This document shows positions 1 through 64,000 of a stretch of 64,000 nt of DNA, in pieces. Origin of the DNA: Sphingorhabdus sp. (GTDB lineage Bacteria > Pseudomonadota > Alphaproteobacteria > Sphingomonadales > Sphingomonadaceae); contig JANQNO010000007.1 of NCBI GenBank assembly GCA_028279555.1, positions 186,001-250,000 on the forward strand. The letters are read 5' to 3'. The notes beneath the pieces were generated by a model. It made no database searches, was not told where the DNA came from, and saw nothing but the letters and a program-made list of their open reading frames with translations. How positions within the stretch are numbered: position 1 is the first letter of the stretch; every line of letters begins with the position of its first letter. A program made the translations under genes and the position numbers.

Positions 1-1638
1 CGCGGCGCGGATGGCGGCGCGGAATTCGGGATTATCCTGCATCTCGGCAAAATCATATTTCTTGCCCTGTTCGCGCGCCCATTCGAGCGCCCATTCCGGA
101 TCGGGCACGATCAGCCCGACAATATAGGGCCGCTTGTCGCCCGACACCATTGCCTGCAAGATTTCCGGCTGCAATGTCAGCATGCCTTCCACCTTTTGCG
201 GCGCGACATTGTCACCCTTGTCATTGACGATCAGGTCTTTCTTGCGATCGGTGATGACGATGCGCCCGGCCTCGTCGATATGCCCGACATCGCCGGTATG
301 CAGCCAGCCATCCTTGATCACGCGCCGGGTTTCCGCCTTGTTGCGCCAATAGCCCTGCATCACCAGCTCGCCGCGGACACAAATCTCGCCATCTTCGGCG
401 ATGCGCACCTCGGTATTTTTGAGCGGAGGGCCAACGGTGTCCATCTTGAGCCCGGTTTTGGGGCGGTTGCAGCTGATCACCGGGCCGGCTTCGGTCTGGC
501 CATAGCCCTGCAATAACGTGACGCCCAGCGACTGAAAGAATATGCCGATATCGGGATTGAGCGGCGCGCCGCCAGACACCATCGCCTTGATCCGGCCGCC
601 CAGCCGCTTGCGAATTTTCGGTTTCAATGTGCGCGAAAGCAGCATGCGCATGGCAAAATCGCGTTTTCTCTTCTTGCCGGTAAAGTCGCGCTCGCCAATT
701 GTCAGAGCCTTGTCCAGCAGATAGCCCGGCATCTTCCCCTGTTTCTCGACCGCCTTGATCATGCGCGCGCGCAGCACCTCGAACAGGCGCGGAACCACGA
801 CCATGATGGTTGGCCGCACCTCCTCTATATTGCTCGCCAGCTTCTCCAGCCCCTCGCTATAATAGATCTCGGCGCCCACGCCGATCGGCAAAAACTGTCC
901 GCCTGAATGCTCATAGGCATGACTGAGCGGCAGGAAAGACAGGAATATTTCGTCGCCGAGGCCGAAATCCTCGCGCAGCACAGTGCCCGAACCTTCGACA
1001 TTATGCAGGATCGCACCGTGATGCTGCATTACGCCGCGCGGCGCGCCGCCCGTTCCGCTGGTATAGATAAGGCAGGCCAGATCGTCGCGCCCGACATCTT
1101 CCATCGCTTCGGCAAGCGCAGCGACATCCGCGTCCGTCCCCTGCACGAGGTCCGACCAGTCGTGTATCGCAAGCTGCCCGGTCTGAGCTACCCTGAGCGG
1201 CTCCATGCCGATGATGAATTCGGCCTGGGAGGACCGCACAGCGGCCGGCATAAGCGTTTCTGCAAGCTTGGCCGTCGAGACAATGATCGCCCGCGAGGCG
1301 CTGTTGTCGAGAATATGCTGGTGATCGCGCTCGGTATTGGTCGTGTAGGTCGGCACGGTGACGCAGCCAGCGGCCATGATAGCAAGATCGGCTATGCACC
1401 ATTCGGGCCGGTTTTCCGAAACCAGCATCACCCGGTCGCCCTTTTCGAGCCCGAGTTTTTTGAGCGATTTGGCAAGCCCGGCAACGCGCCGCGCCACTTC
1501 GTTCCAGCTCAGGCTGACCCATTCGCCGTCCTGCTTTCGCCAAAGAAAGGGGCGGTCGCCGCGCGCCTCGGCTTTGGCGAGGAACAGCGCCACCAGATTG
1601 TCATGGCCTTCAAAATCGTCGAATTTCCCTGCGCCCAC
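1..1638 (-). CDS. Long-chain acyl-CoA synthetase (AMP-forming), 3' end outside the window
   Basis: Activates long-chain fatty acids to acyl-CoA with ATP for beta-oxidation or lipid synthesis. The reverse-strand frame is open from position 1 to 1638, giving about 546 residues; the C-terminal end lies beyond the left edge. Visible family signatures are the P-loop-like YTSGTGGAPRGVMQHH, VSGGAPLNPDIGIFF, GYGQTEAGPVIS and LHTGDIGHIDEAGRIVITDRKKDLI. These are typical of the FAA1/FadD15 long form. A GTG start at 1638 directly follows an in-frame TAG and has a GGGAGGGA ribosome site 5 bases upstream. A TetR gene lies 68 bases upstream on the same strand, so the two are probably co-transcribed. The family is certain; the chain-length preference is not. 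Confidence 0.93.
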   Translation of the reverse strand, partial: MGAGKFDDFEGHDNLVALFLAKAEARGDRPFLWRKQDGEWVSLSWNEVARRVAGLAKSLKKLGLEKGDRVMLVSENRPEWCIADLAIMAAGCVTVPTYTTNTERDHQHILDNSASRAIIVSTAKLAETLMPAAVRSSQAEFIIGMEPLRVAQTGQLAIHDWSDLVQGTDADVAALAEAMEDVGRDDLACLIYTSGTGGAPRGVMQHHGAILHNVEGSGTVLREDFGLGDEIFLSFLPLSHAYEHSGGQFLPIGVGAEIYYSEGLEKLASNIEEVRPTIMVVVPRLFEVLRARMIKAVEKQGKMPGYLLDKALTIGERDFTGKKRKRDFAMRMLLSRTLKPKIRKRLGGRIKAMVSGGAPLNPDIGIFFQSLGVTLLQGYGQTEAGPVISCNRPKTGLKMDTVGPPLKNTEVRIAEDGEICVRGELVMQGYWRNKAETRRVIKDGWLHTGDVGHIDEAGRIVITDRKKDLIVNDKGDNVAPQKVEGMLTLQPEILQAMVSGDKRPYIVGLIVPDPEWALEWAREQGKKYDFAEMQDNPEFRAAIRAA

Positions 1639-1706
1639 CTATTCCCTCCCTCACTCTTCAAAGGAAGCTAGCGCGGCTTTTTGCGGAGTGCAATCGGAGA
1701 CCTTGA

Positions 1707-2348
1707 CTATGCGGGGTCGTTTGCCGGCAGCTGGCGGGCCTCATATTCGATGAAGGATTGCTCGAGCCTTTTTCCGGCAATCTCCCTGCCTGCCGTGCGA
1801 TCGAGCCCAAGCGAAGCCGATAGCGGTGCGCCGAGCAGGGAATCGCCGAGCGCGAGCAATACCATCTCCAACGTCAGCAAATGCAAATTTCGGTCGGCAT
1901 GGCCATCTTCGGCGATATCGTCGACCAGCGCATGTATGGTCTCGACGATCGGATCGAGCGCATCCTCGTTACCCGATAGCAACATCCAGGAAGCCAGCGC
2001 GCCCGCCCCTTCGCGATCGAATGAATCGAAAATCAGGTCTGCAAGCTGCCGCGGTGTCATCTCGCCGCCCCGCGTCTGCTCCACAGCCTCGCCAATCTTG
2101 CCGCACACAGCACGCGTCAGATATTCGGCCAGACCGCGCTGCAGACCCGAAGCGGAGCCGAAATGATGCAGCAGATTGGCATGCGTGCGGCCGACGCGCG
2201 CGGCAACTGCCTTCAGCGTCACGGCCTGCGGACCGGTTTCAATAAGCAGCGCCCGCGCCGCCTCTAGCGCGGCCAGCCTACTGGCCTCGGGGCTGAGCCG
2301 CCGGGCACCGGGTTTCTTGCTCAAATTCTTGTCATCCCCAGACGTCAT
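1707..2348 (-). CDS. TetR-family transcriptional regulator
   Basis: A 213-residue protein with an N-terminal TetR helix-turn-helix at about residues 25-70 (VTLKAVAARVGRTHANLLHHFGS) and an all-helical ligand-binding C-terminal half. It lies directly upstream of, and in the same direction as, the acyl-CoA synthetase gene. A role as a local repressor answering acyl-CoA or fatty acid is plausible but inferred from position. The start at 2348 has a purine-rich GGGGCAGAG upstream. A perfect GCTGCA-A-TGCAGC palindrome lies 77 bases upstream of the start and could be its operator. Confidence 0.88.
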   Translation of the reverse strand: MTSGDDKNLSKKPGARRLSPEASRLAALEAARALLIETGPQAVTLKAVAARVGRTHANLLHHFGSASGLQRGLAEYLTRAVCGKIGEAVEQTRGGEMTPRQLADLIFDSFDREGAGALASWMLLSGNEDALDPIVETIHALVDDIAEDGHADRNLHLLTLEMVLLALGDSLLGAPLSASLGLDRTAGREIAGKRLEQSFIEYEARQLPANDPA

Positions 2349-2424
2349 TGCTGTCTCTGCCCCGCATAACGCCTACTTCTATTCACCAAGCTAGCGATAT
2401 TGGCAAGCCATCATGGTAAAGTTT

Positions 2425-2437
2425 GCTGCAATGCAGC
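2425..2437. promoter_or_regulatory. Palindrome, candidate operator
   Basis: The 13-base perfect inverted repeat GCTGCAATGCAGC lies in the spacer between the divergent TetR gene (start 2348) and the hydrolase gene (start 2553). Its size and place suit a TetR-type operator. No experimental or comparative support is available here. Confidence 0.3.
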
Positions 2438-2552
2438 GTTACAAAATTCGACAGAATAAAGCCTTTGAATTCAGCATTTTTTATTTTCCATTACCGCCTT
2501 GTTAACCCTGAATCTTAGTCACCATTTTATCCGCGCGGCGTAATCGGGATAC

Positions 2553-3485
2553 ATGCTATCCGGGGAAAAAGCCCAAGATGGCGGTCGGTCCGCCACAGAA
2601 GATGCCGTTCCGGCGGGGCTGAAGCCGCGCGAATTCAGGCAGAATGGCGCTGCCACGCCCCAGCGGCACTGGCTGCGTGGCGATCCCTTTGCCACAGCTT
2701 TTTTTAACTCGCTTTCTGCGATTTTCCCGCAAGGCGAAGCCTTTATGGTGCGATCGATGCTGCCATGGCGCGGCAAGATGCCGCCACAACTTGACGCAGA
2801 GCTCAGGAAATTTGTCGAGCAGGAAGCCGCCCATAGCCGCGAACATGACGACATGAACCAGGCAATCACCCGTGCTGGCTATGACATCAGCGAGCTGGAG
2901 GCTGTAATTGCCAAGCTGGTTTCGCGTTTTCGCGGGCGCAGCGCGCTGACAAAACTGCTCGCCACTGCCTGCATCGAGCATTTTACCGCCATCATCGCTG
3001 CCGAAATCCTGGAGAATGACTGGCATCTGGAGGGTGCCGATCAGGACCAGCTTCCCCTATGGATTTGGCACGCAGTCGAGGAGGTAGAGCATAAGGCGGT
3101 GGCTTATGACTGCTTTGTGGAGGCCGCAAAAGACTGGTCGGCGGCGAAGAGATATACGCTGCGCTGCGCCATGATGCTCGCCATCACAGCTAGCTTTTTC
3201 GTCAACCGGACCCGCGGTCAGATCACCCTGCTGCGGCAGGACGGCATCGGCCGCTTTGCGGCGCTTGCAGGCGCAATGAGATACGGATTTGGGAAAGGCG
3301 GAATTGGCCGCAATATTCTGCGGCCCTGGGCGCGCTTTTTCAAACCCGGCTTTCACCCGGCGGCCAAAAATGACCATCATCTGATCGAAAAGGGTGAGCG
3401 GATCTTCGCCGCGTTGCAGGCTCAGCAGGCACCAGCCGAACCTGCCGAACGCCGCAAAAAGGTCCGGCTTCCAAAAGCAGCTTAG
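2553..3485 (+). CDS. Metal-dependent hydrolase, PF10118/COG3687 type
   Basis: A 310-residue protein of the family annotated as predicted metal-dependent hydrolase. Most of the chain is helical, with Glu/His clusters that could bind metal: EQEAAHSREHD (about residues 89-99), EHFTAI (about 140) and WHAVEEVEHKAVAYD (about 172-186). The spacing resembles ferritin-like di-metal helices. The substrate is not known for this family. It is transcribed away from the TetR-acyl-CoA ligase pair across a shared 204-base spacer, which suggests but does not prove a lipid link. The first 30 residues look unconserved, so the start could be slightly further in. Confidence 0.8.
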   Translation: MLSGEKAQDGGRSATEDAVPAGLKPREFRQNGAATPQRHWLRGDPFATAFFNSLSAIFPQGEAFMVRSMLPWRGKMPPQLDAELRKFVEQEAAHSREHDDMNQAITRAGYDISELEAVIAKLVSRFRGRSALTKLLATACIEHFTAIIAAEILENDWHLEGADQDQLPLWIWHAVEEVEHKAVAYDCFVEAAKDWSAAKRYTLRCAMMLAITASFFVNRTRGQITLLRQDGIGRFAALAGAMRYGFGKGGIGRNILRPWARFFKPGFHPAAKNDHHLIEKGERIFAALQAQQAPAEPAERRKKVRLPKAA

Positions 3486-3497
3486 GACTTCGGCGCA

Positions 3498-4079
3498 CTA
3501 AGCTGCTCTCAGTTCTGCATCATAGGGAATAAATCGCTTGGCACCGTCGGCCATGACATCGCTTTCATCGTCTTCCAGCGCGAGCTCCATATGGATGCTG
3601 GGAGCCTTGCCGCCGCGCCCGGCGCTGTAACGCGGTTCGATCCGGCCCACCGGCCGAAAACCCAATTTGCGCATGACGCTGCCCGAAGCCGGGTTGTCCA
3701 CGAAATGGCTGCATTCCAGCTTGCGGTGCCCTATGGCTCTGGCGATCTCGACCACCGCGCGGCCCGCCTCGCTGGCATAACCCAGGCCCCAATAGGGCCT
3801 TGCGATCCAATAGCCGAGCTCGGCCTCGCCATCATTTTCGCCCAAACCGCATGAGCCTATCAATACTGGCGCGCCGTTGGTGCGCTTGAACAGCAGGAAG
3901 TGCGGAAATAGCGGGTCCTGCCCTCGCGCCGCAAACGCGCGTGCATCGTCAAGGCTGTATGGCCAGGGCGCACGCGCAAGATTGCGCACGATCCCCTCAT
4001 CATCGATGGCGTGATAGATCGCATCGGCGTCTTCGGGCCAGCCTGGCCTCAAGAGCAGTCTTTCGGTTCTTGCGAACAT
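3498..4079 (-). CDS. GNAT-family N-acetyltransferase, RimJ/RimL-like
   Basis: A 193-residue acetyltransferase. It has the N-terminal ERLLLRPGWPEDADAIYHAI pattern of RimJ/RimL-type enzymes. The acetyl-CoA region is GYWIARPYWGLGYASEAGRAVV, about residues 92-113, and NPASGSVMRKLGFRPVG follows. These enzymes acetylate protein N-termini or small amines; the acceptor here is unknown. The start has a good AAGGAGAT site 8 bases upstream. The gene follows the rplU-rpmA terminator and so is probably transcribed on its own. Confidence 0.87.
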   Translation of the reverse strand: MFARTERLLLRPGWPEDADAIYHAIDDEGIVRNLARAPWPYSLDDARAFAARGQDPLFPHFLLFKRTNGAPVLIGSCGLGENDGEAELGYWIARPYWGLGYASEAGRAVVEIARAIGHRKLECSHFVDNPASGSVMRKLGFRPVGRIEPRYSAGRGGKAPSIHMELALEDDESDVMADGAKRFIPYDAELRAA

Positions 4080-4159
4080 GGCTGCGTATCTCCTTGTTTC
4101 GTTTGCGCCTCTGCTGTCTTTTCATGACAGCTTGGCGACAATTCGCAGGGAGATGAGGT

Positions 4160-4193
4160 AAAAAGAAAGGGAGACCGGATGATCCGTCTCCCT
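4160..4193 (-). terminator. Rho-independent terminator of rplU-rpmA
   Basis: On the minus strand the arms AGGGAGA and TCTCCCT pair, extended by four more pairs (CGGA/TCCG) past a single-base bulge, around a three-base loop. The stem is followed by TTTCTTTTT. It lies 75 bases beyond the rpmA stop codon and before the GNAT gene, as expected for the end of the ribosomal protein operon. Confidence 0.85.
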
Positions 4194-4268
4194 GACTTGG
4201 TGATTTCACGATTTTTGTCGATCAATCCGGATCATCCAGTGGGACAATCCGTCATCGATTGATCCCGT

Positions 4269-4538
4269 TTATTCGGCGGCCTCTGCCGGCATGTCGACCG
4301 AGACGAATTTGCGCCCGAGTTTGCCGGCATGAAATCGCACGCGGCCATCGGTGAGCGCAAAAAGCGTATGGTCCTTGCCCATGCCGACATTCTCGCCCGG
4401 ATAGGTCTTGGTGCCGCGCTGGCGAATAATAATGTTCCCGGCGACGACGTCCTGTCCGCCGAATTTCTTCACACCAAGACGGCGGCCGACACTGTCGCGG
4501 CCGTTGCGGGATGAACCACCTGCTTTCTTATGTGCCAT
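4269..4538 (-). CDS. rpmA: 50S ribosomal protein L27
   Basis: An 89-residue protein matching bacterial L27 across its length. It has [16 protein letters not shown] at the N-terminus, followed by [12 protein letters not shown] and [12 protein letters not shown]27 sits at the peptidyl-transferase centre of the large subunit. The start has an AAAGGAG site. It is the second gene of the usual rplU-rpmA pair, 36 bases after rplU, and a strong terminator follows. The N-terminus begins directly with the mature AHKKAGG motif, so no Firmicutes-type cleaved leader is present. Confidence 0.98.
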
Positions 4539-4574
4539 GGTCTATGCTCCTTTAACTGCTGGCGCTCGCGGCGC

Positions 4575-5123
4575 TCAGCTATCCTTCTTCTTGGCGGCTG
4601 CCTTTTTAGCAGGGGCCTTTTTGGCCGGTGCCTTCTTGGCAGAGGGTTTCTTTGCAGCAGCAGCTTTCTTGGGCGCGGCCTTTTTGGGTGCAGCCTTTTT
4701 GGCTTCAGCTTTCTTTGCAGGAGCCTTCTTGGCTTCGGTCTTTTTCGCAGCTGCCTTCTTCTCGTCAGCCTTTTTCGGCGCAGCTTCCTTCTTCGCAGCC
4801 GCCTTCTTGGCCGCTGGAGCTTTGTCCTTGCCGACAGCAAGAATCTTGAGCAACGTCAGCGACTGGCGATGACCCTGCTTGCGGCGGTAATTATGGCGGC
4901 GCTTCTTCTTGAAAACGACGATTTTGTCACCGCGCTCCTGCGCGATAATCTCGGCTGAAACGGAGAGCCCCTTGGTCTCGGCAGCCTTGCCATCTGCGCC
5001 AGCAAAAAGCACATCGTCCAGCGCAACCTTGTCGCCAGCTTCTCCGGGCAGCTTTTCAACTGCGATCTTGTCTCCTGCGGCGACGCGATACTGCTTGCCG
5101 CCTGTGCGCACGATAGCGAACAT
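4575..5123 (-). CDS. rplU: 50S ribosomal protein L21 with long basic C-terminal tail
   Basis: Residues 1-100 are ordinary L21 ([17 protein letters not shown], then the basic [16 protein letters not shown]). L21 is usually about 100-105 residues. Here it runs to 182, because about 80 residues of Lys/Ala/Pro repeats of the KKAxAKKAxx kind follow. The tail resembles H1-like or ribosomal extensions and should be disordered and strongly positive. The reading frame is unbroken and rpmA follows in the normal place, so the tail is genuine and not a frameshift. I recall similar tails in other sphingomonads, but I did not check this. Confidence 0.97.
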
Positions 5124-5344
5124 GGCTAATTCTCGTTTCCGTATCCAATTGGCTTCAATTTGTCATCGGGAAGCAAAGCTTCCGTCAGCTTCCGGCAGCA
5201 CAAGAGATGCCTGATTCTCTTGATGATGTCCGGAAGAGCGCGCAGCTAGGCGAAGCGCAGCGCTTTGTCAACGCTTTTTGGCGGCTTTTTCACCCGTCAG
5301 GCGGCTCTTGCCCGATGCCTGCTTGGGGCGTAAACAGCGCGGCC

Positions 5345-5866
5345 ATGAAGCGCCACTTCCTTCTCCCGTTGGCTCTGGGTTTTTCCGTCGCGGCTTGCGG
5401 CAGTCTTCCCGAAGGCGATTTTCCCTCGCTTGCCAAGCGGCCTTACGAAGATTCAGACCCCATGGCGATCGAGAAAAAAGCCCCGGTTCCGGCGCCCTCC
5501 AGCCTCCCCGCCTCGCTTGCGGCAAAGCTGTCGGCGCTGGAAAGGCGCGCGCGCGCAGCCGATGCCGAATTTCGCACATTGCTGCCAGCGGCCAGGGCCA
5601 AGGCGTCTGCTGCAAAAGGTGCCGCACAAAGCAGTGACCGGTGGATTGCAGCCCAGATCGCGCTGTCCCGGCTCGATCGCAGCCGCGCCGATGCGGTTGC
5701 GGCGCTTTCGGAAGTCGACGTCCTGCTGCTGGGAAATCTCGATGAAGGCCTCACCGGGAACAAGCCGCAATATGCGCCACTCATGGAGCCGGCGCAGCAG
5801 CGTATCGCCGCCATTGTCAAGGCGCAGAATGCGATCATTGACGGTATTTTTGCAAGCATCGGCTGA
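5345..5866 (+). CDS. Small alanine-rich lipoprotein, unknown function
   Basis: I do not recognise the family. The 173-residue product begins MKRHFLLPLALGFSVAACGS, a lipoprotein signal with a cysteine at residue 18. It then has a Pro/Ala spacer and two or three long Ala/Arg-rich helices (about residues 55-110) that look like a small periplasmic helical bundle. The frame is open further upstream to an ATG at 5207. I chose 5345 because the lipobox sits correctly only with that start. It stands alone between rplU and ppc. Confidence 0.75.
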   Translation: MKRHFLLPLALGFSVAACGSLPEGDFPSLAKRPYEDSDPMAIEKKAPVPAPSSLPASLAAKLSALERRARAADAEFRTLLPAARAKASAAKGAAQSSDRWIAAQIALSRLDRSRADAVAALSEVDVLLLGNLDEGLTGNKPQYAPLMEPAQQRIAAIVKAQNAIIDGIFASIG

Positions 5867-6006
5867 CCGGCGCGCTGCAATAATGCTCGCCAGGGGCAGT
5901 CACTGACGACATTTTGTTCGCTTGAGCAACCTCGAAAACTAATAATTTTGTGCAATGCGGCAATTGCTGGCTTGACCTGGCTTTTCGCTACGGCAATGAC
6001 GGCTCC

Positions 6007-8697
6007 ATGACCGTTTCACCCGCCAAATCCGCGATCTCGCAGAATCCCGACATCCGCTATCTGGGGAAAATGCTGGGCGATGTCATCCGCGCCTATGGCG
6101 GTGATAAACTATACCGTCAGACCGAATATATCCGTTCCACCAGCGTCGACCGGTTTCGCGGCGTCGAGGGAGCCGATGCAAGCGATCGCGGCCTCGGGGC
6201 GCTCAGCCTCGACGACACGCTCGATTTTGTCCGCGGCTTCATGCTTTTTTCGCTGCTCGCCAATCTGGCAGAGGACCGGCAGGGCGTCGCCAGCGAAGAA
6301 GGCGCAAGCTTCGAAGAGGCGCTGATCAAGCTGCATGAAGAGGGCGTCGATAACGATACGCTGCGCGATCTTTTGGCCAATGCGCTGATCGTACCGGTGC
6401 TCACCGCGCATCCCACCGAAGTGCGACGCAAATCGATCATCGATCATAAAAACCGGATCGCGGCATTGATGGCGATGCGCGATGCGGGCCGAAGCGCGAC
6501 GCCGGACGGAGACGATATCGAGGATGCGATTGTCAGGCAGATCGCGCTGCTTTGGCAAACCCGGCCGCTGCGCAACGAAAAGCTGTTCGTCTCCGATGAG
6601 GTCGAAAATGCCCGCAGCTATATGCAGCAAGTATTCCTGACCGCACTGCCCAAGCTCTATATGCGCTGGGAAGCGGCGCTGGGCGAACGTCCGCCCGGTT
6701 TCGTGCGGCTGGGCAGCTGGATCGGCGGCGACCGCGACGGCAATCCCTTCGTCGATGCCGAGACCCTGCGCTATGCGGTGCGGCGCAATGGCGGCACCGC
6801 GATCCGCCACTATCTGGAGGAAATTCACAAGCTCGGCGCGGAAATCTCCATCTCGAGCCGCAACAGCGATACACCCGCCGATGTGCTGGCACTGGCGGAC
6901 AAGAGCGGCGACAATGCGCCCAGCCGCGCGGACGAGCCCTATCGGCGCGCGCTTTCGGGCATCTATACCCGGCTTTGCGCAACCCATGTCCGGCTCGTCG
7001 GCGATGAACCGCCGCGCCCCTCCTCGCTCGGCGGCGAAGCCTACACAGGGCCGGATGAACTGCGCGCCGATCTGGCTACGCTGGCTGGCGGGCTGGCCGC
7101 TGGCGGTGACGGGCAGCTCGCCACCGGCGGCGCGCTGGGCCGCCTGATCCGGGCGGTCGAGATTTTCGGTTTCCATCTCGCCACGCTCGACCTTCGCCAG
7201 AATAGCGTCGTGCATGAGCGCGTCGTTGCCGAGCTGTTTAAGGCCGCTGGCGTCGAGAGCGATTATCTCGCGCTCAACCAGGAGGCGCGCGTCACGCTCC
7301 TGCTTGCGGAACTATCGCACAACCGCCCGCTTGCCGACGAATGGCAGGATTATAACGAGGAAACCGCCAAGGAGCTGGCGATCATCCGCGCCGCTGCCGA
7401 GGCGCAGGCGAATTATGGCCGCGGCGTAATCACCACCTATAATATCAGCCAGACCGAGAGCGTGTCGCATATGCTGGAGGTTTATGTGCTGGCCAAGCAG
7501 GCCGGGCTCTTCCGCATCGGCGAAGATGGCACGCCAAGCGCGACCATCATGTCGGTGCCACTGTTCGAGACGATCGGCGATTTGCAGGCGGCACCTGACA
7601 CGATGACCGCCTTTTTCGCGCTCGAGCCGATGCGCGCGCTGGCCAGGAAGCGCGGCTATCAGGAAGTGATGATCGGCTATTCGGATTCGAACAAGGATGG
7701 CGGCTATATCACCTCGACATGGGAGCTGTTTCGCGCCTCTTCCGCGCTCGCCCCGATATTCGAGCAGGTCGGCGTCGGCATGCAGCTCTTTCACGGCCGG
7801 GGCGGAGCGGTGGGCCGCGGCGGGGGAAGCGCTTTCGGTGCAATCAAGGCGCAACCGCGCGGCACCGTGCAGGGCCGCATCCGCATCACCGAACAGGGCG
7901 AGGTTATCGCCGCCAAATATGGCACGGTCGATAATGCCGTCACTTCTCTGGAGACGATGGTATCGGCCACGCTGCTGGCGACATGCGCGCCCGACAAGAT
8001 CGCCGAGGTGGACCGCAAGCGCTTCCACGCTGCGATGGCCGATCTGTCGAAAGCGGCTTTCGGCCATTACCGCGCGCTGGTCTACGAGACAAAAGGCTTT
8101 GCCGAATTCTTCCGGCAGATGACGCCGATCAGCGAGATCGCCACGCTCAAGATCGGTTCGCGCCCCGCCAGCCGCAAGAAAGGCGGACGGATACAGGATC
8201 TGCGCGCTATCCCCTGGGTCTTCAGCTGGGCTCAGGCGCGCGTCATGCTGCCGGGCTGGTATGGCACAGGCCAGGCGCTATCCGAGTTTGGGGACAAGGA
8301 ATTGCTAAAGGCGATGGCGAGCGAATGGAGCTATTTCAGAAGCCTGCTCGCCAATATGGAAATGGTGCTGGCCAAAAGCGATATGGGCATCGCGGCGCAT
8401 TATGCCGCGCTGGTCAAGGATACAAAGCAATCCGAAACGCTCTTCGGGCAGGTCAGGGATGGCTGGAGCCAGGCGCATGACAGCCTGCTTACCGCCACCG
8501 GGCAGGATCATTTGCTCGCAGCCAACTCCACGCTCAACAATTCGATCCAGCTGCGCCTGCCCTATATCGAACCGCTCAATCTTTTGCAGATCGAGCTGAT
8601 GAAGCGGCACCGCGCGGGCGAGGATGACCCCCGGATCGGTGAAGGCATCCAGCTGACGATCAATGCGATTGCAACGGCGCTCAGGAATAGCGGCTGA
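6007..8697 (+). CDS. ppc: Phosphoenolpyruvate carboxylase
   Basis: Converts PEP and bicarbonate to oxaloacetate, refilling the TCA cycle. The 896-residue length is normal for the bacterial enzyme. The catalytic motifs are intact: VLTAHPTEVRRKS, FVRLGSWIGGDRDGNP, GYSDSNKDGG and FHGRGGAVGRGGG. The chain ends in ALRNSG, close to the usual terminal NTG. A GTG start at 5950 would add 19 residues unlike any PEPC, so the ATG at 6007 is preferred. Neither has a strong ribosome site. It is followed after 96 bases by a stress protein gene on the same strand. Confidence 0.97.
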   Translation: MTVSPAKSAISQNPDIRYLGKMLGDVIRAYGGDKLYRQTEYIRSTSVDRFRGVEGADASDRGLGALSLDDTLDFVRGFMLFSLLANLAEDRQGVASEEGASFEEALIKLHEEGVDNDTLRDLLANALIVPVLTAHPTEVRRKSIIDHKNRIAALMAMRDAGRSATPDGDDIEDAIVRQIALLWQTRPLRNEKLFVSDEVENARSYMQQVFLTALPKLYMRWEAALGERPPGFVRLGSWIGGDRDGNPFVDAETLRYAVRRNGGTAIRHYLEEIHKLGAEISISSRNSDTPADVLALADKSGDNAPSRADEPYRRALSGIYTRLCATHVRLVGDEPPRPSSLGGEAYTGPDELRADLATLAGGLAAGGDGQLATGGALGRLIRAVEIFGFHLATLDLRQNSVVHERVVAELFKAAGVESDYLALNQEARVTLLLAELSHNRPLADEWQDYNEETAKELAIIRAAAEAQANYGRGVITTYNISQTESVSHMLEVYVLAKQAGLFRIGEDGTPSATIMSVPLFETIGDLQAAPDTMTAFFALEPMRALARKRGYQEVMIGYSDSNKDGGYITSTWELFRASSALAPIFEQVGVGMQLFHGRGGAVGRGGGSAFGAIKAQPRGTVQGRIRITEQGEVIAAKYGTVDNAVTSLETMVSATLLATCAPDKIAEVDRKRFHAAMADLSKAAFGHYRALVYETKGFAEFFRQMTPISEIATLKIGSRPASRKKGGRIQDLRAIPWVFSWAQARVMLPGWYGTGQALSEFGDKELLKAMASEWSYFRSLLANMEMVLAKSDMGIAAHYAALVKDTKQSETLFGQVRDGWSQAHDSLLTATGQDHLLAANSTLNNSIQLRLPYIEPLNLLQIELMKRHRAGEDDPRIGEGIQLTINAIATALRNSG

Positions 8698-8793
8698 CAG
8701 CCCTCTGCCGCAAGTGGTTGACGGTCCATCAAGACTGTGGTTTCTATGCCCCGAGGGACGTTGCGGAAGGATATTGCAAAGGCTCGTCACAAC

Positions 8794-9615
8794 ATGACTA
8801 CTCAGATATTGATCGCATCCGATCTGACCGCGCGCGGCGATCGCCCCATGGAACGTGCCCGGCTGCTGGCCGAGGCATGGTCGGCCGATCGCACCATTAT
8901 ATTCGTGCCCCCCGGCAAAAAAGCCGACATCGATCAAAAGCAGATCAAGCAGGCGCTCTCGCGCAATTATGGCGATGATGCGCAGGATTGCGCCCTGGTC
9001 ATTGCCGAGGGCAAGGCCCCGCAGGCCATTGCCGAAACCGCCGAGCGGCTGCATGCCGACCTGATTGTTGCCGGTGCGGCGCGGCACAACAGCGTTACCG
9101 ATTTCTTCCTTGGCACTGCGGTCGATTATCTGGTGCGCCATGCCAGCGCGCCGACACTGGTGGTCAAGGAAAGGCCGCGGGGCAACTACAGGAATATTCT
9201 GGTGGCCACCGATTTTTCGGAATTCTCGGCCCAGGCGCTGCGTATAGCGCTCAGGCGCTGGCCGGATGCCCATGTCCATCTCGTCCATTCCTTTCATGCA
9301 GCCTATGGCGCTTTTGTGAAATCCGATCAGGCCGCAAGCGACCAGCGCGCAGAATCGCAAGCCGAATTCGATGCTTTCATGAAGGGAATGGAGCTTTCCG
9401 GTGAGGATGCCGCGCGCGTCACAGCACATCTGGTCGAGGGCGATTTGCATCACACCGTGCACAGCATGCTCGAAAAGGGCAAGGTCGATCTGCTGGTGCT
9501 CGGCACCCACGGGCGCGGCGGTTTTTTCCAGGCGACAATCGGGAGCCGCGCCAGCGAGATGCTGGGCTGGTCTCCTGTCGACGTGCTGATGGTGCGTAAG
9601 CCGGCAAAGGCATGA
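8794..9615 (+). CDS. Tandem-domain universal stress protein (UspA family)
   Basis: A 273-residue protein with two Usp folds. The first, residues 1-125, ends in PTLVVKE and lacks a clear ATP loop. The second, about 130-273, begins NILVATDFSEFSAQAL and carries the nucleotide motif GTHGRGGFFQATIGS before VDVLMVRK. Two-domain Usps usually pair one ATP-binding and one degenerate half. I chose the ATG at 8794 because the 19 codons before it are unlike Usp N-termini. It precedes a Kef-type antiporter by 71 bases, and Usp proteins often accompany ion antiporters. Co-transcription is likely but not shown. Confidence 0.9.
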   Translation: MTTQILIASDLTARGDRPMERARLLAEAWSADRTIIFVPPGKKADIDQKQIKQALSRNYGDDAQDCALVIAEGKAPQAIAETAERLHADLIVAGAARHNSVTDFFLGTAVDYLVRHASAPTLVVKERPRGNYRNILVATDFSEFSAQALRIALRRWPDAHVHLVHSFHAAYGAFVKSDQAASDQRAESQAEFDAFMKGMELSGEDAARVTAHLVEGDLHHTVHSMLEKGKVDLLVLGTHGRGGFFQATIGSRASEMLGWSPVDVLMVRKPAKA

Positions 9616-9686
9616 CGCAGATCCCGGCCAGGCTGCGGCCGTCCGGGACAGCTTGCCGCGATATAATGATGCGGTGACCTGAGGCC

Positions 9687-11438
9687 ATGCACCCCGAGAT
9701 ACCCTACCTGCGAGAGGCGATCATATTCCTGCTGGCCGCGGGCCTGATCATCCCGCTGCTGCGCAAGGCAGGGATAAGCCCGGTGCTTGGATTCCTGTTT
9801 GTCGGCCTCATTATCGGGCCGTTTGGCGCTGGCCGGCTTGTCGAGGATTTTCCCGCGCTTTCCCATGTCGTTTTCGATGATCTGGAGGGTGTGCGGCGCT
9901 TTGCCGAACTGGGCGTCATTTTCCTGCTCTTCACCATCGGGCTGGAGCTGTCGGTTGCACAGCTATGGGCGATGCGCAGGCTGGTCTTCGGGCTTGGCAG
10001 CCTGCAGGTGACGGTGACGGCGCTGGCGATCGGCGCTATCGCCTATCTGTTTGGAAATTCGCTGGTCGCCGCGACGATTTTCGGGCTGGGGCTTGCGCTG
10101 TCATCGACCGCGCTGGTGATGCAGCTGCTGACCGAAAGCAGGCGGCTCAATTCGCCCACCGGCCGCCCCAGCTTTGCGATCCTGCTGTTCCAGGATCTGG
10201 CGGTGGTCCCGATCCTGTTCTTCGTCGGGTTTGTCGGGGCCAACCAGGAAGGCTCGCTGTTTTCGGCCGCCTCGCTCGCGGTGCTGGAGGCGGGGCTTGT
10301 TATTGCCGTCATTTTCGCTTTCGGCCGCCTGATCGTCGGGCCGCTGCTGCAATTTGCCGGCGGCACGGGCAGCCGCGAGATTTTCATGGCGACCATCCTG
10401 CTGCTGGTGCTGGCCACCGCAGCGCTCACGGCGCAGGCTGGATTGTCGATGGCGCTGGGTGCATTTCTTGCCGGGCTGCTGTTTGCCGGGACCGAATACC
10501 GGCATCAGATCGCCAGCGACATACAACCCTTCAAGGGGCTGCTGCTCGGTCTGTTTTTCATCTCGGTGGGGATGAGCCTCGACCTGCTCGCCGTCTGGCA
10601 GGTTATCGGCTGGATCGTGCTTTCGGTCGCTGGCCTGCTCTGCCTGAAAGCCGCGATCATATTCGTGCTTGCCCGGCTGTTCCGGCTGCCCCTCCCGGTT
10701 GCGGCGGAAACCTCGATCCTGATGAGCCAGGGCGGCGAATTCGCCTTCGTCATCATATCTGCGGCGCTGTCCTACGCCTTGCTGGATGTGGAGGCGGCTC
10801 AGTTCATGCTGCTCGTCGTTATCGTCACCATGTTCCTGACGCCCTTCTTGGCCGTGCTGGCGCGGCGCGTGGGGCAAAAGCTTCAGGCAAGCGATGTCGG
10901 CGCGGCTTCGGATGGCCCGGCCGTGCAGGATCAGAATACCGTCATCATCGGCGGCTTTGGGCGCGTGGGGAAAATGCTGGCCCGGCTGCTCGAAAAACAG
11001 CGCGTCCCCTTCATTGCGATCGACAGCGACGCGGCGCTGGTCGCGCGCGAGCGGGCAGCGGGAACGCCGATCTATTATGGCGATGCCAGCCAGAAGGATG
11101 TGCTGACCCATGTCGGGATCGACAAGGCGGCGGCTTTTGCAACGACCATGGACGCCCCCGAGATTGCCGAGCATGTCGTGCGCAGCATTCACGATTCCTG
11201 GCCGCATGTGAAGATCATCGCGCGGGCCCGCGATGTCGAGCATGCGCTTGTCCTTCAGAAATCAGGCGCGCAGAGCGCGATCCCCGAAACCATGGAGGCG
11301 AGCCTCGAACTGTGTGAACGTCTGCTCGCAGGGATCGGCTTTCCCGAAGACGTCGCCCGCAATGTTACCGGCGATTTGCGCGAATGGGTGTTTGCTTCCA
11401 TGACGGAAAAGGACCTGGAAGAAAAAAAGCCGGATTGA
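9687..11438 (+). CDS. CPA2-family cation/proton antiporter, Kef/YbaL-like
   Basis: A 583-residue inner-membrane antiporter. Residues 1-390 form about 12 membrane spans of the Na+/H+ exchanger fold (GFLFVGLIIGPFGAG, LALSSTALVMQLL, FQDLAVVPILF, SMALGAFLAGLLFAGTEY). Residues about 410-530 form a cytoplasmic TrkA-N/RCK domain with NAD-binding NTVIIGGFGRVGKMLARLL. This arrangement is that of Kef and YbaL K+/H+ antiporters. No KefC/KefB-specific ancillary subunit gene is nearby, so the gating ligand is unknown. Its 3' end overlaps the stem of the terminator serving the convergent OmpA-like gene. Confidence 0.93.
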   Translation: MHPEIPYLREAIIFLLAAGLIIPLLRKAGISPVLGFLFVGLIIGPFGAGRLVEDFPALSHVVFDDLEGVRRFAELGVIFLLFTIGLELSVAQLWAMRRLVFGLGSLQVTVTALAIGAIAYLFGNSLVAATIFGLGLALSSTALVMQLLTESRRLNSPTGRPSFAILLFQDLAVVPILFFVGFVGANQEGSLFSAASLAVLEAGLVIAVIFAFGRLIVGPLLQFAGGTGSREIFMATILLLVLATAALTAQAGLSMALGAFLAGLLFAGTEYRHQIASDIQPFKGLLLGLFFISVGMSLDLLAVWQVIGWIVLSVAGLLCLKAAIIFVLARLFRLPLPVAAETSILMSQGGEFAFVIISAALSYALLDVEAAQFMLLVVIVTMFLTPFLAVLARRVGQKLQASDVGAASDGPAVQDQNTVIIGGFGRVGKMLARLLEKQRVPFIAIDSDAALVARERAAGTPIYYGDASQKDVLTHVGIDKAAAFATTMDAPEIAEHVVRSIHDSWPHVKIIARARDVEHALVLQKSGAQSAIPETMEASLELCERLLAGIGFPEDVARNVTGDLREWVFASMTEKDLEEKKPD

Positions 11439-11453
11439 GAAAGCAAATCCGGC
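11422..11453 (-). terminator. Terminator of the OmpA-like gene
   Basis: The arms GCCGGATT and AATCCGGC (8 perfect pairs) flank a 9-base loop. On the minus strand the stem is followed by TTTTTTTC. It lies just beyond the OmpA-like stop codon and uses the last codons of the convergent antiporter gene as its left arm and T-run. Confidence 0.82.
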
Positions 11454-11460
11454 AAGCCGT

Positions 11461-12336
11461 TTACAGCCCGTCCAGGCCCTTGCTGACCAGAATATTGACG
11501 GCAACGCGGCGGTTCTGCGCCTTGCCTTCCGGCGTGCTGTTATCCGCTGCGGGGTCGGCCTCGGCCATGCCGGTCGGCGTCAGCATCCGGTATGGCTTCC
11601 AGCCGCAGGCCTGCTGCAGATGGTTGACCACGCGGCCGGCACGCCGCTCGCTCAAGACCTGGTTATATTCCTGGCTGCCAACCGAATCAGTATAGCCGAC
11701 CACCAGCAGCAGCGCATTGTCCATCCCGTCGGCTTGGCTCGCCGCGGCGCACAGATCGCGTTCGGCCTGCGGGGTCAGCCGCCATTTGCCGGTATCGAAA
11801 TAGACATTGGTGACGCCCTTCACATTATATTTGTCGATGTCGCCCATCCGCCCGCGCAGCGCCTCTGTCGCCGCGGTCTGCTCGGCAAAGCCCTGCTCGG
11901 TCCCGGTGCGGATCATCGATGCGGTTTTGAGATCGCTGCTTTTCAGCCTGATCTGGCGGGCGACCAGACCGCCGCCCCATTCGACCGTCCGAACCGTCAC
12001 CGGCAATCCATTGAGCAGCGAATCCGCCGCCAGCTTGCTGCGGCTGAGCCCCAGAAAGCCGCCGCTACCGCGTATCTGGGTGCTTTCGGACAGCGATACC
12101 ACGGTGCTGCCGCCATCCTCGCTAGTGATGCGCATGCGCTCGGCATTGCGCGCGGAGATCAACCCCTTCACCTCCGGTCCGTCTGGCAGGCCCGACAGAT
12201 CAGCCGGCGGCGCGCCATAGACGGTAATGTCACCTGCGCGCACCTGCTGATCCTGCGCCAGCGCGCTGCCCGGTGCAGCCACCGCCAGCGCGGCGATCAG
12301 GATGGTGATATTGGAATTGCTGATAATGTGAGTCAT
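11461..12336 (-). CDS. OmpA-family outer membrane/periplasmic protein
   Basis: A 291-residue protein with a signal peptide cleaved near ALA-Q (about residue 27), a middle region of unknown fold and a C-terminal OmpA-like peptidoglycan-binding domain at about residues 172-285. The domain motif is visible as VYFDTGKWRLTPQAERDL, VVGYTDSVGSQEYNQVLSERRAGRVV and NRRVAVNI. It probably ties the outer membrane to the cell wall. An AGGAGC site precedes the start at 12336. It has its own terminator and no operon partners. Confidence 0.9.
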   Translation of the reverse strand: MTHIISNSNITILIAALAVAAPGSALAQDQQVRAGDITVYGAPPADLSGLPDGPEVKGLISARNAERMRITSEDGGSTVVSLSESTQIRGSGGFLGLSRSKLAADSLLNGLPVTVRTVEWGGGLVARQIRLKSSDLKTASMIRTGTEQGFAEQTAATEALRGRMGDIDKYNVKGVTNVYFDTGKWRLTPQAERDLCAAASQADGMDNALLLVVGYTDSVGSQEYNQVLSERRAGRVVNHLQQACGWKPYRMLTPTGMAEADPAADNSTPEGKAQNRRVAVNILVSKGLDGL

Positions 12337-12695
12337 GCATAGCTCCTTTGACCTGAAAGTCAGTCCCGGCCCCCATGATCATTTTATTGAAGTGGCATTG
12401 CCGCATGGCCCGCGCCGCCTTTTTGTACGGCGCGCCCGGCCATTCGCTCCCCATAAACATCCCGCGGGGGCAGGATGCGCCGCATGAGCGTCCAGACTGC
12501 TTAGGCGCGCCTTGCTGACAGATGAACGCACGGCGCAACCGGGCGGTATGCAGGGACAGCGCGAGCGATCGGTGCGGTGAGTGGTTTGAAAATGAAACGA
12601 TAACTATACTGAACATCCTTCCTTAAGCTTTGAGGACCGCTAACGCTACAGAACGGACTTGACCAATTGTCGCCTTGCGCTAGAAAGATCTTGTT
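12337..12695. other. Intergenic spacer between ompA-like gene and R-M operon
   Basis: A 359-base spacer. The left part should hold the promoter of the OmpA-like gene on the minus strand. The right 40 bases hold the putative R-M promoter described separately. A 128-codon reverse frame crosses the spacer but overlaps the OmpA-like signal peptide out of frame and shows no family features, so I do not call it a gene. Confidence 0.6.
12659..12691 (+). promoter_or_regulatory. Putative promoter of the R-M operon containing an AGATCT site
   Basis: TTGACC (12659-12664) and TAGAAA (12681-12686) are separated by 16 bases and resemble a sigma-70 promoter. Transcription would start near 12693, only a few bases before the ATG at 12696, so the message may be leaderless. 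The hexamer AGATCT at 12686-12691 sits between the -10 box and the start. It is a BglII/BstYI-type site, the kind of sequence the encoded nuclease family cuts. Confidence 0.45.
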
Positions 12696-13349
12696 ATGTT
12701 CTCATCGGAAAACCTTTCAACAGAAGCAGCAATCGACTTGCTGGCATGCGCGAGAGGGAAAAAGTTTGGAACTATTCTGGCAGACCCACCATGGCAGTTT
12801 CAGAATAGAACTGGAAAAGTGGCACCTGAACATAAGCGGCTCAACCGTTATAGCACCATGTCTTTAGATGATATTTGCCGATTGCCCGTTGATGAAATAG
12901 CTGCTGATCCATCACATTTATATCTTTGGGTGCCGAATGCATTACTGCCGGATGGCTTGAAGGTAATGGAGGCATGGGGTTTTCGCTATGTGTCGAATAT
13001 TATCTGGCACAAAATCCGCAAAGATGGCGGTTCAGATGGGCGGGGCGTTGGGTTTTATTTTCGCAATGTCACCGAAATTCTATTGTTTGGCGTGAAGGGG
13101 AAAAACGCGAGAACGCTGGATGCCGGTCGACGACAAGTGAATATGATTCAGTCGAGAAAACGCGAACATAGCCGGAAACCCGACGAACAATACAGCATCA
13201 TTGAAGAATGCAGCTGGGGACCAAGACTGGAAATGTTTTCACGCGGAGTCCGGCGCGATTGGACAGTTTGGGGCTCCCAAGCCGACTCCACCTACAAGCC
13301 GGATTGGAAGACCTATCATTATAATAGTTCCTTGGAAGCCGCCGAATAA
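12696..13349 (+). CDS. MT-A70-family adenine-N6 DNA methyltransferase (type II R-M)
   Basis: A 217-residue protein with catalytic motif DPPW at residues 30-33 (ILADPPWQF), the hallmark of the MT-A70 branch of adenine methyltransferases. LYLWVPNALLPDGLKVMEAWGF and IIWHKIRKDG follow, also typical. It is expected to protect the partner nuclease's site using S-adenosylmethionine. The stop overlaps the nuclease start by one base (TAATG), which indicates translational coupling. Codon and base use are clearly AT-richer than neighbours, which suggests horizontal gain. The ribosome site is weak (GAAAGA). The recognition sequence cannot be read from the protein. Confidence 0.92.
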   Translation: MFSSENLSTEAAIDLLACARGKKFGTILADPPWQFQNRTGKVAPEHKRLNRYSTMSLDDICRLPVDEIAADPSHLYLWVPNALLPDGLKVMEAWGFRYVSNIIWHKIRKDGGSDGRGVGFYFRNVTEILLFGVKGKNARTLDAGRRQVNMIQSRKREHSRKPDEQYSIIEECSWGPRLEMFSRGVRRDWTVWGSQADSTYKPDWKTYHYNSSLEAAE

Positions 13350-14125
13350 TGTTCGGAAAATTGCGTGGGGCTGGGTTCGAGCTTCATTTCACAAATCACG
13401 CCCAAGCTATTTTGACCCATGACTTTTCGGACTTGGCCGCCGAAATTGAGGCTGCCTTGCTGGAGCTTTCTTTGCCGATTTCCGAGATAATCGGAGGTGG
13501 GGGCGGCGAATCGAAAATGACTCAACGTCTTCGTAAAGCATTGGCCGGCCTAGGATGGCCAAAACACAACTTCGTCGTATCAAAATCTGTCGACGGAATA
13601 GCGAAGGAATCTACCAGCCACGAAATCGATCATGTGCGCCGATCACCAAACGGAACCGTGGCTTTTGAGATTGAATGGAACAACAAGGATCCTTTTTTTG
13701 ATCGTGACCTTGAAAACTTCAAACGGCTTCATGCCGAAGGTGCGATTAGCATGGGCGGGATAATCACCCGCGGCGCGGGCATGCAGTCTGAAATGTTGCC
13801 AAGAGTGCTAGCCTATGGAAAATCTGAAGGAATCGCTGGCTATGATGATCTTGCCGCAATCAATCTCTCTCCGACTTCAGCTCAACGCAAGCAAATCAGC
13901 AGACAAGTTGATGCAGGGAAGCCTTTTGTAGAAGCGTGGTCTCGAAAATTTGTATCTGACAAATACGGTATGGCAACAACGCATTGGTCCAAATTGCAGG
14001 ATAGAATCGCCAGAGGTGTAGGCAATCCCTGCCCTTTAATTCTAATCGGATTGCCAGCGTCGATTATCGATATGACGAATTGCCTTTCCTACACACCCCA
14101 ATCTGTGGCTTATCCTGATGGATGA
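13349..14125 (+). CDS. Type II restriction endonuclease, BglII/BstYI-like
   Basis: A 258-residue protein that resembles the BglII/BstYI nuclease family in layout. A PD-(D/E)XK-type core can be read with Asp94 (EIDHV), then Glu107 and Glu109 (VAFEIEW). A C-terminal segment RIARGVGNPCPLILIGL matches the family's closing strand (compare BstYI RQGRGVPAAPLVLIGI). In BglII and BstYI the last active-site residue is Gln; here it appears to be Glu. Family members cut AGATCT or RGATCY, so a GATC-centred site is a reasonable guess. Its stop overlaps the start of the next gene as ATGA. Confidence 0.75.
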   Translation: MFGKLRGAGFELHFTNHAQAILTHDFSDLAAEIEAALLELSLPISEIIGGGGGESKMTQRLRKALAGLGWPKHNFVVSKSVDGIAKESTSHEIDHVRRSPNGTVAFEIEWNNKDPFFDRDLENFKRLHAEGAISMGGIITRGAGMQSEMLPRVLAYGKSEGIAGYDDLAAINLSPTSAQRKQISRQVDAGKPFVEAWSRKFVSDKYGMATTHWSKLQDRIARGVGNPCPLILIGLPASIIDMTNCLSYTPQSVAYPDG

Positions 14126-14772
14126 CACAGAATCATTCTTCCCATAACCCGCCCTCCGGCCGCGATGATGCGGCGGAAGGGCAAAATGAAACCCCAACCG
14201 ATCTGATGCAGTTCGATCCCGTGCCGGTGCGCGCGCGGCATGATGGCTGGACGCCGGAACGGCAGCTCGATTTTATCGAGGCGCTGGCCGAAACCGGCTG
14301 TGTGGATCAGGCCGCCCGCATCGCGGGGATGAGCGTGCAATCCGCCTACCGCATGCGCCGCCGCGCCGATGCGCAGGCCTTTCGCCTCGCCTGGGAAGCG
14401 GCGCTCGACCATGCCATCTCCAGGCTCTCGCATGCCGCCATTTCACGCGCCATTCACGGCACGCCGCGCCCGGTCTTCTATCAGGGCGAGCAGGTCGGCG
14501 AATGGCGTCATTTCGACGAGCGCCTCACCATGTTCATGCTGCGGCTGCGCGATCCGGTGCGCTATGGCCAGTGGCGCGACCGGCTGGAAGCGCAGCAGCA
14601 TGAGGATGGCCCGGCGCTGATCCTCAATCGCTGGCAGAACCGGCTGGAGGAATGGGCGCATACAGGCAGCTATGACCGCAGCGGGCCCGACATGCCGGCG
14701 GAGGAAGAGGAGGAAGACTATTTCGAAGGCGAATCCGGTGATGAAGCGGGCGGAACAGGAGAGGAGATTTGA
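14122..14772 (+). CDS. Helix-turn-helix protein of unknown function
   Basis: A 216-residue protein. Residues about 42-80 (DFIEALAETGCVDQAARIAG, then MSVQSAYRMRRRADA) read as a small helix-turn-helix like those of phage terminase small subunits and transposase-like proteins. The middle is Arg/Ala-rich helix, and the C-terminus is very acidic (EEEEEDYFEGESGDE). I recall similar unnamed proteins from sphingomonads. Base composition returns to the GC-rich host level exactly here. The ATG overlaps the nuclease stop as ATGA, so it may be read from the R-M operon, by chance or by function. The actual role is unknown. Confidence 0.65.
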   Translation: MTQNHSSHNPPSGRDDAAEGQNETPTDLMQFDPVPVRARHDGWTPERQLDFIEALAETGCVDQAARIAGMSVQSAYRMRRRADAQAFRLAWEAALDHAISRLSHAAISRAIHGTPRPVFYQGEQVGEWRHFDERLTMFMLRLRDPVRYGQWRDRLEAQQHEDGPALILNRWQNRLEEWAHTGSYDRSGPDMPAEEEEEDYFEGESGDEAGGTGEEI

Positions 14773-14837
14773 TGCCCAGCATGCTCCGGCCCATGGGTCG
14801 AACCGACCCTAACTTTCCTAACCTTTCGCTTTGCGGT

Positions 14838-16205
14838 TCAGATTTCGGTGAGCCTTATCTGCAGCCCGTCTTTGGGGCGCGGGATTGGCCATGGCTGCCA
14901 CTCGGGATCATAGCCATCCTCAATTTCTATGCGCCGCGTGGTGAGCAGCCGGTGCATGAACAGCTTCACCTGCTGATAGGCGAAATGCAGCCCCAGGCAC
15001 ATATGCGCGCCGCCGCCAAAGGGCACCCAGGCATATTTATGCCGCGCCTTTACCTGTTCGGGGGTAAAGCGCATCGGATCGAATTTTTCCGGCTCGGGCC
15101 AATATTCCTCCATCATGTGAACCTGCGCAGGCGAGATGCTGACCGCCGTGCCCTTGGGGATGTGATGCCCCATAAATTCGAAATCCCTGAGCGCGCGGCG
15201 CGGGATCGAGGGAACGGGCGGGATCATCCGCAGCGTTTCCTTCATCGCCATTTCGGTAAGCTCGAAGCTCGACAGGTCTTCATAGGCGACATCGCTGCCG
15301 GCGGGAGCAATGGCGAGGCATTCTGCGCGCAGCTTGTCCTGCCATTCAGGATGCTTGGCCAGCATCCAGACCAGCGAAGTCAGTGTCGAGGTGGTCGTAT
15401 CATGCGCGGCGAGAAGCAGGAAATTCATGTGATCGATGACTTCCTCGTCGCTCATATATTCGCCGTCCTCGCGCTTCACACGGCAAAACTGGCTGAACAT
15501 ATCCTGCCGGTTTTCATTGCGCCGCCTTTCCTCGATCTGCGGCAGCAGGAATTCGGTCACGAATTTGCGCCCCCTTACGCCGCGGCCCATCTTGGTGAAA
15601 GGCAGCGGGTGGCGCACCGCCCCGATCGAGGCCTGAACCATATCGACATAGGCCTGATTCATGCGGTCGGCCTCGGGGCCCAGCTCCATCCCGAAAAAGA
15701 CCTCCATCGCAACGTCCAGCGTCAATTGCTTGATCGCCGGAAAAAACAGCATTTCGCCCTTCCATCCCGGAAGCTCGCGCGCAAATATGGCGTTCATGTC
15801 TTTCACATAATGCTTCATCGCATCGGGCTTGAAAGCGACGCCCAGCGCGCGGCGATCGACGCGGTGATGATCGAAATCCTTGAGCATCAAACCGCGCGGG
15901 AAGAGCAGGTTGAGCACCGGTCCCCAACCCTGCTCGGAAGAAAAAATTTTTTCCCGGTCCATCAGCAGCAATTCATTGGCCTCTGCGCCGACCATGTTGA
16001 TACCGGTCATGCCCAGCGCCTTGTTGCGGTGAATCTTGCCATATTTTTCGGTCATATACTGGCCGAAGGCGGGCGGATCCTTAAGCAACCGGAAAGTGTT
16101 CCCAACGATGGGCCAGCCATCCTCGCCCGGCAAATGCGACAGTTTGTCCATGCTCGCACGTTTTACCCAATGCGGGTTTGCGGCTTCACTGCTGGCAAGA
16201 GCCAT
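14838..16205 (-). CDS. Cytochrome P450
   Basis: A 455-residue soluble P450. The heme loop FGGGAHMCLGLHFA (about residues 394-407) holds the thiolate cysteine. The I-helix oxygen-activation motif is AAHDTTTST, and the K-helix ExxR lies in KETLRMIPPVPS. There is no membrane anchor. Ferredoxin and reductase partners are not adjacent, and the substrate is unknown. It stands alone between the HTH gene and a lipoprotein gene, transcribed in the opposite direction to both. Confidence 0.95.
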   Translation of the reverse strand: MALASSEAANPHWVKRASMDKLSHLPGEDGWPIVGNTFRLLKDPPAFGQYMTEKYGKIHRNKALGMTGINMVGAEANELLLMDREKIFSSEQGWGPVLNLLFPRGLMLKDFDHHRVDRRALGVAFKPDAMKHYVKDMNAIFARELPGWKGEMLFFPAIKQLTLDVAMEVFFGMELGPEADRMNQAYVDMVQASIGAVRHPLPFTKMGRGVRGRKFVTEFLLPQIEERRRNENRQDMFSQFCRVKREDGEYMSDEEVIDHMNFLLLAAHDTTTSTLTSLVWMLAKHPEWQDKLRAECLAIAPAGSDVAYEDLSSFELTEMAMKETLRMIPPVPSIPRRALRDFEFMGHHIPKGTAVSISPAQVHMMEEYWPEPEKFDPMRFTPEQVKARHKYAWVPFGGGAHMCLGLHFAYQQVKLFMHRLLTTRRIEIEDGYDPEWQPWPIPRPKDGLQIRLTEI

Positions 16206-16437
16206 GGGATAATTCCATTGTTTAATCGACCGGTTAAATCATCTTCTGCCACCAATCCCCGCATTAGGCAAGCGGTGAGCATTCGCCGGGGAAGTGTCCC
16301 GATATGAATAACAACCGATTAAGGCATTCATATTCAATTCAATCCCTCTATCCTAACCCTTGGGCATTGGAACAACAGGGCGAGTCGAATAGGCAAAAAG
16401 CCAGCGCCGCCCGCCAAAAACGGACAGGGGTGGACGG

Positions 16438-17298
16438 ATGAAAAACGGATTCTCTCTAGGTGGAAAAGCGCTGCTCAGGATCGCTGCGCTGACCGGCGTT
16501 GGCTTTGGCCTGTCGGGTTGTTTCGGCGATTATGCAGACGGCTATTATGGCGTTGGTTACAATGCCTATGACTGCAACCCTTACGACCCCTATGACAGCT
16601 ATTATAATTGCGACTATCGCTATGGCTTTTACAATATCGGCTTTGGCGGCGGCTGGTGGAACAGCTATTATTATCCCGGCTATGGCTTCTACATCTTTGA
16701 CCGGGTCGGCACCCGCTACCGGATGAAGGATCATCATCGCCGCTATTGGAGCAAGCGGCGCCATGACTGGGCGCGCAAGCGCGGCTATCGGGGAGATGGC
16801 TATCGCGGGCGGCGTGACGGATATCGCGGACGCAGTTACCGTGGTCGCGATGGCGAATATCGCGAAGGCCGACGTGGCGACGGACGTGGCTATCGTGGCC
16901 GCGATGGCGAGTATCGCGAGGGCCGGCGTGGTGACAGACGTGGCTACCGTGGCCGCGATGGTGAGTATGGCGAGGGCCGGCGGGGCGGCAGGCGCGGCTA
17001 TACAAATCGGGGCCAGCAGAGCGGAGAAGCGCGCGGCAACCGGAATCGTCGCGGCGACGCCGTTCGATCCGGTCGCCGTGAAGCACCAGTCGCACGCGGG
17101 AACAGGCGGGGCGCAAATAATGCACCCCGCAGCCGGCCGCCACGCGTTGCCCGCCCGGTCAGAAGCCAGGAAGCCGCGCAACGGCCAGCGCGGGCACCGC
17201 GCGCATCCACACCGCGCCGTGCACCCAGAGCAGAGGCACCTCGCCCTGCACCGCGCACCGCGAGAAGCGTAGGCGGGCCGCGCCTGAAAAATAACTGA
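16438..17298 (+). CDS. Tyr/Gly- and Arg/Gly-rich lipoprotein with tandem repeats
   Basis: A 286-residue protein in two unlike halves. After a lipoprotein signal (LSGC, Cys at about residue 28), residues 30-90 are Tyr/Gly/Asn-rich (GDYADGYYGVGYNAYD, NSYYYPGYGFY). From about residue 105 the chain is Arg/Gly-rich. It includes three direct 18-residue repeats built on RGYRGRDGEYREGRRGD, then an Arg/Pro/Ala-rich tail. Such chains are probably disordered, strongly basic and surface or periplasmic. I cannot assign a function. The frame is continuous and ends only a few bases before the convergent putA stop. Confidence 0.75.
   Translation: MKNGFSLGGKALLRIAALTGVGFGLSGCFGDYADGYYGVGYNAYDCNPYDPYDSYYNCDYRYGFYNIGFGGGWWNSYYYPGYGFYIFDRVGTRYRMKDHHRRYWSKRRHDWARKRGYRGDGYRGRRDGYRGRSYRGRDGEYREGRRGDGRGYRGRDGEYREGRRGDRRGYRGRDGEYGEGRRGGRRGYTNRGQQSGEARGNRNRRGDAVRSGRREAPVARGNRRGANNAPRSRPPRVARPVRSQEAAQRPARAPRASTPRRAPRAEAPRPAPRTARSVGGPRLKNN
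16831..16992 (+). repeat. Three direct 54-base repeats
   Basis: Units start at 16831, 16885 and 16939. Each encodes an 18-residue Arg/Gly/Glu/Tyr block inside the lipoprotein gene, and each begins RSY or RGY followed by RGRDGEY. Units differ mainly at silent positions and at the last few residues. The copy number is a likely site of slippage. Confidence 0.85.
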
Positions 17299-20200
17299 CT
17301 AGCTCGCGGCGAGCAGCTCCGCGTTACCGCCGGCGGCGGTCGTGTCGATGGTCACGGTCCGCTCGGTCATATAACGCTCGATCGGGTCATGACCGCTAAG
17401 CAGCAGAATGATCGGCCCGTCACGCCGCGCAATCAGGGCCGCGATCTCCGCCCGGTTTTCGCGGTCGCAGGCGACGGCGTCGAATTTGCCTCCGATAAGC
17501 ATGCTGTTCAGATCGTTCCCTGCAGAATCGCAGAAGGAAGTCTCGTTGCCAGCCGCCTTGGCCAAAGCAATCTGCCGCTCAAGATCTTCCTTTTGATCCC
17601 CGCCCAGACACAGAATCGTACCGCGCGGATGCAATGACAATGTATTCTTCTCGCCCGTCGGACCCGGTAGCGCCACCGGCTGCGGAACAACGGCTTGCAC
17701 TGCTACTTCGTTGTCACTGCTTCGCGAAAGCCGCGCCAGATAATGCGGGCCGCCGGCCTTCGGACCCGTCCCCGACAACCCCTCTCCGCCAAATGGCTGC
17801 ACGCCGACGACGGCACCAATCTGATTGCGGTTGACGTAGATATTGCCGATTCTAGCCTGGCCCGTGACGGCATCCACCCGGCTATCGATGCGCGTATGCA
17901 GTCCCATCGTCAGGCCGAAACCAAGCGCATTGATTTCATCGGTCAGCGCTTCGATATCACGGCCAGCAAAGCGAACCACATGCAGCACAGGTCCGAAAAT
18001 TTCCTCTTCCACTGTCGATACGGACGGCACTACAAAAGCAATGGGTGCAATGAAGTAGCCATTCTCCGATTGCGGTGCCTCGCTCTCTCCAACGACCCTG
18101 TGGGCGCTCCGCATCTTCTCCACATAACCGGCGATTTTTTCCTGCGCCTGCGCATCAATTACGGGGCCGAGATCGTTGCTTTGATCGTTGGGAATCCCGA
18201 CCGAGAGCTCATCCATTGCTCCCGACAGCATTGTTTCAAACTCTTCGGCAATATCATCCTGAACACAGACGATCCGGCAGGCAGAGCAGCGCTGGCCAGC
18301 GCTTTGAAAGGCAGAAGCGACGACGTCCTCGACCACCTGCTCGAGCAGGGCGGTGGAATCGACGATCATGGCGTTTATGCCGCCCGTCTCCGCGATCAGC
18401 GGAACCAGTGCGCGGCTGGTATCGGCCAGCGATGAAGCGATGATCTTTGCGGTGCGGGTGGAACCGGTAAACACGACACCGGCAATATCGGCATGCCGCG
18501 TCAAATGGCTGCCCAGCAGCGCACCATCGCCAACAACCAGATGCAGTGCATCTCTCGCCACGCCTGCATCATGGAGCAGTTTGACCGCGCGATAGGCAAT
18601 GAGCGGTGTCTGCTGCGCGGGCTTGGCTATGACGCCATTGCCCATAACCAGCGCGGCCACCACTTGGCCTGCAAAAATCGCCAGCGGAAAATTCCAGGGG
18701 CTGATACAGGCGACGACACCGAGCAGCATGCGAGAATTGTTGGCCGCTTCTTCCGCCTGATCGGCATAATAACGGCAAAAATCGACCGCTTCGCGAATTT
18801 CGGCGATGGCGTCGGGAACCGTCTTGCCGGCTTCGTGCACGCACAGATTCATGAAGGCGTCGGCATCATCCTCGATCAGATCGGCGGCCTTGCGCAAGCA
18901 TGCTGCCCGCTCGGATATCGGCGTTCTGGCCCAGGCCGATTTTTTGGCCGCGTCAATCGCGGCGTCGACATCTGTCACTTCGCTTTCCGCAATTTCGCCA
19001 ACCATCTGTTCGCTATCATAGGGAGCGAAGACTGGCCGCGAAGCACTCTTGCTGGCCCTTCCATTTACAACCGAAGACGCCCTTGCCTCGATGGGCCGTG
19101 CAACAACATCAGAAAAACGTGCATGCTGATCGGCTTGAGAGAAATCATCGCCTTTTGCGGCCGGCCTGCCGCCCAGATAATCGCGCGGCTCGGGAATAGC
19201 AGCATTTGGCGAGAAGTCCGCTGCGCGGGATTGGTCAATCGGATCGCGCGCCATTTCCTCTGATACAGTGCTCGCGTCCGCCAGCTGGTTGACGAAGGAA
19301 GAGTTGGCGCCATTTTCAAGCAGCCGGCGAACCAGATAGGGCAGCAATTCCTTATGCCGGCCCACCGGAGCATAAATCCGGCTGACAACGCCATACTTAC
19401 GCGTCAGCTCAGCATGCAGCGCCTCGCCCATCCCGTGCAGCCGCTGGAATTCGAAACGAATACCGCTATCCTTGGCCATATGCATGACCGCCATCGCGCT
19501 ATGCGCATTATGGGTGGCGAAAGCCGGCATGATGATATCGCCAAGTGCCATGAGCCGCCGCGCACAGGCAAGATAGCTGACATCTGTATGCTCTTTACGC
19601 GTGAAGACCGGATAGCTTTCCAGGCCCATTTCCTGGGCGCGCTTGATCTCGGTGTCCCAATAGGCACCCTTGACCAGCCTTAGGTTGATACGACTGCCCG
19701 CCCTACGTGCCATTGCGCCGACCGCATCGATCACCGGTATGGCGCGCCGCTGATAAGCCTGGACCACAATGCCCAGCCCGGTCCAGCCTGCCAGCTCTTC
19801 CATCTGCAAAAGCCGCTCGAAAATCAGCAGCGACAATTCTAACCGGTCGGCTTCTTCGGCATCGATGGTGAGGCCAAAGCCAGCCTTGCTTGCAATCGTG
19901 CACAGCCGGGCCAGCTTGTCCGTGAGCGCCGGGACGCAGCGCTCTTTCTGGGCATATTCATAGCGCGGATGCAGCGCCGAAAGCTTGACCGAAATGCTCG
20001 GTGCCCGCGCCCGGTCATAATCGCCGCGCAATCCAGCAAGATGGTTGGCAGCGGCAAGATATTGCTCAAAATAGCGCTCTGCATCCTCGGCAGTATGCGC
20101 TGCTTCGCCCAGCATATCATAGGAGAAGGCAAAACCATCGGCCTCATATTCCTCAGCACGGTTGCAGCCTGATGCAATATCGCTGCCCAATACAAAATGG

Positions 20201-20685
20201 TTGGCCATCATCGATATTACGCGGCCCACGGCGGCCTGCATCACACCGTCGCCGAGCCGGGCGGCAAGATTGGCCGCATCAACCCCGCCGCTTGTCCGCG
20301 CCCAGCCTTTGGCAAGCGAAAGCCCCGCCGTCGCCGTCTTGACCGTAGCGCCCCTGCTGCCGAGATGCGCGGCCCAATCGCCATCGAGCAGCCGGTCGCG
20401 CAGCAGCAAATTTTTGGTGAACGCATCGGGCGTCCGGATCAGCGCCTCTGCCAAGCGCATCAGCACCACCCCCTCATGGCTCGACAGGCCATATTCCTGC
20501 AGCAGTGCATCCATTGGCGACAGGCTGCCAGCATCGCTGCGGATAGTTTCGATCAGCGCCGCCGCGCGCCGGGAGATCGCCTTGCGATCCTTGCCGTCAA
20601 GCCCGGCCTGCTGCGCCAGTTTGCGGACAAGTGCCTGTTCGCCGGTGAGATAATGCGCAGCGATGTGGCTATTTTCGTGGGGCAT
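17299..20685 (-). CDS. putA: Bifunctional proline dehydrogenase / glutamate-semialdehyde dehydrogenase, type B PutA
   Basis: Oxidises proline to glutamate in two steps. Residues about 60-470 form the FAD proline dehydrogenase barrel (RLVKGAYWDTEIKRAQ and RIYAPVGRHKELLPYLVRRLLENGAN). Residues about 530-980 form the NAD aldehyde dehydrogenase, with CISPWNFPLAIFAGQV and the catalytic Cys in SAGQRCSACR. There is no N-terminal ribbon-helix-helix, so unlike E. coli PutA it is not its own repressor. The 1128-residue length and the closing TTAAGGNAELLA motif mark a type B enzyme with the extra C-terminal domain. A Crp/Fnr gene lies divergently 115 bases upstream and may regulate it. Confidence 0.96.
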   Translation of the reverse strand: MPHENSHIAAHYLTGEQALVRKLAQQAGLDGKDRKAISRRAAALIETIRSDAGSLSPMDALLQEYGLSSHEGVVLMRLAEALIRTPDAFTKNLLLRDRLLDGDWAAHLGSRGATVKTATAGLSLAKGWARTSGGVDAANLAARLGDGVMQAAVGRVISMMANHFVLGSDIASGCNRAEEYEADGFAFSYDMLGEAAHTAEDAERYFEQYLAAANHLAGLRGDYDRARAPSISVKLSALHPRYEYAQKERCVPALTDKLARLCTIASKAGFGLTIDAEEADRLELSLLIFERLLQMEELAGWTGLGIVVQAYQRRAIPVIDAVGAMARRAGSRINLRLVKGAYWDTEIKRAQEMGLESYPVFTRKEHTDVSYLACARRLMALGDIIMPAFATHNAHSAMAVMHMAKDSGIRFEFQRLHGMGEALHAELTRKYGVVSRIYAPVGRHKELLPYLVRRLLENGANSSFVNQLADASTVSEEMARDPIDQSRAADFSPNAAIPEPRDYLGGRPAAKGDDFSQADQHARFSDVVARPIEARASSVVNGRASKSASRPVFAPYDSEQMVGEIAESEVTDVDAAIDAAKKSAWARTPISERAACLRKAADLIEDDADAFMNLCVHEAGKTVPDAIAEIREAVDFCRYYADQAEEAANNSRMLLGVVACISPWNFPLAIFAGQVVAALVMGNGVIAKPAQQTPLIAYRAVKLLHDAGVARDALHLVVGDGALLGSHLTRHADIAGVVFTGSTRTAKIIASSLADTSRALVPLIAETGGINAMIVDSTALLEQVVEDVVASAFQSAGQRCSACRIVCVQDDIAEEFETMLSGAMDELSVGIPNDQSNDLGPVIDAQAQEKIAGYVEKMRSAHRVVGESEAPQSENGYFIAPIAFVVPSVSTVEEEIFGPVLHVVRFAGRDIEALTDEINALGFGLTMGLHTRIDSRVDAVTGQARIGNIYVNRNQIGAVVGVQPFGGEGLSGTGPKAGGPHYLARLSRSSDNEVAVQAVVPQPVALPGPTGEKNTLSLHPRGTILCLGGDQKEDLERQIALAKAAGNETSFCDSAGNDLNSMLIGGKFDAVACDRENRAEIAALIARRDGPIILLLSGHDPIERYMTERTVTIDTTAAGGNAELLAAS

Positions 20686-20800
20686 GACGCATCCGCAATG
20701 AGAATTCAGGCGCGCTTATTGCCACGCGATGGCAGCCAGGCAAAGCGCAATCGGCAGCGGAAAATTTTTCGCTTGGCCGCTGGGCATCTGTGGTTATTTT

Positions 20801-21484
20801 ATGTCCGGAAACAGGCAGAGGATTCTAATTTTGCAACAGGCAGAGCGCATCGCTGTCATCAAGGAACTTTTCGGGTGCCCCGCGGAGGTCGCCGAACAGG
20901 CCAATGCGTCGATGCATCACCGCAAGGCGGCCTGCAACAATGCCATCCTGCATCAGGGCGATGAAAGCGGTATCTGCCATTTGGTCGTCGATGGCCATGC
21001 CCGCGCGCACATAGTCGGGATCGACGGGCAATATGTTCAGATCGCAACCTATGAACCGGGGGAGATATTCGGTTCCTACCCGGAGAAGGAAACGCAGCGC
21101 GCCGACATTATCGCTGGCGATGGCCTCGAATTATTGATCATCGAGAGCGCAAGGCTCGCCGAACTCGCCGACGGGCTCGCGCCGCTTGGCGGCGGATTGT
21201 CGCGTATATTCTCCCAGCAGATGGGCATGCTGTTCGACCGGATGGCTGCCCGGGTGATGCTCAGCGCAAACGGGCGGGTCTATGCCGAATTGTTACGACT
21301 TGCCGACCGGGACAATGTTATCAAACCTGCCCCTGTCATTGCGGCCATCGCGGTTTCCGTCCAAACAGCCCGCGAGACGGCATCACGCGCTTGCAGCAAT
21401 CTGCAGAAGCGCGGAATTATCGAGCGCGAAAAGACGCATTGGCGGATTGTCGCACCGCGTCAGCTGGAAGATATGATCGCATAG
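20801..21484 (+). CDS. Crp/Fnr-family transcriptional regulator
   Basis: A 227-residue regulator with a cyclic-nucleotide-like sensor domain (residues about 20-130, ICHLVVDGHARAHI then YEPGEIFGSYPEKE) and a C-terminal winged helix (IAAIAVSVQTARETASRA). No Fe-S cysteine set is present. An ATG at 20729 would add 24 residues with no family character, so 20801 is preferred. It is divergent from putA and overlaps the convergent cyclase-like gene by 25 bases. In the absence of PutA's own DNA-binding domain it is the likely local regulator; this is inference. Confidence 0.85.
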   Translation: MSGNRQRILILQQAERIAVIKELFGCPAEVAEQANASMHHRKAACNNAILHQGDESGICHLVVDGHARAHIVGIDGQYVQIATYEPGEIFGSYPEKETQRADIIAGDGLELLIIESARLAELADGLAPLGGGLSRIFSQQMGMLFDRMAARVMLSANGRVYAELLRLADRDNVIKPAPVIAAIAVSVQTARETASRACSNLQKRGIIEREKTHWRIVAPRQLEDMIA

Positions 21485-22932
21485 ACCGGAAAGCTCCCGA
21501 TGCTGCTGCGTATCTCGCCAGCTTCTTCAACACGAATATCATCATCTGCCGCCAGTAGCGCGAAAGCCGCGGCCTTGCTGGCAGAAACCTGTCCTTCCTC
21601 TGCCGTTTCGAGCAGTGCGCGGCAGCGCGCGAAGAGCGCGCTCGATTCGATACCCGATGTTACGATACCCTGATCGATGGCGCATTTGCTTGTATCATCC
21701 TGCAACGCGGTCATAGCGCTGCGGGCTGCTGTCAGTGTTGAAAATTGCAAGATAACCCCGCCCGGAATCTCATGCCGCGCAGTCTGGCCTTCGACCCCAT
21801 CGGGCGACACCCCTGCACCAGCCAGCGCCAGCAAGGCGGCAAGCTGGCCTTCGTCTGCCTGCCCTTCCGGCCTGGAACCTCCGCTTTCGTGAATGGTGAT
21901 GGTATCGGCCGCGCCGCCGCTCGCTATCCAGTCCGACAGCCTCTGCTGCGCGCGCTTCTCATGCCGCCGGTCCATCCTGAGGGCGAGCGCTTCACTTTGC
22001 AGATTACGGGCATTCTGCCGCGCCAGCCCCTGGCACACCGCTTCACAGATACGCACGGCATTGGGTAGGGGCGCATCCGCCGCTGCTAGATAATCGACCG
22101 TATCGGCCTGCTCCATCAGGGCATCGAAGCGCGACGCCCAATCTTCGCCGATCGCGGCCACCGATTGGGCGCGGAAATTTTTGCGGTCGCAGGGCAAAAT
22201 CACATGCAGCTCACCGCCGCGCGCCAGCAGCGCTTCGGCAATCAATATATCCGCGCCCGCCGCCAGCGCGCCATAGCCAAAACCGACATTATGCGCCGCG
22301 AGCCAGCCATCCACTTCGGCACACAGCGCGCTTTCATCCTCGGGCAGGCGCATCACCCCCTGGAAATGCAGGCTGGCGGGCGGTTGATACCGCTCCAGCC
22401 AGCCTGCATCCGCCCCCATTTCGGCTGTGACCAGCCGAAACTGCCCGATGGTTGCTGCGTGATCCTCATAGGCCTGCGGAGCCTTGCCGATCGCTTCGGC
22501 CAGCGCCGCTCGCGCTTCTGTTTCTTTCCCCAATAGGAGCAACGCCTCACTGCGCGTCGCGCCGAGCCAATAGGCGGTTTCCGCCTCGTCCGGATTGGCA
22601 TCGAGCATGGCAAGCACATCATTTGCGAGGCTCTGCGCGCGCGCATTATCCCCGGCCATCAGCGCAAGCGTGGCGGCATTGATCAGCGCGTAAGAGGATG
22701 GAAAGACCGCAGAGGACGCGGCATAGGCTTCGCCCGCTTCGGCAAAAAGGCGCTGACGCTCCGCCCCTGATGCGGCCTTCGCCTGATCCTTGATCAGTCG
22801 CCCCTTGAGCGTCAGCGCGCGCGGATCGTCCGTCGCATCCAGCCAGCCATCATCGACAAATAAGCGCCAGGCCCGCGCTGGCGAACCAGCCCGGGCCGTG
22901 CGCAGGATTTTGGGAAGTGGGGTCTTCTCTAT
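21460..22932 (-). CDS. TPR protein with SLOG-like region and degenerate nucleotide-cyclase-like tail; start codon unclear
   Basis: The first ATG is at 22659, but protein-like sequence continues in frame up to 22968 (ARAWRLFVDDGWLDATDD, then LTLKGRLIKDQAK and EAYAASSAVFPSSYALINAA). Those residues belong to the same TPR-like unit. No ATG, GTG or TTG occurs in that stretch; only ATT, ATC, ATA or CTG are available. The ATA at 22932 overlaps the upstream stop as ATAG and has GGAAGA 6 bases before it. After the TPRs, FGYGALAAGADILIAEALLA, then GGELHVILPC, resembles a SLOG/LOG nucleotide-binding fold. The final 130 residues (GIVTSG, GQVSASKAAAFALL and GSFPVYAI) resemble a class III cyclase lacking its metal aspartates. 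It is the third gene of the TIR operon. Function unknown. Confidence 0.65.
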   Translation of the reverse strand: MEKTPLPKILRTARAGSPARAWRLFVDDGWLDATDDPRALTLKGRLIKDQAKAASGAERQRLFAEAGEAYAASSAVFPSSYALINAATLALMAGDNARAQSLANDVLAMLDANPDEAETAYWLGATRSEALLLLGKETEARAALAEAIGKAPQAYEDHAATIGQFRLVTAEMGADAGWLERYQPPASLHFQGVMRLPEDESALCAEVDGWLAAHNVGFGYGALAAGADILIAEALLARGGELHVILPCDRKNFRAQSVAAIGEDWASRFDALMEQADTVDYLAAADAPLPNAVRICEAVCQGLARQNARNLQSEALALRMDRRHEKRAQQRLSDWIASGGAADTITIHESGGSRPEGQADEGQLAALLALAGAGVSPDGVEGQTARHEIPGGVILQFSTLTAARSAMTALQDDTSKCAIDQGIVTSGIESSALFARCRALLETAEEGQVSASKAAAFALLAADDDIRVEEAGEIRSSIGSFPVYAIISSS

Positions 22933-23573
22933 GACGATTCTTCCGAAGTGAGGTCGATGGCCTGCAATTTAATGACGGGCTCTTCAACTGAGAGGTCTAA
23001 ATAGCGGAAACTATTTACACCACCGCCACCGGGTGGCGGGTTTTTGATATCAGGATCGATTGTTATTGGCAGCCACCCTCCCTGATGCTTTTGTTCTAAT
23101 TCTACTGTAAAGCTGAACCCGTCAGGTGGGACATTGGCATTGCTATCGCGAGCGTTGCAATAAATACTGATCCGGTCATCTAATCCATCTTCATAAAATG
23201 TACCGGTTCCGTTTACTTGCGCTACCCCATAGTAGTCGATGCAATCTTCTTTAGTTGTAAGATGCACACCTTTTCGCAGCGGCCAACGCCAGCGCACATT
23301 TTCATCCAGAACAATGGTAAGCTTAGTGTTTTCCTCGATTGCCAGATAGAAAATCCCTGTTCCGATCCCATCTCTTAGCTCTTCCACAACTACCTTTGAG
23401 AATGACTGACCTGAATTCGTGTCTTCCCTCATTGTGAATACGATCCGCGTCTTGTTACCAGCGATTTGTTTTTCTTTGATTGACAGAGTCAAGTTTACGT
23501 CCCTCGCGGGATCGCCCTCAAACGGAATGTCGTCCAAAATTGCGTACTGCCGGAATCCCTCTTCTGGTTTCAT
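22929..23573 (-). CDS. Protein of unknown family, middle gene of TIR operon
   Basis: I do not recognise it. The 214-residue product is polar, has no signal peptide or membrane span, and reads as mostly beta strand (VNLTLSIKEK, TRIVFTMRED, DGFSFTVELEQ). It carries an unusual NPPPGGGG linker at about residue 180, then a short acidic tail. The ATG at 23573 lies one base after the TIR gene's stop and has a strong GGGAGGA site, so it is translationally coupled. The ATG at 23606 would lose that site. The gene is AT-richer than the genome average here. A sensor, adaptor or effector of the TIR protein is possible. Confidence 0.75.
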   Translation of the reverse strand: MKPEEGFRQYAILDDIPFEGDPARDVNLTLSIKEKQIAGNKTRIVFTMREDTNSGQSFSKVVVEELRDGIGTGIFYLAIEENTKLTIVLDENVRWRWPLRKGVHLTTKEDCIDYYGVAQVNGTGTFYEDGLDDRISIYCNARDSNANVPPDGFSFTVELEQKHQGGWLPITIDPDIKNPPPGGGGVNSFRYLDLSVEEPVIKLQAIDLTSEESS

Positions 23574-23574
23574 T

Positions 23575-25170
23575 TTATAGTCCTCCCTTTTTCTCCAAGT
23601 CATCAATCTGAATACTCCAGCCGCGCCATTCTTGGTTATGGGGATCGTGCTGGAGCAGACGATCCGCGTTTCCCTTTGCAGCCTTCAAGAAACTGCGAAG
23701 CTGACTAACCCGATTGGTTTTTGTAAGTAATTGGGCGAATGATAGCTGAGCACGCATCAAGTTCTCGATCCTCTCCATGTTTTCCGGCTCAAGTTTTATC
23801 AATTGATTGACAAGCTCTTGCTGCTTGATCCGGTGCTCGAATGCCAAATCAATTTTCCCGTTTGCGAGCCAAGCGTCCGCCATCCACGCCTGCCGGTTCG
23901 CATAGTTTTCTATCACCGTCGGGTTGCTGCTATTCGACCGATACACCGACAACATCGTTTCCAACGCCAACTTACATTCTTCTAGCGCCAAACTAGGTTG
24001 TTGCGGCCTCCCAAGAGAAACCGCACAAAGATCACCATAGGCAAAAGCCAATTCCACAATCCAGTCAGCTTTTCGTGAAGGTAGCTCAACGAGAGACAGC
24101 GCAAGACTTTTTCTGACTTCAAAATGTCTGCGTGCCGACTCCTTTTTCCCGTTAAGAAATGCAACGTATCCTAGCCAGAATTCGCTTTGCGCATGCGAAT
24201 ATATCCTGTCGGGATTTTCCTTTTCTCGTTCGAACAACTCTTCCGTTACTCGGTACGCTTCCCGAAATTTCGCGAGTGCTTTGCCCCGGTCACCTCGAAC
24301 AAGATCATCCTCGCCCCAACTATGTAGGACGAAAGCCCGCTTCTCCAGTGCTTCGACCGGAAGCGCGGAGAGATCCCCCTGATTTTCGTAATATTCCATC
24401 GCGCGCTTGTTGACCGCCGTCATGATGTCGAGCCGCCCCACGCCTTTCAGGTCTTCGCGCAGATCGGTCAGCATGAAGCCGATCAAGCCGTCGGCTTGCG
24501 CCTGCTGATGCTGCGCCTCCGCCCGCTGGGCCTGCGCTTCGTTGCGCGACTCGATGGCGACCACTGTCATAATGGCCATCACTAGCATCGCCGCCAGCGC
24601 CCCGCCCGTGACCGCCATCACGCGCCGGACCCGGCGCTGGGCATCGCGCTGGACGAGCGCATCGAGCGGTACAGCGGCAATCCCCGCCACGACTTTCAGA
24701 AAGCCGAGCCGCGACCCGTCGCCCTCCTTGCGCAGGTCCGCCGCGAGCGGCTCCTTCCCCAAGGTCAAGGGAAGCGGCAAGGCTTCGTCGGGTTCGCCCT
24801 CGATCAGCGCAGCGAGCACAGGGCGATCGGGATGCAATTCGCGAAACAGCTCTATCTCGCGCGCGACCCAGGGCGATGCCTTCGCGGCAGGCGAACAGAG
24901 CACAACCAGAGCCTGCGATATTTTGAGCGCGGCCTTTACCGATTCCGACAGATCTTCGGCAGCAGGAAGATCTTCGCGGTCGCGGAATATCTGCCCCAGC
25001 CGGTCGCTGGCACCGCTATCTCCTGCATTCTTCGCATCCGCGAGCCGCGCCGCCACATGCTTCGGCAGGCGGTAGCTTTCGAGTTTCTTATGGAGTTTCT
25101 GCGCAGCTTTCTTGTCAGCATGACTATAGCTGACGAAAGCGCTGAAGGCGCGACCTTCCCTCTCCCCCAT
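23575..25170 (-). CDS. TIR domain - membrane anchor - TPR protein
   Basis: A 531-residue protein. Residues about 8-150 form a bacterial TIR domain: AFVSYSHADKKAAQKLH at the start, LVVLCSPAAKASPWVAREIE in the middle. Glu105 sits where NADase-type TIRs have their catalytic glutamate. One membrane span follows at about 184-206 (VMAVTGGALAAMLVMAI). After a Gln/Ala coiled stretch, residues 230-520 are helical repeats of TPR type (ALAKFREAYRVTEELFE, FWLGYVAFLNGKKESARRHF). The topology would place TIR in the cytoplasm and the repeats in the periplasm, or both inside if the span is a hairpin. The repeat half is AT-richer than the TIR half. Whether it cleaves NAD or only signals is unknown. Confidence 0.88.
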   Translation of the reverse strand: MGEREGRAFSAFVSYSHADKKAAQKLHKKLESYRLPKHVAARLADAKNAGDSGASDRLGQIFRDREDLPAAEDLSESVKAALKISQALVVLCSPAAKASPWVAREIELFRELHPDRPVLAALIEGEPDEALPLPLTLGKEPLAADLRKEGDGSRLGFLKVVAGIAAVPLDALVQRDAQRRVRRVMAVTGGALAAMLVMAIMTVVAIESRNEAQAQRAEAQHQQAQADGLIGFMLTDLREDLKGVGRLDIMTAVNKRAMEYYENQGDLSALPVEALEKRAFVLHSWGEDDLVRGDRGKALAKFREAYRVTEELFEREKENPDRIYSHAQSEFWLGYVAFLNGKKESARRHFEVRKSLALSLVELPSRKADWIVELAFAYGDLCAVSLGRPQQPSLALEECKLALETMLSVYRSNSSNPTVIENYANRQAWMADAWLANGKIDLAFEHRIKQQELVNQLIKLEPENMERIENLMRAQLSFAQLLTKTNRVSQLRSFLKAAKGNADRLLQHDPHNQEWRGWSIQIDDLEKKGGL

Positions 25171-25293
25171 CCCGACTTCCCCCGCTCGGAATTATGGATT
25201 CGGTTACATTCATAACATGATATGACGTAGGGTAACAGGCAGCGGCAAAATAGTGGCGCAAAGCCCATCCAATACTCCTGCAATGGCGCCGCT

Positions 25294-25968
25294 TTATTCT
25301 TCCCGGTCGACGATCACATCTTCGGCTTTGACATCGGATTTGGGCGTTGCTCGCGCCATCCGCTTCATCCTCAGAATCCGTCCGTCATGCCAGCCCATCA
25401 GGCCCTCATCGACGCCAAGCGGAAGGAAGAGCGCGCCGCTGCTCTCCGAGAGCCCCCATTGACCGCCACCCGCGCACATCCATTCATGCGGATTGCCGGT
25501 CTTTGCAGGATCGATCTTGAGCAGTTCAAGCGCGGGGGCAAAAAACTGATCGGCCTGTTCGCGCGCTGCCTTCTGGATAATGATGCCCGACACCGGTTCC
25601 TCGCAGAAATCATCGCTGCCTTCGCTCTTTTGCGGCATATAACTCCAGCGCAGCTGCTCAGGATAAATGTCGACAATGGCACCTTCCATCGGCTCCTTCA
25701 CCTTGCGCGATGCCGTTTTGCGCGTCCTGTCCAGCGCCAGGATCGCCTCCACTTTCCAGCTACCCTGCAGCTGCTCAACGGTAATCTCGTCAGGAATCGA
25801 ACGCTCTAGCCCGGCATCGCCTTCCTTCGCACCGCCGGGCGCGGGGGCGGCGGTATTGCTGGCGCTATTGCCGGCAGATGCGTCATCTTCCTTTGGTGCA
25901 TCGGCTTTCCTGTCGCAGGCCGATATGAGCAAAGCGGCCAGCATGAGTGGCGCAACCAGTTTCTTCAT
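25294..25968 (-). CDS. Lipoprotein of unknown function, possible partner of the LysM protein
   Basis: A 224-residue lipoprotein. The signal MKKLVAPLMLAALLISACDR has its lipobox Cys at residue 19. A Ser/Ala/Gly/Pro-rich spacer to about residue 55 follows, then a globular domain that begins EITVEQLQGSWKVEAILALD. The start at 25968 places the signal correctly; an upstream ATG at 25989 would precede it with seven extra residues. It lies 17 bases after the LysM gene. Cell-wall-active proteins are often followed by lipoprotein inhibitors, so an immunity or modulator role is possible. No inhibitor family was recognised. Confidence 0.75.
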   Translation of the reverse strand: MKKLVAPLMLAALLISACDRKADAPKEDDASAGNSASNTAAPAPGGAKEGDAGLERSIPDEITVEQLQGSWKVEAILALDRTRKTASRKVKEPMEGAIVDIYPEQLRWSYMPQKSEGSDDFCEEPVSGIIIQKAAREQADQFFAPALELLKIDPAKTGNPHEWMCAGGGQWGLSESSGALFLPLGVDEGLMGWHDGRILRMKRMARATPKSDVKAEDVIVDREE

Positions 25969-25985
25969 AGGGAAGCAGCCTTTCG

Positions 25986-27656
25986 TCAATCGGTATTGAT
26001 CAGAATATAGCTGAGCTTGGTCTGGCCGCCAAGCGCGCGCAGAAAGCTACCATATTGCGATTTTGGAATGGTCTGGCAGCCCGCCGACCAGGTGGTGCTG
26101 TTGCCGCCGCGGTGGATCAGCATAGACCGCTGAGCTCCCTTTGGATCGATCATGTCGCCGTCGACCAGCGAGAAATGGCCATCATGATTGACGTCGCGCA
26201 TCGCCACCTGTGTGGAGCGCGCGCGGAAGAATGCACCGCCAAGGAACGTCCCGGCCTGCTTCACATAATGATAAGTGCCCGCGCGCAAGCGCCCTAGATC
26301 GTTGCGGCCATCTCCGTCGATATCGGTGCTCGATCCCTTATGCGCCTTGGCCTGACCCCAGGCATAGATGCCGGCTGGCTCGGTGTTGCCCTTGAAGCGG
26401 CGCAGGCGAACCGCGCCGCCAGGTTCCCGCCAGACCAGAATCATCGCATCGTCATAGCGGCCGTTCAAATGCTTCTTGCTGTTTGTCCGATTGCGCAGCG
26501 CAATCAGCACCTTTTGCCCATTAGTGAAATTATTGAGCGCTTCGAGGTCGCCATATTTTTCGATGAGCAGGCGGACCTCATCATCGGTTAGGGACTTTTG
26601 CGCTTTTTTGAGCAGCGCATCGGCTTCTTTCTCGACCTTCTCTTCGTCTTTCTCTTTGGGCGGCGGTGGAGGCGGCGTGATCGCTTTTGCTGCATTTTCC
26701 GCCGACAGCATGGCCAGTGCATCATTCAGCTCATTGCGGAAGCGCTTTGCCACACCTTCCTGAACGGCCTGCGAATTGCGCGAGAAATGCGCGAGATTAC
26801 CATCCGCATTGCGCCGCCCGCGCTCACCATAAATAGCTACAATCGCATCGCGGTCATAGGCGGCGTCAGAAGGCTTGGTTTCCAGACCCTTGAGCAATTT
26901 CCCGATCATGCTGGAGCCCGGCCCATGCTGCACTGCCGTCGACCAGACCACATCCTGCAAGGCGCGGCTGCGCTCATTCACATCGATGCCTGACAGGTCT
27001 GTGATCTTCTTGACCTGTTTGTCATAGTGGGTGCGCTTGATATAGGCGTGCTGTGCTTCGTGGAAGGCATGCTCCTCGCGTTTGGCGATCGCTTTCCAGA
27101 TGCGCGAGAATTCCGCGCTGCCCTGTTCTGCTCCGCCGAACTCGTCCTTGTATTTCTTGCCCTCGGCATTGAGGAACTGGCGCGGGCGGTCCATTTTCGA
27201 TGCCAGCTGATAGCTACCGTAGGACACCCCGCCATGATCCCCGCGGCCGGTCGAAACAGTTCCGGCACCGCCCGATGACACCTCATATTTCTTCGACAGA
27301 TTGCCGAGCTCTCGGGCCGGGCTGATCGAGGAAGCAGTTGCAGCCGGCGTGCCGGAGGGGATGATCAGCCTCTGGCCGACCGAAATCTTGTTGGCATTGG
27401 CAATCTTGTTGGCCGCCATGATCTGCTGCACGCTGACATTGTAGCGCTTGGCAATCTTGCCGAGCGTGTCCCCGCTCACAATTGTGTAATATATCTCGCT
27501 GATCGGTTTGACCCTGAGCTCTTGGCCCACGGAGATCGCATTGCGATTCTTGATACCGTTAAGCGCGACAATGGAATCGACGCTGACACCGTGATTCTTA
27601 GCGATCTTGCCGAGCGAGTCGCCCGAACGCACCTTGTATGTCTGATAGATTGCCAT
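25986..27656 (-). CDS. Multidomain LysM protein with predicted peptidoglycan-active modules
   Basis: A 556-residue protein with two N-terminal LysM repeats (residues about 5-50, YKVRSGDSLGKIAKNHG, and about 55-100, YTIVSGDTLGKIAKRYN). A region beginning SSGGAGTVSTGRGDHGGVSY resembles chitosanase-like domains appended to some VgrG proteins. A Pro/Lys/Glu linker follows (PPPPPPKEKDEEKVEKE). The C-terminal part has two Ca2+-loop-like segments (DIDGDGRNDLGRL, DVNHDGHFSLVDGD), then IHRGGNSTTWSAGCQT, reminiscent of a transpeptidase Cys motif. No secretion signal is visible. GGAGGGG upstream of 27656 fixes the start. It may be an antibacterial effector or a wall-remodelling enzyme; the domain calls beyond LysM are tentative. 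Confidence 0.78.
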   Translation of the reverse strand: MAIYQTYKVRSGDSLGKIAKNHGVSVDSIVALNGIKNRNAISVGQELRVKPISEIYYTIVSGDTLGKIAKRYNVSVQQIMAANKIANANKISVGQRLIIPSGTPAATASSISPARELGNLSKKYEVSSGGAGTVSTGRGDHGGVSYGSYQLASKMDRPRQFLNAEGKKYKDEFGGAEQGSAEFSRIWKAIAKREEHAFHEAQHAYIKRTHYDKQVKKITDLSGIDVNERSRALQDVVWSTAVQHGPGSSMIGKLLKGLETKPSDAAYDRDAIVAIYGERGRRNADGNLAHFSRNSQAVQEGVAKRFRNELNDALAMLSAENAAKAITPPPPPPKEKDEEKVEKEADALLKKAQKSLTDDEVRLLIEKYGDLEALNNFTNGQKVLIALRNRTNSKKHLNGRYDDAMILVWREPGGAVRLRRFKGNTEPAGIYAWGQAKAHKGSSTDIDGDGRNDLGRLRAGTYHYVKQAGTFLGGAFFRARSTQVAMRDVNHDGHFSLVDGDMIDPKGAQRSMLIHRGGNSTTWSAGCQTIPKSQYGSFLRALGGQTKLSYILINTD

Positions 27657-27821
27657 AAGGCCCCTCCGCTTGCGCCGCAGACGCGGCAAGAAAAGAAGAT
27701 ACGACCTTATTTTTTAGGATTGGCGAATCTTGTAACATGGGGGAAGCCAAAAGACCAGAGCGGGCAAAGGTGCCCAGGCTGTGAGGCGCGGCAATACGCT
27801 CCATATATGCCTTGAGATTCG

Positions 27822-28121
27822 CTATTTCTTCTGCATGGCCACTAGTTCCGTTCCGGTCACAAAACCGTCCTTGTTGCTGTCCACTCGCGAAAAGGCCTTA
27901 TCATAGGCTCCAAGCCGTCGAACCATCCCCGCCCGCCCGACTCCGTCCTTCGCATTCTTGTCGATAAACCTGCGAAACTCGGACTTGGAGAGCTTGCCGT
28001 CATTGTTGCCGTCGGCTTGCTTGAAATTCTCGCGGGCAGCGGCGCGGTCAGCATTTGCATTGGCAAGCGTGGGAGCGGCCACAAAAATAGCAATGAGCAA
28101 CAGGCATTTCGGGGCATCCAT
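27822..28121 (-). CDS. Small secreted EF-hand protein
   Basis: A 99-residue protein with a signal peptide (MDAPKCLLLIAIFVAAP, cleavage near ANA) and two EF-hand loops, DGNNDGKLSKSE (about residues 38-49) and DSNKDGFVTGTE (about 80-91). Each has the expected acidic residues at positions 1, 3, 5 and 12. It should bind calcium in the periplasm. GAGGAGA lies 8 bases before the ATG at 28121. It is the first gene of the strand block containing the LysM and TIR genes, but a 165-base gap separates it from the LysM gene. Confidence 0.83.
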   Translation of the reverse strand: MDAPKCLLLIAIFVAAPTLANANADRAAARENFKQADGNNDGKLSKSEFRRFIDKNAKDGVGRAGMVRRLGAYDKAFSRVDSNKDGFVTGTELVAMQKK

Positions 28122-28418
28122 TCGGCTTCTCCTCGGATCTATCTCATATGGTCTGCAGTTGCAGAAATTTGCGCGCTTCGCGCGCACAGACTTCCGTTAC
28201 ATCCTGATGCAGGAAATGAGAACCGCCTTTCAATATGGCTGGCTCGAAATCCTGCGTGCCCGATATAGGCGGACGCACGGTCAAACGGACATATCTAAAT
28301 CAGCCCTTTGCGTGGTGCATAAATAAGTAGCGTCGCATACTCTGGCAGTCATCTATTGCGACTTTCAGGGTGAGAAGAGTATCAGCACCGAAACGAATGT
28401 CTTGTCAGGAGGGGATGG
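28122..28418. other. Intergenic spacer, no gene seen
   Basis: This 297-base spacer separates the divergent EF-hand and MBL-fold genes and should hold both promoters. I see no RNA gene, repeat or convincing operator. Confidence 0.5.
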
Positions 28419-29489
28419 GTGCTCAAAAAGACTGCTATAGCGCTGGTTTTAGCTCTGGTGGCTTTGATCGCTGGAATCATAGTCTTTCAAAAGCAGGCCG
28501 GAATGGCGCTTTTCGAAAGGGCTATCGAGACCAGAATTGGGAAAGACAACACGGCTTCGCTGGCCGATGGATTGCATATCGGCCTTTGCGGGACGGGTTC
28601 CCCGCTCCCCAATCCAGATCGCGCCGGCCCGTGCAACATCGTCATCGCTGGCGAGCAGATTTTCGTTGTCGACATCGGCGAGGGCGGCGCGCGCAATATG
28701 AGCCTGATGGCCATCCCGATTGCGCGGGTGGACGGGTTGTTTCTGACGCATTTCCACTCCGATCATATCAATGGCTGGGGCCCCTTGATGCTGCTTCACT
28801 GGACGCAGGCGAACGCCACAAAGCCGATGCCGGTCTACGGCCCTAGCGGCGTGGAAGCGATTGTCGAAGGTTTTAACGCAGCATATACAACCGACGACAG
28901 CTACCGCATGGCGCATCACGGAGAAAAAATCGTGCCATCGACCGGCGGCGGCGGAGAAGCACGATCATTCGAGATGGCAGGCGATGCGGTGATCATATTC
29001 GAGAAGGACGGCCTGAAAGTCACGGCGTTCAGGGTGGGCCACCATCCGGTAGAACCCGCAGTCGGCTACCGATTCGACTACAAGGGGCGGGCGGCTTGTA
29101 TCAGCGGCGACACTGCCAAGTCGGCAAATCTCGAGCGCGTCTGCAAAGGGGTTGACGTGCTGGTCCATGACGCGCTGGCATCGCATATGGTTGCAAAAAT
29201 GACTGCCGCGCTGGAGGCAACCGGCCAATCCAATACAGCGCAGATCACCCGCGATATCCTGGACTATCATGCCACTCCTGCAGAAGCGGCAGAGTCGGCA
29301 AAAGCTGCTGGAGCGAGCATGCTGGTGCTCAGCCATCTGGTGCCGCCGCTGCCTTCGTCATTCTTCTACCCGGCATTTCTGGACGATGCGCCGGACAAAT
29401 TCGACGGCCCGATCATTGTCGGCGAAGATGGCATGCTGTTCAGTCTTCCAGCGGGGTCGAAGGCAATCGAGCAAAACAAGCTCATGTAA
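28419..29489 (+). CDS. Membrane-anchored MBL-fold metallo-hydrolase
   Basis: A 356-residue protein whose N-terminus (MLKKTAIALVLALVALIAG) is a signal anchor. The metallo-beta-lactamase fold follows, with the metal motif THFHSDH (His111, His113, Asp115, His116), YGPSGVEAIVEGF, YRFDYKGRAACISGDT and VLSHLVPP. The pattern resembles the RNase Z/arylsulfatase-like branch, but membrane anchoring argues for a periplasmic ester or sulfate substrate. A GTG start at 28419 has AGGAGGGG just upstream. A GST remnant follows after 13 bases and may once have been co-transcribed. Confidence 0.9.
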   Translation: MLKKTAIALVLALVALIAGIIVFQKQAGMALFERAIETRIGKDNTASLADGLHIGLCGTGSPLPNPDRAGPCNIVIAGEQIFVVDIGEGGARNMSLMAIPIARVDGLFLTHFHSDHINGWGPLMLLHWTQANATKPMPVYGPSGVEAIVEGFNAAYTTDDSYRMAHHGEKIVPSTGGGGEARSFEMAGDAVIIFEKDGLKVTAFRVGHHPVEPAVGYRFDYKGRAACISGDTAKSANLERVCKGVDVLVHDALASHMVAKMTAALEATGQSNTAQITRDILDYHATPAEAAESAKAAGASMLVLSHLVPPLPSSFFYPAFLDDAPDKFDGPIIVGEDGMLFSLPAGSKAIEQNKLM

Positions 29490-29502
29490 GGAGAATGCAC
29501 CG

Positions 29503-29710
29503 GTGTATGTGATCAATGGAGCGATGGCTTCTCCCTATTCGATGAAGATGCGGGCGCTATTTCGCTACCGGCGCATCGCTCATATCTGGAATCATGGCGC
29601 TGCAGCGCAGGCCGCGCAAAGCGAGGTAAAAGCTCCGGTTATTCCCGTGATCCAGTATCCCGATGGCAGCTTCCACAATGATTCGACGCCGGTTGCAAGC
29701 AAAATGGCCC
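29503..29710 (+). pseudogene. Truncated glutathione S-transferase gene
   Basis: The frame opens with a GTG behind TAAGGAG. It reads like the thioredoxin-like N-terminal domain of a GST (YVINGAMASPYSMKMRALFR, then APVIPVIQYPDGSFHNDSTPV). Just after this substrate-binding segment GST similarity stops. The frame runs on to 29898 with unrelated low-quality sequence, and the whole helical C-terminal domain is absent. A deletion of the 3' part of a former GST gene is the simplest reading. The end coordinate is approximate. Confidence 0.75.
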
Positions 29711-29953
29711 GGCTGCGCTCCCTGCGCCCATCGGGGAGACGCTCCCCTCTTTTGGTGGCCATTTCTACTACTGTACCTCGCTTTGTCATATTTCTACCGG
29801 TCGCGCTTGGTTCCAATCATGGCACCTACTCTGCCGAAGTAGCGCCCCTGGGCGGCGCGGCGACTGACCCCAATGTGGCCCCTCTGCGAAAGGAGTAGTC
29901 GGCCTAGCGGTTAATTCTTGCCCGTTGCGGCAGGATTTTGTAGCGCAAAGCTG

Positions 29954-30646
29954 ATGAATGACTGTTCGACTTGTGTTGTCAGAAATCGCGCGATTTGCGC
30001 AAGCCTCGATTCCAATGAAATCGAAGCGCTTGGCCGGCTTGGACGGCAGCAGAAAGTGAGCGCCGGCCAGTCGCTGATCTGGGAAGGCGGTGAAGCCCTT
30101 GTGGTGGCCAATATCATTGACGGGGTGTTCAAGCTTTCTGTCAATGGCGCGGACGGCAAAGAGCAGATCGTAGGCGTGGCCTTCCCTTCCGATTTTATCG
30201 GTCGACCCTTCGGCGAGGAAAGTCCCTATGGTGTGACTGCTCTGACAGCCGGCGAAGTCTGTATGTTTACCCGCAGGGATTTCGACAATTTCGCTCATCA
30301 GCATCCGGAGCTCGAGCACAAGCTCCTGCACCGCACGCTGGACGAACTCGATAATGCTCGCAAATGGATGCAGCTGCTGGGCCGCAAAAATGCCGAAGAA
30401 AAGCTGGCGACTTTTTTGCTCGTGATGTCGAAGCGCCTGGCCGGACAGGCGTGCAATCCAGCGGATCTTTCCGGCGGTTTCACATTGCCTTTCGGGCGTC
30501 AGCAGATTGCCGATATTCTGGGGCTGACGATTGAAACCGTCAGCCGCCAGCTTACCAGGATGAAAGATCTCGGTCTGATCGACGTGCCATCGCGCCGCGA
30601 TATTGTCCTGCGCGACAAAGAGGCGCTTGAGGATCTCGCTGCCTAA
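29954..30646 (+). CDS. fnrL: Oxygen-sensing Crp/Fnr regulator, FnrL type
   Basis: A 230-residue FNR-type activator. Cys4, Cys7 and Cys15 (CSTC and AIC) plus Cys103 (GEVCMF) form the four-cysteine set that holds an oxygen-labile 4Fe-4S cluster. The sensor barrel is followed by the winged helix LPFGRQQIADILGLTIETVS, in which E..SR is the FNR-type DNA-reading helix. It should bind TTGAT-N4-ATCAA, and a perfect copy lies 780 bases downstream in front of ccoN. I chose the ATG at 29954; a TTG at 29918 would add 12 residues before the cysteines. Its last bases overlap the convergent ompW end. Confidence 0.93.
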   Translation: MNDCSTCVVRNRAICASLDSNEIEALGRLGRQQKVSAGQSLIWEGGEALVVANIIDGVFKLSVNGADGKEQIVGVAFPSDFIGRPFGEESPYGVTALTAGEVCMFTRRDFDNFAHQHPELEHKLLHRTLDELDNARKWMQLLGRKNAEEKLATFLLVMSKRLAGQACNPADLSGGFTLPFGRQQIADILGLTIETVSRQLTRMKDLGLIDVPSRRDIVLRDKEALEDLAA

Positions 30647-31317
30647 AAGCGATAGCTGACGCCAGCGCTGATTACCCAGGGATCGATTTTATGCCGCGTG
30701 CGCAGAACTTCTGTGCCGCCGGCGTCGAACCAGCGCGCAGTCGTGCGCAGGAAATAGCGCTTGGCATCGACGGACAGTCCGAAACCATCTTCGCCCAGAG
30801 GCAGATCGAACCCGGCCTGTACAGCTAAACCGAACTTGTCGTTCAGCTGCTGCCGCGTGGCACCCAGTGCAGCGGTTGTTGCGCCTGGTTGCTCGTCGAT
30901 AAACACGAAATAGGTTGGCCCCGCACCGATATAGGGCTTGAAGCCACTCTCGGTATTAAGATGGAATTTGGCGGTCAGCGTTGCCGGAAGAATTTTGGCA
31001 TTTGAAACAGCCTCTGCGCCCGCAAGCGCAGCGCGTCCGTCGACGTCATGTTGCGTCAGACAGCAAATTGTCTCCAGGCTGAAATTGTCGCTGACGAAAT
31101 ATTCAAGGGCGATGGTGGGAACATAGTTGTCATTCGCTGCTGTCTGGGAACCGGCTGGCAGGCCGACTGCATTATTTTGCAGTTCGGTAATCTCTCCATC
31201 CGGCAAGACAGCCGTACCCAGCAGCTTTACTTGGACATCTCCGGCTTCGGCACGCGCCGCCTGCGGTGTGACCGCCATCGTAGTTGCGGCCAGAGCAGCC
31301 AAAATCGTGGGTTTCAT
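30643..31317 (-). CDS. ompW: OmpW-family outer membrane protein
   Basis: A 224-residue beta-barrel protein with a signal peptide (cleavage near ARA-EAG, about residue 24), the OmpW pattern TIALEYFVSDNFSLETICCL, LNTESGFKPYIGAGPTYFVF and a terminal aromatic residue (AGVSYRF). OmpW forms a narrow 8-stranded channel for small hydrophobic compounds and in enterobacteria is under FNR control. Here the divergent FNR box lies 115 bases upstream, so similar control is possible. The start has AGGAGTT. Confidence 0.92.
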   Translation of the reverse strand: MKPTILAALAATTMAVTPQAARAEAGDVQVKLLGTAVLPDGEITELQNNAVGLPAGSQTAANDNYVPTIALEYFVSDNFSLETICCLTQHDVDGRAALAGAEAVSNAKILPATLTAKFHLNTESGFKPYIGAGPTYFVFIDEQPGATTAALGATRQQLNDKFGLAVQAGFDLPLGEDGFGLSVDAKRYFLRTTARWFDAGGTEVLRTRHKIDPWVISAGVSYRF

Positions 31318-31403
31318 ATCTTTAACTCCTGTTCAAGGCCAGACCATCAGCCCGGCCATCTGTCATGCTCGCATCTTTGTCGCCATCGATCAGCAAGTCC
31401 GCA

Positions 31404-31439
31404 TTGATGCGGCGCAATAAATTTGTTGATCCATATCAA
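31404..31439 (+). promoter_or_regulatory. FNR box before ccoN, with a weaker upstream half-match
   Basis: TTGATCCATATCAA at 31426-31439 is a perfect TTGAT-N4-ATCAA FNR site. TTGAT with a degenerate second half (CGCAA) lies just upstream at 31404-31417. A -10-like TAGGGT occurs at 31462-31467, which would put the start near 31474 and the box centre at about -41.5, the usual position for direct activation. The ccoN ATG follows at 31517. Confidence 0.88.
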
Positions 31440-31516
31440 TGTTGGCCCTGCACGCCTGCCCTAGGGTTCTACCATCCAATTGGCATTCCCATGCCTGGAT
31501 AAGGGAAGGTAGAATT

Positions 31517-33178
31517 ATGGACAGACTGGTTTTCAGGGCCGGTGGATGGCTCCTGCTTGGATTGTTGGCGCTTCTCGCGGCGGCGGCGGCTGCAGATAGC
31601 GGATTTGCTATCCATATGGTGATCGCAGCTTTGGCTTGCATGATTGCCGTTTGGGTGACCGCAAGCAAGGCTGACTATGGCGCAATGGCGCGCGGGATAC
31701 TGAAAACGCCAGCAGATGAAAGCCGGTATGATGACGATCCCATACGCTGGGGCGTCATAGCAACGGTTTTCTGGGGTATGGCCGGATTTCTGGCAGGCCT
31801 CTTTATTGCGCTTCAGCTGGTGTTCCCCGTGCTCAACCTCAATCTTGAATATACCACCTTTGGACGGCTTAGGCCGTTGCACACTTCGGCTGTGATTTTT
31901 GCATTCGGCGGAAATGCCTTGATTGCGACCAGCTTCTACATTGTGCAGCGCACCTGCCGGGCGAGGTTGGCCTTCCCTGGCCTCGCCCGGTTCGTATTCT
32001 GGGGCTATCAGCTTTTCATCGTGCTGGCCGCGACCGGCTATCTCTTGGGCATAACCGGAGGCAAGGAATATGCCGAACCGGAATGGTATGTCGATCTGTG
32101 GCTTACCATCGTGTGGGTCGCCTATCTGGCAGTATTTGTTGGCACCATCGTGAAGCGGAAAGAGCCGCACATCTATGTCGCCAACTGGTTCTTCCTGAGC
32201 TTCATCATCACCATCGCGATGCTGCATATCGTGAATAATCTCGCCGTGCCGGCAAGCTTTCTGGGTTCTAAAAGCTACTCTGCATTTGCCGGGGTCCAGG
32301 ATGCCCTGACACAATGGTGGTATGGCCATAATGCGGTCGGATTCTTCCTGACGGCCGGCTTCCTCGCGATGATGTATTATTTCGTGCCGAAACAGGCCGA
32401 ACGGCCCGTCTACAGCTATCGGCTCTCAATCATTCACTTCTGGTCGCTGATCTTCCTCTATATCTGGGCCGGTCCGCACCATCTGCATTACACCGCGCTG
32501 CCCGACTGGGCGCAAACGCTGGGCATGGTTTTCTCGGTCATGCTGTGGATGCCCAGCTGGGGCGGCATGATCAACGGTCTGATGACGCTGAATGGCGCGT
32601 GGGACAAAATCAGGACCGATCCGATCATCCGGATGATGGTCCTGTCGCTGGCCTTTTACGGTATGAGCACTTTCGAAGGCCCGATGATGTCGATCAAGGC
32701 CGTGAACAGCCTCTCGCACTATACCGACTGGACTATTGGCCATGTCCATTCCGGCGCTTTGGGCTGGAACGGCATGATCACTTTTGCCGCACTTTACTAT
32801 CTAGTGCCACGCCTGTGGGGTCGCAAGCGCCTCTACAGCCTGCGCATGGTCAACTGGCACTTCTGGTTCGCGACGCTGGGCATCGTATTTTATGCAGCCT
32901 CGATGTGGGTTGCTGGCATTACCCAGGGGCTGATGTGGCGCGAGTATGGCACCGATGGCTATCTGGTGAACAGCTTCGTCGATACCGTTGTGGCCCTGCA
33001 GCCGATGTATCTGGTCAGGGCCTTGGGCGGCGCACTGTATCTCGCTGGCGCGGTCATTATGGTCATCAACATCTGGAAGACCATCGCCGGCAGCCCTCTG
33101 CGCGAAGAAAAGCCGATGACAGAAACGCCGCACAATGAAGAAGCAGACCGGCCCATCGTTGCCGTGCCTGCCGAATAA
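31517..33178 (+). CDS. ccoN: cbb3-type cytochrome c oxidase subunit I
   Basis: The catalytic subunit reduces oxygen at a heme b3-CuB centre with high affinity and pumps protons. The 553-residue chain has about 12 to 14 membrane spans and ordered His ligands, including [36 protein letters not shown] and [15 protein letters not shown] (the HH pair for CuB). The start at 31517 has GGAAGGT upstream; the frame opens earlier but inside the FNR box. It is the first gene of the ccoNOQP-GHIS operon. Confidence 0.98.
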
Positions 33179-33186
33179 GGAGCAAT

Positions 33187-33978
33187 ATGATGGGAGATCC
33201 AAACAACATTTCCCCGGCTGGCGAAGGCAGATTCAGCCACAAAAAGCTGGAACGCAATGTCTCGCTGCTTGGCTTTTTCGCGTTAATCGCTGTCGCCATT
33301 GGCGGTATTGTCGAGATTGCTCCGCTTTTCTGGATCAAATCGACGGTCGAAAAGGTCGACGGGATGCGGCCCTACACGCCGCTGGAGCTGGCCGGACGCA
33401 ACATCTATATGCGCGAGGGCTGCTACACCTGCCACAGTCAGATGATCCGCCCTTTTCGCGACGAGGTCGAACGCTACGGCCATTATAGCCTCGCTGCAGA
33501 AAGTATGTATGACCACCCTTTCCAATGGGGGTCGAAGAGAACCGGCCCCGATCTGGCGCGTGTCGGCGGCCGCTATTCGGATGAATGGCATGTCCAGCAT
33601 CTCGTCGATCCGCAGTCGGTCGTGCCGGAATCGATCATGCCGCCCTATGCCTTCCTCGCCGAGCGCGATTTGAAGGCAGGCGATATGAAGAATGATCTCA
33701 CGGCGCTGTCGCGCGTCGGCGTTCCTTACACAAAAGAAGCAATCGCCGCCGCAAATGATGATCTGCAAGCGCAGGCCGACCCCAGCATCGATGGATCAGA
33801 GGTCGCTGCGCGCTATCCCAAGGCGCAGATTCGCGACTTCGACGGCAATCCGAACCGGTTGACCGAGATGGATGCGCTGGTTGCCTATCTGCAGATGCTC
33901 GGCACGCTGGTCGATGTCGACAAGGCGCAACCGCAGCAGGTAGCCGCAAGCGCGGATTCGGCAAAGGGAGACAAGTGA
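33187..33978 (+). CDS. ccoO: cbb3-type oxidase subunit II, monoheme cytochrome c
   Basis: A 263-residue protein with one N-terminal membrane span (residues about 27-48), then the heme c motif CYTCH (Cys79, Cys82, His83) inside the family signature [20 protein letters not shown]. The distal Met is likely in [11 protein letters not shown]. It passes electrons from CcoP toward CcoN. AAGGAG precedes the ATG 8 bases after ccoN, and its stop overlaps ccoQ by one base. Confidence 0.97.
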
Positions 33979-34136
33979 TGGATTATGACAGCCTTCGCCA
34001 TTTCGCCGACAGCTGGGGCCTGCTGGGCATGGTGATCCTGTTTCTCGGTCTCGTCGGCTGGACCTTCCGCAAGGGCGCTGCCCGCCATCATGACCAGGCG
34101 GCCAACATGATTTTCAAGGATAATGAAGATGAGTGA
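33978..34136 (+). CDS. ccoQ: cbb3-type oxidase subunit CcoQ
   Basis: A 52-residue single-span protein ([20 protein letters not shown] start, then FLGLVGWTFRKGAARHHDQA). CcoQ stabilises the oxidase core in other bacteria. Its position between ccoO and ccoP, its size and the closing basic/acidic tail support the call. It overlaps ccoO (TGATG) and ccoP. Confidence 0.92.
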   Translation: MDYDSLRHFADSWGLLGMVILFLGLVGWTFRKGAARHHDQAANMIFKDNEDE

Positions 34137-35061
34137 AGACAAGCGGATCGACGAACCCACCGGCACCGATTTTGTCGGTCATGAATGGGACGGCATCGAG
34201 GAGCTGAACACGCCGCTGCCGCGATGGTGGCTCTGGACCTTCTACCTCACTGTCATCTGGAGCCTCGTCTATGTCGTGCTCTATCCGGCCTGGCCGCTGA
34301 TCAGCGGCGCTACCGCAGGAACGCTTGGCTGGACCAGCAGAGGCCAGCTCGAATCCGAGATGCAGGCGGCGCAGCAACAGCGCGCACCGATTCTGGCAGC
34401 GCTTGCGCAAACACCGCTTGAAGATCTGCCCGCCAATCGGCAGCTTATGGCAACCGCTATCGAGGGCGGGAAAGCGGCGTTCAAGGTGCATTGCGTCCAA
34501 TGCCATGGCTCGGGCGCTGACGGCATCAGGCCCGGTAGCGGCTATCCCAACCTCAATGACGACGACTGGCTGTGGGGCGGCAGCATGAGCGAAATCCAAT
34601 ATACGCTGGAGCATGGCATCCGCAGCCCCGATCACGAGGATACACGCTTTTCGCAGATGCCGGCCTTTGGCGAAATTCTCTCGGCAAGCGAGATCGATGC
34701 CGTGACCTCCCACACACTCAATCTTGCCGGAGAGGGCCCGGCAAATGCCACCGGCGCGCAGCTCTATGAACAAAATTGCACAATCTGCCATGGTACGACA
34801 GGCCAGGGTGACCGTAGCCAGGGCGCGCCAAACCTGACCGATGCGATATGGCTCTTTGGCGGCAGCCGCGATGACATCCGCACGACCATTGTCAACAGCC
34901 GGCAGGGCGTAATGCCGCGCTGGAACGACAAGCTCGATCCGGTGACGATCAAGATGCTGACGGCCTATGTCTGGTCGCTGGGCGGCGGCGAACAGTCCGC
35001 CAGACCGGATGCCACACAGGCTGCAACGGATGGCGGCAGCAGCGATGCCGGATCTGAGTGA
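34129..35061 (+). CDS. ccoP: cbb3-type oxidase subunit III, diheme cytochrome c
   Basis: A 310-residue protein with an N-terminal cytoplasmic segment typical of CcoP (FVGHEWDGIEELNTPLPRWW), a span at about residues 33-55, and two heme c domains with CVQCH and CTICH. Distal Met ligands lie in SQMPAFGE and GVMPRWND. It receives electrons from soluble cytochrome c. The ATG at 34129 is preferred to 34123 because AAGGA lies 8 bases upstream rather than 2. It overlaps ccoG by 17 bases. Confidence 0.96.
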   Translation: MSEDKRIDEPTGTDFVGHEWDGIEELNTPLPRWWLWTFYLTVIWSLVYVVLYPAWPLISGATAGTLGWTSRGQLESEMQAAQQQRAPILAALAQTPLEDLPANRQLMATAIEGGKAAFKVHCVQCHGSGADGIRPGSGYPNLNDDDWLWGGSMSEIQYTLEHGIRSPDHEDTRFSQMPAFGEILSASEIDAVTSHTLNLAGEGPANATGAQLYEQNCTICHGTTGQGDRSQGAPNLTDAIWLFGGSRDDIRTTIVNSRQGVMPRWNDKLDPVTIKMLTAYVWSLGGGEQSARPDATQAATDGGSSDAGSE

Positions 35062-36499
35062 ACTAACCGGGCTGGGAAGCCCGCTCTATGAAGCGCGGAA
35101 GGGCGTCTACCCCAAGAAGGTAGACGGCTTTTTCCGCCGCTTCAAATGGGCGATCATGGCGATCACGCTCGCGATCTACTACATCACACCCTGGATCCGT
35201 TGGGATCGCGGCCCCTATGCGCCCGATCAGGCCGTGTTGGTGGATCTAGCAGGACGCCGTTTCTTCATGTTCCAGATCGAAATCTGGCCGCATGAATTTT
35301 ACTATGTCGCCGGCCTGCTGATCATGGCGGGCATCGGCCTATTTGTTGTGACCAGTGCGGTCGGCAGGGCCTGGTGCGGATATAGCTGTCCGCAAACGGT
35401 ATGGACCGACCTTTTTCAGCATATCGACAGGCTGGTCGATGGTGATCGCAATGCCCAGATCAGGCTCGCCAATGGCCCGTGGACCGCCGAAAAAATCGGC
35501 AAGCGTACGTTCAAATACGCTATCTATCTTTTCATCTCATTCTGGACCGGCGGTGCCTGGATCATGTATTTCGCCGATGCGCCAACGCTCGTGGTGGATT
35601 TCTGGAGCGGCAACGCCGCACCGGTCGCCTATGCTACAGTCGGCGTCCTAACCGCCACCACCTTCATTTTTGGTGGCTTCATGCGCGAGCAAGTCTGCGT
35701 CTATATGTGCCCCTGGCCGCGTATCCAGACGGCGATGATGGACGAAAAATCGCTACTGGTGACCTACAAGGATTGGCGCGGCGAACCGCGCGGGAGCGTC
35801 AAAAAGGCAGAGAAGAAACCGGAGGCCTTCGGCGACTGCATCGATTGCAATCAATGCGTTGCCGTTTGCCCCACCGGCATCGATATCCGCGAGGGACCCC
35901 AGATAGGCTGCATCACCTGCGCATTATGCATCGATGCCTGCGACCAGGTTATGGAACAGGTGGGCCGGCCGCGCGGGCTCATCGACTATTGTACGCTGGA
36001 TGATGCCGAGGCGGAAAAGAAGGGCGAGGAACCGGTACCACCGCTAAAAACGCTGATGCGGCCGCGCAGCTTTATCTACCTCGGAATCTGGGCCGCAATC
36101 GGCTTGGCAATGCTGTTTGCTCTCGGCAACCGGACCCGGCTCGACCTGGCAGTCGAGCATGGCCGCAACCCGCTCTATGTTCAGCTTTCCGACGGCTGGA
36201 TACGCAACAATTATATCGTCAAGCTGAGAAATATGGAAAACCGGCCACGCAAGGTCGCGGTCGAGATGACAGGTCTAAAAGGTGGCGTCATGTGGATTCA
36301 AGGTGGCAGCAGGGACGCGGCGGCCCAAAGCCTCGAAGTGGATGTTCCGGCCGACGCGATCCGCAAACTGCAGGTCTTTATTGCTGCACCAGGTAACGGC
36401 CCCGCTAAGGAGGAATTCAGCATATCAACCAGAGGCCTCAGCGGCGACAAGCGAGGCGACAGCGATGCAGCGAAGTTCGAAAGACCAGGGAGCGAGTGA
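35045..36499 (+). CDS. ccoG: Cytochrome oxidase accessory protein CcoG (FixG)
   Basis: A 484-residue membrane protein with two 4Fe-4S ferredoxin motifs (CIDCNQCVAVCPTGID and CITCALCIDACDQ). It also has earlier cysteine motifs (WCGYSCPQTVW, CVYMCPWPRIQ) that mark the NapH/CcoG-like membrane part. CcoG reduces copper for delivery to the oxidase in other bacteria. A beta-sandwich C-terminal domain lies at about residues 360-470. It overlaps ccoP at its start and fixH at its end. Confidence 0.96.
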   Translation: MPDLSELTGLGSPLYEARKGVYPKKVDGFFRRFKWAIMAITLAIYYITPWIRWDRGPYAPDQAVLVDLAGRRFFMFQIEIWPHEFYYVAGLLIMAGIGLFVVTSAVGRAWCGYSCPQTVWTDLFQHIDRLVDGDRNAQIRLANGPWTAEKIGKRTFKYAIYLFISFWTGGAWIMYFADAPTLVVDFWSGNAAPVAYATVGVLTATTFIFGGFMREQVCVYMCPWPRIQTAMMDEKSLLVTYKDWRGEPRGSVKKAEKKPEAFGDCIDCNQCVAVCPTGIDIREGPQIGCITCALCIDACDQVMEQVGRPRGLIDYCTLDDAEAEKKGEEPVPPLKTLMRPRSFIYLGIWAAIGLAMLFALGNRTRLDLAVEHGRNPLYVQLSDGWIRNNYIVKLRNMENRPRKVAVEMTGLKGGVMWIQGGSRDAAAQSLEVDVPADAIRKLQVFIAAPGNGPAKEEFSISTRGLSGDKRGDSDAAKFERPGSE

Positions 36500-36981
36500 T
36501 GGCAGACAGCAAGAAACAGATTGGCAAGGATGAGGGGCTGAATGGCAGCCATATGCTGATGATTTTCGTGGCGTTTTTCGGGGTGATTGCAGCGGTCAAC
36601 TTTACCATGGCCAGCTATGCCACCTCGGGCTTCTCCGGCACAGTGGTCGACAACAGCTATGTTGCGAGCCAGAAATTCAACGGCTGGCTCGATGCCGCCA
36701 AACATCAGGACCAGTTGGGCTGGAAACCGGATGTCAGCCGCGACGAAAATGGCCGGATATTGATCTCCGTCAAGGACGCCGCCGGCAATCCGCTTAATGT
36801 GCGGGCCGATGGAGAGGCCCAGCATCCCTTGGGCAGGAAGGATAATATGCCGCTTGCATTCACGACTGTCGGCGATGGCCTGCTGCGCTCGGACGCCAGC
36901 CTGCCTGAGGGTCGCTGGCAGATCTATCTGACAATCGAAAATGGCGATCAGGCCATGCGCATTCGGGAAGATATCGGGTGA
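36499..36981 (+). CDS. ccoH: Oxidase assembly protein CcoH (FixH)
   Basis: A 160-residue protein with one N-terminal span (HMLMIFVAFFGVIAAVNFTM, about residues 15-34) and a periplasmic beta domain containing the family pattern YVASQKFNGWLD. It works with CcoI in copper delivery and oxidase assembly. The start overlaps the ccoG stop (TGATG), and its own stop overlaps the ccoI GTG start. Confidence 0.94.
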   Translation: MADSKKQIGKDEGLNGSHMLMIFVAFFGVIAAVNFTMASYATSGFSGTVVDNSYVASQKFNGWLDAAKHQDQLGWKPDVSRDENGRILISVKDAAGNPLNVRADGEAQHPLGRKDNMPLAFTTVGDGLLRSDASLPEGRWQIYLTIENGDQAMRIREDIG

Positions 36982-39107
36982 ATGCGCTCGCCCATACGGC
37001 GGGCCAGGGCTCAGCGCTGGTAAGCGATGATTTCGCGGTGCCGGACATCCGCTGTGCGGGCTGCATTTCCAAGCTGGAAAATGGGCTGGTACGCAATAGC
37101 GGTATCGCCAATGCGCGGGTCAACTTCACGGCCAAACGCGTAACGCTGGAGCATGACCCAGCGCTCAGCCTTCCGGACATGGTCGGCGCATTCCTCGAAC
37201 TGGGCTTTGAAGCCCATCCGCTGGAGCAAGAAAATGGCGATGCTACGCGGGAGGACAGCAAGCAGCTGATGCGTGCGATGGCCGTCGCCGGATTTGCGAT
37301 GATGAATATCATGCTGCTTTCGGTTTCGGTCTGGTCCGGAGCCGGCGGCGTGACGCGCGACATGTTTCACTGGCTTTCGGCGCTCATCGCGCTTCCAACC
37401 GTTGCCTATGCTGGCCAGCCCTTCTTCAGATCGGCCTGGAGAGCGCTGCGCATGCGCCGCACCAATATGGATGTTCCGATATCTATCGGGGTCTTGCTCG
37501 CCACCGGCATGAGCCTTTACGAAACAGCTACGAGCGGCCCGCATGCTTATTTCGACAGTGCGGTCATGCTGCTCTTCTTCCTGCTGGTCGGGCGCTATCT
37601 GGACAGCATGATGCGCGACCGCGCGCGCAGCGGGGTAACGGCGCTGCTGAAGAATATGGGAACCGGCGCGATGGTCATCGGCGAGGATGGCCGCGAACGC
37701 TGGGTTGATACCACGGCGCTGGAGCCGGGCATGGTGATGACCGTAGCTGCCGGCGAGCGTTTTGCTGCCGATGGAGAGATCATCGAAGGCACCACGCGCA
37801 TCGACAAGTCGCTGCTCACTGGTGAAAGCGAAAGCGAAGCGGCGACATGCGCTACTCAGGTCCATGCCGGCACGCTCAATATGGAAGCGCCCGTTAGGGT
37901 GCGCATATCGGCGGCCGGTGAGGATACGACGCTGGCCGACCTTGCCCGGCTGATGGGAGAAGCAGCACAAGGCAAGTCGCGCTATGTGCGCATAGCAGAC
38001 CGGGCCGCGCGATTTTATGCGCCTGCGGTCCATTCGCTCGCGCTGATCGCCTTTGCCGGCTGGATATTGGCAGGCATCGGCGTGCATCAAAGCCTGTTGA
38101 TTGCTGTCGCAGTGCTTATCATCACCTGTCCCTGCGCGCTTGGCCTTGCCGTGCCGGCAGCGCAGATCGTGAGCGCTGGCGCCCTGATGCGGGCTGGTGT
38201 ATTGGTAAAGGACGGCAGCGCGATTGAGCGGCTTTCGGAAGTGGACAGCGTTGCCTTCGACAAGACCGGTACGCTGACGCTGGGGAGGCCGGAGCCGCAG
38301 AATCTTGACCAGCTGAGCCGCGACGAAAAATCAATTGCGCTTGCGCTGGCATCGGTCAGCCGTCACCCGCTCAGCCAGTCTTTGTCTGCTGCGCTGCGCC
38401 GGATGGATATCCTTCCTGCCGATATCTCGAATGCGACAGAAACTGTCGGGCAAGGCGTCACTGCGATGTGGCGGGGGAAAACCGTTTCGCTTGGCAGGCC
38501 TGCTGGCGACATTGCAAGTGACAAGCTGGTGACGGCGCTTGCAATCAGCAGCGAAGAACGGATCGTGAGCTTTACCGACGATCTGCGCCCGGAAGCAGAA
38601 CGCACAACCGCCATGCTAGCGAAGATGGGTCTGGACGGGATCATTCTGTCGGGCGACAGACCGCAGGCAGTCTCGCGGGTGGCCGGAAAACTCGGCATCA
38701 CGGCGCTGGTCAATTTATTGCCGCAGGAAAAACTCGATTTCCTCAAGAAACAGCAGGCGCTGGGAAGGCATATCCTGATGGTCGGCGACGGGCTTAATGA
38801 CGGACCGGCGCTGGCAGCCGCGCATGCCTCAATGGCCCCGGCAACCGCGAGCGATGCCGGCAAGAATGCTGCCGACCTTGTATGGATGGGTGACAGCCTG
38901 ATGCCGGTTGTGCATGCCGTGCGCGCCGCGCGGCGTACGCAGCAGATTGTGCGGCAGAATTTCGCGCTGGCGATTTGCTATAATATCGTCGCCGTCCCGC
39001 TTGCCCTACTGGGCATGGTGACGCCGCTTATTGCCGCGATCGCCATGTCGGGCTCGTCACTGATCGTCGTTGCCAATGCACTGCGGCTCAGGAGCGCGAC
39101 CGCGTGA
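36978..39107 (+). CDS. ccoI: Copper-translocating P-type ATPase CcoI (FixI)
   Basis: Supplies copper for the CuB site of the cbb3 oxidase. The 709-residue chain has an HMA domain with IRCAGCISKLE (residues about 24-34), eight spans with the CPC transport motif in ITCPCALGLAVP, the phosphorylation motif AFDKTGTLTLG, and the hinge motif MVGDGLNDGPALAAAH. The GTG start at 36978 overlaps the ccoH TGA. Placement in the cco operon separates it from detoxifying CopA pumps. Confidence 0.97.
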   Translation: MNALAHTAGQGSALVSDDFAVPDIRCAGCISKLENGLVRNSGIANARVNFTAKRVTLEHDPALSLPDMVGAFLELGFEAHPLEQENGDATREDSKQLMRAMAVAGFAMMNIMLLSVSVWSGAGGVTRDMFHWLSALIALPTVAYAGQPFFRSAWRALRMRRTNMDVPISIGVLLATGMSLYETATSGPHAYFDSAVMLLFFLLVGRYLDSMMRDRARSGVTALLKNMGTGAMVIGEDGRERWVDTTALEPGMVMTVAAGERFAADGEIIEGTTRIDKSLLTGESESEAATCATQVHAGTLNMEAPVRVRISAAGEDTTLADLARLMGEAAQGKSRYVRIADRAARFYAPAVHSLALIAFAGWILAGIGVHQSLLIAVAVLIITCPCALGLAVPAAQIVSAGALMRAGVLVKDGSAIERLSEVDSVAFDKTGTLTLGRPEPQNLDQLSRDEKSIALALASVSRHPLSQSLSAALRRMDILPADISNATETVGQGVTAMWRGKTVSLGRPAGDIASDKLVTALAISSEERIVSFTDDLRPEAERTTAMLAKMGLDGIILSGDRPQAVSRVAGKLGITALVNLLPQEKLDFLKKQQALGRHILMVGDGLNDGPALAAAHASMAPATASDAGKNAADLVWMGDSLMPVVHAVRAARRTQQIVRQNFALAICYNIVAVPLALLGMVTPLIAAIAMSGSSLIVVANALRLRSATA

Positions 39108-39262
39108 ACGGGCTGGTGATCCTTATCCCCATTGCGCTCGGTCTTGGGCTTGCCGGTCTTGCAGCCTTTTTCTGGTCACTGAAGAATGGCCAGTTTGACG
39201 ATCCCGACGGCGCAGCGCTTCGCATTCTGATCGATGACGAGGAGGATGCACAATGCGACTGA
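39104..39262 (+). CDS. ccoS: cbb3 oxidase maturation protein CcoS
   Basis: A 52-residue single-span protein. The GTG start overlaps the ccoI stop (GTGA). It has a membrane segment (LVILIPIALGLGLAGLAAFF) and the CcoS signature WSLKNGQFDDPDGAALRILI. It is needed for cofactor insertion in the oxidase of other species. Its last ten bases overlap the next small gene. Confidence 0.94.
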   Translation: MNGLVILIPIALGLGLAGLAAFFWSLKNGQFDDPDGAALRILIDDEEDAQCD

Positions 39263-39489
39263 ATGGGATATTTGCCGTGATCGGCGCGGCAGCGCTGGTT
39301 TTTCCTGTGCTTCCGGTGCCTGCCAAAGTCACGAGCATATTGCTTGCCTCCTGCGGTGATCTGCCGCCTGTCGCAATCGACATACCGGGGAAGCCCGAGG
39401 AGCCGGACGATGGTCATGGCTGCTGCAAGCAGGCATGCCACGCGGCGAACGAACGCAAGAAAAAAGACTCTGCGCATGGCTGTTGCTGA
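39253..39489 (+). CDS. Small cysteine-rich secreted or anchored protein, unknown
   Basis: A 78-residue protein with a hydrophobic signal (GIFAVIGAAALVFPVLPVPA) and a short tail holding Cys34, Cys57, Cys58, Cys62, Cys77 and Cys78 with His55, His63 and His75 (HGCCKQACH and HGCC). It is not one of the known cco subunits. It overlaps ccoS by 10 bases and hemN by 14 bases, so it is built into the operon's translational chain. The Cys/His clusters suggest metal (copper or heme-related) binding. No family assignment is made. Confidence 0.75.
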   Translation: MRLNGIFAVIGAAALVFPVLPVPAKVTSILLASCGDLPPVAIDIPGKPEEPDDGHGCCKQACHAANERKKKDSAHGCC

Positions 39490-40861
39490 ACCTCTCACTG
39501 CCATGCTTGACAGCGCGCCGGAAACCGAGCCCTGGCCCTATATCCCTGAGCTGCTCGAACAGCCCGTTCCGCGCTTTACCAGCTATCCGCCTGCAACGCA
39601 TTTTCAGGATGGCGTGGGCGATGAGCAGTATCGCTCGGCTCTTGAAGCCATCGCACCGGGCACCCCGATCTCGCTTTATCTGCACATCCCCTATTGCAAC
39701 AAAATCTGCTACTATTGTGGCTGTAATACGGGCGCAGCCAATCGCAAAACCCGCCTGGATGCCTATCTCGGCGCGCTGGAAAAGGAGATCGAGCTGGTCG
39801 GCGGGATTCTCGGCGGGCGGGCCAAGGTCAAGCATATCGCCTTTGGCGGGGGCAGCCCCAATGCGATCGAACCGGTACAATTCGTCCGGCTGGTGGATCG
39901 CCTGTCGACCATTTTCTCCGCTGCCAACCCGGAAATTTCGGTTGAGCTCGATCCCAGGAATTTCTCTCTCGAATGGGCATTGGCGCTGAGCGCCTGCAAT
40001 GTCCGCCGTGTCAGCCTGGGCGTGCAGACTTTCGCGCCGCATGTGCAACGAGCCATTGGCCGCATCCAGCCCTTCGCGATGATCGAGGAATGCGTCGCCA
40101 GCCTAAAAATGCGCGGTATCTCGACGATAAATTTCGACCTGATGTATGGTCTGCCCCAACAGTCACTTGCAGATCTGGAGGAGACGGTCGAAACCGCAAT
40201 CGGCCTCCATCCGTCGCGCGCAGCGCTGTTCGGTTATGCGCATTTGCCCGATATGATCCCGCGCCAACGCAAGATCGATTCGTCGCTTCTCCCGGACACG
40301 CGGCTGCGCTTCGAACAGGCGCAGGCCGGTTTTCGGCTTTTCACGGCGGCCGGCTACGAAGCTGTTGGTTTCGATCATTTCGCGCTGCCTGAAGATGCCC
40401 TGAATATCGCCCACAAAAACGGGCATATGCGGCGCAATTTTCAGGGCTTCACCGATGATGACTGCAATATCCTGCTGGGTTTCGGGGCCAGCGCAATCAG
40501 CCAGTTTCCCGGCCTGATTGTGCAGAATGAGAAACATGCCGCACGGTATCGGTCCTTGGCTTCTGCCGGGAAACCGGCGGCAGCCAAATGCATCGAAAAG
40601 CCAGAGCAGAGCCGGAGAATCGGCGCGATAATCGAGCGGCTGCTATGCGACCACCAGGCGGTTTTGCCTGCCATATTTCGCAGCCGACTATCCGCTGCAC
40701 CCCTGAACAAACTGATCCGCCAGCGTTTGGTCAGCTGGGATGGGAAGCGACTTGCGATACCGGATCACGGGCGTCACTATAGCCGGCAGATCGCTGCAGC
40801 GCTCACCGAATTGTTGAAGGACGCTCCGACCGGTGATGACCGCACTCTGCTGCCTGGCTAG
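39476..40861 (+). CDS. hemN: Oxygen-independent coproporphyrinogen III dehydrogenase
   Basis: A radical-SAM enzyme that converts coproporphyrinogen III to protoporphyrinogen IX without oxygen, feeding heme to the high-affinity oxidase. The 461-residue chain has the 4Fe-4S motif Cys74-X3-Cys78-X2-Cys81 (YCNKICYYCGC), GGGSPNAI and NFDLMYGLPQQ, plus the HemN C-terminal domain (GFGASAISQFP and RHYSRQIAAAL). It ends the FNR-driven cco run, and its start lies inside the Cys-rich gene. Confidence 0.96.
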   Translation: MAVAEPLTAMLDSAPETEPWPYIPELLEQPVPRFTSYPPATHFQDGVGDEQYRSALEAIAPGTPISLYLHIPYCNKICYYCGCNTGAANRKTRLDAYLGALEKEIELVGGILGGRAKVKHIAFGGGSPNAIEPVQFVRLVDRLSTIFSAANPEISVELDPRNFSLEWALALSACNVRRVSLGVQTFAPHVQRAIGRIQPFAMIEECVASLKMRGISTINFDLMYGLPQQSLADLEETVETAIGLHPSRAALFGYAHLPDMIPRQRKIDSSLLPDTRLRFEQAQAGFRLFTAAGYEAVGFDHFALPEDALNIAHKNGHMRRNFQGFTDDDCNILLGFGASAISQFPGLIVQNEKHAARYRSLASAGKPAAAKCIEKPEQSRRIGAIIERLLCDHQAVLPAIFRSRLSAAPLNKLIRQRLVSWDGKRLAIPDHGRHYSRQIAAALTELLKDAPTGDDRTLLPG

Positions 40862-40904
40862 CCGTTAACAGCCCACTGACTTGTCTGCCGCGCCGCAACA
40901 ATCT

Positions 40905-42269
40905 TCAGAAGCTGTATTTCGCCGAAACCTGAACCTTCTGCAGATTGCCGTCGAGGCCACCCTCGGTCTCCCGCTCGGCATACATATATTCGATACCGAC
41001 ATCGAATTTGGGTGCCGGCGAGTAGATCAGGTTGACTAATCCGTTCCAGACTTGGTCGGTCGGGCCGAACCCGGTAAGCGCGACCGGATTGTCCGCCTTG
41101 AAATAGCTGCCAGCGATCGTCGAGCGCAGATTGTCGCTCCATTTGTGACGGAAAGCAGCGAATCCGGAATAGGTAAAGATCGGGTCCAGTCGCCCAGTCG
41201 CGGTAACCGCAGCATCATTCACGATGTTGAGGCCGATATAGCGGCCTAGTCCATCGCCTGCGGTCGCCATAAAGCGGAAGTCATTATTCTTGCCGATCGG
41301 CACCTTGCCCGATACGCTGACGCCATAACCAAATGCGCTATCGCCCTCCGGCGCGAAATCCCCGTCGCCGGCATTCAGCTGGCGCAGGATACCCGCTATG
41401 GCGAGACCGTTCTTCTGGTAACGCAATACGAAATCGGGCAATTTATCGTCGCCCGGGATCACGCGCCCTCCGGTCGCTGTTGTGACTTCCGTTTCTGGCT
41501 GTTCCAGCGCAACGGAAAAACCATTTTTCGAATAGCGAATCATTGGCTGGCGATCAAAGACTGTGCCCGGGGTCACACCGATGAAATCGAGGCTGTCGGG
41601 CAATGCGCCGACATTCTGGAAGGTGCTCCATGTCTGCCCGAACAGCCAATCGTCGAACGTAATATAGGCCTGCCGCATGCGCGGAACGAAGCTGTTGGAA
41701 ATCCGTTCGTCGCCGCCGCTGGTGACCATGAAATCCAGCTCGAGATAACCGCCCAGCTTGTGCTCGCCCACATCGGTGGTGCCGCGCACGAAGATCCGGG
41801 TCTGTCGCGCGTTGAAATCGGTATCAAAACCCGACGAGGCACCGCCGACCGGAATTGTCGAGGGGATAAAAAAGTCGCGCAGAATCGAATTTCCTGGCAG
41901 CTGCCCGCCGCTGGTTTTCTGGGTTATCGCATCCAGCTTGACATAGCCGCCGATCTTGATGTTGGTGTTGCCAACATTGAAGCCATCACCGCCACCTTTG
42001 TTTTCAGCAACTTTCTTTTCGACTGCTTCCGTCCGGGTCGCCAGCGCGCGCGTCTCCGCGACGGCTTGTTGCGCCTGCTGAACGGCAGCCCTATCCTCCG
42101 AGGATTGCCGCTCCTGCTGGTCTATCTTCTCAACGAGAGTCATCACCAGCGCCTCCAGCCGGTCCAGACGTTCCTCAACCGTCTTGTCTTCGGCGGCAGC
42201 AGGGGTCGCCGTCAGACAAGTTGCTGCCATCAACATGCCCCGCAATGCCATTTGCTTTTTTGAGATCAT
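40905..42269 (-). CDS. Outer membrane porin, DcaP-like
   Basis: A 454-residue porin with a signal peptide (cleavage near PAAAE, about residue 25), a periplasmic coiled coil (residues about 28-85, [20 protein letters not shown]) and a beta barrel that begins [11 protein letters not shown] and ends VQVSAKYSF. The coiled-coil-plus-barrel layout is that of DcaP-type trimeric porins, which take up small carboxylates. Divergence from acs suggests acetate or a related acid as cargo. GGAGGG before the ATG at 42269 fixes the start. Confidence 0.88.
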
Positions 42270-42451
42270 TTTTTGCCCTCCCAAAATTTCTTTCGGTCCG
42301 AGAGCTAGCCAATCGGGGGGCTGTTTCGAAATTAGCCAATGGTATATACGACCAATGTAGCAATGCCCGATCCACCCGCTTTCAGCTACTCTTTGCATAT
42401 AGATCAGGGCGCGCTGCCAGCGGGCACGAGCCGTCAGACGGGAGTGAAAAT

Positions 42452-44431
42452 ATGAGCGATGTTATGGAAAAGACCGCAGCCTCGGATTTGGTCCATCCGC
42501 CGGCCTCGGCTGTGGAAGGCACACATTGCACGCCCGAGCAGTATGCCGAGCTATATGCTCAAAGCATTGACGATCCCGATGCCTTTTGGGGCAAACAGGC
42601 AGAGCGTATCGACTGGATCACCAGCCCAAGCAAGATATCGGGCTGGTCATATGACCCGGTTGACATCAAATGGTTCGAAGACGGTGAACTCAATATCTGC
42701 CACAATGCCGTCGACCGGCATGTCGAAGCCGGGCTCGGCGATCAAGTCGCGCTGATTTTCGAGCCCGACGACCCGGCCACCGAAGGCCGAAGAATCACAT
42801 ATGCGGAGTTGCGGGCGGAAGTCATACGCATGGCAAATACGCTCAAAAAGCTGGGTGTCGGCAAAGGTGACCGCGTGACCATCTATATGCCGATGATACC
42901 CGAGGGCGCTATTGCTATGCTCGCTTGCGCACGGATTGGTGCCATTCACTCGGTAGTCTTTGGCGGCTTCTCGCCCGATGCATTGGGGGGGCGTATTGAG
43001 GATTGCGGCAGCAAATTCGTCGTCTGTACCGACGGCGGTCTACGCGGCGGCAGGCCCGTCCCGCTAAAACCCAACGTCGATGCAGCGCTGGACAATGTGG
43101 ATGGCGTCGAAGGCGTACTGGTCATTCGTCATACCGGCGTCGATGTAAATATGGTTGGTGACCGGGATCACTGGTACCACGAAGCCAGCATCAATGTAGC
43201 TGCCGATTGCCCCTGCGAGATGATGTTGGCCGAAGACCCGCTCTTCATCCTCTATACCTCAGGCTCGACGGGCAAACCCAAGGGGGTATTGCACACCACA
43301 GGCGGCTACGCGGTCTGGACCGCAACAACCTTCCACTATGTCTTCGACTATCGCGAAGGCGAGGTATTCTGGTGCACTGCCGATATCGGCTGGGTTACGG
43401 GACACAGCTATATTGTATACGGTCCGCTATTGAACGGCGCGACCCAGGTGATGTTCGAAGGCGTGCCCAATTTCCCCGATCATAGCCGCTTCTGGTCTGT
43501 GGTCGAAAAGCACAAAGTCAATATCTTCTATACCGCCCCGACCGCGATCCGCGCACTGATGGCCGAAGGCGACGGGCCGGTGAAAGCGCATGACCGCTCC
43601 TCGATCCGGCTGCTCGGCACGGTTGGCGAGCCCATCAATCCCGAAGCCTGGCGCTGGTATCACGAGGTTGTAGGCGACGGGCGCTGCCCGATCATCGATA
43701 CTTGGTGGCAGACCGAAACTGGCGGAGTGATGATAACCACGCTGCCGGGCGCGCATGATATGAAGCCAGGCAGCGCAGGACGGCCCTTCTTCGGTATCCA
43801 TCCGCAGCTGGTCGACAATGATGGCGGGGTGATTGCCGATGAAGGCGATGGAACGGGCGCGGCCGAAGGGAATCTCTGTATTACCCGCAGCTGGCCGGGC
43901 CAGGCGCGCAGCGTCTATGGCGATCACGAGCGATTTATCCAGACCTATTTCAGCACCTATCAGGGCAAATATTTTACCGGCGATGGTTGTCGCCGCGATG
44001 AAGATAACTTCTGGTGGATCACCGGCCGCGTCGACGATGTGATCAATGTTTCCGGCCACCGGATGGGCACTGCCGAGGTCGAAAGCGCGCTGGTATCTCA
44101 TCCCAAAGTGGCCGAATCTGCTGTCGTAGGCTATCCCCACGACATCAAGGGGCAGGGCATTTACTGCTATGTCACACTGAATGTCGGCGAAGAGCCTTCC
44201 GATGAGCTTGTCGCCGAATTGCGCAAGCATGTCCGAACAGAAATCGGACCGATCGCTACGCCAGATCATTTGCATCTGACGCCCGCTCTACCCAAGACAC
44301 GCTCGGGCAAGATCATGCGGCGCATCCTGCGGAAGATTGCAGAAAATGACTTTGGCTCGCTGGGCGATACGTCAACGCTTGCCGACCCATCTGTTGTCGA
44401 TAGCCTGATCGAAGGGAGGCTGAACCGCTAG
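42452..44431 (+). CDS. acs: Acetyl-CoA synthetase, AMP-forming
   Basis: Activates acetate to acetyl-CoA. The 659-residue length and motifs match Acs: [20 protein letters not shown] for ATP binding, WWQTETGG, and [17 protein letters not shown] with the lysine that is acetylated for regulation in other bacteria. The start at 42452 has GGGAG upstream. It is followed after 15 bases by the LuxR-type regulator crbR, and ActP and CrbS lie close by. This supports control by acetate availability. Confidence 0.97.
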
Positions 44432-44446
44432 GGCGGGGCTCCGGGT

Positions 44447-45088
44447 ATGTCGCGTTTTATCATCACGGACGACCACCCGCTATTCCGCAGCGCACTAGCA
44501 CAGGCCGTCGGCAAAGTCTGGCCGGACGGCGAGATCGTGGAGGCGGAGACCATCGCGGGCGCGCAGGAAGCACTTGAAAGCGGACCTTGTGAACTCTTGC
44601 TGCTTGATCTGCATTTGCCCGACAGCGAGGGACTCGCCCCTCTCATGGATTTTCGTCACGAATATCCGGCGATGCCGGTTGCAGTCGTTTCAGCCAGCGA
44701 GGAAGACCGGGTCATTCGTGCCGCCCAGGCTCTGGGAGCCTCGGCATTCATCCCGAAATCCTCGACCCTTGATGAGATGCGGCAAGCATTGTCCGCCGTT
44801 CGCAATGGAGACGTCTGGTTCAAATTCTCCTGTGCGCCCGGCGATGAAGACGAGTCGGACGATTTCTCCCGCCTCGCCAGTCTGACCCCGGCGCAGCGGC
44901 GCATATTGATGCTGATAAATGAAGGGCTGCTCAACAAGCAGATCGCCTACAGGATGGACATTTCCGAAGCGACCGTCAAAGCACACATCACCGCGATCTT
45001 TCGCAAGCTTGGCGTTATCAACCGAACCCAGGCTGTATTGATCGCGCAAAAACTGGATATCGCAGAACCCGCGACACAGATGCCCTGA
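44447..45088 (+). CDS. crbR: LuxR-type response regulator, CrbR-like
   Basis: A 213-residue regulator with a receiver domain (TDDHPLFRSAL; Asp54 in LLLDLHLPDSEG is the likely phosphate acceptor; Lys in PKSST) and a LuxR HTH at about residues 145-205 (LTPAQRRILMLINEGLLNKQ, then EATVKAHITAIFRKLG). Its place directly after acs and beside a symporter-linked histidine kinase matches the CrbS-CrbR (also MxtR-ErdR) systems that switch on acs. The symbol is given by this context. It converges with crbS, and only three bases lie between them. Confidence 0.88.
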   Translation: MSRFIITDDHPLFRSALAQAVGKVWPDGEIVEAETIAGAQEALESGPCELLLLDLHLPDSEGLAPLMDFRHEYPAMPVAVVSASEEDRVIRAAQALGASAFIPKSSTLDEMRQALSAVRNGDVWFKFSCAPGDEDESDDFSRLASLTPAQRRILMLINEGLLNKQIAYRMDISEATVKAHITAIFRKLGVINRTQAVLIAQKLDIAEPATQMP

Positions 45089-45091
45089 GAG

Positions 45092-48000
45092 CTATCTTGC
45101 CGCTTTCTCCCTGCCCGGCTTTTTCGATGGTTTGTGCTTGAGCAATCCGGCGATCAGTGCCCTGAGCGCCATGGGTGACGCAGGCTTTAGCAGACGCTCG
45201 AAGCCAAGATTGCGGCTGAGCGCAAGCGTAGCGTCGGTATTCTCCGCGGTCAGCAGGATCGTTGGCGGCCTCGCATTCCAGTGACTGGTCAGTTTGCGGT
45301 AAATCTCGTCGCCAGTCACACCGTCATCAAGCTGATAGTCTAGGATCAGCAGGTCGGGAAGATCGGGTAGCTCGTCGCCGATTGCGGTGGCTGCCGTCAC
45401 GCGGCCGCCCCATTTGGTCAGCAGCCCGGAAAGCGCCTCCAAAGCCGACGCATCATTATCGATACAAAGTATGTCGGCATCCTTGAGCGAGCCACCTTGT
45501 GACGCCTGATCCAGCACTTCGCCTGGTCCAGCCAATTTTGCTTCGGCGCGTGGAAGCCGGATGGAAAAGCAGCTACCCTTGCCAAATTCGGACCACAGCC
45601 TGATCTCGCTGCCGAGCAGATTCGCCAGCCGCTGGGCCAGCGCAAGGCCCAGACCAATGCCCTCCTTGGCCTGCGAGCTATCGAGCCGGCGGAATTCCTC
45701 GAATATCAGCTCCCGCTGATCCTCAGCGATACCGGGGCCCGTATCCCAAACCTGGATATCGACATCCTGGCCGCACCTTCGTGCGCCCAGCAATATCTTC
45801 CCAGCGCCGGTGTAACGGATGGCGTTCGAAAGCAAATTCTGGACAATGCTTACAAGCATCCCATGATCGGTCCTTAGCCAGATGGAGCTTGGCACCACGT
45901 TGAGAGTGATGCCTTTATCCTGCGCGCGCGCCTCAAACTGCCCCTTCAGATCGGCGAAAATCTGGTCCAGGGGGAACCGGATCGGCTCGGGCTTTAGTCC
46001 GCCGCCATCAAGTTTCGAAATGTCGAGCAGTGTTCGCAGCAGGTTGTCAGCCAGGTCGATGCTGTGGTCGATCTGACCAACCAGTCTTTTTGCGGCTGTT
46101 TTTTCCTCCTCGATCTCCTCGGCCAAGGCCGAGGTAAACAGCCGCGCAGCGTTCATGGGCTGGACCAGATCATGGCTTGCGGCTGCGAGAAAACGGGTTT
46201 TAGAACGGGTTGCCTTTTCAAGCGCCGCATTCGCTTCAGTGAGCTGCTGCGTACGCTCGGCAACCATGGCCTCCAGCGCCTGCTCCTGCCTGCGATCAGC
46301 TGTCACATCCGTATAACTTGTCACATAGCCCTGCTGCGGTGTCGGATTGCCTGTTATCTTCAATATGCGTCCGTCAGGCTGTTCTCGTTCCTGCTCATGC
46401 CGACGCCCACTACGCATATGGCCAAGCCGCTTCTCGACTTCGGCAGCGACCTGTTTCTCGTCGCTATCGCTGCGCCGCAAATTGAAGGCGATGAGCTCGG
46501 CTATCGGTTGGCCGACAGCGACCAGATGCTCAGGTAAGTCGAACATCTCGATATAGCGGCTGTTCCAGGCGACCAATCGCATTTCACGATCGACCACCGC
46601 GATCCCCTGGTCGATATTTTCGACAGCGGTCTGCAGAAGCTCGCCGCTGAATTGTAGCCGCTGAGAAGCTTCGTCGAACATCGCCACGACTTCCTCAAGC
46701 GGGACGGCATCTCCCTCCAGCGTCGAATTAACAAGCGCGCGCGCAGAGGATGCGCCCAATATTCCGGAAAGCCGGTTTTCGGCGAGTTCGATGAGCGCAT
46801 TGTCGGCGGGATCAAGATCACTATATGTCTTACCATGCGTTTGCCGTAGCGCGATCATAGCCGCACGGCTGCTTTCCTCGCCAACAAACTGCTGCAGCAA
46901 GAGGCGAAAGTCGATAACGCGTTTGGTTTCCAGCTCCGCTCTTGCGTCCTGCTGCTTCCGGTCCATCGTCACGAAACTGATCGCTTGTGCAGAATCGAGC
47001 AGGTTTGGCTGAAACAGAATCGATCCTGCAACATATAATGCGGCATTGAGGGCGAGGCTGATCACCACGCCAGATACAAGCGGGTCTTCCGCAATCGAAA
47101 TGACCGGTCCGCCGCCCAGATAGGCAGGCAGTATCAGCAATGTCAGCCACGCCAGAAAGCCGGCAGCGAGCCCAGCCTTCATTCCGGCCGCATTGCCTCG
47201 CTCCCAATAAAGACCGCCTATTAGTCCCGGCATGAACTGCGCCACTGCGGCAAAGGACAATGTGCCAAGCCCGGCCAGCGTCGCATTGCTGTCGATCGTC
47301 CGGTAATAAGAATAGGCAAGAGCGAGGCAGCCAATGATGACGCTGCGGCGGATCCACAGCAATTGTCGCCCCATGCTCGCGATCCGGTTGGCAAGATTTT
47401 GCCGGTTGCGATAGACCAGAGGAACAACCAGGTCGTTGGTTATCATGGTCGACAGCGCCAGCGTGCTCACGATTATCATGCCGGTGGCCGCCGAGAAGCC
47501 CCCGATAAAAACGAAAATCGCCAGCCAGTCCATATCGCGGGATAGCGGCAGCGACAGCATGATCATGTCGGAATGTGCGCTGGCAAAATCGAGATGGCTG
47601 AGACCCGCCAGCGTAATCGGGAAGACCGCGAGCGTGATAATCACCAGATAGATCGGAAAGGTCCAGCGCATGATCGCATCTGGCCGGTCTTTGTGGGCTT
47701 CGACCACAGTCATGTGAAACTGCCTCGGCAGGCACAGAGCCGCGCAGAAGGAAATCAGCGTGAGCACCCAGAATCGCGCATCGACCTGATCGAGACGAAA
47801 TATGCCGATTTCCGAAGGCTCAAGCTGCCGGCCCTCGCTGCCTGCAAGAAGCCAGAAAGCAAAAGCCGTCATCGCGAGCAGGGCTAGCAGCTTCACAACC
47901 GCTTCCACAGCTATTGTAATGACAAGGCCCCGATTTTGCTGGGTCAAATCGATCGATCTGGTGCCAAACAAAATCGCAAACAGCGCCATTACCCCCGCCA

Positions 48001-48481
48001 CCACCAGCACTACTTCGCTGGCTTGCGCCGTCTGCAGCAGGTCGGGCGACAGGGCGGCAAGCGTCTGCGCCACCGATTTCAGCTGAAGCGCGACATAGGG
48101 CAAGAGCCCGATTGTGGCGATCACCGTGATGATGGCAGCGACCTGCCCGCTCTTTCCGTAGCGCGTAGAGAGAAAATCGGCGATCGACGTCGCGTGGACC
48201 GACTTGCCCAGCCGCAAAGTACGCGCCACCAGCGGATAGCCGACCGTAAAGAGCAGGATTGGCCCCAGATAGATCGGGATGAACTCCAGACCGCTGGAAA
48301 CGGCCGTTCCAACCGCACCATAAAAGGTCCAACTGGTGGCATATACAGCCAGCGATAACCCATAGATCAGCGATCTTTGCCGCGCCGAAAGATCAAATCG
48401 CCCACGATCACCAGCAACGGCAATGGCAAACAGGCCCGCCGAATAGACAATGGCAATCGCAAGCGCGATCCAAAGCGTCAT
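45092..48481 (-). CDS. crbS: Hybrid histidine kinase with sodium/solute symporter domain, CrbS-like
   Basis: A 1129-residue sensor. Residues 1-500 form about 13 spans of the SSF symporter fold (LGKSVHATSIADFLSTRYG, LPRQFHMTVVEAH). A PAS domain follows at about 610-720 (ENIDQGIAVVDREMRLVAWN). HisKA with phospho-His in FLAAASHDLVQPMNAARLF lies near 775, then HATPase_c (LLSNAIRYTGAGK, GIGLGLALAQRLA). A C-terminal receiver domain is at about 1000-1120 (DILCIDNDASALEALS, LLILDYQLDDG). The fused transporter fold is thought to sense substrate or flux. The GGAGAGGAG site is strong. It lies opposite crbR rather than in tandem with it. Confidence 0.93.
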   Translation of the reverse strand: MTLWIALAIAIVYSAGLFAIAVAGDRGRFDLSARQRSLIYGLSLAVYATSWTFYGAVGTAVSSGLEFIPIYLGPILLFTVGYPLVARTLRLGKSVHATSIADFLSTRYGKSGQVAAIITVIATIGLLPYVALQLKSVAQTLAALSPDLLQTAQASEVVLVVAGVMALFAILFGTRSIDLTQQNRGLVITIAVEAVVKLLALLAMTAFAFWLLAGSEGRQLEPSEIGIFRLDQVDARFWVLTLISFCAALCLPRQFHMTVVEAHKDRPDAIMRWTFPIYLVIITLAVFPITLAGLSHLDFASAHSDMIMLSLPLSRDMDWLAIFVFIGGFSAATGMIIVSTLALSTMITNDLVVPLVYRNRQNLANRIASMGRQLLWIRRSVIIGCLALAYSYYRTIDSNATLAGLGTLSFAAVAQFMPGLIGGLYWERGNAAGMKAGLAAGFLAWLTLLILPAYLGGGPVISIAEDPLVSGVVISLALNAALYVAGSILFQPNLLDSAQAISFVTMDRKQQDARAELETKRVIDFRLLLQQFVGEESSRAAMIALRQTHGKTYSDLDPADNALIELAENRLSGILGASSARALVNSTLEGDAVPLEEVVAMFDEASQRLQFSGELLQTAVENIDQGIAVVDREMRLVAWNSRYIEMFDLPEHLVAVGQPIAELIAFNLRRSDSDEKQVAAEVEKRLGHMRSGRRHEQEREQPDGRILKITGNPTPQQGYVTSYTDVTADRRQEQALEAMVAERTQQLTEANAALEKATRSKTRFLAAASHDLVQPMNAARLFTSALAEEIEEEKTAAKRLVGQIDHSIDLADNLLRTLLDISKLDGGGLKPEPIRFPLDQIFADLKGQFEARAQDKGITLNVVPSSIWLRTDHGMLVSIVQNLLSNAIRYTGAGKILLGARRCGQDVDIQVWDTGPGIAEDQRELIFEEFRRLDSSQAKEGIGLGLALAQRLANLLGSEIRLWSEFGKGSCFSIRLPRAEAKLAGPGEVLDQASQGGSLKDADILCIDNDASALEALSGLLTKWGGRVTAATAIGDELPDLPDLLILDYQLDDGVTGDEIYRKLTSHWNARPPTILLTAENTDATLALSRNLGFERLLKPASPMALRALIAGLLKHKPSKKPGREKAAR

Positions 48482-48584
48482 ATGCTCCTCTCCTCCGCCC
48501 CAGCTTACATCGAGCTGGGCTCCGCGTCAGGTCTCATCCAGCAACTTGGCATGTGTTTGATGGGCCTAGCCCTGGCTTCATGGC

Positions 48585-48614
48585 AAAAAAAGGGGGCAGC
48601 GCCAAGGCCGCCCC
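48585..48614 (-). terminator. Terminator downstream of actP
   Basis: On the minus strand a GGGGC...GCCCC stem with inner GC pairs around a short loop is followed by a run of seven T. It lies 57 bases beyond the actP stop. A second, longer perfect hairpin (11 pairs, 48630-48661) lies between the stop and this terminator but has no T-run. Confidence 0.75.
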
Positions 48615-48670
48615 GCAAGTTCAGGAGAGACGGAGGCCGCCGGATTGGAAGCGGCCTCCGTTTGGAAAGT

Positions 48671-50446
48671 TCAGTGAGCGTGCGCGTCCCCGGCTCCGCG
48701 CGGAACGCGGATCGAGTTCACCAGCTTGCGAATCTCCATTGGCGGAGAGTCCGTCATCTTCGATACGGCGATTGCCACACCAAAGTTGATCAGCATGCCG
48801 ACCACACCGATGCCCTCGGGCGAGATGCCAAACAGCCAGCTTTCGGCAACATTGGCATCCGGGTTCATCAACTTGAAGTAGAAGATGTAACCGAAGGTGA
48901 AGACCAGGCCGGAAACCATGCCGGCGATGGCGCCTTCCTTGTTCATGGTCTTCGAAAAGATTCCCATGAATATGGCCGGGAAGAGCGACGCAGCCGCCAG
49001 ACCGAAGGCGAAGGCGACCACCTGCGCCACCCATCCGGGCGGATATATCCCCAGATATCCGGCCACCAGGATCGCCGCTGTAGCCGCAATTCTGGCCGCC
49101 AGTAGCTCTCCTTTCTCGGTAATATCTGGACGGAAGGTACTCTTGAGCAAGTCATGACTTATCGATGAGGATATCACCAACAGCAGGCCTGCCGCCGTCG
49201 AGAGCGCAGCAGCTAGGCCGCCCGCGGCAACCAGCGCGATCACCCAACCGGGCAGATTTGCAATCTCCGGATTGGCGAGCACCATGATGTCGCGGTCGAC
49301 ATAGACCTCGTTTTCGCTTTCGGCATTGGGTTCGTTGGAAAGCAGACGCTCGCCATGCTTGCCCGTTTCACCCGTGAATTCCGGCTTGCCGACAAAGGCG
49401 TCGCCGGCGCGATATTCCATCTTTCCATCGTCATTCTTGTCCTGCCAGGCAATCAGGTCATTGGCTTCCCAATTCTTGAACCAGCCCGGTGCTTCGACAT
49501 AAGATTGGTCATTGACGGTCTCGATGAAGTTGATCCGCGAGAATGCACCAACAGCCGGAGCCGTCGTATAAAGCAGGGCGATGAAGACCAGCGCCCAACC
49601 AGCGGATTTACGTGCATCCGATGCTTTCGGCACCGTAAAGAAACGCACGATCACATGCGGCAGACCGGCTGTGCCGACCATCAGCGCCATGGTGATGCAG
49701 AAGACATCGATCATCGACTTCGATCCGTCGGTATAGGGCCCGAAGCCGAGATCCTGCAGGACCAAATCCAGCTTTTGCAGCACATACATCCCCGAGCCGT
49801 CATTGACCGTCGAGCCCAGCCCCAGCTGCGGGATTGGATTGCCGGTCACCAGGAAGCTGATGAAGAATGCCGGCACCATATAGGCGAAGATCAGCACACA
49901 ATATTGTGCCACCTGCGTATAGGTGATGCCCTTCATGCCGCCGAGAACGGCGTAGACAAAAACGATGCCCATGCCGATGACGACACCCATGGTGATCTGC
50001 ACGTCAAGAAAACGCGAAAAGACGATACCGACGCCGCGCATCTGCCCGGCTATATAGGTAAAGCTGATAAAGATCAGGCAGATCACCGCAACCACGCGCG
50101 CCGCCTTCGAATAGTAGCGCGTGCCGATGAAGTCGGGCACGGTAAACTGTCCGAACTTGCGCAAATAGGGCGCGAGCAGCAGGGCGAGCATGACATAGCC
50201 GCCTGTCCAGCCCATCAGATAGACGCTACCATCATAGCCCAGAAAAGCGATGAGGCCCGCCATCGAAATAAAGCTGGCTGCACTCATCCAGTCGGCTGCC
50301 GTGGCCATACCGTTGACAACCGGATTGACACCGCCACCGGCGACGTAGAAGTCTTTTGTAGACCCGGCCCGGCTCCATACCGCAATGCCGATATAGAGCG
50401 CGAAAGACAGGCCGACGAAGATATAGATTAGCGTTTGGGTTTCCAT
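48671..50446 (-). CDS. actP: Cation/acetate symporter ActP
   Basis: A 591-residue permease of the SSF family that imports acetate with sodium or protons. About 13 spans are present, with the family signatures YVAGGGVNPVVNGMATAADW, SAASFISMAGLIAFLG, GMGIVFVYAVLGGMKGITYT and GGLAAALSTAAGLLLVISSS. A hydrophilic loop of about 80 residues (near residues 310-395, AYRAGDAFVGKP-like region) is longer than in E. coli ActP. GGGAGG precedes the start. It follows the DUF485 gene by 11 bases, the usual yjcH-actP pairing. Confidence 0.95.
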   Translation of the reverse strand: METQTLIYIFVGLSFALYIGIAVWSRAGSTKDFYVAGGGVNPVVNGMATAADWMSAASFISMAGLIAFLGYDGSVYLMGWTGGYVMLALLLAPYLRKFGQFTVPDFIGTRYYSKAARVVAVICLIFISFTYIAGQMRGVGIVFSRFLDVQITMGVVIGMGIVFVYAVLGGMKGITYTQVAQYCVLIFAYMVPAFFISFLVTGNPIPQLGLGSTVNDGSGMYVLQKLDLVLQDLGFGPYTDGSKSMIDVFCITMALMVGTAGLPHVIVRFFTVPKASDARKSAGWALVFIALLYTTAPAVGAFSRINFIETVNDQSYVEAPGWFKNWEANDLIAWQDKNDDGKMEYRAGDAFVGKPEFTGETGKHGERLLSNEPNAESENEVYVDRDIMVLANPEIANLPGWVIALVAAGGLAAALSTAAGLLLVISSSISHDLLKSTFRPDITEKGELLAARIAATAAILVAGYLGIYPPGWVAQVVAFAFGLAAASLFPAIFMGIFSKTMNKEGAIAGMVSGLVFTFGYIFYFKLMNPDANVAESWLFGISPEGIGVVGMLINFGVAIAVSKMTDSPPMEIRKLVNSIRVPRGAGDAHAH

Positions 50447-50457
50447 GTCAGCCTCCC

Positions 50458-50730
50458 TCAGTCATCCAGATCGTATTTTTTTTCGATCTTCCGCATCTTG
50501 ACGGTGTAGTAGAAGATCAGCGCGATAAAGACGTAGATGGACCCCTGCTGCGCAAACCAGAATCCGAGCGGATATCCGCCGAGCGAAAATTGATCGAGAA
50601 AATCGCGGAACAAAATCCCTGCCCCGAAAGAAACGACAAACCAGATCGCCATCAACGTACACAGAAGCCGGATATTTTCCGTCCAGTAGGCCTGCTCCGA
50701 TTCTGTGGTTTCAACATCTTCTTCGGACAT
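50458..50730 (-). CDS. DUF485 membrane protein, ActP partner
   Basis: A 90-residue protein with two membrane spans (LLCTLMAIWFVVSFGAGILF and YVFIALIFYYTVKMRKIEKK) of the DUF485/YjcH family, which almost always precedes actP. Its job is not settled; a small accessory subunit or stabiliser of the permease is the common guess. GGGGAGG lies before the ATG. Confidence 0.93.
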   Translation of the reverse strand: MSEEDVETTESEQAYWTENIRLLCTLMAIWFVVSFGAGILFRDFLDQFSLGGYPLGFWFAQQGSIYVFIALIFYYTVKMRKIEKKYDLDD

Positions 50731-50849
50731 GAAAACCTCCCCTTATTATGCTATCTTCGAAGGAAATGGCTCCTCCAGCCTGCACGGAAGGCTAGAGCAG
50801 ACACTCAAATTGGGTAGAGCGACTTTGGTCTAATGCCCGCGCCAGTCGA

Positions 50850-51545
50850 TCAACCGCGCATCAATATATCGGAGAGCTTCAGATCTTTTGCCCCCGACCG
50901 CGCCAGTTGCGCGAGAAACAGTTCGGCGCAAGCAATCGCGTCAGTCAAGCCGTCATGCGCACGGTATTGCGGCAGACCATAAGCTGCCCGCAGCTTGCCC
51001 AGGCGCAATCCGTCTGCAGCCCGCTCCTTCGGAAACCAGCGCTGTTCCAGTTGCATGGTACAGACGAAATGGCCGACAAAAGGCGCGTCATATTGACGCT
51101 GGCAAACGGCATTCAGGAAGCCTGCTTCTATCTGCGCAAAATGGGCAAGAATGATCTTGCCGGCGAGCTTTTCAACAAGCTCATCGACTACGTCTTTCTC
51201 CGGTCTGCCTTTTGCCGCCTGGCTATCGGTAATCTGGTGGATGGTGACGGCCGTTTCCTGAAGCGCATCACGAGCGCGAATTCTCTCGCGGCGCGCGGTT
51301 GAAAGGTCGATGGAAGCCAAATCCATTCCGACCCAGCCCGCCTCCAGAAGTGCAGCATCCTCTCCCAGTCCGTCGCTTTCGAAATCGAGCGCAATGATCG
51401 CAACTTCATCCAGCTCAACGTCCTCGGCCGGAGGGCTGGCGCGATAGTAAATTTCCAGCGGCGTGCCCGCCGCCTTTTCCTTTGCCTGTTCCCAGCGCCG
51501 CCGCCAAAGGCGACCGGATATCCAGCTGGGAACCGCAAGCCTCAA
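50850..51545 (-). CDS. DnaQ-like 3'-5' exonuclease
   Basis: A 231-residue DEDD-fold exonuclease. Motif I is IIALDFESDGL, motif II appears as LAHFAQIEAGFLN (with Glu near the usual Asp position) and motif III as RAHDGLTDAIACAELFLA. Residues 1-50 form a short extension. A TTG start at 51545 overlaps the upstream TGA (TTGA) and has GGAGGGA before it, so the gene is coupled to the DUF294 gene. I recall this exonuclease beside actP and DUF294 genes in other genomes. Its link to acetate transport is not understood; a ribonuclease acting on signalling RNA or nucleotides is possible. Confidence 0.88.
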   Translation of the reverse strand: MRLAVPSWISGRLWRRRWEQAKEKAAGTPLEIYYRASPPAEDVELDEVAIIALDFESDGLGEDAALLEAGWVGMDLASIDLSTARRERIRARDALQETAVTIHQITDSQAAKGRPEKDVVDELVEKLAGKIILAHFAQIEAGFLNAVCQRQYDAPFVGHFVCTMQLEQRWFPKERAADGLRLGKLRAAYGLPQYRAHDGLTDAIACAELFLAQLARSGAKDLKLSDILMRG

Positions 51546-53413
51546 CTAATCCCTCCGGCATGGCTCCTGCTGATACTGTCGAGATGCGTCTGGATCACCT
51601 TGAACGCGTCTTTCAAATGTTCGCGCTCAAACCCGGAAAGCGACTTGGGATCGAGATTGTTGGTCGGCCTGTCGCCCGCCGTGATCTGGCGGGACTGGTG
51701 GCGAAACCGGGTATCGCGAATAAACTCGAAGCAATCTGCAAGATCCGCTTCGCCTTCGCCGCTCATGCCTCCGGCTGCGCTGGCTGCAGCTAGCCGCTCT
51801 AGACTGTTCACCTGCGGCAGCCCATGCGCAAGCGCGTGCACCCGGGCGATATCAACGACGGGCGCTATAGCCTGATGCTTGAGGTCAAGCACATCGCCTT
51901 CGCGTTCATCATGCTCAAGCAGAAAGTTGCGGAAAAAACCCAGCGGCACTCTTGTTGCGGCGGCCGCGCGTGCAACGAATGACAGGAATATCTTGTTGGC
52001 TACGCTCCATTCAAGCACCTGACTGCGCAGCTGATCGACCAGAGAAGTCTTCCCCGCCAGCCCGCGCATATCGAAAAAGATTGTGGTGTTGAGCACATTG
52101 TCAGGATCGGGATTTTCGATCCAGCCGCGATATTGCTCGAGCCACGCCCCCAGCGGTTTGCGCCATTTCTCATTGGTCGCCATGATATCGCCCGGACAAT
52201 AGACATATCCAGCGCTGTTGAGCCCGTCGCATAATCGCTGCGCCAGACCGGAGAAATATGCGCCATGTTTTATCGCATCATAACTGTCATCCAGGATGAA
52301 GCCATTATCCTGATCAGACCCACCAGCCTGCTCCCGCCGGGCCAGCGAACCGAATACGATGAGCGCGTAAGGAACCGGGGGCGGACCAAGCTCAGTCTCG
52401 GCTAGTTCAAGCAAGCGTATATGCACCGCCTCTCCGATCGCGGAGACGAAGCGTGCAACATGGTCTGCATCGACACCGTTGCCAACCAGGTGTACTATTA
52501 CCTGCTCCAGTTTCTGCGCTGCGACAGCCACCGCTTCGGCATCCAGCGCCGCGTTGATTTCAGCAATCACATGCAGCGCGTTCATGCCAAGCCGCGTGAG
52601 CAAGTCATTAGCGCTGAGTACGCCCTTGATCTTGCCGGCAGAATCCACAACCGGTAGGTGGTGGATATTGTGGCGCGACATAATCAGCTTCGCCGCCAAA
52701 GCCTGCTCATTCTCCGGCAGGGTGATAGGGTCAGCCGTCATGATCTCTCCGACAAGGCTGTCATAGGGAAGCTGATGGGCGAGAACGCGGCGACGCAAAT
52801 CCTTGTCGGTGATGATGCCCACCAGCCTGTCATCGCCGCAAATGGGAAGTGTTGATACATCGGCATCGGCCATCGCTTTTGCGCATTCGGCAATCGTCAT
52901 ATCGGGGCTTCCCGAGGTGACGCTATTTCGCCTGAGCAAATCCCTGACAGGAAGCGCGAGTTGCATTTGTCCGCCGCCCGTTTCGCGCGATGAGCGCAGC
53001 GATTCGACAGCGCGGCGAAGTCGGCGCGTTTCATCTGCATGGAAGAAATCCTGTACTGCCTTATGGGCCGCATGCAGCTCCAGAAAATTATCTTTGTCGA
53101 TGCGGTATACCAGGCTGTCTTCGAGCGCGACGACCTGATTCCTTGTCCGATCACCGCGCAGCAGCGAAGGATATCCGAAACACTGGCCTTCGCCGAGCCG
53201 GTGGTTGAGCGCTGTGCCGCCGATCCGTAGCTCGACCGCACCAGACCGGACGATGTTGAAATGGGAATTCTCCCTCTCTGCTTCGATTATCGTCGTACCA
53301 GCGCGGAAATAACGAATTTCCATCCGGCGCGAAATCTGCCCCAACACCTGTTCCGGAAGGTCGCGAAAGGGCGCAAAGCGCTGCAAAAAGGAGAGGATCT
53401 CTTCTATTTCCAT
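51542..53413 (-). CDS. cNMP-binding/CBS/DUF294 nucleotidyltransferase-like protein
   Basis: A 623-residue cytoplasmic protein. Residues about 5-125 are a cyclic-nucleotide-binding barrel (FRAGTTIIEAERENSHFNIV). Two CBS domains follow at about 165-280 (MADADVSTLPICGDDRLVGI, HNIHHLPVVDSAGKIKGVLS). A nucleotidyltransferase-like DUF294 domain carries IVFGSLARREQAGGSDQDNG near residue 355. A helical C-terminal domain ends the chain. It could sense adenine nucleotides and modify a partner by nucleotide transfer. Its stop overlaps the exonuclease start. The block lies behind the ActP genes on the same strand but is transcribed first. Confidence 0.92.
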   Translation of the reverse strand: MEIEEILSFLQRFAPFRDLPEQVLGQISRRMEIRYFRAGTTIIEAERENSHFNIVRSGAVELRIGGTALNHRLGEGQCFGYPSLLRGDRTRNQVVALEDSLVYRIDKDNFLELHAAHKAVQDFFHADETRRLRRAVESLRSSRETGGGQMQLALPVRDLLRRNSVTSGSPDMTIAECAKAMADADVSTLPICGDDRLVGIITDKDLRRRVLAHQLPYDSLVGEIMTADPITLPENEQALAAKLIMSRHNIHHLPVVDSAGKIKGVLSANDLLTRLGMNALHVIAEINAALDAEAVAVAAQKLEQVIVHLVGNGVDADHVARFVSAIGEAVHIRLLELAETELGPPPVPYALIVFGSLARREQAGGSDQDNGFILDDSYDAIKHGAYFSGLAQRLCDGLNSAGYVYCPGDIMATNEKWRKPLGAWLEQYRGWIENPDPDNVLNTTIFFDMRGLAGKTSLVDQLRSQVLEWSVANKIFLSFVARAAAATRVPLGFFRNFLLEHDEREGDVLDLKHQAIAPVVDIARVHALAHGLPQVNSLERLAAASAAGGMSGEGEADLADCFEFIRDTRFRHQSRQITAGDRPTNNLDPKSLSGFEREHLKDAFKVIQTHLDSISRSHAGGIS

Positions 53414-53519
53414 TACTTTTTCTGCCGTGAGCTTGGCATAGCACCAGCCATGGCAAAATACGACTTACGTATCATTGGCCAGAATCAAAACGGTCGGAAA
53501 TACCCGCACCTATATCCGG

Positions 53520-54149
53520 TTATTCCGGCCCGCGGGCGATGCCCCGTTTCAAAACGCCATTGGCGACATCGGCGATCTCTTCGGCAGACATCTCATCCGA
53601 CCAGATCGCATATTTGAGTCCCAGAAAGACATTCATGCCCATCAGTGCCCAGGCATGCGCCTCCTGCAAATCGCTACGCAAATCGCCTTTCGCCATACCC
53701 TCCTGCAAACGGCCGAAAATCCGTTCCGCTGTGCCCTGGTAATGCGCATGATAGCTCTCCGGATCGACGAACTCGGTTTCATCGATAATCCGGTAAATCT
53801 CCTTATGCTCGCGGGCAAATTTCAGGAAGCCCTCCAGCGCCGCATGCTCTTTCTCCAGCGTTCCGCTAGTCCCTTCCATCGCCGTCACAGCATGGGCACC
53901 AACCTGCGCCGATAGATCCTTTACCAATGCGCGAAAAATCGCGTCCTTCGAATCGAAATAGGTGTAGAAGCTGCCCAGCGCGGTGCCGGCGCGGCGGGTG
54001 ATGCCGCTGATCGAAGCTTCATGAAAGCCCTTTTCGCCAAATTCCAGAGTCGCGGCATCCAGCAGTTTTCTGAGGGTTTTTCGACCCCGCTCGGTCCGCG
54101 GCTCCTTTGGACCAGCTGAAATCGCAGAGATGGCGTCTGTTGTCATCAT
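53520..54149 (-). CDS. TetR/AcrR-family regulator
   Basis: A 209-residue regulator with the N-terminal HTH at about residues 23-70 (TLRKLLDAATLEFGEKGFHE, then SISGITRRAGTALGSFYTYF) and a helical ligand domain. It is divergent from the TonB receptor gene, and two perfect TTCAA/TTGAA palindromes lie in the spacer, so it probably controls the receptor-hydrolase-MFS cluster. An ATG at 54188 is possible, but it would lie over one of the palindromes; 54149 or 54146 is preferred. Confidence 0.87.
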   Translation of the reverse strand: MMTTDAISAISAGPKEPRTERGRKTLRKLLDAATLEFGEKGFHEASISGITRRAGTALGSFYTYFDSKDAIFRALVKDLSAQVGAHAVTAMEGTSGTLEKEHAALEGFLKFAREHKEIYRIIDETEFVDPESYHAHYQGTAERIFGRLQEGMAKGDLRSDLQEAHAWALMGMNVFLGLKYAIWSDEMSAEEIADVANGVLKRGIARGPE

Positions 54150-54183
54150 GTCACAGCTAGTTGGAAAATAGGCGGTTGGCAAA

Positions 54184-54221
54184 TTCAAAAGTTGAAAACT
54201 GGTTCATCTTTCAATATTGAA
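54184..54221. promoter_or_regulatory. Two TTCAA/TTGAA palindromes, candidate TetR operators
   Basis: TTCAA-AAG-TTGAA (54184-54196) and TTCAATATTGAA (54210-54221) are both perfect inverted repeats made of the same half-site. They lie in the spacer between the divergent TetR and TonB-receptor genes, 33-70 bases before the receptor ATG. Repetition of the half-site makes them better operator candidates than a lone palindrome. Confidence 0.55.
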
Positions 54222-54253
54222 GCTGTCTGAACAAGATTCCTGGGAGAATATCG

Positions 54254-56602
54254 ATGTCGAAATTTGGTCATATGCGGCGCGTCCTGATGCTGAGCACTGC
54301 CGCCAGCTTACTGCCCATGGCGTCCCCCGCGCTGGCTCAAGTCCAGGACGCGGCCTCGGCAGAGGAAGATGACGGCGTTATTGTCGTGACCGCGCGGCGG
54401 CGCGAGGAATCGCTGCAGGACGTCCCGGTTGCCGTAACGGCATTCAGCGGCGAGCAGCTGACGCAGCGGGGAGCTGCCGATATTACCGAACTCGGCCAGA
54501 TCACGCCCAACACAACGCTGGAGGCATCGCGCGGCACAAACTCGACTTTGACAGCTTTCATACGCGGAGTCGGCCAACAGGATCCCGTGTCCGGTTTCGA
54601 GCAGGGCGTCGGCATCTATCTGGACGATGTCTATCTAAATCGCCCACAGGCAGCGGTGCTGGACATCTATGACGTCGAACGCATCGAGGTTCTGCGCGGA
54701 CCTCAGGGAACTCTGTATGGGCGCAACACCATCGGCGGCGCGGTCAAATATGTAACCAAGCAGCTCCCTCTCGATTTCTCACTCAAGGTCCGCGGCACGG
54801 TCGGCACTTATGACCAGGCGGAAGGTGTTGTGACCGTCTCGGGCCCGATCAGTGACATGGTGCGTGTGGGCGGTTCGCTGGCTCGTCTCTCTCGCGGCGG
54901 CTTTGGCGATAACACCACCCTGGGAATTGAAAATTACAACAAGGATGTCTGGGCCGGACGTGCCTCGCTGGAGATTGGCGGCTATGATGAGCCGATTCTC
55001 ATCCGCATTTCGGGCGACTATACGAAGGACGACAGTAATCCGCGTGGTGGCCACAGGCTGATCCCCGGACAGGCTTCCGGCGCGCCGGTCTTGGACGACG
55101 TGTTCGATACACGCGGCGCGCTCAATGATCCCATCCAGGAAGTCGAAGCCTACGGGGTGGCAATGAACATCACTGCCGAGCTCACCGACGCGCTGACATT
55201 TCGTTCTATCAGCGCATGGCGCCGCGATGACAGCGCATCACCCATCGATTTCGATGCGCTGCCTGCAGTCGATCTTGATGTTCCGGCGCTCTATCGCAAC
55301 GAACAGCTGAGCCAGGAGTTTCAGCTGCTTTATAGTGACGGCCCGGTAAACGCGTTGCTTGGCTTCTATTATCTCGATGCAAAGGCCGACACGCAGTTTG
55401 ATGTTCGCCTTTTCACGACTTTTGCGGGCTTTACGGCCTTTACCCAGGCCAATGTCGACACTGAAACATTCGCTGTCTTTGGCGATGTCACCTTTGATTT
55501 CACAGATCAGATTAGCCTGGCTTTGGGTGGTCGCTACACCTGGGATGAGAGAAGTGCAGATATTCTGCGCCAGAATTATCTCGGCGGAGGGTCGCCCGTG
55601 TTTGGGGGCGCAGGCGTTCCGTTCGGCGGGCCGAGCACCGATTTCCAGGGTAGCCGCAAATTCAAGAAATTCACGCCGCGCGCCTCGCTCAGCTTCAAGC
55701 CCACACCGGAGCACAATATCTACGCAAGCTATTCGCAGGGCTTCAAAGGCGGTGGCTTTGACCCGCGCGGAGTCGGCGTCAACGCGCCTGACAGCAACGG
55801 AAATGGAATCTTTGACGATGAAGATGTCGCCACTTTCCTGAGCTTCCGTCCGGAAAGCGTCGACAGCTACGAGATCGGCTACAAGGGCAGCTTGCTCGAT
55901 GGTGACCTCAACATTGCCCTCGCCGGTTTCTATGCGGACTACACCGATGTGCAGATACCGGGTTCCGTCGCCTGTAACGTTGGCGGCATAGCCACATTCT
56001 GCGGCGTGGTGTCCAACGCTGGCAAGGCCGAATTCTGGGGCGTAGAGCTTGAGGTTAACTCGCGTTTGGCCGAAGATTTCGCGACCGTCGGTGACAGTCT
56101 CAGCTTTGTCGGGTCACTCGGTTATATCAACGCGGAATACAAGCGCTTCATCACCAATATTGGCGGGGTGCCCACCGACGTTGCCGATTTCCGCGAGGTG
56201 CAAAATACTCCAGAATGGACAGCCAGTGGCACGCTGGCCTATTCGACACCTGTTGGCGATGGCGACCTGTATCTGGGTACAACCTTATCCTATCGCAGCA
56301 AGACCAACCAGTTCGAAATTCCCAACCCCTTCATCGACCAGAATGGCTTCGCGCTTTGGGATGCGAGCCTGGTCTACACAGCGCCGGACGAGCGGTGGAG
56401 CATCGGCCTCCACGGCAAGAATCTCACCGACAAAGAGTATATCACGTCGGGATACACATTCGTTGTTGCCGATCCCACGACCGGTGCTATTGCCACCGGA
56501 CCGAACGGGTTGCCCATCTCGGCGCTCGGAACCGAAGGTACATTGTCGGCATTCTATGGCAATCCGCGCCAGATCTTTCTGACGGGCACCATACGATTCT
56601 GA
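54254..56602 (+). CDS. TonB-dependent outer membrane receptor
   Basis: A 782-residue receptor. The signal peptide ends near ALAQ (about residue 29), a TonB-box-like stretch is DGVIVVTARRREESLQDVPV, and the plug domain holds IERIEVLRGPQGTLYGRNTI. A 22-strand barrel ends in the aromatic FLTGTIRF. It imports a large or scarce solute with energy from TonB. The following hydrolase and MFS genes suggest an organic substrate (ester, lactone or glycoside) rather than iron. GGGAGA precedes the ATG. Confidence 0.95.
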   Translation: MSKFGHMRRVLMLSTAASLLPMASPALAQVQDAASAEEDDGVIVVTARRREESLQDVPVAVTAFSGEQLTQRGAADITELGQITPNTTLEASRGTNSTLTAFIRGVGQQDPVSGFEQGVGIYLDDVYLNRPQAAVLDIYDVERIEVLRGPQGTLYGRNTIGGAVKYVTKQLPLDFSLKVRGTVGTYDQAEGVVTVSGPISDMVRVGGSLARLSRGGFGDNTTLGIENYNKDVWAGRASLEIGGYDEPILIRISGDYTKDDSNPRGGHRLIPGQASGAPVLDDVFDTRGALNDPIQEVEAYGVAMNITAELTDALTFRSISAWRRDDSASPIDFDALPAVDLDVPALYRNEQLSQEFQLLYSDGPVNALLGFYYLDAKADTQFDVRLFTTFAGFTAFTQANVDTETFAVFGDVTFDFTDQISLALGGRYTWDERSADILRQNYLGGGSPVFGGAGVPFGGPSTDFQGSRKFKKFTPRASLSFKPTPEHNIYASYSQGFKGGGFDPRGVGVNAPDSNGNGIFDDEDVATFLSFRPESVDSYEIGYKGSLLDGDLNIALAGFYADYTDVQIPGSVACNVGGIATFCGVVSNAGKAEFWGVELEVNSRLAEDFATVGDSLSFVGSLGYINAEYKRFITNIGGVPTDVADFREVQNTPEWTASGTLAYSTPVGDGDLYLGTTLSYRSKTNQFEIPNPFIDQNGFALWDASLVYTAPDERWSIGLHGKNLTDKEYITSGYTFVVADPTTGAIATGPNGLPISALGTEGTLSAFYGNPRQIFLTGTIRF

Positions 56603-56631
56603 CAATTGCCCTGAATGGTCAGGTGATTGTC

Positions 56632-57522
56632 ATGCCCGCAAGCGAAAGTCCGTGGATAGACCATTCCTACCGCAGCGCCGATAACCGGCTCGATCTTTAT
56701 GCACGCCTGTATGAAAGCGCCGGGAGAACCGATGCTCCGCCGTTGCTGCTGATGCATGGGCTGACGCGCAACAGCGCCGATTTTGAGGGGCTGGCCGCGC
56801 ATCTGGCTAAGCACTATCGCCTGATTGTGCCCGATCAGCGTGGGCGCGGTCGGTCGGAATATGATCCTGAGCCCGCCAACTACACGCCGCAGGTCTATGC
56901 TGGTGACATGTTTGCGCTTATGGACGATCTGGGCATCGAGACGGCAACGCTGATCGGCACTTCCATGGGTGGTTTGATGGCAATCCTCATGGCACTCGCT
57001 CAGCCGGCGCGGGTGCGCGGTATGGTGCTCAATGATGTCGGCCCGGAGGTCGACCCTGCGGGCATCGAACGTATTAAGAGCTATGTCGGCAAGATCACAC
57101 CACCTGCAACATGGGATGAAGCGGCAAACTATGTGCGCCGGATCGCGGGCGATGCTTTTCCTGATGTCACCGATCATGCCGTCTGGATGAAATTCGCCCG
57201 CGCCAACTTCATAGAGGAAGACGGCCAGATCAGGGCGTCTTATGATCCAGCGATAGCGCAAGGCGTCGAGGGCGATGACCCCAGCGCCGTACCTCCCGAT
57301 CTCTGGCCGATCTGGGATATGCTCAAGACGAAGCCTGTGCTCGCGATACGGGGTGCAATTTCGGATATTCTATCGGCTGAGACTTTTGCCGAGATGGAGC
57401 GCCGGCATGGCGAGCATTATACCGGCGTTGAAATTCCCCAGCGGGGGCACGCGCCCATGCTCGATGAGCCAGAGGCGGTCGACGCCATCCGCGCCTTTTT
57501 GAACCGGCTATATTCGGCGTGA
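56632..57522 (+). CDS. Alpha/beta-fold hydrolase
   Basis: A 296-residue enzyme with the oxyanion region LLLMHGLTRNSADFEGLAAH, DQRGRGRSEYD, the nucleophile elbow GTSMGG (Ser at about residue 113) and the catalytic His in PQRGHAPMLDEPE near the C-terminus. It has no signal peptide and so acts in the cytoplasm on imported material, probably as an esterase or lactonase. It starts 29 bases after the TonB receptor gene and overlaps the MFS gene start by four bases (GTGA). Confidence 0.9.
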   Translation: MPASESPWIDHSYRSADNRLDLYARLYESAGRTDAPPLLLMHGLTRNSADFEGLAAHLAKHYRLIVPDQRGRGRSEYDPEPANYTPQVYAGDMFALMDDLGIETATLIGTSMGGLMAILMALAQPARVRGMVLNDVGPEVDPAGIERIKSYVGKITPPATWDEAANYVRRIAGDAFPDVTDHAVWMKFARANFIEEDGQIRASYDPAIAQGVEGDDPSAVPPDLWPIWDMLKTKPVLAIRGAISDILSAETFAEMERRHGEHYTGVEIPQRGHAPMLDEPEAVDAIRAFLNRLYSA

Positions 57523-58793
57523 AACAAACCGGCGCGCCCGCAACAATAGCGCGAAAGCAGACGCACCCCAATGTCGCGCTGGGCATGCTGCTACTCGTCT
57601 ATATCTTCAACTTTGTCGACCGGCAGATATTGTCCATTCTTGCAGCGCCGATACAGGCCGATCTCGGCCTGTCCGATACCCAGATGGGCTTGCTTGGCGG
57701 CCTGTCCTTCGCGCTGCTCTATTCGACGATGGCTGTGCCGCTGGCGATCCTCGCCGACCGCACCAGTCGCAGCTGGGTTATCGCCGTTTCTCTCGCAGCC
57801 TGGAGCGGCTTTACTGCACTATGCGGGCTTGCGCAGGGATTCTGGTCGATCTTCCTCGCGCGCGTTGGCGTTGGTGTGGGCGAGGCAGGCGGCGTCGCAC
57901 CATCCTATGCGCTGATCAGCGATTTCTTCCCGCAGGAAAAACGCGCCCGTGCGCTTGCCATCTATTCGCTTGGCATTCCGATTGGCGCAGCTAGCGGTGT
58001 CCTCATCGGTGGCTATGTCGCGGCAAATATCGACTGGCGCGCAGCCTTCATAACAGTCGGCCTTTTGGGCGTCCTGCTTGCACCGATATTCAAGCTGCTC
58101 GTCAAAGACCCGCCACGCCGGGCCGCCGCCGATGCAAGCCAGCAACCTCGTCTGCTCGCCATTGCAGCTATTCTATCACGCAAGAAGAGCTTCTGGTTAC
58201 TCGCCTTCGGCGCTGCGTCGAGCTCCATGCTGGGTTATGGTCTTGCTTTCTGGCTGCCCAGCCTGCTGATCCGCAGCTTTGGGCTGGACCTTGAGCAGGC
58301 AAGCTATTTCTTCGCCGCCGTGCTGCTCACTGGCGGCGTAGCAGGCATTCTCCTCGGCGGTTGGCTGGGAGACCGGCTAGGGCAGAAAAATCGCGCCGCC
58401 TATGCCCGCCTGCCTGCCATCGCCTTTGCCTTGGCTGTTCCATTTTTTGCCGCCGGCGTGATGGCACCCAATGTCTGGATCGCCTTTATTGCCGTCCTTA
58501 TACCGCAGGCGCTGGTCTATGTCTGGCTCGGCCCCGTCGTATCAGCCGTTCAGCATCTGGTCGAACCGCCGAGCCGTGCCACGGCCTCCGCGCTCTTCCT
58601 GCTGATCAACAATCTGATCGGCATCGCAGGCGGTATCTATGCGCTTGGTGCCTTGTCGGACTATCTTAGCCCAATCTATGGCGACGAGGCGCTCCGCTAT
58701 TCGATGCTATATTCGCTTGTCCTCTATCTGGTGGCGGCGTTGCTGATGGCACTGGCATCGCGCGATCTCCCGCGCGACTGGGTCGAGGATTGA
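57519..58793 (+). CDS. MFS transporter, spinster-like
   Basis: A 424-residue inner-membrane transporter with 12 predicted spans. The N-terminal pattern VYIFNFVDRQILSILAAPIQ and the loop motif LADRTSRSWVI are common in sphingomonad MFS proteins that sit beside TonB receptors. The GTG start overlaps the hydrolase stop. It is likely to move the receptor's substrate, or a breakdown product, across the inner membrane. Confidence 0.92.
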   Translation: MKQTGAPATIARKQTHPNVALGMLLLVYIFNFVDRQILSILAAPIQADLGLSDTQMGLLGGLSFALLYSTMAVPLAILADRTSRSWVIAVSLAAWSGFTALCGLAQGFWSIFLARVGVGVGEAGGVAPSYALISDFFPQEKRARALAIYSLGIPIGAASGVLIGGYVAANIDWRAAFITVGLLGVLLAPIFKLLVKDPPRRAAADASQQPRLLAIAAILSRKKSFWLLAFGAASSSMLGYGLAFWLPSLLIRSFGLDLEQASYFFAAVLLTGGVAGILLGGWLGDRLGQKNRAAYARLPAIAFALAVPFFAAGVMAPNVWIAFIAVLIPQALVYVWLGPVVSAVQHLVEPPSRATASALFLLINNLIGIAGGIYALGALSDYLSPIYGDEALRYSMLYSLVLYLVAALLMALASRDLPRDWVED

Positions 58794-58883
58794 GCGAGAC
58801 AACCAACCCGTTTTCGCCTGCTGCTCGAAAAGCCGAGTCATACCTAGCCTCAGGGCCAGCAAGCCTGAATAGCCTGTAATGCC

Positions 58884-59666
58884 TCAGCTGCTCGGCAGCG
58901 CGAGTTTCACCTTCGATGCCTGCGCGGAAACCTGTCCTACCGGCTTGGGATCCTCGGGCGGTACCGGTGCTTCTGGCCACATGGCAAGCAGAGTTTCCAA
59001 TTCCTGCTTGACCTTTGCAGCATCGGCAGAATCGAGAGCTTCGGCCCGCGCTAGTGCCACCTTTGTGAAGCCAAAAGCGTCCTGATATTCAGGCGCATCG
59101 GTTATCTTGCCGTCGGTAATCGAGACCGTATACTCGTCCACGGTTGTATCCATTAGATAGCGGATGACATCCGCTGCATCGCCCCCTGCCTTTTTAGAAA
59201 TCTCGGCAAGATGTTCCTCGGCGGCTTTCAGCTGCGGTTCGATTTCGGACGCCGGTCTGCCTTCCTCGAGCGCTTTGGAAACCGTTTCGAAAAGCGCAGC
59301 ATTGAAGCCCAGTTCATCCAGCCCCCTGCGTTCGGCCTGATAGGCCTCGGAGACCGGATGCAATAAATGGGGGGCTGCCATCTTCGGCTCTCCAGCACGG
59401 TAGAGCGCCAGCCCAGCCTCCACATGGCCGGCCATAAAGGCCAGACGTTTGGGTAGAGGAAGCTGGGATATATCCTGGCCGGATTCGCCGCCTTCACCCT
59501 CGCCGCCTTCGCCTTCACCACCTTCACCTGCGCCCTGCTCGCCCGTTGCCGAGGTTTCAGCGCCTTGCTCGCCAGCTTCACCGCCTGACGAACAGGCAAC
59601 CAGGCTGGAGCCAACGAATGCAGTTGCGAGGCCCAATCCGGCCCATTTCTTTATCGATGATTTCAT
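58884..59666 (-). CDS. Acidic Gly/Glu-rich lipoprotein in the iron locus, unknown function
   Basis: A 260-residue lipoprotein: signal MKSSIKKWAGLGLATAFVGS, lipobox Cys in LVACSS at about residue 25, a low-complexity Gly/Glu stretch (GEGGEGEGGEGEGGES, about 45-62), then an all-helical domain. The helical part (KRLAFMAGHVEAGLALYRAG, with HLLHPVSEAY) vaguely recalls imelysin/EfeO-type periplasmic iron proteins, but I cannot confirm that family. It is divergent from the PiuC-like gene. The acidic linker could bind cations or simply act as a spacer from the membrane. Confidence 0.75.
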   Translation of the reverse strand: MKSSIKKWAGLGLATAFVGSSLVACSSGGEAGEQGAETSATGEQGAGEGGEGEGGEGEGGESGQDISQLPLPKRLAFMAGHVEAGLALYRAGEPKMAAPHLLHPVSEAYQAERRGLDELGFNAALFETVSKALEEGRPASEIEPQLKAAEEHLAEISKKAGGDAADVIRYLMDTTVDEYTVSITDGKITDAPEYQDAFGFTKVALARAEALDSADAAKVKQELETLLAMWPEAPVPPEDPKPVGQVSAQASKVKLALPSS

Positions 59667-59721
59667 GTCATATTTCCCTGAAAATACAGCTTCGAATCCA
59701 GAAGGCACAATATCGCGTGAC

Positions 59722-59743
59722 TGCGCAAATGCAAATCAATATC
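59722..59743 (+). promoter_or_regulatory. Fur-like sequence before the PiuC-like gene
   Basis: TGCGCAAATGCAAATCAATA and the bases just after it loosely match the A/T-rich TGCAAAT...ATCA pattern of alphaproteobacterial Fur boxes, about 11 bases before the ATG. The match is imperfect. Confidence 0.3.
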
Positions 59744-59753
59744 AAGCTACCTC

Positions 59754-60431
59754 ATGATTCTATCTATATCTGATATCGCTGATAAGCCGCTTCAACAGCG
59801 TATCGAGAGTATGCTGGAAAAACTATCCTGGCGCGATGGGCGCGTTACAGCAGGCGCTGTGGCGAAGAAAGTCAAACATAATTTGCAGGCGGACTTAAGC
59901 AGCGCGGCAGGCCGGAAACTGTCTGGCGAGTTAATGTCTGCGATCTCCACCAATGCCGTGCTGCAAGCGGCTGCGCGACCGCGACGATTTTCCAATCTGA
60001 TTATCAGCAAGACCGGTGAAGGCAGTTACTATGGTCCGCATGTCGACAATGCGATCATGAAAAAGAAAGACGAACAGTTGCGCACCGATCTGTCCTTCAC
60101 GCTCTTTCTGACACCAGCTGATTCATATGAAGGCGGGGAACTGGTGATCCATGCAGCCGGCGTTACCCAATCGCTCAAGGGCGATATGGGCGAACTTATT
60201 CTCTATCCATCTTCAAGCATCCATGAGGTTACGCCCGTCACATCCGGCGAGCGGACAGTGTGTGTCGGCTGGATAGAAAGCCTGATTGCTGATCCTGCAC
60301 AGCGCGAATTGCTGTTCGATCTGGAAAATCTGCGTGTCTCTCTCCGCGCAACGATGTCCACGCAATCTGCTGAACTGGTGACACTGGACAAGGTGATTGC
60401 CAACCTGATCCGCCAATGGGCGGTCACCTAG
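59754..60431 (+). CDS. piuC: Fe(II)/2-oxoglutarate dioxygenase, PiuC/PKHD type
   Basis: A 225-residue non-heme iron dioxygenase. The metal facial triad is seen as HxD in YYGPHVDNAIM and the later His in SSSIHEVTPVTSGERTVCVG, where the Arg should bind 2-oxoglutarate. PiuC/YbiX proteins accompany TonB-linked siderophore uptake. Here the neighbour is a ferric ABC system rather than a receptor. The hydroxylation target is unknown. Some Fur control is likely from the context. Confidence 0.9.
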   Translation: MILSISDIADKPLQQRIESMLEKLSWRDGRVTAGAVAKKVKHNLQADLSSAAGRKLSGELMSAISTNAVLQAAARPRRFSNLIISKTGEGSYYGPHVDNAIMKKKDEQLRTDLSFTLFLTPADSYEGGELVIHAAGVTQSLKGDMGELILYPSSSIHEVTPVTSGERTVCVGWIESLIADPAQRELLFDLENLRVSLRATMSTQSAELVTLDKVIANLIRQWAVT

Positions 60432-60455
60432 CTGTCAAAAGGCCGCTTGTCCTCT

Positions 60456-61496
60456 CTATTGCCAGCCGGCGCGATCGAATAGCTTCACTGCCTCGGTCTG
60501 GTTGCGGCCCAGCTGCGATGCATTGATTTCATCCTCCTTGAAACTGCCCAGCGCTTCCACCACTGATGCACTCTTGACGCTCGGCACCGCCGGATATTCA
60601 TTGTTGCCGTTAGCAAAATATTGCTGCGCACTCGTCTCGGTCAGATATTCCAGAAAGCGGATGGCATTTTCTTTGTTGGGTGCGTGTTTGAGAAGCCCGG
60701 CACCGCTGATATTCACATGGGATCCGCGCCCTTCCTGATCGGGAAAGATAATGCCGACGGCATCGAAAGCGGCTTTTGCCTTGTCATCCCCGCTGGCCAT
60801 ACGCGCGAGATAATAGCTGTTTACAACCGAAATTTCGCACTCGCCTGCCGCAACCGAATCTATCTGGCTCGTGTCATTGCCTTGCGGCTTGCGGGCAAAA
60901 TTGGCCACCACGCCTTTCGCCCATTGTTCTGCCGCCGCCGCGCCGTCATGCGCGATGGTGGATGCAAGCAATGAGATATTGTAAATGTTGGACGAAGAGC
61001 GGACGCAAATCTTGCCCTTGTACTCCGGATTGGCAAGATCGGCATAGCTCTCCAGATTCTCCGGGCGGCCGTTTTTCTTATTGTAGATTATAACCCGCGC
61101 GCGCTTTGACAGGCCAAACCACAGGCCATCGGGATGCCGCAGATAAGCCGGCAGCCTTTCGGCCAGAATATCCGATTCGACCGGTGCCAGTATTCCCGCT
61201 TCTTCGGCGCGCCAAAGCCTTCCGGCATCTACCGTAATCAGCAAATCAGCCGGGCTGAATTCCCCTTCGCTTTTGACCCGCTCGATAAGCGCGTCAGCAC
61301 CAGCCTCTATCCGGTTGACCTTGATCCCGGTCTTCGCTGTGAAATCATCATAAAGCGCAAGATCGGTGTCATAGTGGCGGGAGGAATAGACATTTACCTC
61401 TCCCGCAATCGGCACGTCCGATGCGTCATCGGAAGAAGGCGCGCAAGCAGTAACAGCAATAACAACCAGAGCAGTGACAAGGCTCTTGAATTTCAT
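60456..61496 (-). CDS. fbpA: Ferric iron ABC transporter substrate-binding lipoprotein
   Basis: A 346-residue iron-binding protein of the FbpA/FutA/IdiA group. The N-terminus MKFKSLVTALVVIAVTACAP carries a lipobox Cys, so it is probably anchored rather than free in the periplasm. Family motifs include VNVYSSRHYDTDLALYDDF, the tandem tyrosines in NSYYLARMASGD that ligate Fe3+, and GRGSHVNISGAGLLKHAPN. The ATG at 61496 suits the signal; an ATG at 61523 would precede it with nine residues and extend toward the Fur-like box. Confidence 0.93.
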   Translation of the reverse strand: MKFKSLVTALVVIAVTACAPSSDDASDVPIAGEVNVYSSRHYDTDLALYDDFTAKTGIKVNRIEAGADALIERVKSEGEFSPADLLITVDAGRLWRAEEAGILAPVESDILAERLPAYLRHPDGLWFGLSKRARVIIYNKKNGRPENLESYADLANPEYKGKICVRSSSNIYNISLLASTIAHDGAAAAEQWAKGVVANFARKPQGNDTSQIDSVAAGECEISVVNSYYLARMASGDDKAKAAFDAVGIIFPDQEGRGSHVNISGAGLLKHAPNKENAIRFLEYLTETSAQQYFANGNNEYPAVPSVKSASVVEALGSFKEDEINASQLGRNQTEAVKLFDRAGWQ

Positions 61497-61527
61497 ATTA
61501 TCGACCTTTCGGGGAGAATTCACTTAT

Positions 61528-61549
61528 TGCGAATCGTTATCATTTATCG
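61528..61549 (-). promoter_or_regulatory. Fur-like box upstream of fbpA
   Basis: TGCGAATCGTTATCATTTAT reads in both directions as overlapping A/T-rich NATWAT hexamers, close to GATAATGATAATCATTATC and to alphaproteobacterial Fur sites. It lies about 32 bases upstream of the fbpA ATG, inside the 76-base gap after fbpC, so fbpA may have its own iron-regulated promoter. Confidence 0.6.
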
Positions 61550-61572
61550 CCCGTATTGTGCAAGCCTGTATT

Positions 61573-62619
61573 TCAAGAAGCCCTCGGAAAGGTGGCTATC
61601 TGACCTGAATTGCATTTCAAACCCACATGGTCGCCGGGGCTGCACGAGGCCTCCAGCGAAACTTCCGCCTTTATATGCTCGCCGCTTTGCGCCTGCAGAA
61701 CCACTATCCGGCTGTTCTCGGCTCGCCGAATGTCCAGCACACTGCAGCCCTGCCCATCCGGGTCGATCACTAACGCTGCCGGATGCACCAGCAGATCCAG
61801 CTGCTCAGATGCTGCCTGATTTTTCAGGCAGGATGCAGGCCATCTGCCAAAAGCCGTTTCGATCACATCGCCTGCCCGCGTTCCGGCAACAATCTGGCCT
61901 CTTCCGACCATGGACCCGATGGCTGCTGTGGCCGGTGTATCGAGAAGCGCATCGGGCGTATCATATTGCACGACCCGGCCACGATCCATGACGGCGATCC
62001 TGTCACCGATTTCCATCGCCTCCTGCGGATCATGCGTCACTAAAATAGCAGTTGCCCCGCGTGCTTGCAGCAGCTTGCGGGTATCTTCCCTCAACTCCCG
62101 GCGCAACACGAAATCTATGTTGGCGAAGGGTTCGTCCATCAGCAGAATAGCGGGCTCCGGCGCGATGGCGCGCGCGAGAGCCACCCGCTGTTGCTGACCG
62201 CCCGAAAGCATGTGCGGAAAACGTTCCCCAAAACCAGACAGACCTATCTTCTCGAGCCATTGTGAAACAACAACCGACGTGTCCGCTGCCGCATCAAGAC
62301 CAAAAGCAATATTTTTGGCGATCGACATATGGGGAAACAGCGCACCCTCTTGAAAAACCAGCCCAACAGGCCGCTTTTCAGGCGGTGGATTTTGACGGGC
62401 ATTTGCCAGAACTTCCTGGCCCAGCCGAATTTCTCCCTGCTGCACATCCTGCAAACCGGCGGCCAGATGAAGCAAGGTAGTTTTGCCGCAGCCAGAAGGC
62501 CCCAACAGACAAGCGATTTCGCCGCTGGAAACGGCAAGGCTGAGATCTGCGAGCGCCTCCACATTGCCGTAGCTGTGGCCAATATTGCAAAATTCCAGAT
62601 TCAACAGACTTCCGATCAT
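61573..62619 (-). CDS. fbpC: Ferric iron ABC transporter ATP-binding protein
   Basis: A 348-residue ATPase. Walker A is LLGPSGCGKTTLLHLAAG. The ABC signature MLSGGQQQRVALARAIAPEP is followed by Walker B ILLMDEPFANID and the switch His in LVTHDPQEAMEIGD. The C-terminal TOBE-like domain at about 240-345 is typical of FbpC/PotA-type subunits and may bind iron or regulate flux. It is transcribed ahead of fbpA and divergent from the permease. Confidence 0.95.
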   Translation of the reverse strand: MIGSLLNLEFCNIGHSYGNVEALADLSLAVSSGEIACLLGPSGCGKTTLLHLAAGLQDVQQGEIRLGQEVLANARQNPPPEKRPVGLVFQEGALFPHMSIAKNIAFGLDAAADTSVVVSQWLEKIGLSGFGERFPHMLSGGQQQRVALARAIAPEPAILLMDEPFANIDFVLRRELREDTRKLLQARGATAILVTHDPQEAMEIGDRIAVMDRGRVVQYDTPDALLDTPATAAIGSMVGRGQIVAGTRAGDVIETAFGRWPASCLKNQAASEQLDLLVHPAALVIDPDGQGCSVLDIRRAENSRIVVLQAQSGEHIKAEVSLEASCSPGDHVGLKCNSGQIATFPRAS

Positions 62620-62690
62620 CCCGCTTGATGAGCCGCCTTAATATGATAGTCCCGGGCAATGCAATCTCGGTTTTTCAGGACCATCAGCGG

Positions 62691-64000
62691 ATGATCGACA
62701 AGCTGCGCCTGGATGGATGGCTGATGACGGCCGGCGTGGTTGCCCTGCTCGCCGCGATCCCTTTGATTGCCATATTGTTTTACCTGCCGGTCGGCGGAAC
62801 GCAGCCATGGAACCATCTTTGGCAAACCACATTGCCCGACTATCTTTTCAATACCCTGTTGCTGATGCTTCTGGTTGCGCTCATTGCTGGCCCGATCGGT
62901 GTGCTAACAGCCTGGCTCGTGACCGTAGCAGACTTTCCGGGTCGGGCGGTTTTTTCATGGATGCTTGTTTTGCCGCTGGCCGCACCGGCTTATGTCATCG
63001 CATATGTCTATACCGATTTTCTGTCCTTTGCCGGGCCGCTGCAATCCACATTACGTTCATTTTTCGGTTGGGAGATGGGCGACTACTGGTTCCCCGAAAT
63101 CCGCAACATCCCCGGTGCCGCGCTGATGCTCGGACTAGTGCTCTATCCTTATGTCTATCTACTGGCGAGATCAGCATTTGCCGTGCAAAGCCGCAATCAG
63201 TTTCAGGCCGCCCGGTCGCTGGGAACAGGGCCCGGACGGGCTTTCTTTCGTATCGCTCTACCCTGTGCCAGGCCCGCTATCGCTGGCGGGCTAGCACTTG
63301 TGCTGATGGAAACGCTGGCAGATTTTGGCGTCGCGGAATATTTCGCCATTCCAACCTTCAGTACCGGCATCTTTCGCAGCTGGCTGGCGATGGGAGACAA
63401 GCTGGCGGCGATGAAGCTGGCGGCGATTATGATGCTGGTGGTAATGCTCCTCCTCTGGCTGGAAAGCGCCAGCCGCAAAGGGCGCGTGACGAGCAAAGAT
63501 ACGCTGGCATCGCGGGCCACAATCCGAAAACTATCTACAGGCAAAGGCGCGCTTGCAGCGCTCACCTGCGCCATGCCGATATTGCTGGGTTTCGTGCTGC
63601 CGGTTCTGATATTGGTGAATTACGCCGTAAGCACCGGTGACAGCCAAGGTTGGGGCGAGCTGTGGGAATATACGCTCAGCAGTATCAGATTGGCCATAAT
63701 CGTCGCGCTGCTTGCGGTCGGCTTCTCCTTTCTGCTTGCCTATGCGCAAAGGTCCATTTCAAGTGGTTTCGGGAAAGCCGCGATACGCGTGGCGACGCTG
63801 GGTTATGCGCTGCCTGGCGCGCTGCTCGCAGTTGGGCTTTTGGCACCGCTGGGGACTTTCGATCAATGGCTGACCGGCATTCTTCAGGACAGGGCGGACT
63901 TTTCGGGCAGCCTACTGCTAACCGGAAGCGGGATGATTTTGGTCTACGCGCTTGTTGTCCGCTTTCTGACTGTGTCTTTCAATAGCATCAGCGGACAGAT
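62691..64000 (+). CDS. fbpB: Ferric iron ABC transporter permease, 3' end outside the window
   Basis: A membrane permease of the FbpB type, 436 residues visible and open to the right edge. Two repeated permease halves are expected; the first EAA-loop is seen as AARSLGTGPGRAFFRIALPC near residue 170. Spans include VVALLAAIPLIAILFYLPVG and LLMLLVALIAGPIGVLTAWL. In-frame ATGs at 62628 and 62643 are nearer to the divergent fbpC start (62619) and lack a ribosome site, so 62691, with AGGA upstream, is preferred. FbpA and FbpC complete the transporter. Confidence 0.9.
   Translation, partial: MIDKLRLDGWLMTAGVVALLAAIPLIAILFYLPVGGTQPWNHLWQTTLPDYLFNTLLLMLLVALIAGPIGVLTAWLVTVADFPGRAVFSWMLVLPLAAPAYVIAYVYTDFLSFAGPLQSTLRSFFGWEMGDYWFPEIRNIPGAALMLGLVLYPYVYLLARSAFAVQSRNQFQAARSLGTGPGRAFFRIALPCARPAIAGGLALVLMETLADFGVAEYFAIPTFSTGIFRSWLAMGDKLAAMKLAAIMMLVVMLLLWLESASRKGRVTSKDTLASRATIRKLSTGKGALAALTCAMPILLGFVLPVLILVNYAVSTGDSQGWGELWEYTLSSIRLAIIVALLAVGFSFLLAYAQRSISSGFGKAAIRVATLGYALPGALLAVGLLAPLGTFDQWLTGILQDRADFSGSLLLTGSGMILVYALVVRFLTVSFNSISGQ

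Follow-up and report, generated by a model that had tools for sequence, protein, structure and literature searches.

A TIR receptor operon of Sphingorhabdus with a DP-EP-like middle protein and a Crp-family neighbour: a candidate inducible signalling module

What might a bacterial operon do that encodes a membrane-anchored TIR protein together with a SLOG domain and a degenerate cyclase? The question is raised by three consecutive minus-strand genes at 21460-25170 of a 64,000-nucleotide stretch of Sphingorhabdus sp. DNA (the window), which encode a TIR-TM-TPR protein, a middle protein and a TPR-SLOG-cyclase protein. A preliminary description had suggested a possible nucleotide-messenger receptor with TIR output. 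This idea is partly supported here: the calls of TIR, TM segment, TPRs, SLOG and a dead cyclase largely hold, but the family of the middle protein and the start of the third gene needed correcting, and a Crp-family component had been omitted. Judged by sequence, gene order and predicted fold, four proteins come together here: a membrane receptor that has its TIR domain N-terminally and its TPRs C-terminally, a small and fast-evolving middle protein of predicted beta-sandwich fold, encoded by the second cistron, a protein with TPR, SLOG and pseudocyclase domains, and a regulator of the Crp family that is inherited along with them. To our preferred reading we give just short of an even chance: these would make up an inducible module of four genes that signals, most likely, in immunity or under stress, and in which the middle protein (the "DP-protein") is the partner of a TM-TPR receptor with TIR output, served by the SLOG/pseudocyclase and Crp-family proteins. 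The features are as follows.

23575-25170, minus strand: TIR-TM-TPR protein, 531 aa, with a TIR domain (residues 12-149), a TM segment and C-terminal TPRs
24856-24858, minus strand: codon of Glu105 (residue checked)
24553-24609, minus strand: TM segment, residues 188-206 (hydropathy 2.19, flank charges +4/-1)
23581-23587, minus strand: GGGAGGA ribosome site of the middle gene
22929-23573, minus strand: middle protein, 214 aa from its ATG; PF20301 pNTSase1, read here as a DP-EP-like beta-sandwich
23052-23057, minus strand: codons of Asp173-Pro174, candidate self-cleavage bond
22968-21460, minus strand: open frame of the third gene (ORF scan)
21460-22932, minus strand: third protein, about 490 aa; TPR-S, SLOG and degenerate class III cyclase domain (from the model and PF20308)
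21886-22383, minus strand: SLOG domain, residues 184-349
21463-21861, minus strand: cyclase homology domain, residues 358-490, catalytic positions lost
20729-21484, plus strand: Crp-family regulator, convergent with the operon, start uncertain (HTH_Crp_2, E 2.1e-8; cNMP_binding, E 2.7e-7)

The three genes run from 25170 to 23575, 23573 to 22929 and about 22932 to 21460, all on the minus strand, and form the single operon described earlier. A single base separates the TAA stop of the TIR gene from the start codon (ATG) of its neighbour. With GGGAGGA placed 8-14 bases 5' of this codon, the strong coupled ribosome site described for the middle gene is indeed present. In the case of the third gene, homology begins near 22932, yet the first ATG, GTG or TTG is reached only at 22659. 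An ATA at 22932-22930, overlapping the TAG with which the middle gene ends, is the start that we infer.

The TIR protein matched the Pfam families TIR_2 (E 5.9e-13) and ThsB_TIR (E 1.3e-9) over residues 12-149. Glu105, S14-Y15-S16-H17 and W101 were invariant in 14/14 aligned TIR proteins (alignment A4), and Glu105 occupies what we take to be the position of the catalytic glutamate in TIR NADases. The protein carries this glutamate, as the preliminary description had it, and may cleave NAD. At a hydropathy limit of 1.6 for TM segments, residues 188-206 qualify, as does a second stretch within the TIR domain (residues 155-173, hydropathy 1.93); a hydrophobic segment lies C-terminal of the TIR domain in all 14 proteins. 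Since the charge is positive on the N-side of the TM segment, the TIR domain is predicted to lie inside and the TPRs outside, in keeping with the membrane protein first described.

For the third protein, the AlphaFold2 model (pLDDT 94.3) matched YpsA/SLOG and class III cyclases, so that structure prediction recovered both the SLOG-like Rossmann region and the cyclase-like tail. The catalysis of the tail had been thought lost, and the whole class III catalytic set (two metal-binding Asp, Lys, Asn and Arg) is missing from the window protein; among 67 cassette rows, 13 retain both metal Asp, all 13 lacking the Lys, in a rough part of the alignment. The best hydropathy, 1.49 at residue 218 within the SLOG domain, falls under the limit for TM segments. 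The TPR-S family PF20308 scored 25.2 bits, below its cut-off of 27.6; the same profile matched 15/15 rows of alignment A3, the window protein among them, at E up to 0.1. Compared with the TPR region of ASK1 kinase, there is no kinase here, and the TPRs lead into SLOG and cyclase domains.

The middle protein, once described as belonging to no recognised family, matched Pfam PF20301 pNTSase1 with 34.2 bits (cut-off 25). PF20301 pNTSase1 and PF20308 TPR-S were reportedly described by Burroughs and Aravind in 2020. The Pfam label, "Predicted novel nucleotide synthetase", suggests a different reading, in which the middle protein makes a nucleotide messenger that the SLOG/pseudocyclase and Crp-family proteins read, with the TIR protein as effector. 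The SLOG, cyclase-like and cNMP-binding folds adjoining the middle protein would fit, as would Thr106, Lys108 and Tyr115, which are invariant among its 10 closest relatives. However, the model of the middle protein, albeit at a mean pLDDT of 67, is all-beta, without the alpha/beta layout of a nucleotidyltransferase, and leaves the synthetase label unsupported; moreover, only D-P-D and one Pro are invariant across 36 type-1 rows (alignment A5). In some loci the middle slot is filled by a type-2 protein with an HxGxH tail (alignment A8), whose kinship with type 1 or with DP-EP proteins is unproven (hhalign probability 0.45% and 0.26%); a slot open to a protein without profile kinship also argues against a synthetase. 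With the best structural matches and the gene context favouring DP-EP proteins, we regard a messenger synthetase as improbable.

The best structural rows for the middle-protein model were those of Shewanella SO1698 (PDB 3n55, 3njf-3njn), a member of the DP-EP family, presumably PF08985 (DUF1888). SO1698 cuts itself at an Asp-Pro bond. Asp-Pro is likewise invariant in both type-1 sets (A1, 17 rows; A5, 36 rows), and across 10 structural rows Asp173 falls on or beside Asp116 of SO1698: as the last aligned partner in 3, implied by range ends in 3 and off by one in 4. As modelled and aligned, the two proteins seem alike in an all-beta sandwich and, near the C-terminus, in an Asp-Pro that would fit the common pattern DP[DEQ][IV]xN. 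The window protein reads DPDIKN, keeping Asp-Pro, the hydrophobic residue and Asn, but its acidic residue after Pro is an Asp in place of the Glu/Gln of the DP-EP [EQ][VIM]xN; it is also longer. As PF08985 gave no match up to E 10, we call the middle protein DP-EP-like, not a member. Foldseek alone gave nothing at E 0.001 with this model, and a search of solved structures with the A5 profile gave a single chance match (E 5.8). The model and alignments point away from a nucleotide synthetase and towards a DP-EP-like beta-sandwich that closes with a conserved Asp-Pro, and by analogy with SO1698 we infer that it may cleave itself at Asp173-Pro174.

Gene context adds to this likeness. In another class of Pseudomonadota, presumably the gammaproteobacteria, 9/9 loci have a DP-EP gene directly 3' of the gene of a large protein, just as the middle gene follows that of the TIR protein, and the TM-TPR half of these large proteins is homologous to that of the TIR protein. 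All three of the nine that were scanned are wHTH-nSTAND proteins (nSTAND1, PF20703). Unlike the TIR protein, their output is a wHTH with a STAND NTPase, and the stretches fetched around their loci contain no TPR-S homologue; the middle gene, in contrast, has TIR and TPR-S genes as neighbours. Because DP-EP genes follow homologous TM-TPR halves that carry wHTH-nSTAND in the three scanned, the core of the module seems, as far as sequence can tell, to be a [swappable output]-TM-TPR protein plus a DP-protein.

In the mechanism that we propose, the DP-protein would be a dedicated partner of the TM-TPR half, and would sense a trigger or be cut at its Asp-Pro bond like SO1698. The cleaved protein, or its freed tail, would switch the receptor, upon which the TIR domain would cleave NAD. 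The SLOG/pseudocyclase protein might bind a nucleotide, either product or substrate of the TIR domain, and so set the threshold, and the Crp-family protein would adjust operon expression. The receptor-partner pair would then be a reusable front end, which the other class couples to wHTH-nSTAND instead of TIR. A wider and more speculative proposal, which we consider possible but on balance doubtful, is that of a proteolysis-gated modular receptor found in more than one class of Pseudomonadota. In it, a DP-protein that cuts itself would be the dedicated switch of the conserved TM-TPR half, the output fitted to this half would be either wHTH-STAND or a TIR NADase that is read out by the SLOG/pseudocyclase protein and controlled by Crp, and "pNTSase1" would be a misnomer for an autoproteolytic switch. 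If true, this would replace a database function of nucleotide synthetase with a testable Asp-Pro self-cleavage, place the self-cutting SO1698 in a biological setting, beside the membrane TPR receptor whose partner it would be, and tie bacterial TIR and STAND signalling to one common receptor front end; each step is testable with a single protein and a single point change.

Could the operon simply be a form of Thoeris? The SLOG protein of that system, ThsA, carries a SIR2 or membrane effector. Thoeris pairs a ThsB TIR protein with the SLOG protein ThsA, as described in PMC9503650. A purely Thoeris-like reading, with the TIR protein making an ADP-ribose-type messenger for the SLOG domain, the middle protein as invader sensor and a structural DP motif, draws on the TIR and SLOG pairing, the invariant Glu105 and the ThsB_TIR match. 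The middle protein also evolves fast (16-43% identity to the window copy in A1) and two loci (L087 and L104) carry its gene twice, as expected of an arms-race sensor. In the window, however, the SLOG domain is joined to TPRs and a pseudocyclase without SIR2 (none by profile search or among the fold-match rows), the TIR protein is membrane-anchored and there are two extra genes. This reading leaves unexplained both the anchor and the DP-protein beside non-TIR receptors, and we think it unlikely. PADLOC ThsB profiles reached only E 0.004-0.009 with the TIR protein; SAVED_TIR matched at E 7.4e-7, its best stretch spanning TIR residues 61-116. No CBASS CD-NTase gene was found among six proteins scanned with Pfam and five with PADLOC.

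The families of the operon are already known, and so probably is their association. The literature titles and abstracts covered, a scope outside which the likeliest source falls, held nothing on this operon, pNTSase1 or DP-EP beside TPR receptors; on that scope, novelty seems to lie in the DP-EP link and the Crp partner, with the alternative middle proteins as further additions.

PF20301 occurred in 16 of 296 genomes of the order. As the TIR-middle-TPR-S order was the same in 16/16, the three genes travel together beyond chance. The third gene is patchy inside the genus (9/31 genomes), and some loci have lost the TIR and middle genes with the third and Crp-family genes still in place. Its protein is nearly missing from plasmids (1/72,556 records at E 1e-20) and was found in 0/50,697 phage records at E 1e-5. 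Ten flanking window proteins gave a single PADLOC match at E 0.001, a methyltransferase, which is too little for a defence island around the operon. These last observations would suit signalling of envelope or metabolic stress rather than immunity, in which an outward TPR receptor reports the state of the envelope through a TIR adaptor, with Crp as output. The receptor-like topology of the TIR protein agrees with this, and DNA-binding proteins appear in both versions (Crp here; a wHTH fused to nSTAND1 in the three scanned). Conflict genes would better account for the patchy presence, the rapid evolution of the middle gene and the loss of the TIR and middle genes, though, and Glu105 is invariant; a role in stress alone strikes us as rather unlikely.

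Returning to the four-gene module, the Crp-family gene adjoins the operon in 42/47 close loci and, across 31 genomes of the genus, occurs in the same 9 that carry the third gene. On this sequence evidence the regulator is the fourth component, overlooked in the preliminary description. In Crp proteins that bind cAMP, Ser or Thr follows a conserved Arg. Among 69 aligned Crp-family proteins, some of them one locus fetched twice, Arg is retained in 31 and the next residue is Ala in 44, as in the window, which makes a cAMP sensor doubtful. Upstream of the TIR gene, a Crp box (GTGA-N6-TCAC) occurred exactly in 7/53 regions (mean 1.56, maximum 4, in 100 random draws) and with one mismatch in 11/53 (mean 5.06, maximum 12), the latter within the control. 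Because the window has none and the 53 regions are related, we give this count no weight. No exact 5-base palindrome upstream of the TIR gene was common to more than 4/57 regions. The flanking methyltransferase and its BglII-type nuclease end 6.6 kb from the Crp-family gene.

Three tightly consecutive genes on the minus strand make up the operon in the window:

25170-23575, minus strand, first gene, TIR-TM-TPR protein of 531 aa
23573-22929, minus strand, second gene, middle protein of 214 aa
to 21460, minus strand, third gene, TPR/SLOG/cyclase-like protein (TPR-S)

The coupled ribosome site proposed for the middle gene is present as GGGAGGA ahead of its start, which lies one base past the TIR-gene stop. 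The third-gene frame is open from 22968 to 21460, has no ATG, GTG or TTG before 22659, and encodes a protein whose homologues begin near 22932. An ATA at 22930-22932 (minus strand), preceded by GGAAG and forming ATAG with the gene-2 TAG stop, which it overlaps, marks the homologous start; the database version (P0017, 399 aa) starts 91 codons later. Most of 22 named relatives have ATG, GTG or TTG at about this place, under a rule that admitted these three only. That leaves a working ATA or a recently decayed start, and because about 490 codons show no other damage, we favour the former as probable. Directly upstream of the operon, also on the minus strand, are a LysM protein whose C-terminal domain is T6SS VgrG3-like and an adjoining possible lipoprotein (25986-27689 and 25294-25989). 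The plus strand at 12696-14122 carries an MT-A70 methyltransferase and then a BglII-type restriction endonuclease; Pfam at E 1e-6 gave no match for the two genes that follow (14122-16307).

That the three genes travel together, as the preliminary description had supposed, was borne out. PF20301 (pNTSase1), the middle-protein family, was found in 16/296 genomes of the Sphingomonadales (one under the curated cut-off) and in 4/398 genomes of a phylum-wide sample, all four from the same order; the TIR-middle-TPR-S order held in 16/16 PF20301 genomes, the TIR gene of L017 being cut by a contig end. A third-protein profile matched 63/296 genomes of the order. The 47 further genomes and two second matches, less L132, which repeats the L022 locus, gave 48 loci, divided post hoc at E 1e-100 into 31 close (L084-L113, L124) and 17 distant (L114-L123, L125-L131). 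TIR lies upstream in 24 of the 31 close loci (cut by a contig end in L113). L105 is a decayed cassette, with an 89-aa TIR remnant (6630-6899) just before retained TPR-S and Crp-family genes. In the other six no upstream TIR was found: L100 starts at a contig end, and L088, L099, L106, L107 and L111 have lost the TIR and middle genes while the third and Crp genes remain together. The 17 distant loci all lack both a directly upstream TIR gene and a Crp gene; their TPR-S/SLOG/cyclase homologues keep both metal-binding Asp in 16/17, with Asn at the Lys position. In the plasmid collection the third protein has a single match at E 1e-20, at 199850-200878 of NZ_CP141945.1, a Novosphingobium replicon of 1.8 Mb.

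The gene immediately downstream is of the Crp family in 13 of the 16 PF20301 loci and 29 of the 31 close ones (42/47; L109, one of the five misses, stops at a contig end), and in every adjacent case but L025 it is convergent. Among 31 genomes of the genus, our own included, the Crp homologue (E 1e-8) and the third protein each occur in nine, the identical nine. As the Crp gene lies away from the cassette in G734 and G748, this co-occurrence is not explained by neighbourhood alone. Against the partnership counts L031 (G131, same genus, outside that sample), a cassette without an adjoining Crp gene. The pocket residue after Arg is Ala in 44/69 aligned Crp proteins, some rows being one locus twice. 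The 22 named loci, taken from genome_contigs and sphingomonads by name except one named only Proteobacteria, have the three genes in 22/22 and the Crp gene in 20/22; they overlap with the 16 and were found via the motif IDPDI[KR]NP, so they prove little about that motif.

The TIR protein matched TIR_2 (E 5.9e-13) and ThsB_TIR (E 1.3e-9). The glutamate assigned to the NADase position, Glu105, is indeed invariant across an alignment of 14 proteins, in which the relatives share 35-52% identity with ours, as are the SYSH motif and Trp101. A hydrophobic segment lies directly C-terminal of the TIR domain in 14/14, its N-side more positive than its C-side in 10/14, equal in 3/14 and less so in 1/14; a second stretch, within the TIR domain, exceeds the hydropathy limit in 5/14. 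The charge suggests, and not more, a predicted topology with TIR inside and TPRs outside. Despite this placing of the TPRs, no N-terminal hydrophobic stretch exceeded the limit in the 16 middle proteins of PF20301 genomes. The DP-EP protein of L133 has an apparent signal peptide by eye.

Kinship of the middle protein with DP-EP (PF08985) is supported but not proven, and genomic context is its strongest evidence. DP-EP occurs in 9/79 genomes of G500's order, which belongs to another class, and we take these genomes for gammaproteobacteria because SO1698 comes from Shewanella; the DP-EP gene directly follows a gene of 1051-1112 aa in 9/9 loci. Three of these large proteins, scanned with Pfam, are Trans_reg_C-nSTAND1-TPR, and the other six share a similar beginning by eye. 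Against all nine, the 14-protein TIR profile was significant in just the TM-TPR part, starting at position 164-188 (E 6e-38 to 5e-51), and of six checked, five have a hydrophobic segment in the homologous location that exceeds the limit. L146 (7812-8733) has a tandem pair of DP-EP genes after a single nSTAND receptor, and the second of the pair appears to encode a signal peptide.

Searching with the shared half picked out 14/200 genomes, of which 11 were new; the other three are the genome of the window, G019 and one DP-EP genome already known. The top two of the new loci encode a TIR-TM-TPR protein (L230, E 2e-174 with the TIR profile) and a protein with, by eye, a wHTH-like start and a P-loop (L231, E 7.5e-53). 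A small gene comes after each, with the endings LDPRIVNKPSSTN and CDPQVVCRPPPHTAGG respectively; the nine weaker loci have no such gene after the receptor half, and L230 has no TPR-S gene within the 13 kb fetched. Ranked by the DP-EP profile, the L230 small protein leads the non-members (E 3.7e-4, against 1.1 for the best of 2000 decoys), one middle protein comes second (E 0.028), and the window's middle protein falls among the decoys (2.4).

The set of genes, its order and its joint inheritance are established here, together with SLOG and cyclase-like folds predicted for the third protein, whose cyclase-like tail has, as proposed, lost its catalytic residues. We read the cassette with its Crp gene as a possible four-gene inducible TIR receptor module, in which the middle protein may cleave itself and contact the TPRs, and which would cleave NAD, sense a nucleotide and serve immunity. 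We put this reading just short of an even chance, having counted against it the weaker hhalign values for two alignments of type-1 middle proteins (A1, A5), charge counts that are mixed and the member of the genus without an adjoining Crp gene. Passages in PMC9503650, PMC7159879 and PMC8195603 between them describe ADP-ribose signals made by TIR domains, sensing by SLOG in Thoeris and, in conflict systems, inactive cyclases that may bind nucleotides; these passages make no mention of the window's TIR-middle-TPR-S operon.

The middle gene could be named independently of the motif in 23 of the 24 TIR-bearing close loci, its product ending in the DP motif in 13, HxGxH(P/F) in nine and neither in one. 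The HxGxH-tailed proteins (L085, L089, L091-L093, L097, L098, L110, L113) are different proteins that take the middle gene's place between TIR and TPR-S, and in L087 and L104 two tandem middle genes stand there. Such rapid change and doubling would fit a sensor.
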